Shown here piece by piece: positions 1-64,000 of a stretch of 64,000 bases of DNA. A program made the translations under genes and the position numbers. The stretch spans positions 248,001 to 312,000 of the forward strand of contig JAFYQF010000012.1 of the NCBI GenBank assembly GCA_017559905.1, in the 5' to 3' direction. Origin of the DNA: a bacterium. GTDB taxonomy: Bacteria; Cyanobacteriota; Vampirovibrionia; Gastranaerophilales; Gastranaerophilaceae. Position 1 is the stretch's first letter. The number at the start of each line of letters is the position of its first letter. The notes under the pieces are model-generated. The model was not told the DNA's origin and searched no databases. It worked only from the letters and a program-made list of their open reading frames with translations.

Positions 1-190
1 AAACAAGAGTTTCAGGCAAAAAAATTGAGTTTTGTTAAGCGGTTATAAAAATTAATAATAATTCCAATAAATAAATGATTTATATTATGAAAAATGTGCT
101 AATGTGAAAGTAGGGCAAGCCCTAAACTTCTTGACTTGAAAGCTCAAACTGAAAATTTGTTAAAACTTTTGAGGAAGGAGGTGATGTCGG

Positions 191-265
191 ATGATTTTCG
201 CAGTAAGCGAAAAAGCACTATTCTTATTATTGCTAATAATCATAGTGCTTAAATTCCTAAATTAG
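191..265 (+). CDS. 24-aa hydrophobic peptide, type I toxin-like
   Basis: Short ORF with an unusually strong Shine-Dalgarno: AAGGAGGTGAT at 175-185 is a near-perfect match to the 16S 3' end and sits six bases before the ATG. The peptide starts MIFAVSEK, then is almost purely Leu/Ile/Val over about 12 residues and ends KFLN, so it would span a membrane. The mRNA is heavily structured: TTTTCGC/GCGAAAA (195-201/207-213), AAGCACTAT/ATAGTGCTT (213-221/242-250) enclosing TTATTA/TAATAA, and a palindrome TAGGGCAAGCCCTA near 110-123. A strong SD, small membrane peptide and folded mRNA are typical of holin-like or type I toxins. No family is firmly recognised, no antisense antitoxin promoter was identified, and the reading frame could be incidental to a structured RNA. 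Confidence 0.5.
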   Translation: MIFAVSEKALFLLLLIIIVLKFLN

Positions 266-301
266 GGGCTTTTAAAGAGGATGTTAGCGCATCCTCGCCC
301 T
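264..301 (+). terminator. Stem-loop after the small hydrophobic ORF
   Basis: GAGGATG (277-283) pairs with CATCCTC (290-296), flanked by AGGGGC/GCCCT that can extend the stem. An AT-rich run follows, but no clean U-tract directly abuts the stem, so terminator function is likely rather than certain. Confidence 0.5.
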
Positions 302-373
302 TATATTTTTATTATAACCTTTTTTTTGCAGATTTCAAGTAATCTTTGAGATTATTAAAAAATGTGTTAATTT

Positions 374-402
374 TTGTTTTTTCTTTTGTTTTGGAATATA
401 AT
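374..402 (+). promoter_or_regulatory. alr promoter, leaderless geometry
   Basis: TTGTTT (374-379), 17-bp spacer, TATAAT (397-402). Six bases then separate the -10 box from the ATG at 409, so transcription should begin at the A of the start codon. There is no Shine-Dalgarno. This decides the start at 409 rather than at the upstream in-frame codon 346. Confidence 0.7.
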
Positions 403-408
403 TCGGGT

Positions 409-1530
409 ATGAAAAATGTTAGACAGGCAAAGGTTAATATTCATAGGGATTCGTGGGTTGAGGTCAATATTGAGAACTTGGCTCATAATGCAAAGGAAAT
501 TAGAAAAAATGTTTTCACTGATACAAAGTTGTTAGCTGTTGTAAAAGCGGATTCTTATGGACACGGGTCTGTTATGCTTGCGCCGACATTGTTAGCATCA
601 GGATTTGATATGTTGGGAGTTGCATCTATTGATGAGGGAGTTGATTTAAGGAATGCAAAAATAACTTCTGAAATCCTTGTGTTAGGAGCAGTTCCTGTTT
701 GGGCTGTTGAAAGTGCAGTTGGTGCAGATTTGACGATTTCTATTTTCTCAAAGGAACACTTACAAGCTTGCGAAAACGCTTACAAGCGCACCGGAATAAA
801 GCCTAAAGTTCACATCAAGCTTGATACTGGAATGAATAGAATTGGTGTTAGAATTGAAGATGCGGTTGAGTTTATAAAGACTGCGCAAAAGGCAAAATAT
901 TTGAATTTGCAAGGTGTATTTACCCATTTTGCAAATGCTGAAAATAGAGAAAAAACTCAACTTCAAATTGATAAGTGGAATGAAATTCTTTCGCAAGTTG
1001 ATACAACTGGTTTGTTGTTGCATATTCAAAATACAGTAGGGACAATGTGTTATGATGTGCCAAAATCAAATATGCGCAGAGTTGGCATTGCGTTGTACGG
1101 ATTATGGACAGATATGCCTGATGAAAAAGGGTTTAGACCTGAATTGAAACCTGTTATGTCTTTGAAAGGTCGGATTGTAAACATTCACACTGCCAAAACT
1201 GGTGAGGGTGTAAGTTACGGCCATACTTTCAAGCCTCAAGCTGAACGTGTTATTGCAACAATCCCAATAGGTTATGCAGATGGAGTTTCAAGAGGGCTTT
1301 CTAATAAAATAAATGCGACTTTAAATGGCAAACAAGTTCCTCAAGTCGGAAATATCACAATGGATCAGATGATGTTTGATATAACTGGGGTTGAGGCACA
1401 AGTCGGAGATGTAATTACTTTGTTAGATGAAAACAATACTATTGACAATTGGGCGAAAATTTTAGGGACTATTAACTACGAATTAACTTGTAGATTAAAA
1501 GTTCGTTTACCAAGAGTTTATACGAGGTAA
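409..1530 (+). CDS. alr: Alanine racemase
   Basis: PLP-dependent racemase that makes D-alanine for peptidoglycan in the cytoplasm. The 373-aa protein carries the PLP-lysine motif VVKADSYGHG (Lys near residue 46) at the start of the TIM barrel. It has RVGIALYGLW, the catalytic tyrosine motif GVSYGHTF near residue 270, IPIGYADGVSRG and the C-terminal substrate motif MDQMMFDIT. Length is normal for the family. An in-frame start at 346 exists, but it would add 21 residues unlike the family N-terminus and lies upstream of the TATAAT box; 409 is preferred. The mRNA is predicted leaderless. It fits with murJ and spoIID nearby as cell-wall genes, though they are not in one operon. Confidence 0.93.
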   Translation: MKNVRQAKVNIHRDSWVEVNIENLAHNAKEIRKNVFTDTKLLAVVKADSYGHGSVMLAPTLLASGFDMLGVASIDEGVDLRNAKITSEILVLGAVPVWAVESAVGADLTISIFSKEHLQACENAYKRTGIKPKVHIKLDTGMNRIGVRIEDAVEFIKTAQKAKYLNLQGVFTHFANAENREKTQLQIDKWNEILSQVDTTGLLLHIQNTVGTMCYDVPKSNMRRVGIALYGLWTDMPDEKGFRPELKPVMSLKGRIVNIHTAKTGEGVSYGHTFKPQAERVIATIPIGYADGVSRGLSNKINATLNGKQVPQVGNITMDQMMFDITGVEAQVGDVITLLDENNTIDNWAKILGTINYELTCRLKVRLPRVYTR

Positions 1531-1540
1531 TTATGATTTC

Positions 1541-1571
1541 TCGCCCCTTGAGGGAGAGGGTTAGTGTGAGG
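1541..1571. repeat. Palindromic intergenic repeat (CCCTT/AAGGG-type)
   Basis: The 46 bp between alr and the next gene hold CGCCCCTTGAGGGAGAGGG followed by TTAGTGTGAGGG. The CCCTT-GAGGGAGAGGGTTAG pattern is familiar from dispersed intergenic repeats in many unrelated bacteria. Only one copy is seen here. Its GTGAGGG end also serves as the ribosome binding site of the downstream gene. Confidence 0.45.
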
Positions 1572-1576
1572 GTATT

Positions 1577-2812
1577 ATGGAAACATTTGATATAGGAATA
1601 ATAGGAGCAGGTCCTGCAGGTTATACAGCAGCTTTTCAGGCAAGAAAATTAGGCAAAAGTGTTGTTCTTTTTGAAAAAGATTTTGTTGGTGGTGTGTGCT
1701 TAAATCGTGGGTGTATTCCAACAAAAACGATTTTGCATTCTGCAGAACTTTTTGAAGAAATGAAATTAAGTGAAGAATTAGGACTTGTTGTTTCTGATAT
1801 CTCTGTGGATTTTGCAAAAGTGATTGAGCGAAAGAATAAAGTTGTTGAAAAATTACGCAAAGGGCTTGAATTGGGCTTAAAAAGTGCAAAAGTTACGGTT
1901 GTGAACGAATTTGCTGAAATTGTTGATGCAAAAACAATTAAGGCGGGTGAAAATATTTATTCTTGTTCAGAAATAATTTGTGCTATAGGCTCTGAACCTG
2001 CTATTCCACCTTGTTTCAAGTTTGACGGTGAATTCGTATTGAATTCTGACGATATTTTAAATTTGGAAACTTTGCCAAAATCGGTTGTTATAGCGGGTTC
2101 AGGTGCTATTGGTTGTGAGTGGGCAAGGATTTTTTCAGCTTTCGGGGTTGAAGTTGTTGTGGTTGAGTTAGCAGAACATCTTTTGCCGTTGGCTGATATT
2201 GAAGTCTCAAAAAGAGTTGAGCGAATTTTCAAGTCTAAAAAAATAAAATTCTATACAAAAACTTTTGTGGAAAAAATTGAAAATGGTGCTGTAATACTTT
2301 CAAATGGTGAAGTTTTAAATCCTGATTTTATTCTAATGGCAACAGGTAGAAAACCTAGAATGCATGAAAAAATTGAGGGTGTTAGATATATTGGAGATGT
2401 GGCAGGTTCAATTCAGTTGGCGCATTTTGCGATAAAAGAGGCATTTGAACATGTTGCAGAAATAAATTTTGAAAAAGATTTGGTGCCTGCTGTGATTTAT
2501 GGATGTCCTGAAATTGCTTGGGTTGGTAAGCGTGAGCAGGATTTGGAAGTTGGAACTTTTGAAAAATCAACTCATTTGATTTCAGCGCTTGGAAAATCTC
2601 ACTGCGACAATTGTACGGAAGGTTTTATTAAAATTCTTTCTCAAGATGGTTTAGTTGTTGGTGCGCATATTGTTTCAAAAGAAGCGTCATCTTTAATTCA
2701 ACAACTTACTATCGCAATTCAAAACAAAATTCCTGTTGAAAAATTAAAAGAGGTTTGTTTTGCACATCCGACTTATTCAGAGGGAATTTTTGATTGCATT
2801 TGTAATTTATAA
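1577..2812 (+). CDS. Dihydrolipoamide dehydrogenase-like FAD disulfide reductase
   Basis: Class I pyridine nucleotide-disulfide oxidoreductase. The N-terminal FAD fold GIIGAGPAGYTAA is followed by the redox disulfide GGVCLNRGCIPTK (Cys about 41 and 46). An NAD-binding fold GSGAIGCEWARIF and the second FAD motif lie further on, and the C-terminal dimer interface ends AHPTYSEG, close to the HPTxSE active-site motif of lipoamide dehydrogenases. At 411 aa it is shorter than the usual 460-475, with compact central and interface domains. The lipA gene about 0.6 kb downstream supports a lipoyl substrate. Mercuric or other disulfide reductases are less likely because the His-Glu motif is present. RBS GTGAGGG precedes the ATG. 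Confidence 0.82.
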   Translation: METFDIGIIGAGPAGYTAAFQARKLGKSVVLFEKDFVGGVCLNRGCIPTKTILHSAELFEEMKLSEELGLVVSDISVDFAKVIERKNKVVEKLRKGLELGLKSAKVTVVNEFAEIVDAKTIKAGENIYSCSEIICAIGSEPAIPPCFKFDGEFVLNSDDILNLETLPKSVVIAGSGAIGCEWARIFSAFGVEVVVVELAEHLLPLADIEVSKRVERIFKSKKIKFYTKTFVEKIENGAVILSNGEVLNPDFILMATGRKPRMHEKIEGVRYIGDVAGSIQLAHFAIKEAFEHVAEINFEKDLVPAVIYGCPEIAWVGKREQDLEVGTFEKSTHLISALGKSHCDNCTEGFIKILSQDGLVVGAHIVSKEASSLIQQLTIAIQNKIPVEKLKEVCFAHPTYSEGIFDCICNL

Positions 2813-2831
2813 ATAAAAATTTTTGCACGAC

Positions 2832-2883
2832 AAAAGAGCGGACTGATTTTGTTTTTAAAAACTCTCTCAATCCGCTCTTTTTA
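2832..2883. terminator. Bidirectional terminator
   Basis: AAAAGAGCGGA (from 2832) and TCCGCTCTTTT form a long stem between the converging lpd-like gene and the minus-strand gene. A-rich and T-rich flanks allow termination in both directions. Confidence 0.85.
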
Positions 2884-2901
2884 AATTTTATAATTTACAG
2901 T

Positions 2902-3345
2902 TTAGTTGGTGTAACCTTGTCCAAAACCTTTGCTTTTGAAACCTGTACCACCGAAGTTGTAGTATGTTTCGCTAGGGTTTTTGTTCCAACGCCAGCTACC
3001 TGTTCTTTTTTTACCAACTTTTGTTTCTGAAGAAGTTGTTTCTTCTTGAACGTATCCGCCTGATGATTTAGCGATATCTTCTGCTAATTCTCCACCGTTT
3101 GCGCGCATAATTTTTCTTGCTTCCGCAGGGTCAGGCAAGTTATTAAGAGCGTTAGGGTTTTGACCTTTGTTACCAACGTTTGGTACGTAAAGGTTTTGAG
3201 AATCCCAGCCGTTACGGTCTTCATAGTATTTGTCAGTTTCGCCAACTGAAAGTGGGCTAGAAGTTCTTCTGTAATTGTGTCCAGCCGCAAATACTGCAGT
3301 TCCTGTAAATCCTATTAAAAGTAATACTAAAAATAATTTTTTCAT
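2902..3345 (-). CDS. Secreted hypothetical protein
   Basis: 147-aa protein with a clear Sec signal peptide (MKKLFLVLLLIGFTGTAVFA, cleavage after AFA or AAG). The mature part is polar, Gly/Asn/Ser-rich and probably disordered. It contains an alpha-helical patch (DPAEARKIMRANGGELAED) and a C-terminus rich in Trp, Tyr and Gly (SWRWNKN, YYNFGGTGFKSKGF). AAGGAG lies seven bases upstream of the ATG. It is divergently oriented from lipA. No family recognised; an exported structural or envelope-associated protein is the most that can be inferred. Confidence 0.75.
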   Translation of the reverse strand: MKKLFLVLLLIGFTGTAVFAAGHNYRRTSSPLSVGETDKYYEDRNGWDSQNLYVPNVGNKGQNPNALNNLPDPAEARKIMRANGGELAEDIAKSSGGYVQEETTSSETKVGKKRTGSWRWNKNPSETYYNFGGTGFKSKGFGQGYTN

Positions 3346-3403
3346 TAATTATCTCCTTACACTTTTTATTATATAATATAAACAAAAAAAAAGGAAGTAG
3401 CAT

Positions 3404-4246
3404 ATGCAAAAAAGATTGCCTGAATATTTGAAAAGACCGATTATTGATACTGAAAAAACAAGAAATGTAAGAAGAATTTTGAAAGCAAATTGTTTGAATA
3501 CGGTTTGCGAAAATGCAAGATGTCCGAATAAAAATGAGTGCTATACAAAGAATACAGCCACTTTTTTGATTATGGGGAATGTTTGTACTCGCAATTGTCG
3601 TTACTGCAATATTGGGTGTGAAAAACCTGAACCGTTAGATGTTAATGAACCTTTACATATTGCACAAGCAGTTAGAGATTTGGGTCTAAAATATTCAGTT
3701 ATAACTTCTGTAACAAGAGATGATTTGGCTGATGGTGGAGCTGAACATTTTGCAAATTGTATATATGAAATCCGCAAGCTATCTTCTGATGTAAAAATAG
3801 AAATTTTAACACCTGATTTTAGAGGGAATAAAGAGTCGTTGGATGTTATTATAAAATCTCATCCAGAAGTTTTTAATCATAATATTGAAACTGTGAAAAG
3901 CTTATTCAAAACTGCACGTCCTCAAGGTAATTATGATTGTTCAATTGAAGTTTTAAAATACATAAAAGAAAACAGCGATATTATTACAAAATCAGGTTTG
4001 ATGGTTGGTTTGGGTGAAACTATTGAACAAGTTGAAGAAACTTTAATTGATTTGAAGAATGCTGGTGTTGATATCGTGACGATAGGTCAATATATTCAAC
4101 CGTCAAAATTGCATTTGGAAGTCGCAAAATATTATACACCTGAAGAATTTGATGAATTAGACAAACTTGCCCAAAACATAGGCTTCAAACATCGTCAAAT
4201 AGGACCTCTTGTGAGAAGTTCATACAGAGCTGCCGAGTTAGTTTAA
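3404..4246 (+). CDS. lipA: Lipoyl synthase
   Basis: Radical SAM enzyme that inserts two sulfurs into octanoyl groups on lipoyl domains. The auxiliary 4Fe-4S cluster ligands are CENARCPNKNEC (C35, C40, C46), the radical SAM motif is CTRNCRYC, and the C-terminal serine motif VRSSY that completes the auxiliary cluster is present. 280 aa is a normal length. RBS AAGGAAG precedes the ATG, and a TATAAT lies in the divergent gap shared with the minus-strand secreted protein. A lipoamide dehydrogenase-like gene is close by; lipB and the dehydrogenase complexes are not in the window. Confidence 0.95.
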   Translation: MQKRLPEYLKRPIIDTEKTRNVRRILKANCLNTVCENARCPNKNECYTKNTATFLIMGNVCTRNCRYCNIGCEKPEPLDVNEPLHIAQAVRDLGLKYSVITSVTRDDLADGGAEHFANCIYEIRKLSSDVKIEILTPDFRGNKESLDVIIKSHPEVFNHNIETVKSLFKTARPQGNYDCSIEVLKYIKENSDIITKSGLMVGLGETIEQVEETLIDLKNAGVDIVTIGQYIQPSKLHLEVAKYYTPEEFDELDKLAQNIGFKHRQIGPLVRSSYRAAELV

Positions 4247-4361
4247 GTATCAATTACTTCTGTAAAATCTGCGTTAATTTTTAGTAATATTTTCCTTGTC
4301 GTGAATTTTTTTTCATGATACATTTTCACTTGTATTAGAAAACAAGTAAAAAGAGGTATAT

Positions 4362-5021
4362 ATGCAAGCTCGAAGAGCAGCCAGAGAATTGGCTTTTATA
4401 TTATTTTCACAATTTGATAAAAAAATTACAAATTACTCCAAATCTGATTTAGAAGATATTATTCTAAAATCAGTTAGAATTTTGACAAGTAATGCAAGTG
4501 ATGAATTAAAACTTGCAGTTGGTTCATTGATTGCTATGCGTGGTGAAATTGAAGATTACGAAGCAAACCACGAAACTAATTTGAATAGACCAATCGGAGT
4601 CGCTAATGTTCCTGTTCCGATGGTTATGTCTGCAGAAATGTCTGGTAGAATTAATGAAATGATTGAAATCGCAGACAAGGCGCTTATGGCATTGGAAATC
4701 GCAGAGTTTACAACACTTGATTCTCAAAATGAGGTTAAGGGTTATGCGGTTGATATCGCTGAAGCATTTCAAAAAAATCATGCAGAAATTGATGATATTA
4801 TTCAAAAACACGCTAAAAACTGGGATTTACAACGCCTTGTAAAAATGGATAAAGACATTTTAAGAATTGCTATTTCTGAACTTTTATTCATCAAAGATGC
4901 CCCAATGAAAGTTGTTGTTGATGAAGCTTTGGAATTAGCTAAAAAATATTCAACTGATGATAGTTCATCTTTCATCAATGGTATTCTTGCAAAAGTTATT
5001 GTTGAATATGGTTTGAATTAA
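4362..5021 (+). CDS. nusB: Transcription antitermination factor NusB
   Basis: RNA-binding factor that works with NusE/S10 in rRNA antitermination. The N-terminus QARRAARELAFILFSQFD matches the NusB R-R-x-ARE-A-x-x-x-L-Y pattern. The C-terminal half (LVKMDKDILRIAISELLF, then VVDEALELAKKYS) is the classic NusB helical core. At 219 aa it exceeds the usual 130-150, with an insertion in the middle; cyanobacterial NusB proteins are similarly long. RBS is AAGAGG. A small hairpin ACTTGT/ACAAGT lies just upstream. It is followed by ftsY. Confidence 0.9.
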   Translation: MQARRAARELAFILFSQFDKKITNYSKSDLEDIILKSVRILTSNASDELKLAVGSLIAMRGEIEDYEANHETNLNRPIGVANVPVPMVMSAEMSGRINEMIEIADKALMALEIAEFTTLDSQNEVKGYAVDIAEAFQKNHAEIDDIIQKHAKNWDLQRLVKMDKDILRIAISELLFIKDAPMKVVVDEALELAKKYSTDDSSSFINGILAKVIVEYGLN

Positions 5022-5027
5022 TAAATA

Positions 5028-5092
5028 ATTGTAGCCTTTTGTCGTGTCGCAACTTGGGTTGTAGATTTCCGATGAGGGGCTATAATTTTTTA
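5028..5092 (+). other. Structured ~60-nt element between nusB and ftsY
   Basis: ATTGTAGCC at the left end can pair with GGGCTATAAT at the right, followed by a T-run. Inside are smaller stems such as CAAC-TTGG-GTTG. It may simply be the nusB terminator with a large apical domain, or a folded leader for ftsY. I do not recognise a known riboswitch class. Confidence 0.4.
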
Positions 5093-5123
5093 TAAAGGGA
5101 TATTAAAAATAAGGGTATAAGTT

Positions 5124-6038
5124 ATGTTCAAGTTTTTTTCTGACAAGTTTAATGATTTTAAGCAAACCGTTTCAAATACGGCGCAAGCTCTCGTTGGTAA
5201 CGTAGTTGATACGGTTTCTGATGAAGAAGAATTTTCAGATTTTGTGCTTGATGATATGGAAGATTTGTTAATCAGCGCAGATTTGGGTGTAAATTATGCC
5301 GCTGAATTGGTTGATAAATTGCGTTCGCAAGACACGATAAAACCTTCCCAAGTAAAAGATTATTTGAAAAAAGAATTTTTGAAAACCTTGCAAGACGCAG
5401 GAGATACTAACCTTTATTACAAAGATAATGAGCTAAATATATATTTTATAACTGGCGTTAATGGTGTTGGCAAAACTACTCTGATTGGTAAATTGGCATA
5501 TAAGTTCAAATCAGAGGGTAAAAGAGTTTTGATTGCAGCAGGTGATACCTTCCGTGCGGCGGCAGAAGAACAGCTCGATATTTGGTCAAAACGTGCAGGT
5601 GCTGATATTGTTAGGCGTGACAAAGCTGATCCAGCTTCTGTTGTTTATGAGGCTATTCAAAAAGCTAAAAATGAAAATTATGATGTTATTTTAGTTGATA
5701 CTGCAGGACGTTTGCAAAATAAGTTTAATCTTATGGAAGAATTGGCTAAAATAAAATCTGTAATTGATAAAAATGCTCCTGAATATTTGAGAGAAACTTT
5801 GCTTGTTCTTGATGCAAATACAGGGCAAAATGGTCTGCAACAGGCAAAAGTGTTTACTGAAGCTGTTAATTTGACATCAGTAGCATTGACCAAGTTGGAT
5901 GGTTCAGCTAAAGGCGCAATAGTTCTTGCGGTGGCTAAAGATTTGAAACTACCTGTAAAATTAATAGGCGTTGGTGAAAATATGGAAGATTTGAAGAGTT
6001 TTGATTCTGAAGAATTTATAAATGCTTTGTTTGAGTAG
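5124..6038 (+). CDS. ftsY: Signal recognition particle receptor FtsY
   Basis: SRP GTPase receptor that docks ribosome-SRP complexes at the membrane for co-translational insertion. 304 aa in the NG-only form: an N-domain helical bundle (about 1-95), P-loop GVNGVGKTT near 111, DTFRAAAEEQL, DTAGRLQNK, TKLDGSAKG and the closing motif GVGENMEDLKSF. The acidic A-domain of enterobacterial FtsY is absent, as in many Gram-positives and Cyanobacteria. The RBS is in AAGGGTATAAGTT before the ATG. Short gap to the M14 gene, probably cotranscribed. Confidence 0.95.
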   Translation: MFKFFSDKFNDFKQTVSNTAQALVGNVVDTVSDEEEFSDFVLDDMEDLLISADLGVNYAAELVDKLRSQDTIKPSQVKDYLKKEFLKTLQDAGDTNLYYKDNELNIYFITGVNGVGKTTLIGKLAYKFKSEGKRVLIAAGDTFRAAAEEQLDIWSKRAGADIVRRDKADPASVVYEAIQKAKNENYDVILVDTAGRLQNKFNLMEELAKIKSVIDKNAPEYLRETLLVLDANTGQNGLQQAKVFTEAVNLTSVALTKLDGSAKGAIVLAVAKDLKLPVKLIGVGENMEDLKSFDSEEFINALFE

Positions 6039-6057
6039 TGACTTTTTGAGAGGGTTT

Positions 6058-6687
6058 ATGCAAGTTTTAAAATGTGAAAAAACAATTTTAGGTAATGAAA
6101 TTCAGTTGATAGGTTTTGAAAATTGTAAAAATCCTACTTTGATTATCGGTGTGTTTCACGGTGATGAGCCTCAAGGTAAATTTCTTATTGAAGAATATTT
6201 GAAGGATAACTCAAGGGTTGAAGAACCGTCAAATGTTATTTTTATCCCTTGTCTAAACCCTGATGGTATGCAAAATGGAACACGAACAAACGCTAATGGA
6301 GTTGATTTGAATAGAAACTTTCCGACACAAAATTGGGAATTAACTGAAAAAAATGAGTTTTTTGGTGGCGAAACTCCCGCAAGCGAAACTGAAACTCGTT
6401 TTGTTGTTGATGTTATTGAAAAATATCAACCGAAAGAAATACTTACTCTACACGCTCCGTTTAAAATTGTAAATTATGATGGAGAAGCTAAAGTTTTGGC
6501 TGAAAAGATTTCCGCTATTATAAATTACCCAGTGGAAAGTAGTATTGGTTATCCTACCCCAGGGAGTTTTGGAACGTATTCAGGGATTGAAAAAAATATC
6601 CCAACAATAACACTAGAGCTTGATGAGGTCTGTCCTGTAGAGGATTTGATTAAGCCTGTTCATAAGATATTTGATTTATTTATGTAA
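6058..6687 (+). CDS. M14-family zinc carboxypeptidase/amidase (MpaA-like)
   Basis: 209-aa zinc hydrolase. The zinc ligands are HGDE in GVFHGDEPQGK and the later His in TLHAP. The substrate-binding block NPDGMQNGTRTN-ANGVDLNRNFP and the catalytic Glu region TITLELDE are all present. The PDG-RTNANGVDLNRNFP block resembles MpaA, the murein-peptide amidase that releases diaminopimelate during wall recycling; that specificity is inferred. There is no signal peptide, so it is cytoplasmic. The start at 6058 is supported by GAGAGGG; an upstream in-frame codon at 6022 lies inside ftsY. Confidence 0.82.
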   Translation: MQVLKCEKTILGNEIQLIGFENCKNPTLIIGVFHGDEPQGKFLIEEYLKDNSRVEEPSNVIFIPCLNPDGMQNGTRTNANGVDLNRNFPTQNWELTEKNEFFGGETPASETETRFVVDVIEKYQPKEILTLHAPFKIVNYDGEAKVLAEKISAIINYPVESSIGYPTPGSFGTYSGIEKNIPTITLELDEVCPVEDLIKPVHKIFDLFM

Positions 6688-6773
6688 CGAAATTGTAATA
6701 TTGGCGCAATTTAGTATATAAAAAATACTTAATAGATATATACGAAGTGTACTAAATCTATGGAGATATTTTT

Positions 6774-7268
6774 ATGACTTTAGAGATTAATGCTTTGAAC
6801 GGAGTGCAATCAGCGTCTTATGTTGCTAGTGCTGGTGCTTCTGAACAAAATATAGATATCAATTTCCCTCAAGGTCCTGATGAAAACTATTTTAGAGCGA
6901 AAATTACTCGAGAAAATGTTTCTAATAATGTTTATGCAAACAAATCTAATATGAAATTGGTAGAGCCATTCTTGTTAGGAAAAGACCATGTTGTAATTGC
7001 AGGTGACGGCAAAATGACGTTGGGTCAATTAAGAGCAAAATATGGTATTCCACCTAAAATTTTGAGCCAATTTAATGGCGCATCTCTAAAAGATTCTGAT
7101 GTTGTAAAAGATATTAAAGTCCCATTAGAGGGTATAGGATGGTATGAGTTAGAAGTCCTAAACGAGGCAGAAGCTGCCGACTATAGAGGTCAAAGGGCTG
7201 CTGGTGATCCTTATGCTGGTTATGATAGAGCAATTACAAATGAAGAAATAAAAAGACTATTAAAGTAA
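6774..7268 (+). CDS. LysM-like domain protein
   Basis: 164-aa protein without a signal peptide. The N-terminal 60 residues are polar and probably disordered. Residues about 75-130 (TLGQLRAKYGIPPKILSQFN, then a DVVKDIKVPL strand) read as a divergent LysM: a helix pair with the pattern T-L-x-x-L-x-x-K-Y-x-I-x-x-x-x-L-x-x-x-N. LysM domains bind N-acetylglucosamine polymers. RBS GGAGAT, own promoter region and own terminator indicate a monocistronic gene. The export route, if any, is unclear; the LysM assignment is by pattern only. Confidence 0.6.
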   Translation: MTLEINALNGVQSASYVASAGASEQNIDINFPQGPDENYFRAKITRENVSNNVYANKSNMKLVEPFLLGKDHVVIAGDGKMTLGQLRAKYGIPPKILSQFNGASLKDSDVVKDIKVPLEGIGWYELEVLNEAEAADYRGQRAAGDPYAGYDRAITNEEIKRLLK

Positions 7269-7286
7269 ATAAAAAAATAAATTTGG

Positions 7287-7316
7287 AAAGGGATATTTTA
7301 AATATCCCTTTTTTTG
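7287..7316 (+). terminator. Rho-independent terminator
   Basis: AAAGGGATATT pairs with AATATCCCTTT and is followed by a T-run. Confidence 0.9.
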
Positions 7317-7351
7317 TTGTAAACTAATTTGTAACAAGAGGGGAAATTTTT

Positions 7352-8725
7352 ATGAAGTTACACAATTCTTTTACAGGCAAAATCGAAGATTTCAAAACAA
7401 TAGAAGATAACAAAGTTAAGATGTATGTATGTGGACCAACGGTATATGATTATGCGCACTTGGGACACGCAAGATGTTATATTACTTGGGACGTGTTGTA
7501 CAGGTATTTGAAATTTAAAGGATATGACGTTACTTATTGTCGTAATGTTACTGACGTTGATGATAAAATTTTGAAGAAAGCTGAAAAAGAAGGGAAAACT
7601 CCAGAAGAAGTTTCTCAATATTGGTACAAGGCTTTTGCAGAGAGTATGAAATCTTTGAACACTTTGAAACCTGATATTGAACCATTTGCTACTAAAACAT
7701 TGGGCGAAATGATTGCGATTGTTAAAGATTTGATTAACAAAGGTTTTGCTTATGAAGTTGACGGAGATGTTTATTTTAGGGTTAAAAAATTCCCTCAATA
7801 TGGATATCTTTCAAAACAACCGATTGACCAACTAGAAAGTGGAGCAAGAATTGAAGTAGGTGATAAAAAAGAAGATCCACTTGATTTTGCACTGTGGAAG
7901 AAAGATGAAAAGTTTGGCTATAGAAGCCCTTGGGGTATAGGTCGTCCAGGGTGGCACATTGAATGTTCAGCAATGAGTCGTAAGTATTTGGGTAAAACAA
8001 TCGATATCCATGCAGGCGGAGCTGATTTGATTTTCCCACACCACGAAAACGAAATTGCACAATCAGAGTGTGCTAATGGTTGCAAGTTTGTGAACTATTG
8101 GTTGCATAATGGATTTGTAACTATTAACAAAGAAAAAATGTCAAAATCTTTGGGTAATTTCTTGACTATAGATGATTTGTTGAAAAAGTATGATGCAAAT
8201 ACAATCAGATTTTTCATATTGACTAATCATTATAGAATGCCTGTAGAATTTAGTGATGAATCTTTGAATTCGGCAGCGGCTGGCGTTAAGAGAATGTTGA
8301 ATGCAAAACGTGTTCCGATTGATGCAAACTTTGATGTTAAATCAACCGATGCTTACAAAGAATTTGTTGAAGCAATGGATGAAGACTTAAACACATCAAA
8401 AGCTTTGGCTGTTCTTTTTGATTTGGCAAACAAGGCTAATAAGGGTGAAGAAGGTGCGTTTGCAACCTTGTTTACACTGGCGGATGCGTTAGGGTTCAGC
8501 TTTGAAAAAGCAACTTTGTCTGATGAAGAATTGGCTGGAGTTGTTGAGAGAGTTTCTGAAAAATTAGGTGAAAAATTTGCTAACATGGATGAAATTCTTG
8601 CTTACCGTAAACAAGCCAGAGATGCTAAAAATTGGGATGTTGCAGATAAAATCCGTGTAGCATTTGATGCTGAAGGTATTGTTCTTAAAGATTCTAAAGA
8701 AGGTACAACTTGGGAATTAAAATAA
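7352..8725 (+). CDS. cysS: Cysteinyl-tRNA synthetase
   Basis: Class I aminoacyl-tRNA synthetase charging tRNA-Cys. The N-terminus shows [20 protein letters not shown] with the zinc Cys and HIGH-like HLGHA near 37. [10 protein letters not shown] and [10 protein letters not shown] (zinc ligands) follow, and KMSKSLGNF is near residue 262. 457 aa is typical. RBS GAGGGG precedes the ATG. The stop overlaps the proposed TTG start of spoIID by 16 bases, so the two are translationally linked. Confidence 0.97.
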
Positions 8726-10461
8726 AAAGCGGAGCAATCCGATTTCTTATAACAGGTTTGGTAGTTGGGCTTTGCGCAAACAATGTGCAGGCCTTTCAAC
8801 CATTTGTTCCGTCAGCAACAATGCAGATAGCACGTGAGGTTGAGGCAAGAACTGCTCAACCTGTTGTGTATTCAGAAGTCGTTAGAGTTGGAATTAGCAA
8901 TACAGGATTTTCCACTTATGATTACAGTGAAATAAAAATCTTTGGAACTGACGATATTGAAATTTATAATGATGGGAAATTTATTGCGACTTTACCAGAG
9001 CATAATGCTGTAAAAATAGTTTATGCAAACGGCATTTACGTAATTTATGATTCTGATGACAAAGTTATTGATAATGTTGTCGGAGATATAAAAATAGTTA
9101 GTAATGACGGGTTGTTGGGTGTTGTAGGTTTGAAGCGTGCAGGCAAAACTGCTTTGTATCGAGGAATTTTTAAGCTAGTTGCAAAAGATGCTAATAAATT
9201 CAATTTAGTAAATCATATTGAGGTTGAAGAATATTTGCGAGGAGTTGTTCCTAATGAGATGCCAGTTAGGTTTGGAGTTGAGGCGCTCAAAGCTCAAAGT
9301 GTTGCAGCAAGAAATTACGTATTATCTCCCAGAGTAAAATCTTCACCAAATTATGATGTTGTGGATTCTGTAGCAAGTCAAGTTTATTATGGAGCTAATA
9401 CTGAAACCAAAGTTTCAGATGAAGCTGTTTTTGAAACAACAGGAGTCGTTGCGTTATATGATTGGGATTTAATTTTAGCGTTGTATTCATCTACTGCGGG
9501 TGGTTATAGTGAGAGTTATTCTTATGCTTTTTCTGACCCGAAGACAAAAGAATTCCCATCGGAAGGTAAACCTTATTTGGTGGCAAAGCCTGATATGTTG
9601 AGCCAAAAATCGTTGGAAAAAGAAGAAGATGCGCTAGAGTTTTATAAGTCAAAGCCTGATTCTTATGATATTCGTTCTCCATATTTTCGTTGGACAAGGG
9701 AGTGGGACGCAGAGGAGTTTCGTGCAAATGTTGAGGCAAATCTCGCAAAGCAATCTGCAACAGGTTTTGTTTCGCCTGAATTCAAAAGCGGAGATAAGTT
9801 GGGTGCGATTTTGTCAGTTGAGGCAAAAAAACGTGGCGAGTCAGGCAAGATTGTTGAGCTTGAAATAATTACAGAAACAGGAACTTATAAAATATATAAA
9901 GAACTTGTAATCAGAAGATTAATTACAAAAGATGGTAAAGCTTTGCCAAGTGCAAATGTTGTTTTTGAACAAGGTGTTGATGAAAATGGAAAAATAGTTT
10001 CAATAACAGCACACGGCGGTGGATACGGGCATGGTGTTGGTATGAGCCAGTTTGGAGCAGGTTTTATGGGCGAAGAATTGAAGTTTAAATATGACAAAAT
10101 TCTTCAACATTATTACACGGGGATTACGCTTGCGACAAAGCCTGTTATTATTTCAGGAGTTGATGGTCAGCAAGAAGTTTCTCAACAATTTTATTCTAAT
10201 GGCAAGTATGGTCAATTGATTGTTGATAACAAATTTCAAGTAAAAAATTTGAAGTTGGTTATTAACGGAAAAGAAGTTGAGCTTGAGCTTTGTAAGGGAT
10301 TATTGGCGCAAAATCGAATTTGCAGATTTGATATCGAAAAGTATTTGAAAAAAGGTATTAATGATATCACTTTCAAATTCCCAGTAGAAGAAGGTGATAA
10401 AAAAGCGTTGAGATTGTTTGTTGAGATTGTGAAAAGTGATGAAGCGGAAGACGCTCATTAA
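8710..10461 (+). CDS. SpoIID/LytB-domain protein
   Basis: Exported 583-aa protein. A signal-like N-terminus (IRFLITGLVVGLCANNVQA) is followed by the SpoIID domain: EVEEYLRGVVPNEMP near 175-190 and AHGGGYGHGVGMSQFGAG near 434. SpoIID family members are lytic transglycosylases acting on stem-peptide-stripped glycan; here a cell-division or wall-remodelling role is inferred, since the genome looks non-sporulating. The start is TTG at 8710: no ATG exists in frame before the signal peptide, and AGAAGG lies upstream inside cysS. The long C-terminal part after the domain has no clear match. Confidence 0.85.
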   Translation: MGIKIKSGAIRFLITGLVVGLCANNVQAFQPFVPSATMQIAREVEARTAQPVVYSEVVRVGISNTGFSTYDYSEIKIFGTDDIEIYNDGKFIATLPEHNAVKIVYANGIYVIYDSDDKVIDNVVGDIKIVSNDGLLGVVGLKRAGKTALYRGIFKLVAKDANKFNLVNHIEVEEYLRGVVPNEMPVRFGVEALKAQSVAARNYVLSPRVKSSPNYDVVDSVASQVYYGANTETKVSDEAVFETTGVVALYDWDLILALYSSTAGGYSESYSYAFSDPKTKEFPSEGKPYLVAKPDMLSQKSLEKEEDALEFYKSKPDSYDIRSPYFRWTREWDAEEFRANVEANLAKQSATGFVSPEFKSGDKLGAILSVEAKKRGESGKIVELEIITETGTYKIYKELVIRRLITKDGKALPSANVVFEQGVDENGKIVSITAHGGGYGHGVGMSQFGAGFMGEELKFKYDKILQHYYTGITLATKPVIISGVDGQQEVSQQFYSNGKYGQLIVDNKFQVKNLKLVINGKEVELELCKGLLAQNRICRFDIEKYLKKGINDITFKFPVEEGDKKALRLFVEIVKSDEAEDAH

Positions 10462-10516
10462 CTTAATCACTTTATGTTATTATAATTAAGTAAACAAAAC
10501 GGATATGGAAAAGTAA

Positions 10517-12109
10517 ATGAGTGCAGAAGTGTCTAATAGTAAAACAGAAAGTGTCTTAAAGGCAGCGTGGTTGATTGCGGTAGTTACTGTCGTTAGCAAG
10601 CTAATTGGATTCTTGAGGGATGTTGTAATTGCAAAATATTATGGAGCATCTTTAGTTTCTGATGCTTATTTTTATGCATATCAAATTCCATCGTTAGCAA
10701 TAATTCTGCTAGGTGGTGTTGGTGGACCTTTCCATAGTGCTGCGGTTGCAGTGTTTTCAAAGCTTATTCCAAATTTGAATGAGAAACCGTCTGAACTTGT
10801 AAATAAATTATATAATACTTTTTTGACTTCTAGTGTATTATTTTTCACTGTAGTTGGAGCGTTGTTTTTTATTTTTTCAGACCAGATAATGAGTTTGATA
10901 ATTTCTGACGGAAGTGGAGAATTAATTTCTTTAGCATCTTCTCATTTAAAGATTATGACACCAGTTTTTATTGTGGGTGGAATCATTGGGATTTATTATG
11001 GTTTGTTGATTACTTATAAAAAATTTATGCTACCGAATTTGTCCCCTATTATGATGAGTTTGGTGATAATTTTGATGGTAACTTTAACAAAGAACGATAG
11101 TTCAGGAATGGTTCTTGCTTGGGCGACAACTATAGGTGCTATTTGCCAGTTTTTGTTGCAATTCCCAAAGATTCATCAAATTGGGTTTAGGATAAGACCT
11201 AATTTTGAATTTGTGAATAATCCTGAATTTAAAAATATTTGTGAGTTGTTGTTTCCTGCAATATTAAGTTCTACGGTTGGACAATTGCATATTTATGTAG
11301 ATATGTTTTTTGCATCTTGCCTAGAAGAAGGTGCTTGGACTGCTATTGGATATGCAAATAGAGTTTTTCAGTTCCCTGTAGGAATATTGGTTACGGCGTT
11401 TTTAGTTCCTTTGTTTCCAATATTTTCAAGGTTAGTGGCAGAGAATGATTTTGAAGGTGTTAAAAAATATTTTAATAAAGGTGTAGGTGTTTTATTTTTT
11501 GCCGCAATACCTATTATTATCGGCATTTTGTTAGTCGGTATGGATGGCGTAAGGCTTGTATTTGAACGTGGTGCGTTCGATGAAACTGCTACTTTTATGG
11601 TGACAGAAGCTCTTTGGTTTTTATCTGTTTCAATAATACCTTATGTATTTAGAGATTCAATAACAAGAGTTTATTATTCGTTTAATGATTCAAAAACTCC
11701 GTTTGTGGTGGCGTTTTCTTCTATCGTATTAAAATATTTGTTAAACGTTTTGTTTATAAATAAAATGGGTATGGGTATTGGTGGAATTACTCTTTCAACA
11801 TCTTTGGTGACATTATTCAATGCAACTGTTCTCGGGGTTTTGATTTCTAAAAAAATTAAAATGAATTATCGTGAATTGTTTGTTAATTTGTTCAAAATGA
11901 TATTTGCGGGTTGTGTGACTTTTGCTATTTGTTTTGTTTCAGCGTTTGCAATTGATAATTTAGAGTTGTCGAAGAATATTTTTGAAATAACTAAAATATC
12001 AATTCTAGCGGTAGAATGTTTGATTATTTATACAGGATTAAATTTGGTTTTAAAAATGGATTACGCAAAGGAATTGTTTGACAGAGTTGTTGCAAAGATA
12101 AAAAAATAA
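10517..12109 (+). CDS. murJ: Lipid II flippase MurJ
   Basis: Polytopic membrane protein (530 aa, about 14 hydrophobic segments) of the MOP superfamily. It flips lipid-linked peptidoglycan precursor to the periplasm. The N-terminal motif GFLRDVVIAKYYGASLVSDAY matches MurJ (R-D-x-x-I-A-x-x-F-G). Typical features further on include FPVGILVTAFLVPLFPIFSR and RLVFERGAFDETATFMV. Downstream of spoIID and upstream of tsaC, with short gaps suggesting cotranscription. Confidence 0.92.
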   Translation: MSAEVSNSKTESVLKAAWLIAVVTVVSKLIGFLRDVVIAKYYGASLVSDAYFYAYQIPSLAIILLGGVGGPFHSAAVAVFSKLIPNLNEKPSELVNKLYNTFLTSSVLFFTVVGALFFIFSDQIMSLIISDGSGELISLASSHLKIMTPVFIVGGIIGIYYGLLITYKKFMLPNLSPIMMSLVIILMVTLTKNDSSGMVLAWATTIGAICQFLLQFPKIHQIGFRIRPNFEFVNNPEFKNICELLFPAILSSTVGQLHIYVDMFFASCLEEGAWTAIGYANRVFQFPVGILVTAFLVPLFPIFSRLVAENDFEGVKKYFNKGVGVLFFAAIPIIIGILLVGMDGVRLVFERGAFDETATFMVTEALWFLSVSIIPYVFRDSITRVYYSFNDSKTPFVVAFSSIVLKYLLNVLFINKMGMGIGGITLSTSLVTLFNATVLGVLISKKIKMNYRELFVNLFKMIFAGCVTFAICFVSAFAIDNLELSKNIFEITKISILAVECLIIYTGLNLVLKMDYAKELFDRVVAKIKK

Positions 12110-12126
12110 AGGATTGATAAAGTTTT

Positions 12127-12714
12127 ATGAAACTAGAAAACAAAAATGAAATAATAAAAGTTTTGGAAAACGGTGGTGTGATAGCTTATGTGACGGATAC
12201 TGTTTGGGGTTTGGGATGTCTTCCAAATAATGAAAAAGCAGTGAAAAAAATCTACGAAATCAAAAAACGTGAAGCGCAAAAACCACTGATTTTAATGTCG
12301 AATGAAACATATCATTTGTTGGATTATGTAAAACCTCTTTCCAAAACTGCGCATATTTTGATAAAAAAATATTTTCCTGGAGCGTTAACTTTAGTTGTGG
12401 AAAAAAGTGAAAATACTCCTGATTATATAACGTCAGGCATGAATACTGTTGGTATTAGAGTCCCTGATAACGAAGTGTTTCAAGCTATTTGTGAGGCGAT
12501 TCCAGGACATGTTTTGGCAACAACAAGTGCTAATCTTTCTCACCAACCGAGTGCAAAAACTTATGAGCAAGCATATTCTAATATGAAGGATTTAGCTGAT
12601 TTGGTTATTCCTGATTATGGATATTTTGCAAAAGGGTTGGAATCGACAGTTGCTGGTGTTTTTGGTGACGAGATAAAAGTTTTCCGTCAAGGCGCAATTC
12701 ATATAGAGTTGTAG
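12127..12714 (+). CDS. tsaC: Threonylcarbamoyl-AMP synthase (TsaC/Sua5/YrdC)
   Basis: 195-aa YrdC-fold enzyme that makes threonylcarbamoyl-AMP for the t6A37 tRNA modification. Recognisable motifs are YVTDTVWGLGC (family P-T-E/D-T-x-Y-G-L), KIYEIKKREAQKPLILM (K-R-x-x-x-P-L) and TSANLSHQPS. The short YrdC/TsaC type without the Sua5 C-terminal domain. 17-bp gap from murJ with a weak RBS (AGGATTGATAAAG). Confidence 0.9.
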   Translation: MKLENKNEIIKVLENGGVIAYVTDTVWGLGCLPNNEKAVKKIYEIKKREAQKPLILMSNETYHLLDYVKPLSKTAHILIKKYFPGALTLVVEKSENTPDYITSGMNTVGIRVPDNEVFQAICEAIPGHVLATTSANLSHQPSAKTYEQAYSNMKDLADLVIPDYGYFAKGLESTVAGVFGDEIKVFRQGAIHIEL

Positions 12715-12773
12715 AATTTTGAATCGTTTTTAATTCTTGCTAGAAGAGTTTATAGCAGAAATTTTACAAAATG

Positions 12774-12801
12774 TTGACTACTACCCTTTAGCAAATACAA
12801 T
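12774..12801 (+). promoter_or_regulatory. Promoter of the Fe-S scaffold/GGGtGRT operon
   Basis: TTGACT (12774-12779), 16-bp spacer, TACAAT (12796-12801). This is among the closest matches to consensus in the window. The predicted start site near 12808 excludes the upstream in-frame ATG at 12807 and gives a ~26-nt leader with AAGGGAG before the ATG at 12834. Confidence 0.7.
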
Positions 12802-12833
12802 TATAGATGTATATAACCGAAGGGAGTATAGAA

Positions 12834-13538
12834 ATGTTGGATCGTATACAAGTTACAAAAGAAGTAGAAGAAATGTGCTGTGTAAGACGCGGCGTAAAAG
12901 GTGAACCTGCTCCTATCCCTCAAGAAGGTGAATGGACAAAGGTTAAAAAAATTGAGGAAATTTCAGGCTTAACTCACGGTTGTGGTTGCTGTGCTCCTCA
13001 ACAAGGTACTTGTAAATTAACTCTTAACGTTAAAAACGGTATCATTCAAGAAGCATTAGTTGAAACAATTGGTTGTTCAGGTATGACTCACTCTGCAGCT
13101 ATGGCTGGTGAAATTCTTCCTGGAAAAACAATTCTTGAAGCATTAAACACAGACCTTGTTTGTGATGCTATCAACGTTGCGATGAGAGAATTATTCTTAC
13201 AAATCGTTTACGGTAGAACACAATCAGCTTTCTCTGAAAATGGTCTTCCAGTAGGTGCTGGTCTTGAAGATTTGGGTAAAGGTCTTTGCTCAATGACTGG
13301 TACAATCCACTCAACTAAACAAAAAGGTGTTAGATACCTTTCATTAACTGAAGGTTACATCCTTAAACTTGGTTTAGACAAAAATGACGAAGTTATTGGT
13401 TACCAATTTGTTAACCTTGGCAAAGTTATGGATGCTATCAAAAAAGGCGTTGACCATAAAGAAGCTTTCGAAAAAAATATCGGTACTTACGGCAGATTTG
13501 CAGATGCTGTTAAATATATCGATCCTCGTGAAGAATAG
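12834..13538 (+). CDS. NifU/IscU-like iron-sulfur cluster scaffold protein
   Basis: 234-aa cytoplasmic protein with an IscU/NifU-N-like core around residues 50-130. Cys-rich HGCGCCAPQQGTC is followed by TLNVKNGIIQEALVETIGCSGMTHSAAMAGEIL, where the GC(S/T)G-x-x-x-S pattern recalls the second IscU cysteine region. An N-terminal CC pair (EEMCCVRRG) adds potential ligands. It is longer than IscU (about 130), with a C-terminal extension. The start is placed at 12834 by the promoter and AAGGGAG. Codons are enriched in NNC and GGT forms relative to neighbours, suggesting high expression. The partner GGGtGRT gene follows after a palindromic repeat. The scaffold role is inferred. Confidence 0.8.
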   Translation: MLDRIQVTKEVEEMCCVRRGVKGEPAPIPQEGEWTKVKKIEEISGLTHGCGCCAPQQGTCKLTLNVKNGIIQEALVETIGCSGMTHSAAMAGEILPGKTILEALNTDLVCDAINVAMRELFLQIVYGRTQSAFSENGLPVGAGLEDLGKGLCSMTGTIHSTKQKGVRYLSLTEGYILKLGLDKNDEVIGYQFVNLGKVMDAIKKGVDHKEAFEKNIGTYGRFADAVKYIDPREE

Positions 13539-13546
13539 TTAATTAT

Positions 13547-13606
13547 GTCATTCTGAACTTGTTTCAGAATCTAAAATGTAAAGGTCTTGGCAACATCCAA
13601 GATGAC
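13547..13606. repeat. Dispersed palindromic repeat, family 1 copy A
   Basis: Begins GTCATTCTGAA and ends ATGAC, so the ends are inverted. ATTCTGAA-CTTGT-TTCAGAAT forms one hairpin and GTCTTGG/CCAAGA another. It sits inside the Fe-S scaffold/GGGtGRT operon between stop and RBS. Related copies are at 20302-20364 and 36969-37039. Confidence 0.75.
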
Positions 13607-13635
13607 GTAACAAAAAAGAAAAAGGAAATAAAACT

Positions 13636-14640
13636 ATGGCAATAAAATTTGAAGGACAAGATAGACGTGAAGCTACTTTGAGAAAAGTTTTACCTGAATA
13701 TGGTTTTAAAAACTTGGAAGAAGCTCGCGATTTATGCTTATCAAAAGGAATTGATGTAGATGCTATCGTTAAAGGCATCCAACCAATCGCATTTGAAAAT
13801 GCTGTTTGGGCATATACATTAGGTTGTGCGATTGCACTTAAAAAAGGTACAAAATGTGCTGCTGACGCTGCTGAAGCAATCGGTGAAGGTTTACAAGCAT
13901 TCGCTATTCCTGGTTCAGTAGGTGACAGAAGACAAGTAGGTATCGGTCACGGTAACTTGGCAGCAATGTTGTTGAGAGAAGAAACAAAATGTTTCTGTTT
14001 CTTGGCTGGTCACGAATCATTCGCAGCTGCTGAAGGTGCTATCGGTATCGCTAGAAACGCTAATAAAGTTAGAAAAGAACCTTTAAGAGTTATCTTGAAC
14101 GGTTTGGGTAAAGACGCAGCTTACATTATCGCTAGAATCAACGGTTTCACTGCAGTTGAAACAAAATATGATTTCAAAACTGGCGAGTTGAAAGTTGTTA
14201 AAGAAACTCCATTCTCTGATGGTGAAAGAGCGAAAGTAAAATGCTACGGTGCTGATGATGTATCAGAAGGCGTTGCTATTATGATTAAAGAAGGTGTTGA
14301 TGTATCTATTACAGGTAACTCAACTAACCCAACTCGTTTCCAACACCCAGTAGCTGGTACTTACAAAAAATGGTGTTTTGAAAACGATAGAAAATACTTC
14401 TCTGTAGCATCAGGTGGTGGTACAGGTAGAACACTTCACCCAGACAACGTAGCTGCAGGTCCTGCTTCTTACGGTATGACAGATACTATGGGTAGAATGC
14501 ACGGTGATGCTCAATTCGCTGGTTCTTCATCAGTTCCTGCACACGTAGAAATGATGGGTGTAATCGGTATGGGTAACAACCCAATGGTAGGTGCAACAGT
14601 TGCAGTTGCAGTTGCTGTTGAAGGTGCTATGAACAAGTAG
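13636..14640 (+). CDS. GGGtGRT protein
   Basis: 334-aa member of the GGGtGRT family, named for the motif seen here as SVASGGGTGRTLHPDN near residues 255-270. The family is of unknown function and is often found beside a NifU-like scaffold in anaerobes, as here. Other conserved blocks visible are GSVGDRRQVGIGHGNLAAML, CFCFLAGHESFAAAEGAIG and the Gly/Ala/Val-rich C-terminus GVIGMGNNPMVGATVAVAVA. No signal peptide or membrane segment. Codon use is strongly biased to translationally favoured codons. RBS is AAAGGAAATAA. The Gly-rich motif suggests nucleotide or cofactor phosphate binding, but this is inference. Confidence 0.9.
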   Translation: MAIKFEGQDRREATLRKVLPEYGFKNLEEARDLCLSKGIDVDAIVKGIQPIAFENAVWAYTLGCAIALKKGTKCAADAAEAIGEGLQAFAIPGSVGDRRQVGIGHGNLAAMLLREETKCFCFLAGHESFAAAEGAIGIARNANKVRKEPLRVILNGLGKDAAYIIARINGFTAVETKYDFKTGELKVVKETPFSDGERAKVKCYGADDVSEGVAIMIKEGVDVSITGNSTNPTRFQHPVAGTYKKWCFENDRKYFSVASGGGTGRTLHPDNVAAGPASYGMTDTMGRMHGDAQFAGSSSVPAHVEMMGVIGMGNNPMVGATVAVAVAVEGAMNK

Positions 14641-14662
14641 TTCAAACCATAATAAAATTTTT

Positions 14663-14695
14663 AAAAAAGGCGGTTCGATTGAGCCGTCTTTTTTG
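14663..14695 (+). terminator. Rho-independent terminator
   Basis: GGCGGTTC-GATT-GAGCCGTC stem with A-tract before and T-run after. It closes the scaffold/GGGtGRT operon. Confidence 0.9.
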
Positions 14696-14757
14696 TATCA
14701 AATTTTTTTTGTTTGTCGTAAAATGTTTTTATAGCTTAAATAAGGGGAGATATAAAT

Positions 14758-15711
14758 ATGGCTAAAAATAGAATTGGAATTGATGTTGGCGGTACTAATG
14801 TTAAACTTGCTTTAGTTAATGAAAATGGACAAATTGTTTATTCAAATTCTGTTCCAACTCGTGCTGAAATGGGTTATGAATTTACTGTTAACAACATCAA
14901 ACAAGCAATTTATGAGTTGTTGAAAGAAACAAAGTTGGAAGCAAAAGATATTCAAGGTATTGGATTTGGTTTTCCAGGACAAGTTGATTACAAAGCGGGT
15001 ATTGTTAGAAATGCTCCAAATATCCCAGGGTGGGTAGAAGTTCCTATTGCAAAATTGATTGAAGATGAATTTCATATTCCAACACGTGTTGACAATGATG
15101 TTAGATGTGCAGCTTTAGGTGAACTTAATTATGGTGCTGGTAAAGGTTGTGAAAATATGGTTTGTATCACTGTTGGTACTGGTATCGGTTCAGGTTTAAT
15201 TATAAATGGTAAACTCGTTCGAGGTGCTTCAAATGCGGCTGGTGAAATTGGTCATATCAAACTTCAAATGCACGATGGCCCTATTTGTGGTTGCGGTGAT
15301 ACTGGTTGTTTTGAAGCGTTTGCGTCTGGTCCTTCTATCGTTGCAATGGCTGAAGAATATATCAAGGGTGGTAAGTCAACAAAATATCGTGAAATGGCAA
15401 ACGGAACTGCAATTACTCCATTTATTGTTTGTGAAGCCGCAAAAGCTGGCGATCCTGTTGCACAAAGAATTTTCACTATTATGGGTGAATATCTTGGTGT
15501 TGGATTATCAAGTGTTGTAAACCTTTTGAACCCAGAAAAAATTATTATCGGTGGCGGTGTTGCTGATGCTGGCGAAATATTAATGCGCCCATTAGTTGAA
15601 ACATTAAGAAAACGTGCAATGAAAATTGCAGGTTCTGCGGTTGAAGTTGTTCCGGCGCAATTGGGAAATACTGCAGGTGTTATCGGTGCAAGCTTGTTGA
15701 TTGAAAGCTAA
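14758..15711 (+). CDS. ROK-family sugar kinase (glucokinase-like), copy 1
   Basis: 317-aa ROK kinase phosphorylating a hexose, most likely glucose. N-terminal phosphate motif IGIDVGGTNVKLALV; catalytic region RVDNDVRCAALGE; second phosphate motif TVGTGIGSGLI; ROK zinc motif GEIGH plus CGCGDTGCFEAF; C-terminal adenosine motif NPEKIIIGGGVADAG. RBS AAGGGGAG. A second ROK kinase lies at 58356-59312, so substrate preference may differ between them. Confidence 0.88.
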   Translation: MAKNRIGIDVGGTNVKLALVNENGQIVYSNSVPTRAEMGYEFTVNNIKQAIYELLKETKLEAKDIQGIGFGFPGQVDYKAGIVRNAPNIPGWVEVPIAKLIEDEFHIPTRVDNDVRCAALGELNYGAGKGCENMVCITVGTGIGSGLIINGKLVRGASNAAGEIGHIKLQMHDGPICGCGDTGCFEAFASGPSIVAMAEEYIKGGKSTKYREMANGTAITPFIVCEAAKAGDPVAQRIFTIMGEYLGVGLSSVVNLLNPEKIIIGGGVADAGEILMRPLVETLRKRAMKIAGSAVEVVPAQLGNTAGVIGASLLIES

Positions 15712-15734
15712 AAATAATCTAAACGAATGACTTA

Positions 15735-15776
15735 AAAAAGCTCCTTTCAAAGTATAATCTGTTTGAAAGGAGTTTT
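15735..15776 (+). terminator. Terminator hairpin containing the next gene's -10 box and SD
   Basis: CTCCTTTCAAA (15741-15751) pairs perfectly with TTTGAAAGGAG (15762-15772), followed by TTTTT. The loop contains TATAAT (15753-15758), and the right arm contains AAAGGAG, the SD of the gene at 15780. It can terminate the ROK transcript, hide the SD on read-through RNA, and leave the SD free on RNA started from the loop promoter. Confidence 0.75.
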
Positions 15777-15779
15777 TAT

Positions 15780-16328
15780 ATGCCTGAACAATTGGATATT
15801 CGAAATGTATTTATGGTAGTGAGCTTGTTTTCAACAGCTTGTTATATATTAAAATTGTGTTTATATATGGTTGTTGGCGGAGATATGGAAGTAGATATTG
15901 ATTTTGATTCGTTGCATGAGGTTGATACTTCTTTCACATTCTTCTCCATTCAGTCAATGTTAGCGTTCTTTATGGGATTTGGTTGGTGTGGTTTAACAGC
16001 CTTAAATTATTTGAACGTTGGTTCTAAATTAGCTATAGTCGTTGGCGTTGTAACTGGTTTATTCTTTATGTGGTTTTCAGCGTGGTTGATGTTCAATATT
16101 AAAAAATTGAACAAAACAATTGTTGTAAATGTTGAAGAACTTGTTGGCAAAACAGGTAAGGCATACACTACATTTGAACCTAACTCTGATGGAAGAATAG
16201 AAATAACTTTAAATAATAAATTGTCAATTTTGGATGCAACAAATTTGTCTGAAGAAAAAATAGATTCTTTTTCAGAGATAAAAGTAGAAAAAGTTGAAAA
16301 TAAGAAAATATATATAACTAAATTATAA
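15780..16328 (+). CDS. YqiJ/NfeD-like membrane protein, flotillin partner
   Basis: 182 aa with three to four hydrophobic segments (VFMVVSLFSTACYILKLCLY, SIQSMLAFFMGFGWCGL, LAIVVGVVTGLFFMWFSAWL) and a cytoplasmic C-terminal beta-rich domain from about residue 118 (VGKTGKAYTTFEPNSDGRIE), an OB-fold pattern as in NfeD and YqiJ. It lies 13 bp upstream of a flotillin gene. Pairing of NfeD/YqiJ-type and SPFH genes is well known and suggests a membrane microdomain complex. Assigned on topology, the OB-like tail and neighbour. Confidence 0.7.
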   Translation: MPEQLDIRNVFMVVSLFSTACYILKLCLYMVVGGDMEVDIDFDSLHEVDTSFTFFSIQSMLAFFMGFGWCGLTALNYLNVGSKLAIVVGVVTGLFFMWFSAWLMFNIKKLNKTIVVNVEELVGKTGKAYTTFEPNSDGRIEITLNNKLSILDATNLSEEKIDSFSEIKVEKVENKKIYITKL

Positions 16329-16341
16329 GGAGATTAAGTCT

Positions 16342-17907
16342 ATGCTAGAACTTATTTTATCATTTGGAGGCATATTTGTATTAGTGCTAATATTAGCATT
16401 GGTATTTCTTGCAAACCAATACAAACGTTGTCCTTCAAACAGAATTATTGTAGTTTATGGTAAAACTGGTGGTAATTCTACTGCAAAATGTGTACACGGT
16501 GGTGGTACATTTATTATCCCATTAATTCAAGATTACGGAGTATTATCATTGGAACCTATGGCAACTGATATTGATTTGAAAGGTGCTCTTTCTAAAGGTA
16601 ATATCCGTGTTGCAGTTCCATCAACATTTACTTTTGGTATTTCAACAAAAGATTCAATTATGATTAACGCTGCAGAACGTCTTTTGGGATTGTCAAAAAA
16701 TGATATTATTGTTCAAGCAAGTGATATTATTTTAGGTCAATTGCGTTTGGCTATTGCGACATTGACAATTGAAGAAATCAACCAAGACCGTGAAAAATTC
16801 TTGGAACAAATTAATACAAACGTAAATACAGAGTTGAACAAAATTGGTCTAGAAATCATCAACGTAAACATCAAAGATATTACCGATGAATCTGGTTATA
16901 TTGATGCAATTGGTAAAAAGGCTGCAGCAGAAGCTATTAATAAAGCAAAAGTTGAAGTTGCACAACAAGAAAAACTTGGTGCTGTTGGTGAAGCTGAAGC
17001 TAACAAAGAAAAAGAAGTTCAAGTTGCAGAACAAACAGCTCAAACATTAATTGGTAAAACAAACGCAGAAAAAGAACAGAGAGTTCAAACTGCAAATATC
17101 AATTCTTCTGCAGTAATTGGTGAAGCCGAAGCTAATAAAGTTAAAGAAGTTCAAGTTGCAGAACAAATTGCAGAAACTGAAATTGGTAAAACAAGTGCAT
17201 TGAAAGAGCAACGTATTCAAACGGCTAACTTGGAAGCTCAAGCAGTTGAAGGTGAAAACGTTGCAAAAGCTCAAATCGCAGATTACAACGCTACTCTTGC
17301 TGTAAAACAAGCTGATGCATTGAAACTTGGTGAAGTTGCAAAAGCAAATGCTGAACGTGACGTCTTGATGGCGCAAAAAGAGCGTGAAGAAGCAAGATTG
17401 AAAAAAGAAGAACTTGCAAAACAAGAAGTTGAAAAACTTAAAATCCAAGTTGAAGCTGATGCTGAAGCAGAAAGACAAAGAAGAATTGCGCTTGGTGAAG
17501 CTGACGCTATCAAAGCAAAATATTTTGCAGAAGCAGAAGGTGTACGTGCGGTATTGGAAGCTAAAGCAAAAGGTTACGAAGAACTTGTTAAAATTTCTAA
17601 CAACAAACCTGAAATCGCTACAAGTTTCTTGATGATTGAAAAAATTGAAGATATTGTTGGAAAACAAGTTGAAGCTATTAAAAATATCAAATTTGATAAA
17701 ATCACAGTTTGGGACGGCGGTGCAGGTTCTCAAGGTGGAAGTACTACTGCAAACTTTATGAGAGATTTGATAAAAGCTTTACCTGCAATGCATGATTTGG
17801 CAGGTCAAGCAGGAGTTGAATTGCCACAAATTTTGGGTAAAGTTGCATCTCAAGATGAGATTGTTATTCAAAAAGCAGAAGATGCTTCTGATAAAAAGCA
17901 AGCTTAA
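16342..17907 (+). CDS. Flotillin/YqiK-like SPFH protein
   Basis: 521 aa. One N-terminal membrane segment (LILSFGGIFVLVLILALVFL), an SPFH/Band-7 domain (about 28-200: PSNRIIVVYGKTGG through LEIINVNIKDIT), and a long Ala/Glu/Lys coiled coil (about 200-425) with the repeated ExA pattern of flotillins. The C-terminus is a Gly/Ser-rich linker and hydrophobic helix. Flotillins oligomerise into membrane scaffolds. A 44-residue unit in the coiled coil is tandemly duplicated. RBS AAGGAG. Follows its YqiJ-like partner by 13 bp. Confidence 0.9.
   Translation: MLELILSFGGIFVLVLILALVFLANQYKRCPSNRIIVVYGKTGGNSTAKCVHGGGTFIIPLIQDYGVLSLEPMATDIDLKGALSKGNIRVAVPSTFTFGISTKDSIMINAAERLLGLSKNDIIVQASDIILGQLRLAIATLTIEEINQDREKFLEQINTNVNTELNKIGLEIINVNIKDITDESGYIDAIGKKAAAEAINKAKVEVAQQEKLGAVGEAEANKEKEVQVAEQTAQTLIGKTNAEKEQRVQTANINSSAVIGEAEANKVKEVQVAEQIAETEIGKTSALKEQRIQTANLEAQAVEGENVAKAQIADYNATLAVKQADALKLGEVAKANAERDVLMAQKEREEARLKKEELAKQEVEKLKIQVEADAEAERQRRIALGEADAIKAKYFAEAEGVRAVLEAKAKGYEELVKISNNKPEIATSFLMIEKIEDIVGKQVEAIKNIKFDKITVWDGGAGSQGGSTTANFMRDLIKALPAMHDLAGQAGVELPQILGKVASQDEIVIQKAEDASDKKQA
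16987..17250 (+). repeat. Tandem duplication in the flotillin coiled coil (2 x 132 bp)
   Basis: Two consecutive 44-residue units start GEAEANKEKEVQVAEQ and GEAEANKVKEVQVAEQ and continue IGKTxAxKEQRxQTAN in both. DNA identity has decayed, so the duplication is old but clear. Confidence 0.8.
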
Positions 17908-17926
17908 AATTTCTACTGTAAATAAT

Positions 17927-17959
17927 ATGCGGTTGGGAGGATTCTCAACCGCTTTTTTT
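17927..17959 (+). terminator. Rho-independent terminator
   Basis: GCGGTTG-loop-CAACCGC followed by TTTTTTT, downstream of the flotillin gene. Confidence 0.9.
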
Positions 17960-18029
17960 GTGAGAAAAACTATTCACAAATTTTATGTTTTTGCTAGAAT
18001 TGTATATGCTAATGAAAGATGAGGGATAT

Positions 18030-19046
18030 ATGAGAAAACCAAATATTACAATTTTAGGAGCAACAGGTGTTGTAGGAAGAGAGATTACAAAAATAGTTGA
18101 TGAATTAAATATTCAATTCAATGAAATTAAGTTTTTATCAAGCGCAAAATCAGCAGGCTCAAAGCTTGAATTTCAAGGTAAGACTTATGTGGTAGAAGAA
18201 GCAACTCCTGAAAGTTTTGATGGTGTAAATATCGTGTTGGCATCAGCAGGAGGGTCAACTTCGCAAAAATTTGCGCCTGAAATTGTGAAACGTGGTGGTG
18301 TTTTGATTGATAACTCAAGCGCTTTTAGAATGGAAAAAGATGTACCTTTGGTAATTGCTTATGTTAATGATGAAGATTTAAGGAAACACAAAGGTATTAT
18401 TGCCAATCCAAACTGTTCAACATCTCAATTAATGTTGGTGCTAAAACCTCTTCATGAAAGAGCAAAAATTAAAAGATTAATTGTTTCGACATATCAGGCC
18501 GTTTCTGGTGCGGGGTTAGCAGCTATTAATGAGTTGCGAGCTGATACAGAAGCAAATTTGGCTGGTGAAAAATTTGAAAACAAATGTTTCAAAAAACCAA
18601 TTTCATTTAACGTTATTCCGCAGATAGATGTGTTCTGTGAAAATGGTTACACTAAAGAAGAAATGAAGGTTGTTAAAGAAACCAAAAAAATTCTTCACTT
18701 GGATGAAGATACTCCTATTTCTTGTACAGCAGCAAGAGTTCCAGTTTTCAATGGACACAGTGAGGCTGTTGATATTGAATTTGAAGAAGAAATTACTCCG
18801 GATGAAGTTCGTGAAATTATGCAAAAAACTTTCGGTATAAAAGTTGTTGATAATCCTGACAATTTTGAATATCCTACAACAAGAGATGCTTCAGGCGTTG
18901 ATCCTGTTTTTGTAGGCAGAATTAGAAAAAATTTAGCTTTTAAAAATGGTATTTCTCTATGGTGTGTAGCGGATAATTTGCGAATTGGTGCAGCGTTAAA
19001 CACTGTTCGTATTTGTCAAAAAGTTATTGAGATGGATTTGTTTTAA
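18030..19046 (+). CDS. asd: Aspartate-semialdehyde dehydrogenase
   Basis: Reduces aspartyl phosphate to the semialdehyde for lysine/diaminopimelate, threonine and methionine synthesis. 338 aa: NADP motif ITILGATGVVGREI, active-site NPNCSTSQLML (Cys about 129), and the catalytic His-bearing region with RVPVFNGHSEAVDIEFEEE. The start at 18030 has GAGGGAT; a TAGAAT box at 17995-18000 puts the transcript start near 18007, so the in-frame start at 17985 is unlikely. Confidence 0.95.
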   Translation: MRKPNITILGATGVVGREITKIVDELNIQFNEIKFLSSAKSAGSKLEFQGKTYVVEEATPESFDGVNIVLASAGGSTSQKFAPEIVKRGGVLIDNSSAFRMEKDVPLVIAYVNDEDLRKHKGIIANPNCSTSQLMLVLKPLHERAKIKRLIVSTYQAVSGAGLAAINELRADTEANLAGEKFENKCFKKPISFNVIPQIDVFCENGYTKEEMKVVKETKKILHLDEDTPISCTAARVPVFNGHSEAVDIEFEEEITPDEVREIMQKTFGIKVVDNPDNFEYPTTRDASGVDPVFVGRIRKNLAFKNGISLWCVADNLRIGAALNTVRICQKVIEMDLF

Positions 19047-19057
19047 TAGGAGAAAAC

Positions 19058-19294
19058 ATGATAAAAATAGATGCATTTACCCCACAAGGAAAAGTCGTTC
19101 GTAAAGTTGCAGCGGCAGCTAAAAATATGAAAGCTTCTAAAAATATAAAAATAGGAAAGAGTGGTCTTCCTTACGAAGCGCCTGTTGATGATTTTAGAGA
19201 GAGAAGGGCTGCCCAGTTGTTAAATGACTCTTTTAAATATAATCAAGCAAAAGATTCAGTTCTTATTGCGACATTGAATAATCCTAAAAAATAA
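19058..19294 (+). CDS. Small basic hypothetical protein
   Basis: 78 aa, strongly basic in the first half (KVVRKVAAAAKNMKASKNIK), then DDFRERRAAQLLNDSF. RBS AGGAG. 11 bp after asd and probably in its transcript. No family recognised. The MIKIDAFTPQGK start vaguely resembles the M-x-I-N...G N-termini of the proteins at 24099 and 51657. Confidence 0.65.
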   Translation: MIKIDAFTPQGKVVRKVAAAAKNMKASKNIKIGKSGLPYEAPVDDFRERRAAQLLNDSFKYNQAKDSVLIATLNNPKK

Positions 19295-19320
19295 ACTAGT
19301 TGTATGCGGAGATTTGAATT

Positions 19321-19446
19321 ATGGAAAAAGATGCTACAGTTGTATTAGAAAAAGATAAAAGCTTGGAAGAAATTTTAGAAGATTGTTCTAATAACGTTCC
19401 TCGTTCAACTATTGAAATGTTGGAACAAACACTTCAGATAGCTTAA
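19321..19446 (+). CDS. 41-aa acidic small protein
   Basis: Small ORF with RBS GGAG nine bases before the ATG (GGAGATTTGAATT). The peptide is acidic and helical (EKDKSLEEILEDC, then STIEMLEQTLQIA), without a membrane segment. It sits between two other small genes in the same orientation. No homology recognised; codon pattern and RBS support translation. Confidence 0.55.
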   Translation: MEKDATVVLEKDKSLEEILEDCSNNVPRSTIEMLEQTLQIA

Positions 19447-19522
19447 TATATTTTAATAAATAGCGTTAATTAGGCAATTTTAATTTGCTTTTGACTTTAA
19501 ATATTAAAAAGGAAGTGTAATT

Positions 19523-19735
19523 ATGCAAATTAAAATTGGAATACCACAGCGGTATAGATCAGGTATGGATTTTCAGAATTGTAAAATTCCAACCAGATTT
19601 GATGATATTCAAAAAGAGATTCATTTTGATAAAATGAAAGATTATTATGTGCAAGCTAAAGTGCCACAGGTTGAGCAAGGTTCAACTTTTAAGCTTGGCG
19701 ATGTGCTTGGAGATAAATTGAATAAAATTTTATAA
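19523..19735 (+). CDS. 70-aa hypothetical protein
   Basis: Begins MQIKIGIPQRYRSGMDFQN and ends KLGDVLGDKLNKIL. RBS AAGGAAG, with a terminator right after the stop. Third of three consecutive small genes after asd. No family recognised; soluble, mixed charge. Confidence 0.6.
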   Translation: MQIKIGIPQRYRSGMDFQNCKIPTRFDDIQKEIHFDKMKDYYVQAKVPQVEQGSTFKLGDVLGDKLNKIL

Positions 19736-19760
19736 AAGCCCTTTTTAAAAGGGTTTTTTT
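19735..19760 (+). terminator. Rho-independent terminator
   Basis: AAGCCCTTTT-AAAAGGGTTTTTTT overlaps the stop codon of the 70-aa gene. Confidence 0.85.
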
Positions 19761-19831
19761 ATATTACTTTTTGTTAAAAAACACGTTTTATCTGCTTGTT
19801 TCTGCTAAAATAAGAGTAAATAAGGAGTAAT

Positions 19832-20302
19832 ATGGGACAAGTATTAAGAAGAGAAAAAGTTGCAGAATTTGTAGCTAATTTACAAAAAAGTGGCAAAACG
19901 GTAGTTGCTACTAATGGGTGCTTTGATATTCTTCATGTTGGGCACGTCCGTTATTTAGAGAAAACAAAATCTTTTGCGGATTATATGATTGTCCTTTTGA
20001 ATTCAGACAAGTCTGTTCGTTCAATAAAGGGTGAAAGTCGCCCTATAAATTGCGAAGAAGATAGAGCTGAAATTCTTTGCGCATTAAAATGTGTGGATTA
20101 TGTAGTTTTATTTGACGAAGATAGTCCAAGGGATTTGCTAGATGAAATTAAACCTGATGTGTATACAAAAGGTGCAGATTACACAATGGAAACACTTCCT
20201 GAAGCTGATATTATGATTAAAAATGGAACAAGAGTTGAGTTTATTGAGTTTGTACAGGGCAAATCTACTACAAATACAATAAATAAGATGAAAGATAATT
20301 AG
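19832..20302 (+). CDS. rfaE2: Heptose-1-phosphate adenylyltransferase (HldE C-domain type)
   Basis: 156-aa nucleotidyltransferase matching the separate adenylyltransferase half of HldE/RfaE, which makes ADP-heptose for the LPS core. Motifs: ATNGCFDILHVGHVRYL (HxGH near 35), LNSDKSVRSIKGESRPI, DVYTKGADYTMETLPEA and the signature GKSTTNTI. The kinase half is not in the window. RBS AAGGAG. It opens the lipid A gene cluster, which supports an envelope role; related glycerol-3-phosphate cytidylyltransferases are less likely given the KGADY and GKSTT motifs. Confidence 0.88.
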   Translation: MGQVLRREKVAEFVANLQKSGKTVVATNGCFDILHVGHVRYLEKTKSFADYMIVLLNSDKSVRSIKGESRPINCEEDRAEILCALKCVDYVVLFDEDSPRDLLDEIKPDVYTKGADYTMETLPEADIMIKNGTRVEFIEFVQGKSTTNTINKMKDN

Positions 20303-20364
20303 TCATTCTGAATTTATTTCAGAATCTTTTTGATGAGGTATTGAAATAAGTTCAGCTTGATAAT
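20302..20364. repeat. Dispersed palindromic repeat, family 1 copy B
   Basis: Starts GTCATTCTGAATTTATTTCA and returns with TTGAAATAAGTTCAG...TTGATAAT, so the whole element can fold into one long hairpin. It lies in the rfaE2-lpxD gap and touches the rfaE2 stop. Confidence 0.75.
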
Positions 20365-20381
20365 AGAAAAGGAGAAGAAAG

Positions 20382-21473
20382 ATGAGAACATTTACGGTTG
20401 AAGAAATTTCGCAAATTGTAGGTGGTATGCTTACAAAGGTAGCAGACGCAACGATTACACAAATCGCACCTCCACTTTTGGCAGATGAAAACACTTTAGC
20501 GTTGGCTTTGGGAGAAGATGAAATTGCAAACTTGGCAAAATCTCAAGCAAAAGCGGCATTAGTTCCTTTTGGCGTTCAAATTGATGGATTAACAACTATT
20601 GAGGTTGAGCGTCCTCGTCTTGCGATGATGAAATTACTTAACGTATTTTATACAGCTCCTGAAGTTAATAAAGGTGTTCACCCTACAGCGGTTGTTCATG
20701 AAACAGCAAAATTAGGTGAAAATGTTCAAATCGGTCCAAATGTTGTAATTTCAAGAGATGCCGTAATTGGTGATAATACAAAAATTCTTGCAAACGCTTA
20801 TATTGGTGGCGGTGCAAAAATTGGTAAAAATTGTTTCTTCCACGCAGGTGTAAACATTGGTGATAGAGTTAAAGTTGGTAATGATGTAATTCTTCATCAC
20901 GGAGTTTCATTAGGTGCAGATGGTTTCAGTTTTGTAACTGAAAATCCAGATAATATTGAACAAGCAAGAAAAGATGGCGAAATTAAAGAGGCTAATACAA
21001 ATCACGTAATATTCAAAATCCCTTCAATCGGTTCTGTTCAAATTGGAAACAATGTTGAAATTGGTGCAAACACTGCAATTGACAGAGGTACAATCGAAGA
21101 TACAATCATTGGTGACAATACAAAAATTGATGACCTTGTTATGATTGGTCACAATTGTAGAATTGGTAAAGGTTGCTTTATTGTTTCTCAAGTTGGTATC
21201 GCTGGTAGCTGTGTAATTGGCGATAGAGTTACAATCGCTGGTCAAGCTGGTCTTGCAGATCACTTGAATATTGGTTCAGACACAATTATTGCTGCAAAAG
21301 CTGGTGTGTCTAAATCATTCCCAGAAAAATCTATCGTGGTTGGTATGCCTGCTATGCCAAGAAAAGATTTTATTAAACAATTAAAAACAATGAAAGATGC
21401 ACAAGATATTATTTCTAAATTCAAAAAATACGAGCCTATGCTAAAAGAATTTGAAGAAAGTGTAAACAAATAG
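20382..21473 (+). CDS. lpxD: UDP-3-O-acylglucosamine N-acyltransferase
   Basis: Third lipid A step: adds the N-linked acyl chain. 363 aa: an N-terminal uridine-binding domain (about 1-100), then a left-handed beta-helix of hexapeptide repeats (IGPNVVISRDAVIGDNTKI and many [IV]G repeats), the catalytic His region NCFFHAGVNIGDRVKVGNDV with LHHGVSLGADGF, and a C-terminal helix. RBS AAAGGAG. Followed by lpxC and fabZ with short gaps in one operon. Confidence 0.95.
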   Translation: MRTFTVEEISQIVGGMLTKVADATITQIAPPLLADENTLALALGEDEIANLAKSQAKAALVPFGVQIDGLTTIEVERPRLAMMKLLNVFYTAPEVNKGVHPTAVVHETAKLGENVQIGPNVVISRDAVIGDNTKILANAYIGGGAKIGKNCFFHAGVNIGDRVKVGNDVILHHGVSLGADGFSFVTENPDNIEQARKDGEIKEANTNHVIFKIPSIGSVQIGNNVEIGANTAIDRGTIEDTIIGDNTKIDDLVMIGHNCRIGKGCFIVSQVGIAGSCVIGDRVTIAGQAGLADHLNIGSDTIIAAKAGVSKSFPEKSIVVGMPAMPRKDFIKQLKTMKDAQDIISKFKKYEPMLKEFEESVNK

Positions 21474-21495
21474 AGTAAAATCAAAAGGGCAATAA

Positions 21496-22314
21496 ATGAC
21501 AACTATAAACAAAGAAATTTCAATAACAGGACACGGGCTTATGAAAAATAAGCCTTGTACTGTTAAATTTTTTCCATCAAATGCAGGCAAGATTAGGTAT
21601 TTTGTAGCGGGAGAAGATCCGTTTGAGGCTAGTGTAGAAAATGTTGTTGATACAAATCATTGCGTGGTTTTGGGTAATAAAAAAGCAAAAGCAATGTTGA
21701 CTGAACATTTGTCAGCTGCGTTGGCCTTTTGTGGTATTGATAGCATTGATATTTGTATGGATGAGATGGAAGTTCCAATTCTTGATGGAAGTTCAAAACA
21801 ATGGGTTGAGCTTTTTAAGAATGCTGGTATTGAAAAACATTTCTTTGAGAAAAAACAACACTTTACAGTAAGAGAACCTGTATATTATTTGAATGGAAAA
21901 ACAAGTTTGGTGATATTGCCATCAGATGAGTTATATATTTCTTATGCCGTAAATTATGATCATAAGGATTTGACTAAAAGATGGGTAGCTTATAATCCAA
22001 AAAACCAAGAGGAAATTATTGAGGCGAGAACATTTGGTTTCTACAAAGATTTGAAAAAATACCAAATGTTAGGATTTGCGCAAGGTGTTAATGTAGAAAA
22101 TACATTAGGGCTTTTGGATGACGGTTATACTGCACCTGTTAGAAGTGAAAATGAACCAATTAAACACAAAATTCTTGATTTGATTGGAGATTTGTATTTG
22201 ACAGGAGTTAATCCATTGAATTTGAAGTGCCAAATTTTGGTGAAAGAGGCTGGTCATGCAGTTCACGTTAAGACGGCAAGAATACTAAAAGAAAAATTGA
22301 TAGAATGTAAATAA
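21496..22314 (+). CDS. lpxC: UDP-3-O-acyl-GlcNAc deacetylase
   Basis: Zinc deacetylase, the committed lipid A step. Zinc ligands are visible in MLTEHLSAALAFCGID (His near 70) and IKHKILDLIGDLYL (H-x-x-x-D near 223-227). EVPILDGSSKQWV and EARTFGFYKD are also conserved. 272 aa is a little short (usually about 300). It is a stand-alone enzyme, not the LpxC-FabZ fusion of Bacteroidetes. Confidence 0.95.
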   Translation: MTTINKEISITGHGLMKNKPCTVKFFPSNAGKIRYFVAGEDPFEASVENVVDTNHCVVLGNKKAKAMLTEHLSAALAFCGIDSIDICMDEMEVPILDGSSKQWVELFKNAGIEKHFFEKKQHFTVREPVYYLNGKTSLVILPSDELYISYAVNYDHKDLTKRWVAYNPKNQEEIIEARTFGFYKDLKKYQMLGFAQGVNVENTLGLLDDGYTAPVRSENEPIKHKILDLIGDLYLTGVNPLNLKCQILVKEAGHAVHVKTARILKEKLIECK

Positions 22315-22324
22315 GGAGAAAATA

Positions 22325-22774
22325 ATGACAGAAGAAACAAAAGAGGTTTTAACTTTTGATATTATTCAGTTAATGGAAATGTTACCTCATAGATATCCAT
22401 TTTTATTAGTTGATAGAATTACGGAATGTATTCCTGGAAAATCTGCAAAAGGTTATAAAAATATGACTATGAATGAACAGTTTTTCCAAGGTCATTTCCC
22501 GAACAATCCAATTATGCCAGGAGTTTTGCAATTGGAAGCAATGGCACAATGCTGTGCTCCTATCTTGATGACAATGCCTGAATATGCAGGAAAATTAACT
22601 CTATACGCTGGTGTTGATGGTGTTAGATTTAAAAATATTGTTCGTCCAGGTGACAAATTTGAGATGGAAGTTGAGATAACAAAGGCAAAAGGTCCTATTT
22701 GTAAAGCGCACGGTATTGGAAAAGTTGACGGAAAAGTTTGTGTTGAAGCAGATATGACTTTTGCGTTAAAATAA
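22325..22774 (+). CDS. fabZ: 3-hydroxyacyl-ACP dehydratase FabZ
   Basis: 149-aa hot-dog dehydratase of fatty-acid elongation. Motifs: MLPHRYPFLLVDRI (catalytic His), GHFPNNPIMPGVLQLEAMAQ (catalytic Glu). RBS AAGGAG, 10 bp after lpxC, in the usual lpxC-fabZ order that balances lipid A against phospholipid synthesis. Confidence 0.96.
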   Translation: MTEETKEVLTFDIIQLMEMLPHRYPFLLVDRITECIPGKSAKGYKNMTMNEQFFQGHFPNNPIMPGVLQLEAMAQCCAPILMTMPEYAGKLTLYAGVDGVRFKNIVRPGDKFEMEVEITKAKGPICKAHGIGKVDGKVCVEADMTFALK

Positions 22775-22796
22775 TAATTAAGTAAAAATGTTAATA

Positions 22797-22856
22797 TGTG
22801 AATAAGCGAATAAGAGCTTATTAAAATTCAAAAGTTCTTATTTTCTTATTCCATTA
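22797..22856. repeat. Palindromic repeat, family 2 copy 1
   Basis: GTGAATAAGCGAATAAGAG on the left is answered by the inverted AAGTTCTTATTTTCTTATTC on the right, forming an imperfect hairpin of tandem GAATAAG units between fabZ and the next gene. The second copy is at 26771-26830. Confidence 0.65.
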
Positions 22857-22876
22857 TTAACTAAAAAGGTTTGGTT

Positions 22877-24037
22877 ATGAAAAAAATAATATCAAATATT
22901 TCAGAAATGTTAGGTAATAAAAAAGAAGAAAGACCTGTTGGCGATATAATTGAAACTTCGATTATATTAGCATTGTTTTATTTGTCTAAAAGTGTTCTGC
23001 CAAACGGACGTTTTATTTACCGAAAAAGTGTGAATCCGAAGAAACATTATGCTGATAACCAATATGGTTCTTTGCGTCATGCTGGCACTTTGTATTCAAT
23101 GTATCAGTGCGAAAAGTATTTAGGCAAAACTGCATTAAAAAAGAAACGTATTTTGGCTTCTGAATATTTGATAAAAAATTATATTAAAAAAATTGATTCA
23201 AATATGTACGGTCTTGTGTCAAAACTTGAAGACGGAGCGCCTGCGTTTTTGGCAACTTCTGGCGGTACTGGATTAGCATTGACAGCTTTGTGTAATTTGT
23301 TGAGCGAAAGAAAAATCACTTTGAGTATGTTGAGAAAGATGGGTAATTTCATTCTTTATATGCAAACAGAAGAAGGTGATTTTACGCCTAGTTATGAATT
23401 TGGTCAAAAGAAAAAATCAGATATCTTTGCAGCAAGATATTACCCAGGTGAGGCTTGCTTGGGACTGTTGAATTTGTGGGAAGTCGATAATGATGACAGA
23501 TGGATTTTAGCAGCTAAAAAAGGTTTGATGAGATTGGCATATTTGTCAGTAAAGACTTCTGTCGGTAGAATTAAATTTGACCATTGGGGCTTGTTGGCAG
23601 TTCAAAAGTTGTTCTCTATAAAGAAAAACGGGTTGACAAAAGATGAAAAAATGATTTTGGCAACTTATGTTGACAAGAATGTAAATTCAATAATTGATAA
23701 GCAATTTGTAGACGAAAAAAATATCCGTTGCGGAGCTTTTTCAACTACAAAATCAATATGCGGTGTTGCAACAATTCTAGAGGGTTTGGTTGCTGCGTAT
23801 GACTGCGTTGGAGCAAGTGTTTTAAAGATGCGAATAATTAATGCCGTGAATTTAGGGCTTGCACATATTTCAAGATATCAGGTAAAAGCAGGTGATTTAG
23901 AGGGTGGAATTCCAAAAACTCATATTTGGAATACGTTAGAGGCAGTGAATGATGATAAGGAAATTCGTATTGATTATGTTCAGCATTCGTTGTCTGCGTT
24001 TGTAACTTATAAATTATTGTTAAATTCTGCTAAATAA
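22877..24037 (+). CDS. Unknown alpha/alpha-barrel-like protein in lipid A cluster
   Basis: 386-aa soluble protein built of repeated helix pairs with short Gly-rich turns (GSLRHAGTLYSMYQCEKYL, LATSGGTGLALTALCNLL, YYPGEACLGLLNLW, DHWGLLAVQKLF, GGIPKTHIWNT). The periodic G-x-x-x-ALL patterns resemble six-hairpin (alpha/alpha)6 toroids such as glycosidase or epimerase folds. No specific family is recognised. Its position between fabZ and lpxA suggests envelope glycan or lipid work, but that is inference. The ATG at 22877 is preferred over TTG at 22871. Confidence 0.7.
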   Translation: MKKIISNISEMLGNKKEERPVGDIIETSIILALFYLSKSVLPNGRFIYRKSVNPKKHYADNQYGSLRHAGTLYSMYQCEKYLGKTALKKKRILASEYLIKNYIKKIDSNMYGLVSKLEDGAPAFLATSGGTGLALTALCNLLSERKITLSMLRKMGNFILYMQTEEGDFTPSYEFGQKKKSDIFAARYYPGEACLGLLNLWEVDNDDRWILAAKKGLMRLAYLSVKTSVGRIKFDHWGLLAVQKLFSIKKNGLTKDEKMILATYVDKNVNSIIDKQFVDEKNIRCGAFSTTKSICGVATILEGLVAAYDCVGASVLKMRIINAVNLGLAHISRYQVKAGDLEGGIPKTHIWNTLEAVNDDKEIRIDYVQHSLSAFVTYKLLLNSAK

Positions 24038-24098
24038 AATAATATTTACCCGCAAAAAAATACATGTTCGGTTTTTCTATATGAAAAATGGAGAATTT

Positions 24099-25844
24099 AT
24101 GCAGATTAATCACGTTACCCCTTTAATGACATTGAATAAAAGATGTGCAGTTGAAACAAAAAGAAGTTTACAAAATCAATCAAATATAAGCACTGAAAAA
24201 CAATTAGCGCCGTTGCCGAGTACAAAACAATATTTGGCATTTACAGGTGGATATAGTTTAAATTTGGCTGAAACTATTCAAAATTTAGATAAACTTGCGT
24301 TGAAAAATTCGAGTATTTATCCAAAAAATATTCGAGAATGGGCAGGAATGATTTTGGAAGGTGGCAATAGTACCAAACAAACTCTGATTGATATTCATAA
24401 ACGATATTATATGTCTTTAAAAGAGTGTAAAACTTTAGCTGAAGCAAAAGATAAATTTAAAGAATTTGGTAATGTTTTGTCGGATAAAGATGTAACTTTT
24501 ACTAAAAATTCGTTTGGGAATAATGTAAAACAAGGTTTGCTTGAGGCTTTTGATAAAGATGAAGATTTGTCATTGCAGTTGTTGAAATTGTATTATGGTG
24601 AAGGTTTTTCTTTGAATGATTTGAAAGTCTATGCAGGTGACACAGATTTGTTTCATACGATGAAGAAGTTGCAAATCCCGACAGTCAGCCGTGATTATGG
24701 ACATGTTTTAAAGTTTTCAGACCCAGAATACAACGAGCGGTTAACTAGAGAAATGACATATCGAAGACGCTTGGCACTAGATGCAAAGGCGCAAGAAATT
24801 GGAGACCCTGTTCACATTCCAAGAGGTCCGTTGTCAAAAGAGCATAGAGAACACATTTCTGAAGGATTGAGAAAATTTTATGCTAATAATCCTGAAAGAA
24901 TTTTTGATATGTCTGAAAAACAAAAAATGTTTTATCAAGACAACCCAGAAAAGGCGGAAGAATTTTCAAGAGTTATGAAAAAAGCTTGGAACATTTTTGG
25001 TGCTGATAGAATAAAAACAGCAATGAGCAAATTTATGAAAGCTAATAAGATAAAAGATTTTAACCCTGACATCAACCCTGTTGATATTCCAAAAGAGCAA
25101 GGGAAAATATTAAGACGTTTTTGGGCAACTAATGATTGGGCTAGAAAATCTTTCTCCAAAAATATGGAATTTGCATGGAAAAAAGTAAAAGAAGAAAATG
25201 AAGTTTTCTTTACTGTCCAGAGTGTTCCTACTCAAACAATAAAATTTGTTGAAAAGAAAGCTGGGCTTGCTCCTGGAACTTTGAATACTAATACTGTTTA
25301 CAACCCATATACTAAAGAAAGTAAAATAGATGATTTTTCTCAAGAAATCTTTAGGGCAAATATTTCTTCTAATGATATTTATGATGCTTTAGTAGAAACT
25401 TATCAACAGGCTGTTTGTAAGGCAGCACGTGCTTTGAGAACTGGTGATTATAATGATAAAGATAGTACAGGGTTAAAAAATTTAATAATGGATATTTACA
25501 GTAAAAATACTAATCTACACGAATATTATGCTATAAAATCCATTGGAAAAGATTTTAATTCTGCATTTACCAAAGTGTTATCGCAGATGTTAACAAGCGG
25601 GGATTATTCAAACTTAAGTGATTTGTCAAATAGTGTTGGTAATTTTCGTAAGCTAATTGAAACGATAAATATGAACGGAATGACGTTCAAACAACAGTCT
25701 TTAGAAGATGCAAGACATGTCTTTATGCGTATGGCTTGTTTTGCAGCGGAGAAGAAGCAACCAAGGTTGCAAGCTTTAGTTACTAAAGCTCTCGATGATG
25801 CGTTTGATGAAGCTATGGCAAAATACAATAAAACATTACAATAA
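24099..25844 (+). CDS. Unknown 581-aa protein with NUMOD3-like motifs
   Basis: Large soluble protein. The N-terminus MQINHVTPLM plus YLAFTGGYS recalls the start of the 51657 protein (MRINAINNYN...VNFSG). In the middle, PLSKEHREHISEGLRKFYAN reads like a nuclease-associated modular domain 3 (NUMOD3) helix, followed by similar helices (MSEKQKMFYQDNPEKAEEFS, and AWNIFGADRIKTAMSKFM). No GIY-YIG or HNH catalytic motif is visible. The C-terminal 200 residues are helical. Start 24099 has GGAG; the in-frame ATG at 24081 has none. It may be a DNA-binding or exported effector-type protein; function unknown. Confidence 0.65.
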   Translation: MQINHVTPLMTLNKRCAVETKRSLQNQSNISTEKQLAPLPSTKQYLAFTGGYSLNLAETIQNLDKLALKNSSIYPKNIREWAGMILEGGNSTKQTLIDIHKRYYMSLKECKTLAEAKDKFKEFGNVLSDKDVTFTKNSFGNNVKQGLLEAFDKDEDLSLQLLKLYYGEGFSLNDLKVYAGDTDLFHTMKKLQIPTVSRDYGHVLKFSDPEYNERLTREMTYRRRLALDAKAQEIGDPVHIPRGPLSKEHREHISEGLRKFYANNPERIFDMSEKQKMFYQDNPEKAEEFSRVMKKAWNIFGADRIKTAMSKFMKANKIKDFNPDINPVDIPKEQGKILRRFWATNDWARKSFSKNMEFAWKKVKEENEVFFTVQSVPTQTIKFVEKKAGLAPGTLNTNTVYNPYTKESKIDDFSQEIFRANISSNDIYDALVETYQQAVCKAARALRTGDYNDKDSTGLKNLIMDIYSKNTNLHEYYAIKSIGKDFNSAFTKVLSQMLTSGDYSNLSDLSNSVGNFRKLIETINMNGMTFKQQSLEDARHVFMRMACFAAEKKQPRLQALVTKALDDAFDEAMAKYNKTLQ

Positions 25845-25873
25845 TTTTGTCAGATTAAAATAATATAAATATT

Positions 25874-25913
25874 TTAGAAACTTCTCAAATTTATACTATA
25901 ATTGATTTATAGT
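25874..25913 (+). promoter_or_regulatory. lpxA promoter with overlapping inverted repeat
   Basis: TTAGAA (25874-25879), 17-bp spacer, TATAAT (25897-25902). A perfect 7-bp inverted repeat ACTATAA-N5-TTATAGT (25895-25913) overlaps the -10 box and could be an operator or a 5' hairpin. Confidence 0.55.
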
Positions 25914-25932
25914 TAAGAAAAGAGAGGTAAAT

Positions 25933-26736
25933 ATGATAGACAAAACAGCAATCATTCACCCAACAGCACAAATTGCAGATGATGCGATTATTGGACCTTA
26001 TGTTGTTATTGGTGAAAACGTAAAAATTGGGCACAGAACAAGAGTTATTTCAAATGCGCATATTGAATTTGCAGAAATCGGTGATGATTGTACAATCTCT
26101 CCTTTCGCAACAATTGGTTCTGAACCTCAAGATTTGGGTTATAAAGGTGAGCCTACAAAAGTTGTAATCGGTGACGGTACAATCGTAAAAGAAAATGTAA
26201 CTATCCACAGAGGCGCTGCTTGTGGTGACAATACTACAAGAATCGGTAAAAAATGTTTGTTAATGGTTGGTTCTCACGTTGCGCATAACTGCGTGTTGGA
26301 AGACCAAGTTATTTTGGCAAACCTAGTTACTTTAGGTGGACACGTTCACGTTGGATTTGGTGCTTTTGTTGGTGGTATGAGTGTATTCCATCAAAATGTT
26401 AGAATCGGTGATATGGCAATTATTAGTGGATTTTCTGCTTCTCGTCAAGATATCCTTCCTTATTCAAAAGGTGATGGTAGACCGGCGTACCCACGTGGTT
26501 TGAACGTAATTGCGCTTAAACGTCGTGGTGTTCCTCAAGAGGTTAGAACTGCTATCAACGAAGCTTTCAAACTTTTAATTTCTGATGAGTGCAATACAAC
26601 TCAAGCTATTGAGAAAATTAAAGCTGAAATTCCAATGAATGAATATATTGAAAAAATGATTGATTTCGTTAAAACTTCAAAACGTGGTGTGCTTTTGAAA
26701 ACTCCAAAAAATGCGGGTGAGTCTTTAGCGGATTAA
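25933..26736 (+). CDS. lpxA: UDP-GlcNAc O-acyltransferase
   Basis: First lipid A step. 267 aa: left-handed beta-helix of hexapeptide repeats from the N-terminus (IHPTAQIADDAIIGPYVVIG), the catalytic His region LLMVGSHVAHNCVLEDQVIL, and GGHVHVGFGAFVGGMSVFHQN, then the C-terminal helical domain from about residue 190 (NVIALKRRGVPQEVRTAI). RBS GAGAGG. It has its own promoter and is separated from lpxD-lpxC-fabZ by two unknown genes, unlike the usual contiguous order. Confidence 0.96.
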   Translation: MIDKTAIIHPTAQIADDAIIGPYVVIGENVKIGHRTRVISNAHIEFAEIGDDCTISPFATIGSEPQDLGYKGEPTKVVIGDGTIVKENVTIHRGAACGDNTTRIGKKCLLMVGSHVAHNCVLEDQVILANLVTLGGHVHVGFGAFVGGMSVFHQNVRIGDMAIISGFSASRQDILPYSKGDGRPAYPRGLNVIALKRRGVPQEVRTAINEAFKLLISDECNTTQAIEKIKAEIPMNEYIEKMIDFVKTSKRGVLLKTPKNAGESLAD

Positions 26737-26770
26737 TTTTAAAAGTGTTAGTAAAGAATTAAAGTAAAAT

Positions 26771-26830
26771 AGGTGAATAAGCGAATAAGTTCATTAAAGC
26801 TCTTATTAACTTGTTTACCTATTTGCTTAT
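26771..26830. repeat. Palindromic repeat, family 2 copy 2
   Basis: AGGTGAATAAGCGAATAAGT is followed by AACTTGTTTACC and TTTGCTTATT, inverted versions of the left arm. It shares GTGAATAAGCGAATAAG exactly with the copy at 22797. It lies between lpxA and the aminopeptidase gene. Confidence 0.65.
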
Positions 26831-26855
26831 TTATAAGAGAAAGAAAGGTGTAAAA

Positions 26856-27965
26856 ATGCAAGATACAATCTGGGATAAATATGCGAGAGTTTTGGTGGAT
26901 TATTCTACCAATGTGCAGAAAGGTGACTTGGTTCAAATAAGAGGCACTAGTGTTTATGCTAAAGATTTGGTTAAAGCTATATATAAAAGAGTTTTAGAGC
27001 GTGGCGGTCACCCGATAGTAAGAACTTCAATAGAAGATTTGTCAGATACTTTTATAAAGTATGCAACAGATGAACAACTAGATTATGTTGACCCGATAAC
27101 AAAGCTAGAATATGAAACTGTGGACAAATTTATTTCAATTGGTGCGCCAATGAATACAAAAAATATGGCAAGAGCTGATATGAAAAAATTGGCTCGTCGT
27201 TCTGCTGCGACTAAAAATCTTTCAGAAACATTAATGAATCGTTCAGCTAAAGGTGAAGCAAGTTGGGTTGTGGCTGACGTTCCGACTCACGCACTAGCGC
27301 AAGAAGCGAAAATGTCTTATGATGAATATTCTGAATTTTTATTTAACGCTTGTTATTTAGATTTGGATGATCCTGTTGCAAAGTTGAAAGAATTAGATGA
27401 AAAACAAACTGCTTGGGCAAGTTACTTGAACGGAGTGAAGAAAGTCCGCATCTTTGGAGATAGAACTGATATCACCTTTGGAGTAGAGGGTAGAAAATGG
27501 ATTAGCTGTTCAGGATTGAATAATTATCCTGATGGTGAAGTCTTTACTTCTCCTGTTGAAGATGATGTTAATGGTGAAATTTATTTTGACTTCCCTCAAT
27601 TATACAGAGGAAACGAAGCTCACGGAGTTCACCTATGGGTAGAAAATGGAAAGGTCGTTAAAGTTCAAGCTGATAAAGGTGAAGATTTTGTGAATGCTAT
27701 GTTTGATATGGACGAAGGCTCTCGTGGGATTGGCGAAATTGCAATCGGTACAAATGATAGAGTTCAAGATGTAACAGGAAACATTTTATTCGATGAAAAA
27801 ATCGGTGGATCTATTCACATGGCAATCGGTGCATCTTATCCTGAAACAGGTGGCAAAAATGTTTCTGGTCTACACTGGGATATGATAAAAGGTATGAAAT
27901 CCGAAGGTAGCAAAATCTTTGCTGATGATGTATTGATTTATGAAAATGGAAAGTTTTTAATTTAA
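26856..27965 (+). CDS. M29-family aminopeptidase (AmpS/PepS-like)
   Basis: 369-aa metallo-aminopeptidase. Conserved blocks include EVFTSPVEDDVNGEIYFD, GSRGIGEIAIGTND, the metal-ligand region GGSIHMAIGASYPETGG, and SGLHWDMI near the C-terminus, supplying the Glu, His and Asp ligands of the dinuclear site. Cytoplasmic, acting in peptide turnover. The start at 26856 follows AAAGGTG; the upstream in-frame start lies in the palindromic repeat and is rejected. Confidence 0.92.
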   Translation: MQDTIWDKYARVLVDYSTNVQKGDLVQIRGTSVYAKDLVKAIYKRVLERGGHPIVRTSIEDLSDTFIKYATDEQLDYVDPITKLEYETVDKFISIGAPMNTKNMARADMKKLARRSAATKNLSETLMNRSAKGEASWVVADVPTHALAQEAKMSYDEYSEFLFNACYLDLDDPVAKLKELDEKQTAWASYLNGVKKVRIFGDRTDITFGVEGRKWISCSGLNNYPDGEVFTSPVEDDVNGEIYFDFPQLYRGNEAHGVHLWVENGKVVKVQADKGEDFVNAMFDMDEGSRGIGEIAIGTNDRVQDVTGNILFDEKIGGSIHMAIGASYPETGGKNVSGLHWDMIKGMKSEGSKIFADDVLIYENGKFLI

Positions 27966-27986
27966 AATTCTATTTTGATTAATACG

Positions 27987-28023
27987 TAAAAAAGCCCGTT
28001 GGTTTTCACCTTCGGGCTTTTTA
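27987..28023. terminator. Bidirectional terminator
   Basis: AAAAAGCCCG and CGGGCTTTTT flank a short loop between the converging aminopeptidase gene and the small minus-strand gene. Confidence 0.88.
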
Positions 28024-28042
28024 TGATTTTAATAAACACTAA

Positions 28043-28204
28043 CTAAATAAGACCTAAAACTTTTTTGTACCAAGAGAATGTTTCAAGTTCTACGCCATTG
28101 AATGTTGTTTTTAAGCACTGTGCCTTTAGATACTGTTCAAATTCATCGTTGAATTTTGATTTCACCTTACTTTTTTTTGTTTTCAATTCTACTGCTGACC
28201 CCAT
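28043..28204 (-). CDS. 53-aa small protein
   Basis: Short minus-strand gene read from 28204 down. AGGAG precedes the ATG by nine bases (AGGAGAAGGATTAC). The peptide begins MGSAVELKTKKSKVKS and continues KFNDEFEQYLKAQC, ending FSWYKKVLGLI: basic N-terminus, amphipathic centre, aromatic C-terminus. A shared bidirectional terminator follows. The good RBS, compact fit in an otherwise empty gap and terminator support a real gene. No family recognised. Confidence 0.6.
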   Translation of the reverse strand: MGSAVELKTKKSKVKSKFNDEFEQYLKAQCLKTTFNGVELETFSWYKKVLGLI

Positions 28205-28321
28205 GTAATCCTTCTCCTATATTATTTAATTGTTCTAATACCCCTAAATTATTTTTCTATTTTCACATTATAACGTATGCTAAAAATCATTACTACACTC
28301 TTAAGGATTATTTTTTTGTGA

Positions 28322-28327
28322 TAGAAT
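28322..28327 (+). promoter_or_regulatory. -10 box, leaderless geometry
   Basis: TAGAAT ends six bases before the ATG at 28334; no Shine-Dalgarno. The -35 region is weak. Confidence 0.5.
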
Positions 28328-28333
28328 TTTTAT

Positions 28334-29254
28334 ATGATTTTAATAGGAGAAAATATTCACGTTATATCCAAAAAAGTCCGAGAAGCGTTGCAAAATCGTG
28401 ACGAAATTTTTGTGAAAAATTTAATAAATTTTCAAAAAAAAATGGATTATATTGATTTGAATGTGGGTCCTGCAAAAGGCGATTTGGCAGGAGTTTTGGG
28501 TTGGGTGTCTGGGCTTGTTGAAAGCGAAAATTTTTCAAAAATTTCATTAGATACAACTAATTTTTTTGAGATGAAAAATGCAGTTTCAAATTTAGAAAAA
28601 AATGAAAAAGTTTTTTTGAATAGTGTTGGGTTTGATGAAGAAAAATTGGATTTGATGACAGATTTGGCATTGGAAAATAATTCGAATTTAGTTGCGCTAA
28701 CAATGTCCAAAAATAGTGGCATTCCAAAAACTTCTGACGGCAGATTAGAGATTGCTTTTCAGATATATGAAAAATGTTTAGAAAAAGGTATGGAGTCTGA
28801 AAGTATTTATTTTGACCCTTTAGTATTGCCATTGAAAGTTGATCAGTCGCAAGCTGTTGAAGCTTTGAATACTTTGAAAATGATAAAGGAAAGTTTTGAC
28901 CCGCCAGTGAGGACAATTATAGGGCTTTCTAATATCTCAAATGGTGTGCCGACGGATTTAAGACCTTTAATAAATAGAGTTTTTGGAGTGATGGCATTTG
29001 GTGCGGGTTTAGATGCAGTGATAATGGATGCAGGAGATGAAGAATTAATACGTGTGTTTAGGATGTTAGAAAAATCTTCTCCAGAAAAAGATATTGATAA
29101 TTTATATTTGCAAATCGCTAAAATGATTGAGAATTTTGAGGGGCTTGATGCTATTAATTATGACGATTTGGATGTAGAACAAGTTAGAGTGTTCAAGACT
29201 TGTGAAGTCCTTTTAGGTGAAAAAATTTATTCGGATAGCTTTGCACAAGTTTAA
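28334..29254 (+). CDS. Pterin-binding methyltetrahydrofolate methyltransferase-like
   Basis: 306-aa pterin-binding TIM barrel of the dihydropteroate synthase/AcsE superfamily. MILIGENIHVISKKV at the N-terminus, DYIDLNVGPAKGD (pterin-binding Asp-Asn), KISLDTTN and GLSNISNGVP match the methyltetrahydrofolate:corrinoid protein methyltransferase type rather than folate-synthesis DHPS. No corrinoid protein, methionine synthase or acetyl-CoA synthase genes are nearby, so the methyl acceptor is unknown. Predicted leaderless mRNA. Confidence 0.8.
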   Translation: MILIGENIHVISKKVREALQNRDEIFVKNLINFQKKMDYIDLNVGPAKGDLAGVLGWVSGLVESENFSKISLDTTNFFEMKNAVSNLEKNEKVFLNSVGFDEEKLDLMTDLALENNSNLVALTMSKNSGIPKTSDGRLEIAFQIYEKCLEKGMESESIYFDPLVLPLKVDQSQAVEALNTLKMIKESFDPPVRTIIGLSNISNGVPTDLRPLINRVFGVMAFGAGLDAVIMDAGDEELIRVFRMLEKSSPEKDIDNLYLQIAKMIENFEGLDAINYDDLDVEQVRVFKTCEVLLGEKIYSDSFAQV

Positions 29255-29320
29255 ATTTTATGTTAAAATATAGCTATGAAATGACACGATTTTGTTCGAG
29301 TACAAATATCGGTTGAGGTT

Positions 29321-31438
29321 ATGAAAAGTAGGAGCAGGACAATTAAAAATCAGTTTTTAGTTTCGGCAATATTATCATTATCACTAATAAGTTTCGGTGT
29401 TCAAGCAGAAGCGTATATGTCACCTGAAGCAAATATTTTGTATCAACAGGCTTGTACTTTAGAGTATCAGCACAATTACAATGAGGCTATCAAAAAAATT
29501 CAAGAAGCGATTGCGATTGCTGGCGAAGATGCCCTTTTGTATACAAAGTTGGCAGGATTGTATTCTGAAACTGACCAGTATGACAAAGCTTTAGAAGCTT
29601 ACAATGTAGTTGTCAGATTGCGTCCTGATGATGCTTTTGTTTATATCAGTATTGGTAATATTTATGAACTTCAATCAAAACATATTCAAGCATTAGAAGC
29701 GTATAATCAAGCTTTGAAAATATTCCCACAGTACAAATATAATTACTTGAACATTGCAAATGTTCAGTATCAAATGAACGATTACACTTCTGCAATAGAA
29801 AATTACGAACAATTTTTGGGTACTTATTCTAATCACAGAGAAGCTAGGGAAAGTCTTGCAAATTCTTATTTGTCTTCAAACAATCCTGAAAAGGCAATTA
29901 AGGAATACGAAATTTTGTATGAGGCTGATAGTGTAAAATTCAAAGATTATACAAATTATGGTTTAGCTTTATTTAAAACTAAAAACTATTCAAAAGCTGT
30001 TGAAATTTTAGAAAAAGCATTAGAAAGAGATCCTGATAGTTTGGCGGCACACATGAGTTTGGCGCTTTCATATCAAGAGTTGGGCAAAAACGAAGCGTCT
30101 TATAATCAATATCAAATAGTTTTTAAACAAGCTCCAAGTCTTCATTCAATTCGTTTTGATTATGCGAATTTGTTAGCTGATATGGAGAAAAATGTTGAGG
30201 CTATTGCGCAGTACAAAATATATGTTTCACATTATGGTGAAGATGCTAGAGCTTATAAAAATATGGCTATTGTATATAAACGATTGAACGATTACGATAA
30301 TACAATTGTTAATTATGAAAAGTCATTAGCGTTAGACCCTGCTAATTTGGAATTGAAAAAAGAGCTTGCAAATTGCTACCATATGAAAAAGGATTATGTA
30401 ACAGCCTTGAAATTTTATGATGCGGTGTTAGAAGCTTCTCCAAAAGATTATGATATCAAAGTAAACAAGGCTATAGCACTTCATGCAGTAGAAAGATATG
30501 AAGATGCAATTGATTTGTATAATGAAATTCTTTCAGAAAAATCAAATCCAATTGTTGAAAGCAACTTAACTGATGCTTTAGTTGCGCAAGGTAGGGTTGA
30601 ATTGGAAGCGAAAAACTTTACTAATTCAACAAAGGCTTTTGAGAAAGCAATTGCTAGAGGTACAAAAGACAGTTTTGCATATTTTGGGCTTGCAAAATCT
30701 TATCGTGCTTGTGGCGTAACTGACAAAGTTAGCGAATTGTACGAAAAAGCTATTTCGATGGCACCCGGTGTAACTTCTTATAGCGAAGACTATGCTGAAT
30801 TTATCGCAGAATCTAATGCTCTAAAACCTGCAAGACCTTCTGCAGATGTTGAAACAGTTGATGGAAATCTTCCTTCAATAAGTGTTGAAAATCCTGATGC
30901 TCCTGCAGTTGTGGCAGAAGAAGTTACGCAAGGTGAAAAAGTTAAAGAAGAAGTTGTAGCGCCTGTTGTTGAAGTTGACAAGAACAAAGAACTTATCAAA
31001 AAGGGTGATGAGTTATACAAAAATGATGATTATGATGAATCTCTAAAAAGTTACAAAGCTGCATTGAAACTGAACGCAGAAGACGAAGTTACTTTGTTAA
31101 AGATAGGAAACATCTACAAAATCAAGAATGACAATAGCAAGGCAATGGATTTCTATAAAAAAGCTATCATAGTAAACCCTGATTATACTGATGGTTGGTT
31201 TAATTTGGGGCTTGTGTATGCAAACGAAAGCAATATTGAAAAGAGTAAAGAGTGTTTCCAAAAGGTAGTTGCAATTGATCCTGAATATGCTTATTCTTAT
31301 TATGCTTTGGCAATAGCGTTAGAGGGTGATGACAACAAAGAGGCAGCTATTGAAAATTATAAATTATTCTTAAAATACAATAAAGATATCAATATGGTTA
31401 AGCTTGTTGAAGACAGGATTAATAATTTGCAGAAATGA
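29321..31438 (+). CDS. Exported TPR-repeat protein (705 aa)
   Basis: A basic N-terminus with a signal peptide (FLVSAILSLSLISFGVQAEA) is followed by about a dozen tetratricopeptide repeats (residues about 40-490, e.g. ALLYTKLAGLYSETDQYDKA and AFVYISIGNIYELQSKHIQA). A Pro/Val/Glu-rich linker (about 495-555) leads to three more TPRs. TPR superhelices mediate protein assembly; a periplasmic or outer-membrane-side scaffold is likely. RBS GAGG. Its stop overlaps the start of the lipoprotein gene (ATGA), so the two are probably partners. Confidence 0.85.
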   Translation: MKSRSRTIKNQFLVSAILSLSLISFGVQAEAYMSPEANILYQQACTLEYQHNYNEAIKKIQEAIAIAGEDALLYTKLAGLYSETDQYDKALEAYNVVVRLRPDDAFVYISIGNIYELQSKHIQALEAYNQALKIFPQYKYNYLNIANVQYQMNDYTSAIENYEQFLGTYSNHREARESLANSYLSSNNPEKAIKEYEILYEADSVKFKDYTNYGLALFKTKNYSKAVEILEKALERDPDSLAAHMSLALSYQELGKNEASYNQYQIVFKQAPSLHSIRFDYANLLADMEKNVEAIAQYKIYVSHYGEDARAYKNMAIVYKRLNDYDNTIVNYEKSLALDPANLELKKELANCYHMKKDYVTALKFYDAVLEASPKDYDIKVNKAIALHAVERYEDAIDLYNEILSEKSNPIVESNLTDALVAQGRVELEAKNFTNSTKAFEKAIARGTKDSFAYFGLAKSYRACGVTDKVSELYEKAISMAPGVTSYSEDYAEFIAESNALKPARPSADVETVDGNLPSISVENPDAPAVVAEEVTQGEKVKEEVVAPVVEVDKNKELIKKGDELYKNDDYDESLKSYKAALKLNAEDEVTLLKIGNIYKIKNDNSKAMDFYKKAIIVNPDYTDGWFNLGLVYANESNIEKSKECFQKVVAIDPEYAYSYYALAIALEGDDNKEAAIENYKLFLKYNKDINMVKLVEDRINNLQK

Positions 31439-31842
31439 AAAAGTTATTAACTATTTTTGTTATATTTGCGATAATGATATTTACATCTGCGTGTCAAAAA
31501 CAAAAGGCGGGCATACTTTTTAACAAATATCCGATTACTAATGATACGATATTGTCGAATGATTATGTGTTCAAACCCAATGCTAAAATTTATTATCTTG
31601 TTGTGATGCCTCAAAAAATTCATTCACGATATGCGTATTTGCAGATTATCAAAAAAGGTAGTGGCGGATTGTATGGTTATAGCATTTATTACGGCAAAGA
31701 TATTCGTCTAAAGAATGAACAAATTCACTATTACGACGATTATATCGTAATAAGCGAACCAGGGAATTATCTTATGAAAGTTTATTCAAAAGATAATCCT
31801 CAAAAAATATTTGCGCTTGGTGAATTCTTTGTGAAACCGTAA
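31435..31842 (+). CDS. Small lipoprotein
   Basis: 135 aa with a lipoprotein signal peptide: basic KK, hydrophobic LTIFVIFAIMIF, then TSAC as lipobox (Cys about 20). The mature part is a small beta-rich domain (YYLVVMPQKI, YGYSIYYGKDIRL, NYLMKVYSKDN). Four-base overlap with the TPR gene implies translational coupling. No family recognised. Confidence 0.75.
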   Translation: MKKLLTIFVIFAIMIFTSACQKQKAGILFNKYPITNDTILSNDYVFKPNAKIYYLVVMPQKIHSRYAYLQIIKKGSGGLYGYSIYYGKDIRLKNEQIHYYDDYIVISEPGNYLMKVYSKDNPQKIFALGEFFVKP

Positions 31843-31845
31843 ATT

Positions 31846-33612
31846 TTAAGACAATCTTCTAATCATCTCATGAGCTTCTTCGCAATCAGGAAATATCTCA
31901 ACAACCTTGTCTAATGTGAACAATGCTGATGTTGCATCATCCATCTTTTCAAAACATTTTGCACGGTTAAGCATAAGATTGATATTGCCTTCATTATCGT
32001 TCATTAATTTTTCAAAAATAACATTAGCTTGTGCAAAGTTGTCAAGTTCCATATAACAAATTCCTAGCAAGTTTTCGATTTCTGCAGTTTGTTCAAGTTC
32101 ATAAGATTTTACAAGAAAATCTTTAGCTCTTTCGTAATCTTGTTTTGCAAAACGTACTTTGCCAGCAACATAGAGCAAAAAGCTGTTGTGAGCAGAATGT
32201 TGGATTGCAAAATCAATTTGTTCTTCAGCTTTGTCAAAATCTCTGATTTGCAATTTGTTTAGTGCTGAAAAAGTTAATGCATTGCGGTCATTTGGTTCAA
32301 TTTCAAGTGCCTTTGTATACATTTCATCAGCTTTTGCAAAATTAGTTGTTGCGTGCAAATAGTTTGCATATTCGAAAACGATGCTAAAGTTGTCTGGTGC
32401 AATATCGTATGCTGATTCAAATTCTTCTTTAGCATAATCAAAAAGTCGTTTTTGCAAAAATATAACGCCTAAATCTTTGTGAGCTTGTGCTTGTTTAGGG
32501 TTAAGCTCAATGACTTTTTTCAAGATTTTTTCAGCTTTGTCTGTGTCATTAATTAGCAAGCAAACGTGTGCAAATTCATAGTACAAATCTTCATTTACGT
32601 TGCCTTGAAGAAGAATTTTTTCATAAATTTCTTTGGCTTGAGCTGGTTTGCCGACTTTTACGTATATGTTTGCCAATTTTTGTGCCATATTGATTGATTT
32701 AGGATTAAGCATCACTAAATGAGCAAGAATGCCAATTGCGTAGTTGTAATCTTCTTTCATTTCATAACAACACGCAAGATTATATTGGTAAATATCTTTC
32801 TCTGGGTGATGGCTAATTAATGTTTTGTAGTGGGCAATAGCGCTGTCGTATCTTCCGCATTTTGTTTCAGACAGAGCAAGTGCTACAAGATAGCTATCTT
32901 CTGGCCCTAAAAAATATGCTTTTTCAAAATATTCGCAAGCTTCTTCGTGCTTTCCTTTTAGCTGTAGAATTGACGCAATGTTGAAATAAGTTAGCGAGTT
33001 GTCTGGGTCATATTCTGTAGCTTTCAAAAAGTTTTCGTAAGCTTTATCCAAATCACCAATTGTGACATAAGATGTACCCAAGTTGTTGTACAACTGCGGG
33101 TGTTCAGGTTTAAGCTCAAGCGCTTTTTCTAAATACTTAACGCTTTCATCAAAGTTTTTCATTGACATATAAGCAGTGCCTAGTATGTAGAAAAATGTAT
33201 AATCATCTTTTTCGAATTCCAAAGCTTTCAGAGCTAAATCAATAGCTTTTTGTTGGTCTTCGCTTCTTACGTATAAAACGCATAGGTTTTTGTAGGCATC
33301 TAAAAAGCTTTCACGAAGTTCTATAACTTTCAAATAAGCTGTAACTGCGTGCAATTTGTCGTCCATATTGTCGTAACAACTTGCTAAATAGAACCAGCTT
33401 GAAGCATCTTCAGGGTCGTATTTTACAACAGTTTCAAAGTTGGTTTGTCCTTCTCTATATTTTTCAAGATTAACATTGCAAAGCCCTAAAAGCTTAAGCG
33501 CTTCGAGGTTTTTATCTTGATCTAAATCGTATTTTAAAAGCTCGTTTTTTGCTTCTTCAAATTTTTTGTCAACTACAAGTTGATTAATTTCGTCTAAATT
33601 CATCTTTTCCAT
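31846..33612 (-). CDS. Cytoplasmic TPR-repeat protein (588 aa)
   Basis: No signal peptide. About fifteen consecutive TPR units spanning nearly the whole length (e.g. EALKLLGLCNVNLEKYREGQ and ASSWFYLASCYDNMDDKLHA). It converges on the lipoprotein gene with only three bases between stops. The start at 33612 (MEKMNLDE) is chosen because TATAAT ends exactly six bases before it; the upstream in-frame start at 33657 would lie upstream of that promoter. Probable assembly scaffold; partner unknown. Confidence 0.82.
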   Translation of the reverse strand: MEKMNLDEINQLVVDKKFEEAKNELLKYDLDQDKNLEALKLLGLCNVNLEKYREGQTNFETVVKYDPEDASSWFYLASCYDNMDDKLHAVTAYLKVIELRESFLDAYKNLCVLYVRSEDQQKAIDLALKALEFEKDDYTFFYILGTAYMSMKNFDESVKYLEKALELKPEHPQLYNNLGTSYVTIGDLDKAYENFLKATEYDPDNSLTYFNIASILQLKGKHEEACEYFEKAYFLGPEDSYLVALALSETKCGRYDSAIAHYKTLISHHPEKDIYQYNLACCYEMKEDYNYAIGILAHLVMLNPKSINMAQKLANIYVKVGKPAQAKEIYEKILLQGNVNEDLYYEFAHVCLLINDTDKAEKILKKVIELNPKQAQAHKDLGVIFLQKRLFDYAKEEFESAYDIAPDNFSIVFEYANYLHATTNFAKADEMYTKALEIEPNDRNALTFSALNKLQIRDFDKAEEQIDFAIQHSAHNSFLLYVAGKVRFAKQDYERAKDFLVKSYELEQTAEIENLLGICYMELDNFAQANVIFEKLMNDNEGNINLMLNRAKCFEKMDDATSALFTLDKVVEIFPDCEEAHEMIRRLS

Positions 33613-33618
33613 AGCTAT

Positions 33619-33624
33619 ATTATA
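33619..33624 (-). promoter_or_regulatory. -10 box, leaderless geometry
   Basis: On the minus strand TATAAT is followed by six bases (ATAGCT) and the ATG at 33612. A partial -35, TGTCCA, lies 17 bp upstream. Confidence 0.6.
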
Positions 33625-33730
33625 ATATAAAAATGATTTACTGGACAGTGGTTGCAAAAAATGTTATAATTGCATTGCCTTATTGAAAAGTTTACCATTG
33701 TTGTTCCACATTAGAAAGGAACACTCAATT

Positions 33731-34375
33731 ATGGGAAAAACATCTTCTACACCCGTGCAAAAGTATGCAAACGGGATTGTTAGCGTTAACGGCGAAAATA
33801 AAGCTAGTCAAAAGAAAATCGGTAAAACGGTTTATTCAAACTACAATATGTCTGATGCTGAAAAGCAAATCTATGACTATTCGCAAAATTCTTTTTTGCA
33901 AAATTTGCCAAATATCAATATATTTTCTGAAAACACGCAAAAAAATCTTCAAGATCAGCTTAACGCTTATACGCAAACCGGACTTAATACTATCCAAAAC
34001 TACTATAATCCAATGCTTTCAAATCTTAAGACTGATATTGCCTCACGCTTTGGAAATTTTGATAATTCTGTTTTTCTTGATAAGTTGAATTCTATCGAGG
34101 CGAATCGAGCGAATGCGATGAGTGATTTTGCGCAAGATGTTACGGCAAAAAGAAATGAGTTGATAAATGATGAACTGGCAAATAGATATAAATATTTGAA
34201 TTTTTTAAGTGGAATTCAAAATCAATACAATTCCAACATATTGGGATATCTAAACCAAGCCGGCAACGTCAGTGCTTCAGGAACATACAACTCAACAAAA
34301 CAAACAGATAACTCAAACGATACAATGGAATATGTAAAAATTGCGGCATCAGTGCTTGCAAGTTTATATGCGTAG
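33731..34375 (+). CDS. Orphan phage-structural-like protein
   Basis: 214-aa polar protein without a signal peptide, with many Asn, Gln, Ser and Tyr. It reads NSFLQNLPNINIFSENTQKN, LNTIQNYYNPMLSNLKTDIA, SRFGNFDNSVFLDKLN, and near the end a low-complexity region and a hydrophobic tail (KIAASVLASLYA). Long amphipathic helices with SRFGNFDNS-type turns resemble internal or tail-adaptor proteins of gut phages. No other phage genes are nearby, so a relic or domesticated gene is inferred. The start at 33731 has AAAGGA upstream. Confidence 0.55.
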   Translation: MGKTSSTPVQKYANGIVSVNGENKASQKKIGKTVYSNYNMSDAEKQIYDYSQNSFLQNLPNINIFSENTQKNLQDQLNAYTQTGLNTIQNYYNPMLSNLKTDIASRFGNFDNSVFLDKLNSIEANRANAMSDFAQDVTAKRNELINDELANRYKYLNFLSGIQNQYNSNILGYLNQAGNVSASGTYNSTKQTDNSNDTMEYVKIAASVLASLYA

Positions 34376-34391
34376 CAATTGTAAATAGAAT

Positions 34392-34421
34392 TTGGCGGAT
34401 TGGTTTCAGTCCGCCTTTTTT
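34392..34421 (+). terminator. Rho-independent terminator
   Basis: GGCGGA-N10-TCCGCC-TTTTTT. It ends a few bases before the mnmE -10 box, an example of terminator and promoter packed together. Confidence 0.9.
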
Positions 34422-34425
34422 CATG

Positions 34426-34431
34426 TATAAT
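34426..34431 (+). promoter_or_regulatory. mnmE -10 box, leaderless geometry
   Basis: TATAAT followed by six bases (TGGGGT) and ATG at 34438. The -10 to ATG stretch differs from that of alr by a single base. Confidence 0.6.
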
Positions 34432-34437
34432 TGGGGT

Positions 34438-35772
34438 ATGAATATTTTACAAGAATTTGACACAATTTCAGCAATAGCAACTCCTCTAGGTACAGGCGGA
34501 GTTGGTGTTATTAGAATTTCTGGCAGTGAAAGTTTTTCTATTATCGGAAAAATCTTTTCAAAGAAAAACCTTGAGGCTGGTAGGATTGCACACGGGTGGA
34601 TTGTTGATGGTGAGAAAAAAGTCGATGAAGTTATTGTTTTGCCGTTTAAAAATCCACACAGTTACACAGGTGAAGATGTAATCGAAATCCATTGTCATGG
34701 TGGTGTAAATGTTGTAAAAAATATTCTTGATTTAGTTATTTCAAATGGTTCAAGATTAGCGGAGCGTGGAGAATTTACAAAACGTGCGTTTATGAATGGA
34801 AAACTGGATTTGTCACAGGCAGAGGCTGTTGCAGACTTAATCCACGCAAAGACTCGTAATTTCGCTATGCAATCGGCTAAAAACTTGTCAGGAGTTTTGA
34901 GTGAAAAAGTTGCCGAAATTAAAGAACAGATTTTTGAAACTCTGTCAAGGATTGTTGCAGGGATTGATTTCCCTGACGATGTTGCAGAGCCTGAATATAG
35001 CTATTTGATTGAAAGTTTTGAAAAATCTTTGTCAGAAATTGATAGTATTTTGTCTTGTGCAAGGTCTTCTAATATTCTTCGACAAGGCATAAAAGTTGCA
35101 ATTGTGGGACGCCCAAATGTTGGTAAATCTTCTCTGTTTAATTCTTTGTTGAATGCAAATCGTGCGATAGTTACGGATATTGCAGGCACTACAAGGGATG
35201 TAATTAAAGAAACTCTAGATTTGGATGTTGCGGTTACATTGATTGATACTGCAGGAATTAGAGATTCTGAAGAAGTTGGCAAAGTAGAAGAAATTGGGAT
35301 TGAATTTTCTAAACAATCTGCAGACGAAGCAGATTTGGTTATATTTTTATATGACGCAAATTCAGGTATGACAAAGGATGATGAAGAAATTTATGACCTT
35401 GTTAAGAATAAAACTCATCTTGTTGTTGCAAACAAATGTGATTTGATAAGTGGGCGAGAGGCGGACAAATTCTACATTTCTACAAAAACTGGCGAAGGTG
35501 TTGCCCAACTTCGTGAACAAATAAAAACAAAAGTATGTGATTTTTCTCTAGAAGATACTGAATATGTAACTAATGAACGTCAGGTTGATTGTTTAAAAAA
35601 ATGCCGTGAAAGTTTAGTTGTGGCATTGGAAGCTGCAAGAGTTAATGAATTACAAGATTTGATTTCAATAGATTTGAAATCTGCGTTGTTATATTTGGAC
35701 GAAATTACTGGTGAAGTTATAACAGATGATATTTTAAATAATATTTTCGACCATTTCTGCATAGGAAAATAG
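34438..35772 (+). CDS. mnmE: tRNA modification GTPase MnmE
   Basis: With MnmG, modifies U34 of tRNAs. 444 aa: N-terminal tetrahydrofolate-binding domain (DTISAIATPLGTGGVGVIRI), helical domain, inserted G domain with GRPNVGKSSLFNSLL near 223, DIAGTTRD, DTAGIRDSEEVG and NKCDL, and the C-terminal FCIGK with the conserved Cys. The start at 34438 is set by family alignment and the -10 box. An in-frame ATG at 34423 precedes the promoter and is rejected. Confidence 0.95.
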   Translation: MNILQEFDTISAIATPLGTGGVGVIRISGSESFSIIGKIFSKKNLEAGRIAHGWIVDGEKKVDEVIVLPFKNPHSYTGEDVIEIHCHGGVNVVKNILDLVISNGSRLAERGEFTKRAFMNGKLDLSQAEAVADLIHAKTRNFAMQSAKNLSGVLSEKVAEIKEQIFETLSRIVAGIDFPDDVAEPEYSYLIESFEKSLSEIDSILSCARSSNILRQGIKVAIVGRPNVGKSSLFNSLLNANRAIVTDIAGTTRDVIKETLDLDVAVTLIDTAGIRDSEEVGKVEEIGIEFSKQSADEADLVIFLYDANSGMTKDDEEIYDLVKNKTHLVVANKCDLISGREADKFYISTKTGEGVAQLREQIKTKVCDFSLEDTEYVTNERQVDCLKKCRESLVVALEAARVNELQDLISIDLKSALLYLDEITGEVITDDILNNIFDHFCIGK

Positions 35773-35780
35773 TTTAAAAT

Positions 35781-36104
35781 TTAGTATTGAAAATATTTGT
35801 CAAAATCAATATCATCAAAACAACATAAAAGTTTGAAGATATCGTCATTTTCATCCATTCTTTGGAAACTGTAATTGTCAAACTTCCAGTATTTTGGGTT
35901 AATACCTTTAACTTGGACAATCCCTGCGTCTTTAAGCTGGACAAGTTTCTTTTTTACCAACTCAAGTGGTAAATCAACCATTTTAGCAAGCTCAACAGCA
36001 GTCACGCCTTCTTCTTTAGAGCCTTTTTCTGGTGTCATAAACATTAACTCTAAACCGACTGCGCGCAGTGCTTTGTCTTCAATTTCAGGTTGATAATTAT
36101 ACAT
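35781..36104 (-). CDS. Winged-helix DNA-binding protein
   Basis: 107 aa with a helix-turn-helix at VTAVELAKMVDLPLELVKKK followed by LVQLKDAGIVQVKG and a wing-like strand pair (YWKFDNYSF). Similar to MarR/ArsR-type small regulators or phage-type winged helices. Converges with mnmE. Predicted leaderless: TACAAT six bases before the ATG. Target unknown. Confidence 0.65.
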   Translation of the reverse strand: MYNYQPEIEDKALRAVGLELMFMTPEKGSKEEGVTAVELAKMVDLPLELVKKKLVQLKDAGIVQVKGINPKYWKFDNYSFQRMDENDDIFKLLCCFDDIDFDKYFQY

Positions 36105-36110
36105 AACTCT

Positions 36111-36116
36111 ATTGTA
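36111..36116 (-). promoter_or_regulatory. -10 box, leaderless geometry
   Basis: Minus-strand TACAAT, six bases (AGAGTT), then ATG at 36104. No SD and no obvious -35. Confidence 0.5.
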
Positions 36117-36175
36117 CCCAAAAATAAAGATTTTTATATCATATTTTTGAATTATAAATTAGAGTGTTTAGTTTA

Positions 36176-36204
36176 TTGCCAAAAAGATAAAAATAGACTA
36201 TACT
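36176..36204 (+). promoter_or_regulatory. Promoter of the prepilin-like gene
   Basis: TTGCCA (36176-36181), 17-bp spacer, TATACT (36199-36204). The mRNA would have a ~27-nt leader carrying AGAGAGG. Confidence 0.6.
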
Positions 36205-36237
36205 GAAAACATTAAAGAAGAGAGGTAAATTGTAATT

Positions 36238-36897
36238 ATGAAAATATTTGGTAAGAAAATATTTGCGTTTACGATGGCGGAAGTGTTAGTTACGATGGCC
36301 ACAATTGGGACTATTGCTGTATTAACTTATCCAACATTGCAACGTCACAATACAGATACTGCATCCGTAGCAAGGGCAAGAAAGCTTTATAGCGTGTTGA
36401 ATCAAGCTTATGCTAGAGCTCAACTTCAGAGTGGTGGTTTTACGAAATGGAATGCGACTACAAGTACAAAATTGGCAGAAAAGTTCAAGCCGTATTTAAA
36501 ATTAGCGCTTGATTGTGGTACAACGCAACAGTGTGAAATGCCAACTTATAAATATTTGAATGGTAATGTGCACAATGCGAATTATAATTCGACTAGTTAC
36601 TATAAAATGATTTTGGAAGATGGTAGTTTTATCTGGATGCGTCCTAGTTTTAGCCCTGCTGGTAAATGTCAAGATACAGAGTCAGGTTATGCTAACCAAT
36701 CATGTGGTGTAATATTCTTTGATACGAATAGTTCTAAACCGCCAAATATTATTGGTAAAGATATGTTCATTTTTGTAATATTAGAGGATTCTATTGTTCC
36801 TAACCGTATGGATGATTGTTATTATAATAGTACAGGTTGGGGATGTACATATCAAGTAATATTCGATGGTAATATGAAATATCGAAAAACAAAGTAA
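36238..36897 (+). CDS. Type IV prepilin-like protein
   Basis: 219 aa. The N-terminus MKIFGKKIFA is followed by FTMAEVLVTMATIGTIAVLT: a short basic leader, a prepilin-peptidase site (A before Phe), Glu at +5, and a hydrophobic alpha1 helix. The rest is a globular domain with four or more cysteines (DCGTTQQCEM, KCQDTESGY, SCGVIFFD, DDCYYNSTGWGC) likely disulfide-bonded outside. Pseudopilins of this form function in type IV pili or type II-like secretion; no pilus assembly genes are in the window. Own promoter and terminator. Confidence 0.85.
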   Translation: MKIFGKKIFAFTMAEVLVTMATIGTIAVLTYPTLQRHNTDTASVARARKLYSVLNQAYARAQLQSGGFTKWNATTSTKLAEKFKPYLKLALDCGTTQQCEMPTYKYLNGNVHNANYNSTSYYKMILEDGSFIWMRPSFSPAGKCQDTESGYANQSCGVIFFDTNSSKPPNIIGKDMFIFVILEDSIVPNRMDDCYYNSTGWGCTYQVIFDGNMKYRKTK

Positions 36898-36904
36898 ATT
36901 AAAC

Positions 36905-36939
36905 AAAAAGGCGGTGGTTGAATTCTCACCGCTTTTTTT
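36905..36939 (+). terminator. Rho-independent terminator
   Basis: AAAAAGGCGGTG-loop-CACCGCTTTTTTT after the prepilin-like gene. Confidence 0.9.
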
Positions 36940-36968
36940 ATTCTCTTGTTATTCTAAAATAAATCCCT

Positions 36969-37039
36969 GTCATCCTGAACGTATGTGAAGGATCTCCTTT
37001 TAGATGAGATTCTTCAGCGCTTTGCGCTTCAGAATGATA
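36969..37039. repeat. Dispersed palindromic repeat, family 1 copy C
   Basis: GTCATCCTGAAC...GTGAAGGATCT on the left and AGATTCTTCAGCGC...GCGCTTCAGAATGATA on the right. Ends match copies A and B in inverted form; the middle holds AGCGC-TTT-GCGCT. It touches the 3' end of hydF. Confidence 0.72.
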
Positions 37040-37041
37040 GA

Positions 37042-38232
37042 TTATACATCTTTAAAAATTTCAATTGCTCTTGGCAGAATTCCCAAGCAGTATGAAATAG
37101 TTATTCCATAATTTGTTATCGGAATTTGCTTTTCATTAGCAATCAAAATTCTTGATAAAATCTCTCTGCGATTAGTCATACAGGCTCCGCAGTGAATGAT
37201 TAGGGCGTAACTATCTATTTCAGGAAAGTCGTGTCCTGAATAGTGCTCGATAATCAAGTCTTTGCTAGTTTTTTTCTTAAGCCAATTTGGGATTTTTACT
37301 CTGCCGATATCGTCTTCAATTGCGTGGTGCGTGCAACTTTCAAGGATTAATACTTTATCGCCATCTTTTAGGTTTTCGATGGCTTCTGCACCTTTTTTAA
37401 ACGCCTCAATATCACCTTTCAATCTTGCAAAAAGTATTGAAAACGATGTAAGCGGAATATTGTCTGGCACTATTTCAGAAACTCTTTTGAATGCCTGACT
37501 ATCTGTAATAACAAGTGCCGGCGGAGTTTTTAGGTTTTCGATTGCTTGTGATAGCTCATCTTCTTTTACGATATAGGTCAGGCAGTTTCCGTCAAGCAAA
37601 TCTCTGATTGTCTGAACTTGTGGCAAAATAAGTCTTCCTTTAGGAGCTTCCTTGTCAATCGGAATAACTAGGATTACAGTGCTTTTAGGTGGTACAAGGT
37701 CAGTTACAATTTTGGGCGAGTTAACAAATTCATCAGGCAATAATTTAACTAAAGCTTCTTTGAATTTATTTATTAGGTTTTTGTCGTTGAGAGCAGATGT
37801 GTGAACAATGATTTGTTTTTCATTATCAATTGTAGTGGCTGAAATTTTTGATAAATCGCATTTGTTCACGATTATTAAATAAGGGATTTTTAGTTCTTCA
37901 AGTTTTTCAATCAATTGTTTTTCATAGTCGTCAATCCCGTTTGTATCACATACAATAACGGCAACGTCAGTTCTGTTTATTACAGCTAAAGTTTTTTCTA
38001 GTCTTTTTTCGCCCAAGTCAGTTGTGTCGTTGATGCCTGCAGTGTCTAAAAATGTGACAGGTCCAATTGGCAACAATTCCATTGATTTTTCAACAACGTC
38101 AGTTGTAGTGCCTGCTATGTCTGAAACAATAGAAACTTCTTGTCCTGTAATTCTGTTTATTAACGAAGATTTGCCGACATTAGTTTTGCCGAAAAAGCTG
38201 ATATGTAATCGCATAGATTTGAGTGTTTTCAT
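37042..38232 (-). CDS. hydF: [FeFe]-hydrogenase maturation GTPase HydF
   Basis: 396 aa. N-terminal GTPase (FFGKTNVGKSSLINRI, DIAGTTTD, DTAGINDTTDLGEKR, VNKCDLSK), a central dimerisation domain, and a C-terminal 4Fe-4S domain with CTHH and, about 50 residues later, HCGAC, the C-x-H...H-C-x-x-C pattern of HydF. It scaffolds the diiron subcluster made by HydE and HydG and passes it to the hydrogenase, so the cell very likely makes H2. HydE, HydG and HydA are not in the window. RBS AAGGAG. Confidence 0.93.
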   Translation of the reverse strand: MKTLKSMRLHISFFGKTNVGKSSLINRITGQEVSIVSDIAGTTTDVVEKSMELLPIGPVTFLDTAGINDTTDLGEKRLEKTLAVINRTDVAVIVCDTNGIDDYEKQLIEKLEELKIPYLIIVNKCDLSKISATTIDNEKQIIVHTSALNDKNLINKFKEALVKLLPDEFVNSPKIVTDLVPPKSTVILVIPIDKEAPKGRLILPQVQTIRDLLDGNCLTYIVKEDELSQAIENLKTPPALVITDSQAFKRVSEIVPDNIPLTSFSILFARLKGDIEAFKKGAEAIENLKDGDKVLILESCTHHAIEDDIGRVKIPNWLKKKTSKDLIIEHYSGHDFPEIDSYALIIHCGACMTNRREILSRILIANEKQIPITNYGITISYCLGILPRAIEIFKDV

Positions 38233-38251
38233 ATAAAGCTCCTTAATTACT

Positions 38252-38279
38252 AAAAAAGCATCCTTTCGGATGCTCTTTT
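38252..38279 (-). terminator. rpsO terminator
   Basis: On the minus strand GAGCATCC-GAAA-GGATGCTTTTTT. Lies between rpsO and hydF. Confidence 0.88.
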
Positions 38280-38283
38280 AAAA

Positions 38284-38553
38284 CTAACCTCTGATACCTA
38301 GCTTTTTAATTAATGCTCTGTATTCATCAAGGTTTTGATCTTTCAAGTAAGAAAGTAATCTCTTTCTTCTACCTACCATCATCAAAAGACCTCTTTTTGT
38401 AGCGAAATCTTTTTTGTTAGATTTAAGGTGTTCAGTAAGTTCAGAGATTTTTTTGCTCATCAAAGCGATTTGAACAGCAGCTGAACCTGTATCTTTTTCG
38501 TTAGCGCCGAATTCTTTAATGATATCTTGCTTGTTTTTTAAATTGATTGACAT
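38284..38553 (-). CDS. rpsO: 30S ribosomal protein S15
   Basis: 89 aa: [20 protein letters not shown], then the conserved [19 protein letters not shown] and [14 protein letters not shown]. Binds 16S rRNA in the central domain. Standard length, monocistronic with its own terminator. RBS AGGAAA. Confidence 0.98.
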
Positions 38554-38666
38554 AATGTTTTTCCTTTTCTTGTTGAGTGATTATTGGCGTAAGCACTCTA
38601 CAATAGAAATATTAAGTCAAGCAAGAAAAAATTGCAACATGCAAAACTCTTGAATATTAATAAAAA

Positions 38667-39278
38667 TTAACCGTTGAAATCGATTTTCTGTACCATAGAT
38701 GTAGTGACAAAAGTCGCAAGTGCATTTTGAGAAGCATCAACAAGGTGTTCTCCGCTTAATTCTCTGTAAAATTCTGCGTTGTGAGCATTAAGTGTCGCAT
38801 TTGCCAATTTGAATTTTGCATTTTCAAATTTGCTTTGTAAAATTCCTGATTGTTGATTCTTTTGATATTGAAGTTTTAAGTTTTGAAATTCGCTATATGC
38901 TTTTGCTTTGGCTGCGTCAGCTAAAGCTTCAGCTTCTCTTGCGATGGCGTATTCTTCTTCTGCTTGAGCTTTTTTTGCATCAGCTTTTGCTTGCCATTCT
39001 TCTATGCTTTTAGCGATTTCTGTGTGCTTTTTGTGTACGTTTTGGATAGCAAGGTCGTGTTTGGCTTGTGCGAAAACGTTTGTTTGCGCATATAAGTTTT
39101 TATATTTGTCAGCTTGGATTGAACCATCTTTAACTAAATCCAAAACGCTCGTACTGCCTAATTTTTTTACGTAAAATTCTTCGTGGGCTTTAAAATCTTC
39201 AAAACTTACGCCTTGATTTCTTAAAGCTTCAAAACGTGGATCATATTGAAATTGGTATTTGTCAATTCCGCCAGACAT
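38667..39278 (-). CDS. Coiled-coil protein of unknown function
   Basis: 203 aa. Polar N-terminus (DKYQFQYDPRFEALRNQGVS), then an Ala/Glu/Lys-rich coiled coil (about 70-165: EWQAKADAKKAQAEEEYAIA and AREAEALADAAKAKAYSEF). No signal peptide or membrane segment. The start at 39278 (ATG, AAAGGA six bases upstream) is preferred over TTG at 39284. No family recognised; structural or scaffold protein inferred. Confidence 0.68.
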   Translation of the reverse strand: MSGGIDKYQFQYDPRFEALRNQGVSFEDFKAHEEFYVKKLGSTSVLDLVKDGSIQADKYKNLYAQTNVFAQAKHDLAIQNVHKKHTEIAKSIEEWQAKADAKKAQAEEEYAIAREAEALADAAKAKAYSEFQNLKLQYQKNQQSGILQSKFENAKFKLANATLNAHNAEFYRELSGEHLVDASQNALATFVTTSMVQKIDFNG

Positions 39279-39371
39279 AGGCAATCCTTTCTCTTAATAT
39301 CTCTTTCCTATATAAAGTATTTCTTAAACAAGAAATTGCCTTTTTGTTAAGAAATATTGCGTAATTAGCTT

Positions 39372-39399
39372 TTGTGAATTAAGTTTTTCGTGCTACAAT
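39372..39399 (+). promoter_or_regulatory. purB promoter, leaderless geometry
   Basis: TTGTGA (39372-39377), 16-bp spacer, TACAAT (39394-39399), then six bases and ATG at 39406. No SD. Confidence 0.6.
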
Positions 39400-39405
39400 T
39401 AACTT

Positions 39406-40701
39406 ATGATTGATAGATATTCACGTGAAGAAATGAAATATATTTGGGATTTGAACTCAAAGTTTGATTATTACTTGAGGGTAGAAATTGCTGTTTGCGA
39501 AGCTTATGCAAAATTAGGCAAAATCCCAATGGAAGCAGTTGAAGAAATTAAGCGCAAGGCAAGTTTTTCTATTGAAAGAATTGATGAGATAGAAAGAGAA
39601 GTTCGCCATGATGTAATTGCGTTTTTGACTTGTGTAAACGAAAGCTTGGGTGAAGATTTGGCTCGTTATATGCATGTTGGAATGACAAGTTCTGATGTGA
39701 TTGACACTGCATTTGCACTTCAAATCCAAGATAGCGGGAATATTATCAAAGAAGATTTGGACTCTGTAATTGAGTCTATGAGAGAGTTGGCTTGTAAACA
39801 TAAAAATACTGTTTGTATTGGTCGTTCTCATGGTATTCACGCAGAGGTTATGACTTTTGGTGCTAAAATTTGCAATTGGATTGATATTTTAGAACGTCAG
39901 AGAGCAAATTTTGAAAATGCTTTAGAACAAATTAGAGTTGGGCAAATTTCAGGTCCTGTTGGAACTTACAGTAATATATCTCCTGAAGTTGAGAAAATTA
40001 CTTGTGATATTTTAGGGTTAGAGCCTGCAAGGGTTTCTACTCAAATTATTGCAAGAGATTACCACGCATATTTTATGCAGTCTTTGGCTTTGATTGCAAG
40101 TGTAATTGAACAGTTTGCGGTAGAGATTAGACATTTGCAAAAAACAGAAGTTTTGGAAGTAGAAGAAGGATTTGCAAAAGGTCAAAAAGGTTCTTCTGCT
40201 ATGCCACATAAAAAAAATCCGGTTCTGTCAGAAAATTTGTGTGGGCTTGCTCGTGTTGTTAGATGCAATTCGCTTGTTGCATTAGAAAATATTCCACTTT
40301 GGCATGAAAGAGATATTTCGCATAGTTCTGCAGAAAGAATTATTTTCCCTGACAGTTTAACTTTAGTTGACTTTATGTTGAGCCGTTTCAATGGTGTTGT
40401 GAAAAATCTTGTTGTGCACGAAAAAAATATGATTAAAAATACCGACAAGTTTGGTGGAATTGTATTTTCTCAAAAAGTTTTGTTAGCACTTGTGGAAAAA
40501 GGTATTACAAGGGAAGATGCTTACAGGCTTGTGCAACGCAATGCGCTTGATGCCTTTGAAAATGATGGCGATTTTAAGGCAAATCTTTTGAATGATAACG
40601 ATGTTATAAATTTGTTAAGTGCTGACGAAGTTGAAAAAATATTTGATAAAGGTGCTTTTTTAAATAATATCGAAGAAATTTATAATAGAATAGGTTTATA
40701 A
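39406..40701 (+). CDS. purB: Adenylosuccinate lyase
   Basis: 431-aa fumarase/aspartase-superfamily enzyme acting twice in purine synthesis. Signature GSSAMPHKKNPVLSEN, catalytic His region RSHGIHAEVMTFG, and TSSDVIDTAFALQ. Length normal. Predicted leaderless mRNA. Confidence 0.96.
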   Translation: MIDRYSREEMKYIWDLNSKFDYYLRVEIAVCEAYAKLGKIPMEAVEEIKRKASFSIERIDEIEREVRHDVIAFLTCVNESLGEDLARYMHVGMTSSDVIDTAFALQIQDSGNIIKEDLDSVIESMRELACKHKNTVCIGRSHGIHAEVMTFGAKICNWIDILERQRANFENALEQIRVGQISGPVGTYSNISPEVEKITCDILGLEPARVSTQIIARDYHAYFMQSLALIASVIEQFAVEIRHLQKTEVLEVEEGFAKGQKGSSAMPHKKNPVLSENLCGLARVVRCNSLVALENIPLWHERDISHSSAERIIFPDSLTLVDFMLSRFNGVVKNLVVHEKNMIKNTDKFGGIVFSQKVLLALVEKGITREDAYRLVQRNALDAFENDGDFKANLLNDNDVINLLSADEVEKIFDKGAFLNNIEEIYNRIGL

Positions 40702-40762
40702 ATTTAGTTTGAAAGATTATTTTGCCTTTACATCTATTTCCCTGTGTGATAATAATTAAATT

Positions 40763-41719
40763 ATGGCAGTTTATTTTTTGTATGGCGAAGAAGATTTTAA
40801 TATCGAGGCTGAAATTGCGAAATTAAAACAGGGATTAGACAAAAATTTTTTGGAAATGAGTTTCAAAACTTATGACAATCCAAAGTTTCCTGATTTGATT
40901 TCTATTATGCGTTCTCAACCAATGATGTTTGGCAAGATGCTTATTGTAATAAATTGTCTGGATTATTTTTCAAAAACTTTTGACGATAAACAAATAAAAG
41001 AAATCGAAAGTGCTATTGAGGGAAATAACGAAAACCTTGATATAGTCTTTGTTGCAGCTTTGCCAAGAGATGGCGGTAAAAAGTTAGATAGTCGCAAAAA
41101 GTTTTTTAAACTTCTAGCAAAACAAAATGCTAAAGAGTGTGCGGCAATACCAACTTACAAGACTGCAGAATTGGAAGATTGGGTTCGAAAACAGGCAAAA
41201 TCAAAATCCTTAAAGATTAATCCTGATGCGATTACGGCTTTAATTACTCAAGTTGGTAATAACCTTCGACAACTTGATGGTGAGTTAGAAAAGCTGAAAT
41301 TAATGTGTTATCCTGATAAAGTCGCTACAAAAGAAATGGTAAAAGAAATTTGTATTTCTAACGAAGATTTGTTTGCGTTTTCGGACTTTTTAATGCAAGG
41401 TGAAAAAGACAAAGCGCTTTATGAATATCGTAAACTTTTGGAAAAGAAATATCCGCTTGAGATTTTGGCTACTTTGCAAACGATGCTCCATCGTTGGATT
41501 TTGCTAAAGGCGAGGTCTTCTGAAATGGGTGCATTTGAGCTTGCAAGGATGACAGGTCAGCACGAATATGTTGTGAAATTAACTTTGCAAAAATTAAAAA
41601 AAGCAAACTTGAAAGAATTGGTTGCTTTGAAAAAAAGGCTGACTGATGCTGAATTTAGAATTAAATCAGGTCAATCATTTGATGTTGAAGAAGAGGTGGA
41701 AAATGCTTTCTTGCAATAA
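40763..41719 (+). CDS. holA: DNA polymerase III subunit delta
   Basis: 318-aa clamp-loader subunit. Starts AVYFLYGEEDFNIEAEIAKL, the usual FLYGE-D-F pattern, with the AAA-like domain, then VGNNLRQLDGELEKLKLM and the C-terminal collar region with LHRWILLKARS. No SD is visible; GATAAT lies nine bases before the ATG. The 3' end overlaps holB by 17 bases, so the two clamp-loader subunits are coupled. Confidence 0.9.
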   Translation: MAVYFLYGEEDFNIEAEIAKLKQGLDKNFLEMSFKTYDNPKFPDLISIMRSQPMMFGKMLIVINCLDYFSKTFDDKQIKEIESAIEGNNENLDIVFVAALPRDGGKKLDSRKKFFKLLAKQNAKECAAIPTYKTAELEDWVRKQAKSKSLKINPDAITALITQVGNNLRQLDGELEKLKLMCYPDKVATKEMVKEICISNEDLFAFSDFLMQGEKDKALYEYRKLLEKKYPLEILATLQTMLHRWILLKARSSEMGAFELARMTGQHEYVVKLTLQKLKKANLKELVALKKRLTDAEFRIKSGQSFDVEEEVENAFLQ

Positions 41720-42575
41720 TGCGCGTGAAAATTATCCGCAATTGATTGAATATTTTGAAAAAGGGATTAATAATCCTGATAAAAATCTTGCGCATTGTAT
41801 ATTATTATATGGCAATGATTTGAATGCTCAGTATGAGATTGCACTTGAAGCTGCAAGAATGCTGAACTGTAAATCTTCCCGTACGCCTGATTGTGAATGC
41901 TTGAACTGCCGTTGGATTAGAGAAAATAACCACCCTGAAGTTAAAACTATATCTAAAGTTGATAACAAGCCTGCTGATGATGATACAAAAACGGTTATTT
42001 CTATTGAGCAAGCAAGAATGATTAAAAATGATTTGCTTGTAACTTCGGAGTATCATAGGGTTTTGATTTTTTGCGACAAGGATAAAGATGGCAATATTAT
42101 GCCTCTTAATCAAATTAACTTCCCTGAAGCTGCAGCTAATGCATTGTTAAAAACTTTTGAAGAACCACCTTCTGGTACAACGTTTTTCTTTTTGACAAAA
42201 GATAAGACTGATGTGATTACAACGGTTTTGTCACGTGCACAAAGCTTTTTTGTACCATCAAAGTTGCCTGAAGATAGAAGCTTTGATGTAGTAAGGGATT
42301 TGATGGAATTTTTAGGTGAAATTGAACGTTCGCAGGTCTTGGATTTTAGTGAAAGAATGATTTCACTCACTGCAGATCGTGAACCAGTGCATGTTTTAAC
42401 TCAGATGCAAAATTATTTAGGTGCAGTTTTGTCTGGAGGGAATATTAGTAAGGCAAAGCAGTATGAGATAATTGCGCAATTGAAAGCAATAGAAGAAGCA
42501 AAAAAACAGTTTGGAGTTAATATGAACCCGCAAACCGTTTTTGAAAATTTAGCGTTTAAGTTGGTATTATCTTAA
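41703..42575 (+). CDS. holB: DNA polymerase III subunit delta'
   Basis: 290 aa. Conserved blocks: a zinc-type cysteine cluster (CKSSRTPDCECLNC), KTVISIEQARMIKNDL, FPEAAANALLKTFEEPP (clamp-loader NALLKxLEEPP motif) and TVLSRAQSFFVP. The usual Walker A is not evident, as expected for delta'. The start at 41703 is set by GAGGTGG inside holA; an earlier in-frame codon at 41646 lies deep in holA. Confidence 0.88.
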   Translation: MLSCNNARENYPQLIEYFEKGINNPDKNLAHCILLYGNDLNAQYEIALEAARMLNCKSSRTPDCECLNCRWIRENNHPEVKTISKVDNKPADDDTKTVISIEQARMIKNDLLVTSEYHRVLIFCDKDKDGNIMPLNQINFPEAAANALLKTFEEPPSGTTFFFLTKDKTDVITTVLSRAQSFFVPSKLPEDRSFDVVRDLMEFLGEIERSQVLDFSERMISLTADREPVHVLTQMQNYLGAVLSGGNISKAKQYEIIAQLKAIEEAKKQFGVNMNPQTVFENLAFKLVLS

Positions 42576-43102
42576 TAAGATTTCATAGCTCCGACTACTT
42601 CTGCAGAGTTTCTGTTGAGCAAAATATATTCACCTTTAGAAGGGTCTATTATGCAAGCCTTTAGTGTGCATTTATTTGTAAAAGACATTAGCTTGTTGAA
42701 TGCTTGAATTTCTTTATTAATTGCTTTCGCTTGAGCTGGGTTTGTTATGTTTTTTGCTTTTTCGTTAAGTTTTGCGGTTGCTGCATTTATTTCTTTTTCT
42801 AATTTGTCAGGACCTGTTGGGCGTGCTTTGTACTTCCCGCCAGAAGCTCCTGCGGCCGAGGTGATTTTGTTGTGAAATTCTTGAGATTGATATGGGCATG
42901 TGCTTCCGCTGATATAAGAATATACAACAACTTTCTGCTTTGAGTTATAAATATCTCTCCACAATCCAAATTTGTTAGATGCTTCTATTATGCCATTAGG
43001 AATTTTTTGTGGAGTTGGTGCGGAAGTTGCTTCAGTTGTACTTGTTAGTAGTGTTGCAAATATCATAAACAACCCTATTGCAATGTGTTTTTTTGAAAAC
43101 AT
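42572..43102 (-). CDS. Exported thioredoxin-fold-like protein
   Basis: 176 aa with a signal peptide (HIAIGLFMIFATLLTSTTEA). Mature part: KQKVVVYSYISGSTCPYQSQ resembles a thioredoxin-like strand and a single-Cys active-site turn (TCPY), and a later CTLKACIIDP adds two cysteines. The full fold is not certain. Start 43102 has AAGGAGAG; 43141 has none. Overlaps the 3' end of holB on the opposite strand by four bases. Confidence 0.62.
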   Translation of the reverse strand: MFSKKHIAIGLFMIFATLLTSTTEATSAPTPQKIPNGIIEASNKFGLWRDIYNSKQKVVVYSYISGSTCPYQSQEFHNKITSAAGASGGKYKARPTGPDKLEKEINAATAKLNEKAKNITNPAQAKAINKEIQAFNKLMSFTNKCTLKACIIDPSKGEYILLNRNSAEVVGAMKSY

Positions 43103-43176
43103 AATACTCTCCTTTATATATAATAATATCTTATTTTCCAAAATTGGTAATGGTTTAAACGAGTGATATTAACAAA

Positions 43177-43205
43177 TTGCTAATGATGTATTTATTATTT
43201 ATAAT
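43177..43205 (+). promoter_or_regulatory. Histidine kinase promoter, leaderless geometry
   Basis: TTGCTA (43177-43182), 17-bp spacer, TATAAT (43200-43205), six bases (AGTCTT), ATG at 43212. One of the cleanest examples. Confidence 0.7.
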
Positions 43206-43211
43206 AGTCTT

Positions 43212-44870
43212 ATGAAAAAGTTTGATATTTTCAACAAATTTAGGGATGCAGTAATTATTTTGAATGGCACAGGGGACGCTGTGTATAAAAACCATACTTT
43301 CAAAAGATGGTTTCCTGATTTTTCTGATATGAAAAAGTTTTCGCATAATACCAATTTTGATTTCTGCCCACTTGATAGTGAAAATATCGAAAACTATTCT
43401 CCTGTCTATAATGCGCGGATTTCTAAAGAAGATTTTTTTGCAAGAATTTCTTATCAACATGATAAAAATAAATTGCAATATTTTGATTTGTATTCTACTA
43501 AAAGAGGAAATTATACGGTATTCTTTTTCTCTGACATAAGCGCAGAAGCAGAATTGAATTCTTTGCTAAATAGGAATAAAAAGCTTAATGAACAGGTCGT
43601 AATTCTAGAAAATCAGAATAATGACTTGATGAAAATTAAACAAAAAGCTCAATCTCAAGCTATCCGAATTGCCCTCATAAACAAAGTTTCCAATATAATT
43701 AGAAGTTCTATGGATGTGTCTGTCGTTTTGAATTTGGCGCTTAAAGAATTGTCGGTAATGTTTGGAACGTTCAAGGCTTATTATGCATCTTATTCCGATA
43801 AGGTTTTTGATATTGCAGAGGTCTATCCTAAGAAATCAGAAACTAATTTTGAAGAATTTGTTTTTGAAGATGATGTAATGGAAACTATTCTGGCAGGCGG
43901 GATTTCGGTTCAACATGTTTTGAAAGAATACAAAAAATCTGACTCGTTTAAACAACCTGTTATGAGGATTGTTGTTCCTGTTTTTCATATGCAAAACATA
44001 ATCGGAGTGATAGTTTTGTTGAGTTATCAGCGCCGTGAATTAAATGAGGAATTAGAAATCCTTGAGGCGATTTCTTCTCAATTGGGTAACGCTATCGTTA
44101 TGGCGGAGCTTTATAATAAGAATGCTCAAACTGTATTGCAACTTCAAAATACGCTGAAAGAGTTGAAAGAAACTCAACTGCACTTGATTAACTCGGAAAA
44201 GATGGCTTCTTTGGGGCAATTGGTTGCTGGAGTTGTACATGAAATTAATACTCCAATAGCTTCGATTAAATCTAATAATGCAATTCTTTCAAAATTTATT
44301 CCAAAAATTCATGACGAGGAAATATCTTCGATACTTGCTGATATCAATGAAATTGACCGTGAAGCAATAATGAGAATTAGCCACATGGTTACTTCTTTGA
44401 AAAAGTTTGTTCGATTAGATGAGGCAGAGTTGCAGGAAGCTGATATAAATAAAGAGCTGGATCTCACTCTGGACTTGATTAGGCACGAAACTAAAAACAG
44501 AATTAAAGTCGTCAAAAACTATGGTGAAATCCCTCAAATTAAGTGTTATCCAAATATGCTAAATCAAGTGTTTACCAATGTTTTGGTCAATGCTTGTCAA
44601 GCAATTGAGGGCGCTGGAACTATAACAATTACTACGTCTTATACCCCGAAAACTTTGACTGTGAGCGTAAAAGACACTGGAAAAGGAATAGAAAAATCTG
44701 AAATAAATAAAATTTTTACAGCAGGCTATACAACTAAAGGAGTTGGAGTCGGAACAGGATTAGGTTTGGCTATTTCTGCAAAAATTATTGAAAAGCATAA
44801 GGGTAAAATTATTGCAAATAGTGAGGTTGGAGTAGGTACTGAATTTGTTATTACTATCCGTAGTGAGTAG
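43212..44870 (+). CDS. GAF-domain sensor histidine kinase
   Basis: 552 aa, no membrane segment. An N-terminal PAS-like region (about 10-105), a coiled coil (about 115-145), a GAF domain (about 155-300), then HisKA with the phospho-acceptor His in QLVAGVVHEINTPIASIKSN (about 342) and HATPase with NVLVNACQAIEG (about 460), DTGKGIEKSEI and GVGTGLGLAISAKI. A cytoplasmic sensor; no response regulator is adjacent, so it may act on a distant partner. Confidence 0.9.
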   Translation: MKKFDIFNKFRDAVIILNGTGDAVYKNHTFKRWFPDFSDMKKFSHNTNFDFCPLDSENIENYSPVYNARISKEDFFARISYQHDKNKLQYFDLYSTKRGNYTVFFFSDISAEAELNSLLNRNKKLNEQVVILENQNNDLMKIKQKAQSQAIRIALINKVSNIIRSSMDVSVVLNLALKELSVMFGTFKAYYASYSDKVFDIAEVYPKKSETNFEEFVFEDDVMETILAGGISVQHVLKEYKKSDSFKQPVMRIVVPVFHMQNIIGVIVLLSYQRRELNEELEILEAISSQLGNAIVMAELYNKNAQTVLQLQNTLKELKETQLHLINSEKMASLGQLVAGVVHEINTPIASIKSNNAILSKFIPKIHDEEISSILADINEIDREAIMRISHMVTSLKKFVRLDEAELQEADINKELDLTLDLIRHETKNRIKVVKNYGEIPQIKCYPNMLNQVFTNVLVNACQAIEGAGTITITTSYTPKTLTVSVKDTGKGIEKSEINKIFTAGYTTKGVGVGTGLGLAISAKIIEKHKGKIIANSEVGVGTEFVITIRSE

Positions 44871-44971
44871 TAAATGTTAAAATATATTACAAATTTGACG
44901 CAAGTATTGTTGAATTTCATCTAATATTAAAAAAACAATCAGCAAATTTGAATAAATATTAGAACAACCCC

Positions 44972-45000
44972 GTGACAGAAAATAAAAAATAGTTTATATT
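44972..45000 (+). promoter_or_regulatory. Probable promoter and long leader of the HEAT-repeat gene
   Basis: GTGACA (44972-44977), 17-bp spacer, TATATT (44995-45000). The 303-bp gap 44871-45173 otherwise holds a ~165-nt leader with a TGTGAG/CTCACA stem (about 45013-45044) and no convincing gene. GGAGG lies nine bases before the ATG at 45174. Confidence 0.5.
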
Positions 45001-45173
45001 GATAGTATAAAGTGTGAGTGTTACCCTTTATGAAAATCTCACAGGACACAGTAAAAGATTAGATTGTAAACAATTATTAATAAAAAAGTAGGTAAAAAGG
45101 CAATTATATTCTAAACAAATTTTTAATAGAAGTATAAGTGTGTAGAATATTTTTGTAGTGTCGGAGGAAAGTA

Positions 45174-46031
45174 ATGACAATTAGTGTGAACAGCAAGAAA
45201 AAACAAGTTAAAAAATCTTTTGATGAATTACTAACAGATTTAAGAACAAGCAATTCGGAAAAAGTTAGATATAACGCAGCTCGTGTATTGGGCGAAATGG
45301 GTGATTCTAAAGCTGTTGAACCGTTAATCGAAGTTTTAAAACACGACAAAAACGGCTCCGTAAGATTATATGCAGCACGTGCTCTTGGTGAGCTTGGTGA
45401 TTGCAAAGCAACAACTCACTTGATTGAATCTCTTCGTGAAGACAGAAACGTTGACGTTCGTGTTCGTGCAGCTCGTGCATTGGGTCGTTTAGGTGGCGCA
45501 ATCGTGGTTGAACCATTGGTTGAAGCATTAAATGATGAAAACCCACAAGTTTGTATCACTGCAACTGATGCTCTAATTGAAATTGGTGATGTTGCTACTG
45601 ATGCATTAATAGAATCTTTAGACCACGAAAAAGTAAATGTTCGTTGTGATGCTACAAGAGCATTAGGCGAAATCGGTAACAAAAAAGCTGTTGATAAAGT
45701 TATCAATATGTTGTATGACGAGTGGGTTAACGTTAGAATTTATGCAGTTACTTCACTTGGCAAATTGAGTGATACAAAAGCAGTTCCAGCACTTATTGAT
45801 GTTATGAAAAATCGTAACGAAAATGAACTTGTTAGAGCTGGTGCAGCAGCTGCATTAGGTGTTTTGAGAGATCAAAGAGCTCTTCTTCCATTGAGAGAAT
45901 TGATTATGGAAGCTGAAGAGTTGGGTGAACTTGAAGACACTGCATTGAAATCATTCAAGAAAATTATGGCAGCAAACTGGCAATCAATTCCTGGAGCAAC
46001 AGCTCAAAAGAAACCTGCCACTACATTTTAA
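45174..46031 (+). CDS. E-Z type HEAT-repeat protein
   Basis: 285-aa soluble protein of about seven HEAT repeats of ~31 residues (e.g. VRYNAARVLGEMGDSKAVEP and VRLYAARALGELGDCKATTH). The A-x-x-A-L-G-x-L/I-G-D pattern is that of PBS-lyase/E-Z HEAT repeats common in Cyanobacteria. In a non-photosynthetic cell this is a protein-interaction scaffold rather than a phycobilin lyase. Codons are of the highly expressed type. Own promoter and terminator. Confidence 0.85.
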   Translation: MTISVNSKKKQVKKSFDELLTDLRTSNSEKVRYNAARVLGEMGDSKAVEPLIEVLKHDKNGSVRLYAARALGELGDCKATTHLIESLREDRNVDVRVRAARALGRLGGAIVVEPLVEALNDENPQVCITATDALIEIGDVATDALIESLDHEKVNVRCDATRALGEIGNKKAVDKVINMLYDEWVNVRIYAVTSLGKLSDTKAVPALIDVMKNRNENELVRAGAAAALGVLRDQRALLPLRELIMEAEELGELEDTALKSFKKIMAANWQSIPGATAQKKPATTF

Positions 46032-46066
46032 TAAGATACCAATAATATTAGTTCTCAAATATAAAA

Positions 46067-46099
46067 ACAAAAAAGACTGCTTAAAAAACAGTCTTTTTT
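46067..46099 (+). terminator. Rho-independent terminator
   Basis: AAAAAAGACTG-loop-CAGTCTTTTTT after the HEAT gene. Confidence 0.9.
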
Positions 46100-46171
46100 G
46101 TTGCATAATTTGTAAAATATGCTGCAATTACTATTGGAAGTATATAGTTTTAAGTAAGAGAGGTGTTTATT

Positions 46172-46420
46172 ATGGCAGAATCAGTAGGTAAGAATTTTGT
46201 TGTAGCTATTTTATTAGTGATATTTTTAGGTGGTATAGGTATCCACAGATTTTATTTGGGACATAAAAATACAGCTATTGCAATGCTTGTATTAGGTCTA
46301 TTATCACCAGTGACACTTGGTATAACTGCAGTTGTAGTTGGTTTATGGGCTTTATATGATTTGATTTGCATTTGTATTGGTAGATTGAGACCAGCAGACG
46401 GTTCTGAATACGTAAAATAG
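46172..46420 (+). CDS. TM2-domain membrane protein
   Basis: 82-aa protein with two hydrophobic helices separated by the TM2 signature GGIGIHRFYLGHKNTAIAM. TM2 proteins are small integral membrane proteins of unclear function. The ATG at 46172 has AGAGAGGTG upstream; a GTG start at 46163 would use part of that RBS. Confidence 0.88.
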   Translation: MAESVGKNFVVAILLVIFLGGIGIHRFYLGHKNTAIAMLVLGLLSPVTLGITAVVVGLWALYDLICICIGRLRPADGSEYVK

Positions 46421-46435
46421 TTATAAAAAAATAAG

Positions 46436-46470
46436 TAAAAAACAGGTCTAATATTAAGGCCTGTTTTTTT
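46436..46470. terminator. Bidirectional terminator
   Basis: AAAAACAGG-loop-CCTGTTTTTTT between converging TM2 and ispD genes; its right T-tract overlaps the ispD stop. Confidence 0.85.
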
Positions 46471-47116
46471 ATTTTAGATAAATTTTTGCGGTTTCAATAT
46501 CTATTTGAGTTGTGATTTTTATGTTTTTGTAACTCCCATCGAGAATATAAACTGTTTCGCCTAGATGTTCTAACATTCCCGCATCATCGGTAAAGTTTTT
46601 ATCTTTCAATTTTTCGTGAGCTTTTTTGATCAAATTGTATTCAAAAGCTTGTGGAGTTTGGGTATTGTATAGTTTTGCACGATCGATTGTGCGGATAATT
46701 TTTCCGTGTTCAACCTCTTTGATTGTGTCGATGGTTTTTGTTGCAACGGTTAGGGCGTTCATATCTTTTACCATTTCAATACATACATTAATCATTTCTG
46801 TAGTAATCATTGGACGAGCACCGTCATGGATGACTACGTAATCGCATTCGCAATTCAAAAGCCCATTGTAAACTGACTGTTGACGAGAACTTCCACCTTG
46901 TGTAATCCTAACTTTTTTGTAATCTTTAAAGAGTTCTTTTAATGTTTCCAAAATAGAAATATGAGAACAAACAATGATTTCATCAATGTTTGATGCTTCA
47001 AATGCATCTATTGTGTATTTGATAACTTCTTTCCCGTGGATTTTTTCTAATAGCTTGTTGGAATTCCCAAATCTTGAGGATGTTCCGCCGGCTGTAATGA
47101 TTGCAACTGTTTTCAT
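46469..47116 (-). CDS. ispD: 2-C-methyl-D-erythritol 4-phosphate cytidylyltransferase
   Basis: 215-aa MEP-pathway enzyme (isoprenoid precursors). N-terminal nucleotide-binding motif AIITAGGTSSRFGNSNKLLE, then RQQSVYNGL, CDYVVIHDGARPM and the C-terminal DDAGMLEHLGETVYIL. Similar ribitol-5-phosphate cytidylyltransferases exist, but the motif set fits IspD. RBS AGGGA. Confidence 0.9.
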   Translation of the reverse strand: MKTVAIITAGGTSSRFGNSNKLLEKIHGKEVIKYTIDAFEASNIDEIIVCSHISILETLKELFKDYKKVRITQGGSSRQQSVYNGLLNCECDYVVIHDGARPMITTEMINVCIEMVKDMNALTVATKTIDTIKEVEHGKIIRTIDRAKLYNTQTPQAFEYNLIKKAHEKLKDKNFTDDAGMLEHLGETVYILDGSYKNIKITTQIDIETAKIYLK

Positions 47117-47269
47117 TTTTATCCCTAAACCCTTTTGTTTTATTCTAGCATGAATATTTGGCTTTTTATATATTCCTTTGCTACTTAATTATTTTTAACA
47201 TGCTACTTGATTTATTTGATTTTTAATATATTATTAGAGTACACAACTAGCTAGAAAAGGAAATTTATT

Positions 47270-47461
47270 ATGTCTAAAAAATGTGAAGTATGTGGTAAAA
47301 CACCAATTAAAGCAGCGAAATTAACTTTCTCGCATAAACAAATTGTTCACCGTCAATCTCCAAACTTACAATCAGTAAAAGTTTGTGTAAACGGTCAAAC
47401 AAAAAGAATTAGCGTTTGTACATCTTGCTTAAAAGCTGGCAAAGTTCAAAAAGCTGTTTAA
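47270..47461 (+). CDS. rpmB: 50S ribosomal protein L28
   Basis: 63 aa. Zinc-binding form: CEVCGKTP at the N-terminus and CTSCLKAGKV near the C-terminus, with SHKQIVHRQSPNLQSVKV between. RBS AAAGGAAA; monocistronic with a strong terminator. Confidence 0.95.
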   Translation: MSKKCEVCGKTPIKAAKLTFSHKQIVHRQSPNLQSVKVCVNGQTKRISVCTSCLKAGKVQKAV

Positions 47462-47487
47462 TTTGTGGGTTATTCACAAAGGATTAT

Positions 47488-47518
47488 AAAAAGAGCCTTT
47501 TTTTAAAAGGCTCTTTTT
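47488..47518. terminator. Bidirectional terminator
   Basis: AAAAAGAGCCTTTT...AAAAGGCTCTTTTT between rpmB and the converging minus-strand gene. Confidence 0.9.
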
Positions 47519-47523
47519 GTGTG

Positions 47524-48051
47524 TTAATTTAATTCTTTCAAATCTTCAGGATTTACAAATTTCATACCAGTAGGTTTTTGCGGTAAATTTTCTGGCTGTG
47601 CTAGCGGTGCCGGTAGGGCTGGTGCGAAATCAAGTTCTCCTGATAGCATTTTTATTAATTTGATTATTGATAGATCCATATTTAGTAAAACCTCGAATTC
47701 CACTGCGTTTTTAACCAATGGTGGAGTTGGGTATGGAGAGGATTTTTTTATTGCAGAAATAACTCTGTTATCATAATCCTCATTATTTGAAGACTGAATA
47801 ATCTCGTATTTGGTAAGATTCCCTTTAGTATCTATTTTAAAAGAAATTACTGTTGTAAGGTTTTCATCACTGTTAGGCATTTCGAAGTTGTTGATAATTT
47901 TTTGTGCAACTTTCACCGTATATTCTTGAACTTCAGAAGAAGTGTTTGGTAAATGAATAAAATCGGAGTTTGGATTTACCAAATCGAAAGAGTATACAGG
48001 GATGTTAATTCCTATTAGTAATGCGAGTATTAAAAATATATTTTTTATCAT
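47524..48051 (-). CDS. TonB/TolA C-terminal-domain exported protein, third of three
   Basis: 175 aa. Signal peptide (IKNIFLILALLIGINIPVYS), then EYTVKVAQKIINNFEMP and ISFKIDTKGNLTKYEIIQSS, followed by ISAIKKSSPYPTPP: the V-x-F-x-I-x-x-x-G-x-x-x-x-x-x-x-x-S-S...A-x-x-x-x-x-P-x-P-x-P pattern of TonB/TolA C-terminal domains. The C-terminus is Pro-rich (APALPAPLAQPENLPQKP). It lacks the N-terminal domain shared by its two neighbours. RBS AAGGA, 7 bp after the preceding gene. Confidence 0.72.
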   Translation of the reverse strand: MIKNIFLILALLIGINIPVYSFDLVNPNSDFIHLPNTSSEVQEYTVKVAQKIINNFEMPNSDENLTTVISFKIDTKGNLTKYEIIQSSNNEDYDNRVISAIKKSSPYPTPPLVKNAVEFEVLLNMDLSIIKLIKMLSGELDFAPALPAPLAQPENLPQKPTGMKFVNPEDLKELN

Positions 48052-48058
48052 AAAATCC

Positions 48059-48820
48059 TTATTTTTTATTTACATCAAGTACGTAATAATCAAAACTCAT
48101 TATGATAGAAACGTCTTTTAGGTCTTTGTCTACTGATGATGGGAATTTGTCGAAAGGTTCAGTGTTTTTTACTGCTTTCAACGCTCTTTCATCGTTAGTA
48201 CTATTCCCTGAACTTTCTTTGATTTCACACGAAACCAAGTTGCCATCTCTGTCTATTTTGAATAAAACTTTAGCAACTCCACCGTGGTTTGTAACTGGTA
48301 ATACCCAGTTTTCGCGGATATCTTTTTGTACTTTAATCACGTATTCTTTCATCGCAGGGTGTTTGTAAAAATATTTGTTGATTAAATCTGCGTTGTTTGT
48401 AGTTGCGTTTTTAGTACGAATTTCCCTTGTGGTCACTAGTTGTTTAACCATTTTATCGTCTTTTACGTAGTTATTGATGTTCTTGAAAAAAGAGTTGTCG
48501 TTAACTTTGCTCATAAATGCATAAGCTTCCGCCCAAGTTGTTGGCGTTGCATATTGTTCTGGGTCAAAATCCTTAATTTTCATAATCCCAATTTTATTGT
48601 TAGCGACATTGTATTTTACGTAAGCAATTCGCTCTTCTGCAATTTTGTTGCTATATCTAACTACATAGAAAATATTGTTATTATTTTTGTAAATTGAGTC
48701 GTGGTCTAGGTAGATGTATTTGTCAGTATTTGTCAAATTTAATCTAACCCAGTCAACGGCTTGGGCTTTGGGGCTAAATATGGCTAGAATAGCGCAGAAA
48801 ATTGCGATTTTCTTAAACAT
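48059..48820 (-). CDS. TonB/TolA C-terminal-domain exported protein, second of three
   Basis: 253 aa. Signal peptide ending PKAQA. An N-terminal beta domain (about 22-85: VDWVRLNLTNTDKYIYLDHD and KIAEERIAYVKYNVANNKIG) aligns by eye with the next protein upstream. C-terminal half: EYVIKVQKDIRENWVLPVTN, VLFKIDRDGNLVSCEIKESS and ALKAVKNTEPFDKFPSS, a TonB/TolA-like C-domain. No membrane anchor and no ExbB/ExbD nearby, so not a classical energy transducer. RBS GAGGAG. Confidence 0.75.
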   Translation of the reverse strand: MFKKIAIFCAILAIFSPKAQAVDWVRLNLTNTDKYIYLDHDSIYKNNNNIFYVVRYSNKIAEERIAYVKYNVANNKIGIMKIKDFDPEQYATPTTWAEAYAFMSKVNDNSFFKNINNYVKDDKMVKQLVTTREIRTKNATTNNADLINKYFYKHPAMKEYVIKVQKDIRENWVLPVTNHGGVAKVLFKIDRDGNLVSCEIKESSGNSTNDERALKAVKNTEPFDKFPSSVDKDLKDVSIIMSFDYYVLDVNKK

Positions 48821-48846
48821 AAGATTTTCTCCTCAAGGATAAACTT

Positions 48847-48882
48847 TTAAAAGAGAAACCACCGCAGATACGGTGATTTCTC
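48847..48882 (-). terminator. Terminator between TonB-C genes 1 and 2
   Basis: On the minus strand GAGAAATCACCG-TATCTG-CGGTGGTTTCTC-TTTT. It may only attenuate, since no separate promoter for the next gene is obvious. Confidence 0.7.
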
Positions 48883-48891
48883 AAAGCAAAA

Positions 48892-49749
48892 TTATTTTAC
48901 GTATCTTTTGAATCTTTTTTGTTCAAATGTAATTGGAATAATTACAGTTTGATTTACAAAGCTCTCATGTTGCGGGAATTGCGCAAATGGAGCGGTCAAA
49001 TTCACTGCTGCAACTGCTGCACGACGTGCTTTTTCGCATTGTGAAGATGAGTCAAGTATTTTGTATCCGTTGTAGCTGCCGTCTGAGTTTACGCTGATAA
49101 TAAGATTAATTATTGTGTTAGCTGTTTCTTTTGATGTTTTCCAGTTTTCAAAAATGTCAGCCTTAATTTGCTCTACGTAAGTGTTGAATAATTCCTCAGC
49201 AACTGCTTGAGGGTTGTTTTGCTCAACTTTGTTTGCTACAGGAACAACTTTGGTTTCTTCTTTTGGTTGTTCTTTGATTTTTTCTTCTTTAATCTTTTCT
49301 ACTTTAGGTTGTTCAGCTTTGGCTTTTTTTTGTTCTTCAACTTTTACAGGTTGTTCTTCTGTTTGAGTTGTTACTTTGTAGTGTGATTGGAATGCATATT
49401 CGTGAGCAGATGTGAATATTGCATTGTCCATAATATCTTTCATAAAAGCTTTAGCGTGTTTGCTGTAGTAACTTGGGTTGTATTTTTCTTCGTTGAATTC
49501 TTCAGCTCTAATAATACCTGTTTTGTCTGTTTTATAGTCAGATTTTATGTAAACTATTTTTGGCAAATCATTTCCTTTTTTGTAAAGGACTGCGTATGTG
49601 CATACATCTTCTGCAATATATTTGATAGAGTCATTATCGATAAAAGTTTGAATATCATCGTTTCCGCTATCAATAGCTACCCAAGTTGCAGCGTTTGCAG
49701 AAAGCGCTGAACATAAACACACTGCCAAAGTTAATAATTTCTTTTTCAT
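48892..49749 (-). CDS. TonB/TolA C-terminal-domain exported protein, first of three
   Basis: 285 aa. Signal peptide (LLTLAVCLCSALSANA), N-terminal beta domain like that of its neighbour (TWVAIDSGNDDIQTFIDNDS and KIVYIKSDYKTDKTGIIRAE), a Lys/Glu/Gln/Pro linker (about 125-180, as in TolA/TonB linkers), then YVEQIKADIFENWKTSKETA, IISVNSDGSYNGYKILDSSS and VNLTAPFAQFPQ. The shared N-domain loosely resembles surface-adhesin-E-type domains. RBS GAGGG. Confidence 0.74.
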   Translation of the reverse strand: MKKKLLTLAVCLCSALSANAATWVAIDSGNDDIQTFIDNDSIKYIAEDVCTYAVLYKKGNDLPKIVYIKSDYKTDKTGIIRAEEFNEEKYNPSYYSKHAKAFMKDIMDNAIFTSAHEYAFQSHYKVTTQTEEQPVKVEEQKKAKAEQPKVEKIKEEKIKEQPKEETKVVPVANKVEQNNPQAVAEELFNTYVEQIKADIFENWKTSKETANTIINLIISVNSDGSYNGYKILDSSSQCEKARRAAVAAVNLTAPFAQFPQHESFVNQTVIIPITFEQKRFKRYVK

Positions 49750-49854
49750 ATTAAGCCCTCATTTTATATTATATATTATACAAGTAAAGTATGCAGTTTG
49801 GCAACAGGTTAATAAAAAATATTATTAAGTGATGTTACAACATGAAAAAAATAT

Positions 49855-49883
49855 TTGTTTTTTTGTCATGGATAAAATACAAT
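49855..49883 (+). promoter_or_regulatory. Promoter of the MerR-like/recA operon
   Basis: TTGTTT (49855-49860), 17-bp spacer, TACAAT (49878-49883). Leader of about 25 nt carrying GAGGGA. No LexA-type palindrome is obvious. Confidence 0.65.
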
Positions 49884-49914
49884 GTAAGTGGGAAATTTGA
49901 GGGATTAAAATAAT

Positions 49915-50454
49915 ATGCTAAAAGAAGATGTTAGAGAAAAAACATTATCACCACAGCAAGTAAGAGCTATCCTAAATGCTGACAATAAAGAGATTGTAGC
50001 ACTATGTAAAAGAGCTTCTATCATGCCAAGAAAGAATAATAAAGGACAAACTTATTTTTCTTACGATGAGGTTCGTCATTTGAGAAAATTGCAGGCTAAA
50101 AAGAGCTTGAATTCTCCAGTTGCAGTTTCTGTTGCACCTAATGTTTCATCAACTGCTGTTACAGCGCCTGTTGTTCAAGGTCAGTCTTCAGCTATGATGA
50201 AAAATATCATGCTTTCATTGAAAGATATGGAAACAAAGTTAAGCGACAGAATTGCTAAAGTTATTGACGAAAAACTTGAAGGCATGGATGAAGTTGTTGT
50301 TGAATTAATTCGTTGCAAAACTGATAACGAAACTTTGAGACAAAAAATCATTGATTTGAATAAAGAAATTTATCAATTGAAAAATGATTTGAACAGCTAC
50401 AAGCATGTTGGTCTTGGTCTATATAAGAAAAAACAAAGAAATGTTTGGGAATAG
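49915..50454 (+). CDS. MerR-like helix-turn-helix, coiled-coil protein
   Basis: 179 aa. The N-terminal third (LSPQQVRAILNADNKEIVAL, CKRASIMPRKNNKGQTYFSY, DEVRHLRKL) is a MerR/excisionase-like DNA-binding domain with helix-turn-helix and wing. A Ser/Val/Pro linker follows, then a long coiled coil (about 100-165). It precedes recA by 34 bp in one probable transcript and may regulate it or link it to DNA. No metal or drug ligand cysteines as in classical MerR. Confidence 0.68.
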   Translation: MLKEDVREKTLSPQQVRAILNADNKEIVALCKRASIMPRKNNKGQTYFSYDEVRHLRKLQAKKSLNSPVAVSVAPNVSSTAVTAPVVQGQSSAMMKNIMLSLKDMETKLSDRIAKVIDEKLEGMDEVVVELIRCKTDNETLRQKIIDLNKEIYQLKNDLNSYKHVGLGLYKKKQRNVWE

Positions 50455-50488
50455 TTTATTCTCAAGCTAACAATCAAGGGATAAGAAA

Positions 50489-51514
50489 ATGGCAGTGAAA
50501 GATAAAGAATTGGAAACATCAAATGCTTCTGATGAGCGTTTGAAAGCGTTAAAACTTGCAATTGACAAGATTGAAAAAGATTTTGGTAAAGGTTCAATTA
50601 TGAAACTTGGGGATAAGGCTTCCCTAAACGTAGAAGCTATACCAACTGGATCTTTGGCGTTAGACGTTGCATTAGGTATTGGTGGTGTGCCACGTGGTCG
50701 TATTATTGAAATTTATGGACCTGAAAGTTCAGGTAAAACAACTTTGGCTCAACATATTGTTGCTGAATGCCAAAAACGTGGCGGTATAGCAGCTTTCGTT
50801 GATGCAGAGCATGCACTTGACCCTGAATACGCAAGAAATTTAGGTGTTAAAGTAGATGATTTGTTAATTTCTCAACCTGATACTGGCGAACAAGCCTTGG
50901 ATATTACAGAAGAATTGGTTCGTTCAGGTGCTGTTGATGTAGTAGTTGTAGACTCTGTTGCCGCGCTTGTTCCTAAAGCTGAAATCGAAGGCTCTATGGA
51001 AGATCAACAAATGGGGCTTCAAGCAAGATTGATGAGTAAAGCTTTAAGGAAATTGACAGGTGTAATTGGTAAAACAAATACTACTGTTATATTTATTAAC
51101 CAGTTACGTATGAAAATAGGTGTTATGTACGGTAACCCTGAAACTACTACTGGTGGTAATGCTCTTAAATACTACGCTTCAGTTCGTATGGAAATTAAAC
51201 GTACAGAAGGCGTTAAAGGTGAAGACGGTGATGTCGGTAACCATGTAAGAGTTAGAGTTTTGAAAAACAAAGTAGCTCCACCTTTCAGAACTGCTGAATT
51301 CGATATTATTTTTGGTAAAGGTATTTGTAGAGTTGGTAATATATTAGACGTTGCAGTTAACCTTGATATCGTTAAAAAAGCAGGTTCTTGGTTCAGCTTT
51401 AATGAAGAAAAGTTGGGACAAGGTAGAGATAAGGCAAGGGACTTTTTGACTGAAAATCCTGATATACTTGCTCAAGTGGAAACTTTGGTTAGAGAAAAGT
51501 TAGCTCAACAATAA
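50489..51514 (+). CDS. recA: Recombinase RecA
   Basis: 341 aa. Walker [16 protein letters not shown] near 77, [30 protein letters not shown] (Walker B), [10 protein letters not shown] and [20 protein letters not shown] (loop L2). Strand-exchange and SOS coprotease protein. RBS AAGGGATAAGAA. Confidence 0.98.
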
Positions 51515-51530
51515 AGTTTATTTAAAAAAT

Positions 51531-51559
51531 AAAAAGTCCGCTAATATAGCGGACTTTTT
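51531..51559 (+). terminator. recA terminator
   Basis: AAAAAGTCCGCTA-ATA-TAGCGGACTTTTT, a perfect palindromic stem. Confidence 0.95.
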
Positions 51560-51656
51560 GAATTGATAAGATATATTAAGAATTTTTTTTCATGTTAGCA
51601 AAAAAATTTATCACGAGCTTTAATATTATCACAGATTTACAAATCGGAGGCGAAAT

Positions 51657-52751
51657 ATGCGAATTAATGCAATTAACAATTACAATACTACCCCAGTAAA
51701 CTTTTCAGGTAAAGACAAAAAACCAAGCAATAGCTTGCGTAACGCAGCAATGGCAACCTTAATGGCAACTGGTTTGTCAATGATGACACCATCTTGTAGA
51801 CAAGAAGCAATTACTCACGAGCATCATTTTGATGTTCCTGTAGATACATTTGTGAAAAAAGAATTGACGCCAACTCAAGTTCCTCCACAAATCATTTATG
51901 TAGAAAAGGAAGTGCCAGGTAAAAATGACACTATTATTATAAAAGATTCGATTCCTTATATTGTCGAGAAAAACGATACAATTTGGGAAACTAAATATGA
52001 TACTATCAGAGTTCCAGAATTCAAAACTGATACAGTTTGGCAAACTAAATATGATACTATCAAAGTTCCAGAATATATTACAAAATATGATACTATTTTC
52101 AAAACAGATACTATTGTTCAACCTGGTGATACTATCCTTAAACGAGATACAGTAACACTACCTGGTGAAACAATTTATGTAAAAGAAGATTGGAAATCAC
52201 CAGTTCCTCCAAAACAACAAGAAATTTACGAACAATTAGGTATTGAAACTACTGGTCAAGGCAAATTCTTCTTGTCATTGTCATACTATGATAGAAAAAA
52301 TAGTGTTCTTGTAAGTAGAAACTTAAATGGTATGGCTTCTTCTCGTGATGGTAAAGTTCTTGTATACAACGTAATCAAAACTGGTTGGGATCATGAAGCT
52401 GAAGGTGTAACTTTAGGCAAAAACGAAAAATTTGAAAAACATTTAGTATACTTGTCAGATGATGGTGAAAGTCTAGGTATGAAAATTATGACACCAAAAT
52501 CAGATGTAAATGTTTCAAATAACAATGGTAGACCAAACTGGACTGTATTTGAAAAAGGTAAACTTTCTACTCCAAGTGCTTGGAATGAAACATCTTCATT
52601 CTTTGCAACTCTAGAAAATGGCATAGTTAAATTGACAAACGGATTTAAACTAAAACAAGGTATGACTCCGAATGCTGTTACTACTGTTAACCCATACGAT
52701 AGCGAATGGGAATTGATTAACTGGAACGTAGTAAAAGGCGACCCAGACTAG
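51657..52751 (+). CDS. DTI-repeat protein with non-standard N-terminal signal
   Basis: 364 aa. N-terminus MRINAINNYN-TTPVNFSGKD, then a hydrophobic stretch (NAAMATLMATGLSMMTPSC) ending in Cys, like a delayed lipoprotein signal but without a good lipobox. Residues about 75-180 are low-complexity D-T-I/V repeats (TKYDTIRVPE, TKYDTIKVPE, KTDTIVQPGDTIL) expected to form extended beta structure. The C-terminal globular part (about 195-364) has KFFLSLSYYDRKNSVLVSRN and WDHEAEGVTLG. RBS GGAGG. Likely surface or exported; family not recognised. Confidence 0.68.
   Translation: MRINAINNYNTTPVNFSGKDKKPSNSLRNAAMATLMATGLSMMTPSCRQEAITHEHHFDVPVDTFVKKELTPTQVPPQIIYVEKEVPGKNDTIIIKDSIPYIVEKNDTIWETKYDTIRVPEFKTDTVWQTKYDTIKVPEYITKYDTIFKTDTIVQPGDTILKRDTVTLPGETIYVKEDWKSPVPPKQQEIYEQLGIETTGQGKFFLSLSYYDRKNSVLVSRNLNGMASSRDGKVLVYNVIKTGWDHEAEGVTLGKNEKFEKHLVYLSDDGESLGMKIMTPKSDVNVSNNNGRPNWTVFEKGKLSTPSAWNETSSFFATLENGIVKLTNGFKLKQGMTPNAVTTVNPYDSEWELINWNVVKGDPD
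51975..52082 (+). repeat. Tandem 54-bp repeat (2 copies) encoding 18-aa DTI units
   Basis: Units starting at 51975 and 52029 encode DTIWETKYDTIRVPEFKT and DTVWQTKYDTIKVPEYIT. Degenerate DTI half-units continue to about 52170. Confidence 0.85.
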
Positions 52752-52769
52752 TTAGTCGATAAGAAATTT

Positions 52770-52806
52770 AAAAAACTCCTGTAATCTTGATTATGGGAGT
52801 TTTTTT
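52770..52806 (+). terminator. Terminator overlapping the next promoter
   Basis: AACTCCTGTAATC-TT-GATTATGGGAGTT followed by a T-run. The right arm contains TTGATT, the -35 of the XRE gene. Confidence 0.85.
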
Positions 52807-52816
52807 ATTGTATAAT
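52787..52816 (+). promoter_or_regulatory. XRE gene promoter, leaderless geometry
   Basis: TTGATT (52787-52792), 18-bp spacer, TATAAT (52811-52816), six bases (TTTCTT), ATG at 52823. Confidence 0.65.
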
Positions 52817-52822
52817 TTTCTT

Positions 52823-53224
52823 ATGAAAACTTTAGCAAGATTTGTACAAGAAAGAAGAGAACAAGTTGGCTTGTCTGTTACTGGACTAGCCAAAAGAAGT
52901 AATGTTGACGCTGAAATTATTGAAGAAATTGAAAGCGGTAAAGAGTTGTTTTTGCCTGTTACAGTAAGGCAGAACTTGGCAAAGGGTTTGAAATGCTTGC
53001 CTGAAGAAATAAAAAAATATGAAAAAGATTTCACAACAGATTTTGTTTCTTTGGAGATAATAGAGAGCCTAAAAGAACTTATTTTGAATGGTGCTGGCGG
53101 TTTGAAATGCCCAAAATGTGGTGCTAATTTGACGACTAAAATCGAAAGAATGTACGATTTAGAAGACAACCTTGTTTTGCATCCAAAAGCTCATTGCACA
53201 AAATGCGTTTTCCAAATCCATTAG
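52823..53224 (+). CDS. XRE-type HTH protein with C-terminal zinc ribbon
   Basis: 133 aa. N-terminal HTH (LARFVQERREQVGLSVTGLA, then KRSNVDAEIIEEIESGK) and C-terminal CPKCGANL...CTKC, a four-Cys zinc ribbon. The combination suggests a small transcription regulator or nucleic-acid sensor. Predicted leaderless; 52787 is an upstream in-frame start inside the terminator and is rejected. Confidence 0.75.
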   Translation: MKTLARFVQERREQVGLSVTGLAKRSNVDAEIIEEIESGKELFLPVTVRQNLAKGLKCLPEEIKKYEKDFTTDFVSLEIIESLKELILNGAGGLKCPKCGANLTTKIERMYDLEDNLVLHPKAHCTKCVFQIH

Positions 53225-53225
53225 T

Positions 53226-53795
53226 TTATAAATGTTCTTTTACCATTTTTTTTATATGGAGTCTAACTGCAGGAGTAATCAGCAAATCAGGTTCGGTATA
53301 TGCAAATTCGTCTAATATTGTGATTGCGTTTTTGTAGTCGCCTGTTTTTTCGTATAGAATCCCTCGCATAACCATATTCAACGGGTTAGTTTTTTCTGCT
53401 GTTTCTTTGAATTTTTGTTCAGTCATATTTAGTGCAATATAACAGTCTGCAAGGTTTTGGTAATACTTTAAATTCAAGCTGTATTGAACTAATGCGCGTT
53501 CAAAACAATCAAGTGCCAAGTCGGGTTTGCCTATTTTCATATAGGTTTCGCCCAAGTTGTTATAATATACGGCAGAGGCTTGAGTGTTAGGATTAAGGCT
53601 TATTGCAATTTTGAATTCTTGGATTGCAGGATAATACAATCTTTCTTCCAAATACATAATGCCTTTGTTATTGTGAATACGTGCATTTTTCACAGAATCA
53701 ATAGTATAAAAGTCAGGTCTTTTATAACCTGATGTTAAAAAAGAAAATAATATTAGTGCAAATATTATAGTTGTCTTTTTCATAATACCTTTCAT
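53226..53795 (-). CDS. Exported TPR protein
   Basis: 189 aa: signal peptide (TTIIFALILFSFLTSGYK), then three to four TPRs (GIMYLEERLYYPAIQEFKIA, YYNNLGETYMKIGKPDLALD, YYQNLADCYIALNMTEQ). Last gene of the minus-strand operon; its ATG shares a base with the MBL stop (TAATG). An internal ATG at 53783 has the better SD (AAAGGT) and gives the more typical signal peptide, so it may be the true start. Confidence 0.75.
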   Translation of the reverse strand: MKGIMKKTTIIFALILFSFLTSGYKRPDFYTIDSVKNARIHNNKGIMYLEERLYYPAIQEFKIAISLNPNTQASAVYYNNLGETYMKIGKPDLALDCFERALVQYSLNLKYYQNLADCYIALNMTEQKFKETAEKTNPLNMVMRGILYEKTGDYKNAITILDEFAYTEPDLLITPAVRLHIKKMVKEHL

Positions 53796-54727
53796 TATTT
53801 TAGAAGGTCAATTTCTAAACCTTCGTATGCTAATTGAATACTGTTGTCGCTTTCATAATGTTTTTTAATGAAATTTAATTTTTTGTCATCATAGCAAGGG
53901 TCAAAATGGTAAAATACAAGTTGTTTTGCTCCTGCTTGTTTTGCGCAATCTACTGCCATATCAAAGGTTGAGTGTCCATAACCTTGTTTTGGTACAAATT
54001 TGTTTAAATAATCTTCTGTTGTATATTGGGCATCGTGGATTAGGATATCACAATTTCTTGCAAAGTTTGTTAGTTTTGCATCTCCGCCTTGGTAGCTTTC
54101 TTTGTCTGTTGCATAAACCAAAACTTTATCTCTATATTTTATTTTGTAAATAAGAACGCCTTCTTGTGGGTGTGCGTAAGAACGATAGAATGTTATCAAT
54201 ACGTCATCTTTCCCGATTTTTTCATCATCAGGAGTTTCAATTCTTTTTACGATTGGGTCAGCATTTTTCTTTAATAAAATCGCTTCAGTTTCGTTTACGT
54301 CAGTTATGTTTAAGTTTCCTGCAATATCGCCCAAATCAAGTGGGAATGATTTGCCGAATAAAAGATTAGCCAATTCATCTGACAATGATTCATCGTAATT
54401 TGCGTTTCCAAATACGTTAACAGTTGTTGATGGAATATGTAATGGGCGGAAGAATGTAAAACCTTGAATGTGGTCTTGGTGAATGTGCGATATTAGAACG
54501 GTTGCTTTGATTGACTTTCTATCTTGTGGTGAAACTCCTGAAGTTATGTATTTTTCCATAAGTTCGTTTCCGCATTCAATCAAGCCTGTTCCAGCATCAA
54601 GAATAATTAAATGTCCACCAACATTCACTTCAACGCAAGAAGTGTTGCCTCCGTATTCTAAAAAATCTTTTTTTGATACCGGATAACTTCCTCTAACGCC
54701 TCTAAATTTTATTTTGAATTCGTTCAT
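53795..54727 (-). CDS. MBL-fold metallohydrolase
   Basis: 310 aa. IKFRGVRGSYPVSKKDFLEY with GGNTSCVEVNVGG, LDAGTGL, the metal motif SHIHQDHIQGFTFF (H-x-H-x-D-H), ILIHDAQY and FYHFDPCYDD. This architecture matches the RGxRGSxP group of cytoplasmic phosphodiesterase-like MBL proteins; the substrate is unknown, cyclic nucleotides being possible. RBS GGAGG, 13 bp after the phosphoesterase gene. Confidence 0.85.
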   Translation of the reverse strand: MNEFKIKFRGVRGSYPVSKKDFLEYGGNTSCVEVNVGGHLIILDAGTGLIECGNELMEKYITSGVSPQDRKSIKATVLISHIHQDHIQGFTFFRPLHIPSTTVNVFGNANYDESLSDELANLLFGKSFPLDLGDIAGNLNITDVNETEAILLKKNADPIVKRIETPDDEKIGKDDVLITFYRSYAHPQEGVLIYKIKYRDKVLVYATDKESYQGGDAKLTNFARNCDILIHDAQYTTEDYLNKFVPKQGYGHSTFDMAVDCAKQAGAKQLVFYHFDPCYDDKKLNFIKKHYESDNSIQLAYEGLEIDLLK

Positions 54728-54740
54728 AATTCCTCCGACA

Positions 54741-55715
54741 TTATTTTTTTATTTCAAATGTTCCGTATTGGTCTTTTTCTTCTCCTGAATATAGAGATGA
54801 TGTAAATACCATTATTTTAGCTAGCTTTTGAAGATTTTTCATATTTGTTTCTTTTGTTTCTATATTAAAAACTACTTTATTTCTGTGATTAGTAACGGTT
54901 ATAATCCTAAAGGCGTTCGGATAAGAAACTAGTGATGGCGAACTAACATACAAAACATTGTTAATTTGTTTTATCCTCGATGCGTGATAATGTCCTTGAA
55001 AAACTCCGATAGGATTATCATATTTTTCAATAATTTGTTTAACTTTATCTGCGTTTAAAAGCCTATGGTTAGCGCTTTCAAACGGTTCAACGATTGGTAC
55101 GTGTGTGAATATTAAAACGGTATCATTGTTTGCTGATTTTAATTCGTTGTCTAGCCATTTTAATTGTTCATCTCCAATTATTCCGTTGCTTGTCAAACGG
55201 TCACGGATTATTGTGTCTAATACTATTACTTTATAACCTTTTTGTGGCGAGAATGAATAGTAAGGTTTTTTGAAATTGAATTGAGGATTTGCTTTTTCAA
55301 CCATATCTAAATACACTTGTGGTGTTAAAAAACCGCCAATACATGTGTCGTGATTTCCAAATGTTATGTACCAAGGGTAATTAAGTTTTTGAGCGTGTGG
55401 TAAAAAAGCACTCAATTCTTTTTCAAAAGATTTGTCTATCTGGTCGCCTGTGAACATTACAAAATTAATATTTGGTGTTTCATTAATTTGGTTAATGGCA
55501 TCATCCAAAAGGTTTCCAGATTCTGCACGGAGTTTGAATGTTGTATTATCTTCTCCTGTGTAAAAATGTGCATCGCTAATTTGTGCAAATTTTAAAGATG
55601 AAACTGCACTATAACATTGAAGTCCAACAACCATAACACTTGCAAGCACTAATGTAAAAAAAGTGTTTGCAATTTTTGCTATAAAAGTTTCTCTTCTTTT
55701 TTGTTTTTTTCGCAT
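54741..55715 (-). CDS. Membrane-anchored calcineurin-like phosphoesterase
   Basis: 324 aa. Basic N-terminus and one uncleaved or cleavable membrane segment (IANTFFTLVLASVMVVGLQC), then metallophosphoesterase motifs FAQISDAHFY (D-x-H), FTGDQID (G-D), TFGNHDTC (GNHD), IFTHVP and FQGHYHASR (GH-x-H). Periplasmic phosphatase or nuclease of unknown substrate. Start overlaps the upstream TPR stop as TAATG, indicating coupling. Confidence 0.88.
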   Translation of the reverse strand: MRKKQKRRETFIAKIANTFFTLVLASVMVVGLQCYSAVSSLKFAQISDAHFYTGEDNTTFKLRAESGNLLDDAINQINETPNINFVMFTGDQIDKSFEKELSAFLPHAQKLNYPWYITFGNHDTCIGGFLTPQVYLDMVEKANPQFNFKKPYYSFSPQKGYKVIVLDTIIRDRLTSNGIIGDEQLKWLDNELKSANNDTVLIFTHVPIVEPFESANHRLLNADKVKQIIEKYDNPIGVFQGHYHASRIKQINNVLYVSSPSLVSYPNAFRIITVTNHRNKVVFNIETKETNMKNLQKLAKIMVFTSSLYSGEEKDQYGTFEIKK

Positions 55716-56629
55716 TACGGTTGAACCTGATTGGTTAATTTTACTTTGATTTGATTGTATTGATTTCTTAATTCAATATCGTTGTTTGCCAGTAGGAGTG
55801 CTTTATCCAGATTGATAAGAGCGTTGTTCAAATCTCCTGTTGCATAGTAACTCATTCCTAAAAATTTATACACGTCAGATGTCTGTATTTCGTTAGCAAT
55901 TTTTCCCAATGAAGCTTGTGCTTTTTTGTAATTGCCACGTTTGAATAAGATAAGACCTTCCAAATATCTGTATTCAATAGTGTCTTCTAAAGCAATGGCT
56001 GTTACGATATCAGTTTCGGCTTCATTGTATCTTTTGAGTTCTGTTAGCACTCTTGCGCGCATTGCGTAGGCATAACTTTCTTGCTGATTGTATGCAATGA
56101 ATTTTGTAAGTAATGGATATGCACTATTGAAATCTTTCATTTCAAAATAGCAAATTCCCATATACAAAAGTGGTGAAGATGAATTTATACCTGAACCTAG
56201 TGCATTTTGGTAATAAGAAAGTGCTTTTTGGTATTGTTTTTCTTCTCTAAAGAAATCACCAGCAAACATATTTGCCCAGTATCCGCCTTCAACTGCTGCA
56301 GAAGTTAGGAATTGTTGTTGAGATAATTTATTGCCTGTTTTTTTAGCGTTTTGTGCTTGGAATAGTTTTTGGTTAGAAGTTACCATCGGCGAAACAATTG
56401 AACCTGATTGCATTTGTCTTAAGGTGCTTTTTAGTCCGAGAACTTGTCTGTTTTGTGGATTAATTGCAAGAATTCTGTCCAAATAATCTATCGCAAAACT
56501 ATAGTTGCCAGAAACAGCATAACTCGTTGCAATATCAAGGTAATCTTCTATCAACTCATTCGATGCAAATGCGGGTTGAGTACAAAGTATTGTTAATGGC
56601 AAAATTAATGATATAAAAATCTTTTTCAT
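55715..56629 (-). CDS. Exported TPR protein
   Basis: 304 aa: signal peptide (KKIFISLILPLTILCTQPAFA) then about six TPRs. The start at 56629 is favoured by TATAAT six bases upstream and a canonical signal peptide; an alternative ATG at 56656 has GAGGAAA and adds nine residues. Both transcripts, operonic and internal, may exist. Coupled to the phosphoesterase gene. Confidence 0.78.
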   Translation of the reverse strand: MKKIFISLILPLTILCTQPAFASNELIEDYLDIATSYAVSGNYSFAIDYLDRILAINPQNRQVLGLKSTLRQMQSGSIVSPMVTSNQKLFQAQNAKKTGNKLSQQQFLTSAAVEGGYWANMFAGDFFREEKQYQKALSYYQNALGSGINSSSPLLYMGICYFEMKDFNSAYPLLTKFIAYNQQESYAYAMRARVLTELKRYNEAETDIVTAIALEDTIEYRYLEGLILFKRGNYKKAQASLGKIANEIQTSDVYKFLGMSYYATGDLNNALINLDKALLLANNDIELRNQYNQIKVKLTNQVQP

Positions 56630-56635
56630 ATTCGT

Positions 56636-56641
56636 ATTATA
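56636..56641 (-). promoter_or_regulatory. -10 box, leaderless geometry
   Basis: Minus-strand TATAAT, six bases (ACGAAT), ATG at 56629. The -35 is weak; possible internal promoter of the operon. Confidence 0.5.
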
Positions 56642-56667
56642 ACATAAGGTTTTCATTAAAATTTCCT

Positions 56668-58224
56668 CTATTTAATTGGTGTAAAATCCTCTACCATAAG
56701 CACTTGGATTTCGCCTGCATCAAATTTTAGACTGAATTTATTGTCGTTAAATACAGGAATGTTTTTGATTTTGATAGGTATTGTCATTTCTTTTCCTGTA
56801 TATCTTGGAATTTTTACGCTGGCACTATTTGAGTTTGAAAAATTCAAGTTTCCGAAAACAAGGATTGTTTTGTGATCGTGGCTCATTGCGTATGCAAATA
56901 CTTCAGGGTTTGTTGTTTTTAGTGGTGTGAAAGTTCCGTTTGTAATAACCGATCTCATAATTTTTTTGAATTGGTTTGCTATCTGAAAATCAGTGTTTAA
57001 ATCAGAGTTTGCGGCACCTGGTTTTTTTGAAAAGTTGAAAATATCAATTTTCCCACGATGAACAAAATAGTATTCATCGTCAGTATATGTTTTTGGCGCT
57101 TTTTTATTTGCCCAGAAATAAATATAATTGTCGCCAGTTTGAATGCCATCAACAAAATATGAATTTAATGGAAGTGTTGCATTTAACCAGAAAATCATTT
57201 CGCTGTAAGAATTTCCATTGATGAGAACAGGACTCATTTCGTCGTGAGTTGTAAAACTTCCAATAACAGCTTTTTTCTCTGGATATTTTGTTGCCAATGC
57301 TTGGTTAAATTTTACATGGTTATATAAATCGTTCGCAGTTTTCCAATCTTTCAAGTTGAACCAGCTACCATAATATCCGTCAAAACCAGCTTCTAGAAGT
57401 TTATTGTATGGAGTGTAAACGCTGTAATTTGATAACGGTTTTGTCCAACTGTCAGAGCTTTCTGCTAACCACATAAATTGGTAATCTTTTTTTCTTGAAT
57501 ATGAGATTATTTCTTTCCAAAATTTAGCAGGTTTTAGTGAAGCTACGTCTGCACGAATTCCGTCCGCTCCTAGGTTGATAACCATGTCTACAAATTCTTT
57601 GTATAGGTTATAAACTTCTTGGTTTACATTATCTTCAGTTCCGCCGTTTAAAAGCCTTACGTCTGTCCAATCTGCAGGAGTTATAGGTTGACCGTTTTTG
57701 TCTTTAATAAATAAGTTTGGTCTTTGTAAATATAAATCATAAGCGCCACATGCAGGCAAATCAATTATTACACGGATGTTTCTTTTGTGCGCTTCGTTGA
57801 TGAATTTTTGGGCTTGAGCCTCAAGTGATAATGTTGATTTTTTATCTTTTAACTGTGGGTTAAGTGTGTTAAAGCTTGAAGCTGCATAGATTGAACCTGC
57901 TGTTCCTAAAGCTTTTGTTTTACCTACTGGAGTAATTGGTTGAACGTGAATTGTGTTGATGCTTGAAGCTTGTAGTTCGTCAAGTCTTTTGATTGCGTTT
58001 AAAAAAGTCCCGCTTTCTTCTCCTTGATCAAATTCGATAATCCCGTTACCGTTGACGTCATTTGCATTGAAGGTTCTAATGTTTAATTCATAAATCGATG
58101 TGGCATTATTTAAAAACATTTTTCTTAAATCGTTTACCCAAGGCTGTTGTGCTGCAAAAACAGGTGCTGTTGTTGCAAATGTTATTAAAAGTGTAAGTAA
58201 ATATATTTTTAAACGATTAAACAT
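56668..58224 (-). CDS. Secreted GH13 alpha-amylase-family protein
   Basis: 518 aa. Signal peptide (YLLTLLITFATTAPVFA). GH13 barrel: NTIHVQPITPVGKTKALGTA, region I IRVIIDLPACGAYD (the usual Asn-His end is replaced), region II GADGIRADVAS (nucleophile Asp), region III MWLAESSDSW (acid Glu), region IV FTTHDEMSP (transition-state Asp). The C-terminal beta domain ends at residue 518. Catalytic residues are retained, so hydrolysis or transglycosylation of alpha-glucans is likely, with unusual specificity possible. First gene of the minus-strand cluster; RBS AGGGGATATTAGGT. Confidence 0.85.
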   Translation of the reverse strand: MFNRLKIYLLTLLITFATTAPVFAAQQPWVNDLRKMFLNNATSIYELNIRTFNANDVNGNGIIEFDQGEESGTFLNAIKRLDELQASSINTIHVQPITPVGKTKALGTAGSIYAASSFNTLNPQLKDKKSTLSLEAQAQKFINEAHKRNIRVIIDLPACGAYDLYLQRPNLFIKDKNGQPITPADWTDVRLLNGGTEDNVNQEVYNLYKEFVDMVINLGADGIRADVASLKPAKFWKEIISYSRKKDYQFMWLAESSDSWTKPLSNYSVYTPYNKLLEAGFDGYYGSWFNLKDWKTANDLYNHVKFNQALATKYPEKKAVIGSFTTHDEMSPVLINGNSYSEMIFWLNATLPLNSYFVDGIQTGDNYIYFWANKKAPKTYTDDEYYFVHRGKIDIFNFSKKPGAANSDLNTDFQIANQFKKIMRSVITNGTFTPLKTTNPEVFAYAMSHDHKTILVFGNLNFSNSNSASVKIPRYTGKEMTIPIKIKNIPVFNDNKFSLKFDAGEIQVLMVEDFTPIK

Positions 58225-58317
58225 ACCTAATATCCCCTATAATTCAAACTTCTCTCTTAATGAAATTTTAGCAGAATTTAGTCTTGATTGCAAGTTATTA
58301 TCATAGTTTGCAACTAT

Positions 58318-58346
58318 TTGCAAAAACCGTAATTTTCGTATATAAT
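58318..58346 (+). promoter_or_regulatory. Promoter of ROK kinase copy 2
   Basis: TTGCAA (58318-58323), 17-bp spacer, TATAAT (58341-58346); nine bases then ATG at 58356 with no SD. A near-leaderless mRNA with a 0-3 nt leader is predicted. Confidence 0.65.
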
Positions 58347-58355
58347 CCTATTACT

Positions 58356-59312
58356 ATGAAGAGATATGCTATTGGAATTGATTTAGGCGGAACAAAGATT
58401 TTGATTGCGTTGGTTAACAAAGAAACTGGCGAAGTTCTTGCTTCTGTTAAAAAGAAAACTAAAAAGGACAAAGGTCCAAAAAATATAATAAGAAAAATGA
58501 TTGAGGGAATTGAAGAATTAATGGAAGAAACTTCCGTTGAAAAATCTGAAATTTCCTCTATTGGTATTGGAGCAGCAGGTCAAGTCGACAGAGATAATGG
58601 CATCTTAATTGGTGCGCCCAATCTAGATTGTTATGATTTGCCAATAAAAGATTTAATTTTTGAATATTTCCAAATCCCTGTTTATTTAGGTAATGATGTT
58701 GAAATTGCGGCAATGGGTGAGATGAAATTTGGAGCAGGGCAAGGGTGTGACGATTTTGTTTGTGTGTTTGTTGGCACTGGTGTAGGTTCTGCGATAGTGA
58801 AAAATGGACAAATCGTTCGTGGTGCAACTGGAACTGCTGGTGAAATTGGTCATATAATTGTTGATTTGAATGGTAGACCTTGTGCTTGCGGAGCTCACGG
58901 GTGCTTGGAAGCTTATGCTTCTCGTTCTGCAATTGAAAAAAGAATTGAAGGTGCTTTGAGAAAAGGCAGAACTTCGGTTATTTTAGAGTATTTGGAAAGT
59001 GGAAAATCTATCACGTCAGGCATGATTAGAAAATCTATTGAAAGAGAAGATGAGCTAGTGAAGTCTTGTGTTGATGAGGCTAGTGAGTATCTTTCAGGTG
59101 GGATTGCGAGTATAATCAATTTTATTAACCCTAAATTAGTTGTGTTGGGTGGTGGATTGGTCGAGGCTGTTGATTACTTTTATGAGCGAACTATCAAGAA
59201 AGCTCGAGCTAAATCATTGCCTGTGCCAGCGCAAAAAATTGAGTTTTCAAAAGCTAAATTAGGTGATTTTTCAGGTGTAATTGGGGCAGCATTTTTGGAA
59301 GAAAGAAAATAA
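58356..59312 (+). CDS. ROK-family sugar kinase (glucokinase-like), copy 2
   Basis: 318 aa. IGIDLGGTKILIALV, GNDVEIAAMGE, FVGTGVGSAIV, zinc motif GEIGH with CACGAHGCLEAY, and NPKLVVLGGGLVEAV. Paralogue of the kinase at 14758. It is divergent from the amylase gene with about 130 bp between; co-location suggests use of glucose released from alpha-glucan, though the amylase is exported. Start set by TATAAT; 58284 is rejected. Confidence 0.88.
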   Translation: MKRYAIGIDLGGTKILIALVNKETGEVLASVKKKTKKDKGPKNIIRKMIEGIEELMEETSVEKSEISSIGIGAAGQVDRDNGILIGAPNLDCYDLPIKDLIFEYFQIPVYLGNDVEIAAMGEMKFGAGQGCDDFVCVFVGTGVGSAIVKNGQIVRGATGTAGEIGHIIVDLNGRPCACGAHGCLEAYASRSAIEKRIEGALRKGRTSVILEYLESGKSITSGMIRKSIEREDELVKSCVDEASEYLSGGIASIINFINPKLVVLGGGLVEAVDYFYERTIKKARAKSLPVPAQKIEFSKAKLGDFSGVIGAAFLEERK

Positions 59313-59402
59313 TAATTATTGTAAAAAAAATATCCAAAAATCCCACAAGAGCCAAATAATAGTTTATAATGCAAGTATATTTTACAAAACAGGTCAAGGC
59401 AA

Positions 59403-61307
59403 ATGAATTTTTTCGACAAATTAAGAGAATACGGAAAAACAATTTCAGATATCGAGAATAGTGTTTATGGAAACAAAAAAGATTATCTTGAAATCTATGA
59501 ACGAAACCTTGAACTGGAAAAGGAAATTGCTGAAAGAACAAATGAGCTGAATATTGCAAACAAAAGGATGCTTACCCTACAGCACATTTGGGAAATGATG
59601 AATTCTGCTCGTCCTTTAGAGAGTGTTTTGGAAACTATAGTAAATAGTTTGCAGGGCGAATTAGGTTATCTTCATAGCACTATTTTAAGAGTTCAGGAAG
59701 ATGAAAAAGGGAAGTTTATGTCTGTGATTGCAGAAGCTGACAATTCTGTGATTAAAAGGGTAAACAACATTATTCATATCCCTATGCAAATGCGAAGACT
59801 AAAATACCTTGAAGATAGTGCGTACGCTAAAGCCTTAAATGAACGCCGTATTATTCAGGTTAAAGATATTTCGGAAGCTTTGCGGAATATAATTCCTGAT
59901 TTGAACGAAGAAAATTTTACAAAAGTAATGAGCGGTATGCGAAGCAAGGCAATTATTATGATTCCTTTGTATTCTAGAAATAAAGCGTTTGGATTGTTTT
60001 GCGTATTTTCATCAAGAGAAGAACTTGCAGATAGCGAATTGGACTTTTTAACTATATTTGCACAGCAAATAGAAATGGCGATCACAATAGCTGCCTTGTT
60101 TCAAGAAGTCCGTGATCAGGCGATTACAGATGGTTTGACTGGACTTTATAACCGAAGATATTTTGAAGAATATATTGCAAAAGAAGTCACTCGTTCTATT
60201 CGACAAAATCAGCCGTTTAGTGTTATTGGGATAGACTTGGACTTTTTGAAAAAAATTAACGATGAACACGGACATGCGTATGGGGATTTGGCGATTAAAA
60301 CAGTTGCAGAAGTTTTGAAAAGCAATGCTCGTTCAATTGATATTCCTGCTCGTATGGGTGGAGAAGAGTTCAATATTTTATTGCCGGGGATTGATTCTGC
60401 GGGTGCAATGACTGCGGCAGAGAGAATTCGTAAGGCGATTGAAGTTAGAGAATTGGATGTGATTGGAAATATCACTGCAAGTATTGGCGTTGCTACGTTT
60501 TTGGAACATTCAGACAGCTTGGATGAGCTTTTGGAATTGACTGATCAGGCTATGTATCAGTCAAAACGAAATGGTAGAAACCAAGTTACTATAGCAAAAC
60601 CGATAGCTGAAACAAGTTGGCAAGAAGTTGCAGTAAATACTTTCCTTGATATTTTAACAAAACACAATGTGCCTATTGAAAACACGTTGTTGGATGATTT
60701 GAAAGATAAGTTGGTTTCTATAAAAGAACAATCTGAAATGCCAAAAGAGGTTTTGTATTCAGTTGCGGATATGCTTACTAAAACCTATAATCCACTTCAT
60801 GAGCAAGGTGCAGTTAAGTCAAAAGTTTTGTTGGCTTCTTCACTAGCAAAACGCTTTGATTTGCCAAAAGATGAGATTGACAAGTTAAGAATTGCGATTC
60901 TTTTGTATGATATCGGGAATTTAATGTTGCCGAAAGAAATTTTGCAGAAAGCTACCCCTCTAACTGATGAAGAAAGAAGTTTTATCAAAGAGCATCCTTT
61001 GATTGCGGCAAGAGATATTTTAAAACCTATTTCTTATGTTCAAGATATTATTCCAATAGTTGAACATCACCATGAAAATTGGGATGGTTCAGGTTATCCA
61101 ATGAATTTGGCAAAGGATGAAATTCCTATTACATCACAAATTATCTTGATTGTGGATGCTTATTTTGCGTTAACAGAACATCGACCATACAGAGCAAAAC
61201 TTTCTCCGTTAGAAGCTTTGATTGAAATTAAAAAAGAAACAGGCAAAAAGTGGAGTGAGGCACTTGTGCAAGAGTTTGTTACGCTTATTGAGCACGATAT
61301 AAAATAG
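59403..61307 (+). CDS. GAF-GGDEF-degenerate HD-GYP signalling protein
   Basis: 634 aa, cytoplasmic. An N-terminal coiled coil (about 1-60), GAF (about 65-235), GGDEF with MGGEEF near 320 and an I-site RSID exactly five residues before it, then an HD-GYP domain (about 410-634) with HHHENWDGSGYP near 556. The HD pair is YDIGN near 502 (His replaced by Tyr, Lys by Asn), so phosphodiesterase activity is doubtful. It looks like an active, product-inhibited diguanylate cyclase with a sensor-type HD-GYP. RBS AAGG. Confidence 0.88.
   Translation: MNFFDKLREYGKTISDIENSVYGNKKDYLEIYERNLELEKEIAERTNELNIANKRMLTLQHIWEMMNSARPLESVLETIVNSLQGELGYLHSTILRVQEDEKGKFMSVIAEADNSVIKRVNNIIHIPMQMRRLKYLEDSAYAKALNERRIIQVKDISEALRNIIPDLNEENFTKVMSGMRSKAIIMIPLYSRNKAFGLFCVFSSREELADSELDFLTIFAQQIEMAITIAALFQEVRDQAITDGLTGLYNRRYFEEYIAKEVTRSIRQNQPFSVIGIDLDFLKKINDEHGHAYGDLAIKTVAEVLKSNARSIDIPARMGGEEFNILLPGIDSAGAMTAAERIRKAIEVRELDVIGNITASIGVATFLEHSDSLDELLELTDQAMYQSKRNGRNQVTIAKPIAETSWQEVAVNTFLDILTKHNVPIENTLLDDLKDKLVSIKEQSEMPKEVLYSVADMLTKTYNPLHEQGAVKSKVLLASSLAKRFDLPKDEIDKLRIAILLYDIGNLMLPKEILQKATPLTDEERSFIKEHPLIAARDILKPISYVQDIIPIVEHHHENWDGSGYPMNLAKDEIPITSQIILIVDAYFALTEHRPYRAKLSPLEALIEIKKETGKKWSEALVQEFVTLIEHDIK
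61276..61305 (+). promoter_or_regulatory. thiL promoter inside the preceding gene, leaderless geometry
   Basis: TTGTTA (61276-61281), 18-bp spacer, TAAAAT (61300-61305), six bases, ATG at 61312. Lies within the 3' end of the GGDEF gene. Confidence 0.5.
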
Positions 61308-61311
61308 TAAA

Positions 61312-62214
61312 ATGAAAGAAAAAGAATTTATTAATATAATAAAAAATACATTAAACTCTGATTATATCGGAGATGATTGTGCTTGTTTACGGGATTTAGG
61401 AATTGTAGTAACTCAAGACAGTTTAGTTGAGGGTGTGCATTTTTCTCTCGATTTTACAACTCCGTATAAGTTGGGTTGGAAGTCTGCTATGGTAAATATT
61501 TCTGACGTTTGCGCAAGCGGAGCTGAACCTAAATATTTGACAGTTGCTTTGTCATTGCCAAAAAACATAGGTGAAGATTTTGTCGAAGAATTTTATCAAG
61601 GTTTGAAAGATGCTTGTGGTGAAGTTCAAGTTGTGGGCGGTGATATTACAGGAAGTGATAAAATTTTCATTTCAGTTACTGCTATTGGAAAGACTGAAGG
61701 GCGAAAAATTTCTTCTCGAAAGAATGCAAATATCGGACAAAAAATTATTGTTTCAGGCGGGCATGGCGCAAGTGGTGCTGGCTTAAAACTATTACTGGGT
61801 GGGAAAAATGAGCCTAGTGGGTTAATTAATTCTCATTTAATGCCTGTTGCACAAAGAGATTTTTCATTAATTGTTTCAACAAGACAAAAAAATGATTATG
61901 CAATGATGGATACTTCTGATGGGTTGGCGGATGCTTTGTCGCAGATTGCAGAGTCTAGTTGTGTGAATTTGGAAGTTGATTTTTCAAAAATACCTTATAA
62001 TAAGGAATTGGAAAGTTTTGATGATCTTGAAGATTTGGTATTATTGGGTGGTGAAGATTATCAGCTAGTAGCAACTGTTGATGAAGAAGTCGCAAAAGAT
62101 TTTATCATAATCGGGGAAGTTAAATCTGGAAGTGGAGTTACAATTCTAAAGCAGGATAAAAAAATCCAACTTTCAAAACAAGATGTTGAAGAAAAATTGT
62201 TTAATCATTTCTAA
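61312..62214 (+). CDS. thiL: Thiamine-monophosphate kinase
   Basis: 300-aa PurM-fold kinase making thiamine diphosphate. IGDDCACLRDLGIVVTQDSL, EGVHFSLDFTTPYKLGWKSA, MVNISDVCASGAEPKYL, VVGGDITGS, MMDTSDGLADAL and LLGGEDYQLVATV. Four bases after the GGDEF gene. No SD; probably leaderless or read through. Confidence 0.94.
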   Translation: MKEKEFINIIKNTLNSDYIGDDCACLRDLGIVVTQDSLVEGVHFSLDFTTPYKLGWKSAMVNISDVCASGAEPKYLTVALSLPKNIGEDFVEEFYQGLKDACGEVQVVGGDITGSDKIFISVTAIGKTEGRKISSRKNANIGQKIIVSGGHGASGAGLKLLLGGKNEPSGLINSHLMPVAQRDFSLIVSTRQKNDYAMMDTSDGLADALSQIAESSCVNLEVDFSKIPYNKELESFDDLEDLVLLGGEDYQLVATVDEEVAKDFIIIGEVKSGSGVTILKQDKKIQLSKQDVEEKLFNHF

Positions 62215-62263
62215 ATAACTTTTCGGGGGTAGAAGTATAAACCTATTTATAAAATATTTACCA

Positions 62264-62833
62264 CTAGCGCAATTTTCTAGCTAAAGAAAGACCTGCAGGG
62301 AGTGTTAGGACTACGTTTTCGTAATCAGGGTGTTCTCCGATTGCTTCAATAAATGGTCTAACTTTTTCTTCGTGAGAAAGCACGTTATCTACTGCTAGAA
62401 TCCCACCAGCTTCAAGGTGAGGGTGGATTAGTTCAAAATATCTCAAGGTTTCGCTTTTGTTTGCGTCAATAAATACGAAATCAAATTTTGTGTCTTCTGG
62501 CATGTATTCAAGAATTTTTATTGCAGACCCTTCTAGCGTTGTGATTACATCCAAGACGCCACATTTTTCAAAGTTTTCACGAGCTGGAATGATACGCTTT
62601 TCGTAAAATTCAATGGTTGTAAGTTTCCCGCCTGTTTCTTTTAGTGCTTTGCCTATCCAGATTCCAGAATATCCGTTTGAAGTCCCTAGTTCAAGAACGC
62701 TTTTTGATTTTGCTGTACGGATTAATAGGTTTAAAAATTCTCCCGTAACTCTCGCTACGTTCCAAAATTGTTTTTGTGTTTTCTCAAGTTCTAATAATGT
62801 TTCTTGAGTTGTTTTATCAAAGTTTCTTATCAT
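62264..62833 (-). CDS. SAM-dependent O-methyltransferase (family 3)
   Basis: 189 aa. VLELGTSNGYSGIWIGKAL (SAM site), LTTIEFYEKR, FDFVFIDANKSETLRYFE (metal Asp) and AVDNVLSHEEKVRPF. Class resembling caffeoyl-CoA/catechol O-methyltransferases, whose bacterial members act on small phenolics or tRNA-bound hydroxyuridine (TrhP/TrmR-type). Four-base overlap (ATGA) with the upstream propeller gene. Confidence 0.85.
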   Translation of the reverse strand: MIRNFDKTTQETLLELEKTQKQFWNVARVTGEFLNLLIRTAKSKSVLELGTSNGYSGIWIGKALKETGGKLTTIEFYEKRIIPARENFEKCGVLDVITTLEGSAIKILEYMPEDTKFDFVFIDANKSETLRYFELIHPHLEAGGILAVDNVLSHEEKVRPFIEAIGEHPDYENVVLTLPAGLSLARKLR

Positions 62834-64000
62834 TTGTTTATCTTCTTAACGTTGTCTACAACTACGATAGAGTTGATTGGTATATCTACCGAATTCTCTG
62901 TTATAATTTTTTTGTTTTCTAAATCAAAAATAGAATATTTTTTAGCTTTTGTGTCTGTAATTATCGCTAAATTTGTGTCATCAAGTCTGAAAATTTTTGT
63001 TGAAAAACCGTCATCACCAAGCTTGATGATATCTGTTAATTGATCTGTTTTTGTATTTATAATACTGATTTCGTTGCTAATTGCACCTAATATAAAAAGA
63101 TTATCGTTGAATACTAACATATCAACTGGTTTTTCTGAAATGTTTGTTTCGCCAATTAGACCTACTGTTTTGTAATCTATTATCGCTAGGCGGTTTTTTG
63201 TGCGGCTTGTTATGTAAACTTTGCCGTTTGCATAAGCGATTTTTGAAGTGTTTGGAAATCTTCCCAATTCTCTCAACAAGTACTCATTATCAAGTTCAAC
63301 TACCCAAATTTCGTTAGTTTGTTTGTCTACGTAAAATAGTTTTGTACCGTCTTCTGTGAGAGTTAATTTTTCGCACATACCGTTTAGTCTTAATTGTTTT
63401 TTCAATGTCATTGAGTCTAAATTGACTATGTATATGCTTGCGTCTTTTGGGCTTGCGATGTATGCAATTTTTCTTGGAGTATCTATTAATATCTCGTCAG
63501 GTTGTGTTGGTAATTTGATTTGTTTTATTATTTGTTCATCTGCCAATGATACAACGTCAACGGAATGTTTATTAAATGATGATATTAGCAAGAATTCGCC
63601 GTTATAACCTTTAACTGATATAGCAACGTTATCTTGTGCAAGGGCATATTCAGGAGTTTGTTTGGATGGGTTTACAACTTGAATATGTTTTGACAAAGTT
63701 GTTGTTGCGTAAATTGTTTTGTTCTGTAATTGTGGAATTAATGAAAGAGAATTCACAACATTATTTTGACCTTTTTGAGTTGGAATAATTTTTAAAGTAG
63801 GTTCTTTTTGAGTTGTGATTTCTAAATTCCCGATAATGCTTTTCATATTTTCAGGAACAATAAGACCTTTTGGAACTAGCATGTCTTGTGGAAGTAATCC
63901 TGCTTTGATTTGATGTGGAGGATTATCCAGTTTTGCAATAGTCCTTTCGCCATCTTCATTTTCAATCACTTTTAGCAAAGTGTAGTCGTTATTGAAAATA
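62830..64000 (-). CDS. YVTN-type beta-propeller protein, 5' end cut by window
   Basis: The reading frame stays open to the window edge; codons upstream of 63978 continue IFNNDYTLLKV, so the TTG at 63978 is probably internal. Visible part about 390 residues: repeated blades such as LISSFNKHSVDVVSLADEQI, IAYIASPKDASIYIVNLDS, LFYVDKQTNEIWVVELD and VYITSRTKNRLAIIDYKT, matching YVTN/lactonase-like propellers. Likely exported, but the N-terminus is outside the window. Coupled to the methyltransferase gene. Confidence 0.8.
   Translation of the reverse strand, partial: IFNNDYTLLKVIENEDGERTIAKLDNPPHQIKAGLLPQDMLVPKGLIVPENMKSIIGNLEITTQKEPTLKIIPTQKGQNNVVNSLSLIPQLQNKTIYATTTLSKHIQVVNPSKQTPEYALAQDNVAISVKGYNGEFLLISSFNKHSVDVVSLADEQIIKQIKLPTQPDEILIDTPRKIAYIASPKDASIYIVNLDSMTLKKQLRLNGMCEKLTLTEDGTKLFYVDKQTNEIWVVELDNEYLLRELGRFPNTSKIAYANGKVYITSRTKNRLAIIDYKTVGLIGETNISEKPVDMLVFNDNLFILGAISNEISIINTKTDQLTDIIKLGDDGFSTKIFRLDDTNLAIITDTKAKKYSIFDLENKKIITENSVDIPINSIVVVDNVKKINK

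Follow-up and report, generated by a model that had tools for sequence, protein, structure and literature searches.

A three-gene operon of predicted secreted, unanchored TonB/TolA-type heads in a gut cyanobacterial relative with no detected TonB-dependent receptor

TonB and TolA usually transmit force through the cell envelope, and their C-terminal head is regarded as the working end of the rod that passes it on. TonB binds peptide through the third strand of this domain, and in the known complexes the TonB and TolA heads dock on a peptide or on an edge strand. GltJ of myxobacteria is membrane-anchored, unlike the proteins described here. A second fold of relevance is that of Haemophilus protein E, in which, according to PMC6652776, a sheet comes first and a helix closes the C-terminus. 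According to our analysis, the TonB/TolA head seems to serve some other purpose in the genome considered below.

The window, i.e. the whole stretch of 64,000 nucleotides that was analysed, carries three minus-strand open reading frames where the first-pass annotation had placed them, which form an operon transcribed in the order P3-P2-P1, with P3 as its first gene (Table 1). The intergenic gaps amount to 71 bases between P3 and P2 and 7 bases between P2 and P1. On one side the trio is flanked by rpmB, and on the other by a gene for a 179-aa protein that adjoins recA, both flanking genes, rpmB and recA, being named by eye from the sequence. A promoter-like site precedes P3 in a consensus scan in which such sites were, in total, no commoner than in shuffles, and the hairpin in the rpmB-P1 interval presumably serves both convergent genes. 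P1 has no protein-E-like N-domain, in which it differs from P2 and P3. Elsewhere in the window (51657-52751), units like 'YDTI.VP' are repeated in a 364-aa protein, a relative of which fills the rpmB-recA slot in some other genomes (L188, L196, L197).

Table 1. Features of the P3-P2-P1 locus, in window coordinates
Feature	Position	Strand	Remarks
Promoter-like site 5' of P3	49775..49804	-	11/12 matches, consensus scan only
P3	48892..49749	-	285 aa: signal peptide, protein-E-like N-domain, low-complexity linker, TonB_2-type C-domain
P3 signal peptide	49690..49749	-	residues 1-20, heuristic; column identity 0.84 over 14 genus rows
P3 N-domain	49384..49686	-	residues 22-122, from alignment
P3 TonB_2-type C-domain	48916..49188	-	about residues 188-278; from sequence profiles alone
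P2	48059..48820	-	253 aa: signal peptide, protein-E-like N-domain, TonB_2-type C-domain
P2 N-domain	48455..48754	-	residues 23-122; strands, then helix, like Haemophilus protein E
P2 C-domain	48083..48358	-	residues 155-246; TolA domain III/TonB CTD fold
P1	47524..48051	-	175 aa: signal peptide, TonB_2-type C-domain, variable linker, conserved C-terminal tail
P1 C-domain	47674..47940	-	residues 38-126
P1 conserved C-terminal tail	47527..47571	-	residues 161-175; orthologue consensus about GKKFVNPYEIEKSLE
Terminator-like hairpin, rpmB-P1 interval	47485..47521	+	17 pairs; consensus match, reported on the + strand only

A TonB/TolA-type domain had been claimed for all three C-termini, a claim staked on a match by profile or predicted structure, and it is borne out: Pfam TonB_2 (PF13103) scores 68.8 bits in P1, 49.7 in P2 and 24.9 in P3, in 3/3 cases above its cut-off of 22, and TonB_C (PF03544) is above cut-off in P1 and P2, not in P3. 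Our own C-domain profile was built partly from P1-P3 and matches them by construction; Pfam is the independent test. AlphaFold models of P1 (mean pLDDT 74.2, pTM 0.57, 14 sequences) and P2 (mean pLDDT 77.9, pTM 0.59, 23 sequences) were compared with the PDB, where, as the tool itself warns, a Z below 8 can mean a common arrangement, and the best neighbours of both C-domains are TolA domain III and the TonB CTD. For P1 these include the TolA C-terminal domain 2x9a_B (Z 11.5, rmsd 2.4, 87 aligned) and 1lr0, whose higher Z of 12.6 comes with an rmsd of 8.8 over 113; for P2, 6sly (Z 9.9, rmsd 3.5, 98 aligned) and 6s3w, TolAIII with a bound TolB peptide (Z 9.9, rmsd 3.0, 98 aligned). The heads are thus of the TonB/TolA C-terminal domain type, P3 by profile and P1 and P2 also by predicted fold. 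The column conservation of the third strand, which binds the peptide in TonB, is 0.66 in P1 vs 0.64 for the whole C-domain, so that it is not singled out there; in P2 it is 0.87 vs 0.78 and in P3 0.68 vs 0.59, other strands being equally high.

The N-terminal domain common to P2 and P3 was rightly noticed on first reading, since a single profile over 31 sequences finds both (the match to P3 in its own genome has E 5.4e-39, P3 itself being part of the profile). It was also called new, and this does not stand, novelty being ruled out by the predicted fold: in the PDB comparison of the P2 model the neighbours of this domain are five Haemophilus protein E entries (3zh7, 3zh6, 3zh5, 6gut and 6gus) with Z of 8.2-9.1, 3zh7_B giving Z 9.1 and rmsd 3.3 over 92 aligned residues. 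By the P2 model, the N-domain that P2 and P3 share thus has the protein E (Adhesin_E) fold in diverged form. At the level of sequence this identity is weakly supported. Searches of PDB sequences with P3 and with the N-domain profile gave nothing credible, and Pfam Adhesin_E (PF16747) has no match in P1-P3, nor in a search of their own genome; among relatives found by the N-domain profile, L132 scores 33.8 bits and L061 17.6 bits against a cut-off of 23.7. The latter locus (L061 4769-5896) encodes a 375-aa protein with the protein-E-like N-domain and a C-terminal part that is unlike TonB and matches nothing in Pfam.

Across the order, N-domain matches occur in 61 of 286 genomes. With ORFs that have identical last 60 residues counted once, 82 distinct N-domain ORFs were examined; a C-domain is also present in 28/28 P2 and P3 proteins of the genus operon and in 38/54 of the others, and the remaining 16/54, all outside the operon, are secreted-looking proteins with no detected C-domain. 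Such proteins, one of them the clear Adhesin_E match just mentioned, would fit a reading in which the C-domain is a mere retention domain, holding on to peptidoglycan or an outer-membrane protein, for example, and the protein-E-like domain is the working ligand-binding or surface part. We consider this distinctly improbable: P1 keeps the C-domain only, and in other genera there are secreted-looking proteins made of three TonB_2 C-domains per chain and nothing else (two neighbouring ORFs at L064 2123-4569 and one at L065 5399-6565), from which the head would appear to have an independent role.

Export was assessed by a heuristic scan, not by SignalP, that looks for a hydrophobic start, an AxA-type site, a lipobox and later membrane segments. 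A hydrophobic start and an AxA-type site are found in all three proteins, in agreement with the signal peptides read earlier, the predicted cuts being VYS|FD in P1, AQA|VD in P2 and ANA|AT in P3; the picked site is off the family position in 2/14 P1 rows (L053, L056) and in 1/14 P3 rows (L047). In P1-P3 the same scan detects neither a lipobox nor a membrane segment further along the chain, where 19-residue windows average at most 1.23 on the Kyte-Doolittle scale, and the statement that the trio has no membrane anchor holds as well. It would be logical to suggest that P1, P2 and P3 are exported to the periplasm and freed from the membrane. Conservation along the chains, as mean pairwise column identity, is uneven: in P3 it is 0.63 in the N-domain and 0.59 in the C-domain and falls to 0.13 in the linker, and in P1 it is 0.64 in the C-domain, 0.24 in the linker before the tail and 0.71 in the tail itself. 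A search of the own genome with the P1 tail motif, allowing at most one mismatch, gave 10 matches (2 exact) vs 10 for the reversed-pattern control, and with no excess over this control the idea of a motif common to other proteins was dropped. PADLOC models gave 0 matches for P1-P3, by which a role as anti-phage defence genes was likewise set aside.

The first-pass annotation described the trio as lacking an energiser, which is correct for the locus, there being no ExbB or ExbD on the window's contig, and incorrect for the genome, which is 99.96% complete and has its only ExbB (1) and ExbD (2) genes in one cluster with an anchored TonB, ExbB-ExbD-ExbD-TonB, on contig C10. Ahead of this cluster (L012 6451-10751) lie two secreted-looking proteins, of which one has a sub-threshold TrbI-like match. 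In the motor TonB the scan places a strong membrane segment at residue 72. TonB_2 is found in eight places of the genome, three of which are P1-P3; the ORFs at the other five all have a membrane segment, four by scan and a 1162-aa protein by eye. Among further observations, a 166-aa membrane-anchored TonB_2 protein (L013 3685-4185) has neighbours that resemble, by eye, a type I secretion system (TolC, ABC exporter, HlyD-like), and contigs C11 and C13 carry two similar gene sets (L014 3417-7448 and L016 3437-7027). Each set combines a multi-membrane protein of 523-532 aa, FHA-like at its start by eye and with no Pfam match, another of 304-335 aa whose N-terminus holds a membrane segment, and a protein composed of a zinc-ribbon-like part, a membrane segment and TonB_2, the last being below cut-off in the second copy; the L014 set additionally has a VWA protein. 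We take this layout to recall that of the myxococcal GltG/GltJ genes.

The decoy or relay array for envelope receptors that was originally imagined would, in the sense of TonB-dependent receptors, have no target here. A profile search for Plug, the domain of such receptors, found no match in the window's genome, and the suggested check of co-occurrence gave 0/14 genus genomes, the window's included, though a profile search can miss very diverged plugs; in a wider set Plug is present in 11/59 genomes, the window's counted among the 59, none of the 11 being in the genus. With no classical receptor of this type detected in the genome or its 13 genus relatives, a decoy for such receptors is unlikely, and as stated we reject it; a decoy or relay for whatever the motor TonB binds is possible. 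On the Tol side, TolB_N (PF04052) has no match in the own genome, and of its two OmpA-domain proteins one is a secreted-looking protein of 188 aa and the other is MotB-like by eye.

All three orthologues are present at the same rpmB-recA site in 14/14 genus genomes (13 relatives and the window's). They evolve faster than the neighbouring genes: mean identity to the window's copy over the 13 relatives is 0.47 for P1, 0.58 for P2 and 0.52 for P3, the HEAT-repeat neighbour having 0.97 over 11 relatives and RecA, where complete, 93.8-95.9% within the genus. P1, P2 and P3 are under purifying selection, with dN/dS of 0.03-0.18 in the 23 values that could be computed out of 24 (three genes in each of 8 genome pairs). 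The one left had an infinite dS, and dS exceeded 1.7 in three more. The dN/dS values rule out neutral or decaying duplicates. Chance is excluded by the E-values, the presence of the operon in every genus genome and the dN/dS range.

Beyond the genus, a contig scan of relatives with P2 as query found nothing, and the 179-aa neighbour gave 80 named loci, for the most part from MAGs of Candidatus Gastranaerophilales and of unnamed bacteria (gut relatives). In 42 of these rpmB lies upstream on the contig, which made them scorable (the other 38 were not): 12 have the triple set, 12 a single N-C gene at the rpmB-recA site, 11 nothing in between (gap of 40-178 bases) and 7 a larger gap or other genes. 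These counts bear on the suggestion that P1, P2 and P3 form one complex in which, for instance, the P1 tail is the peptide for the P2 or P3 heads. The constant company of the three genes in the genus, the short P2-P1 gap and a conserved tail placed after a variable linker would all suit such a complex; yet the loci with a single N-C gene point to a family that works there without these partners, and we regard the suggestion as rather unlikely.

A tree of 114 C-domains over 90 columns, whose bootstrap is unsettled, gives support of 100/98 to the P1 group, 100/99 to the P3 group and a weak 62/71 to the P2 group; P1 and P2 come together (98/93, with one long-branch intruder), P3 standing apart. 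Identical C-domains were counted once. The tree supports duplication and divergence, the order of events being unsettled. The trio may have arisen at the rpmB-recA site from an N+C gene like the single one of related genera, an origin which locus and tree favour, short of proof.

A different origin is suggested for the secreted N-C protein L102 of genome G193, whose C-domain falls inside the motor-TonB clade with support of 100/96 and whose head is 83/94 identical to that of its own ExbBD-linked motor TonB, as though it were a capture of the motor's own head; on account of this identity, some secreted heads may share the motor's ligand. An identical C-domain is found in L063 of G003, a MAG listed in the window's genus (78% complete, 4% contaminated). 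From here comes the main rival to the explanation we favour, namely that the free heads bind the envelope ligand of the motor TonB, titrating it, buffering it or handing it over. L102 and L063 speak for it. Against this, the heads of P1, P2 and P3 have diverged from their own motor TonB head (20/89, 34/95 and 28/92 identical), the L063 contig may be contamination, no Plug-bearing receptor was found in the genus, and that the ligand is shared is something we only infer; we treat this rival as unlikely, if worth keeping in view.

We propose, tentatively and at a little under an even chance, that P3-P2-P1 is an operon of unenergised secreted periplasmic adaptors, in which the head docks on envelope proteins and the N-domain binds something else. 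Periplasmic adaptors had been among the first suggestions, and with secreted, unanchored heads and no receptors detected they are the best remaining and most economical reading. The three proteins would be exported and cut free of the membrane, after which the heads would dock without being energised, on an envelope protein that offers a peptide or an edge strand. P2 and P3 would use their protein-E-like domain to bind a second partner, so that both could bridge two envelope components, and the P1 tail, on its flexible linker, may be P1's own second contact. The trio would then be accessory to the single ExbB-ExbD-ExbD-TonB motor of the genome and not a part of it. Counting against adaptors, the third strand of P1 is not singled out, the tail motif shows no excess, the C-domain could be a passive fold, and in the C-domain tree P3 does not go with P1 and P2, whose joint group holds an intruder.

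Free heads that are conserved and selected in a genus with no classical receptor found indicate that the head is usable without the rod, and that no TolB was found in the window's genome adds to this argument. We may even suggest, as a wider picture that we think unlikely at present, a receptor-free Ton world among gut cyanobacterial relatives, where the TonB head has come to serve for periplasmic docking in general, a lone ExbBD-TonB motor persists, and secreted heads, some of them captured from the motor, compete or relay at an outer-membrane partner. The operon is a defined place to look for the role of a Ton system where TonB-dependent receptors are absent.

Among known systems, the TonB/TolA transducers are the closest, being alike in the C-terminal domain by profile (P1-P3) and by predicted fold (P1 and P2); unlike them, P1-P3 have no membrane anchor and no adjacent ExbBD/TolQR, and their genome, unlike the usual setting of these transducers, has no TonB-dependent receptor or TolB_N that we could find. 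Haemophilus influenzae protein E (Adhesin_E, PF16747) shares with the P2 N-domain the predicted fold of a sheet and a C-terminal helix; in contrast to it, P2 and P3 have this part fused to a TonB_2 domain and show neither lipobox nor Pfam Adhesin_E match nor any evident host binding. In the open-access literature, as covered by titles and beginnings of abstracts, we found no secreted protein described that joins TonB_2 to a protein-E-like domain. SjdR of Anabaena and myxococcal GltJ resemble P1-P3 in being TonB-like and considered outside TonB-dependent transport; SjdR, beside which GltJ is named, is, according to PMC8262864, membrane-anchored and has no TonB-like periplasmic domain, unlike P1-P3.
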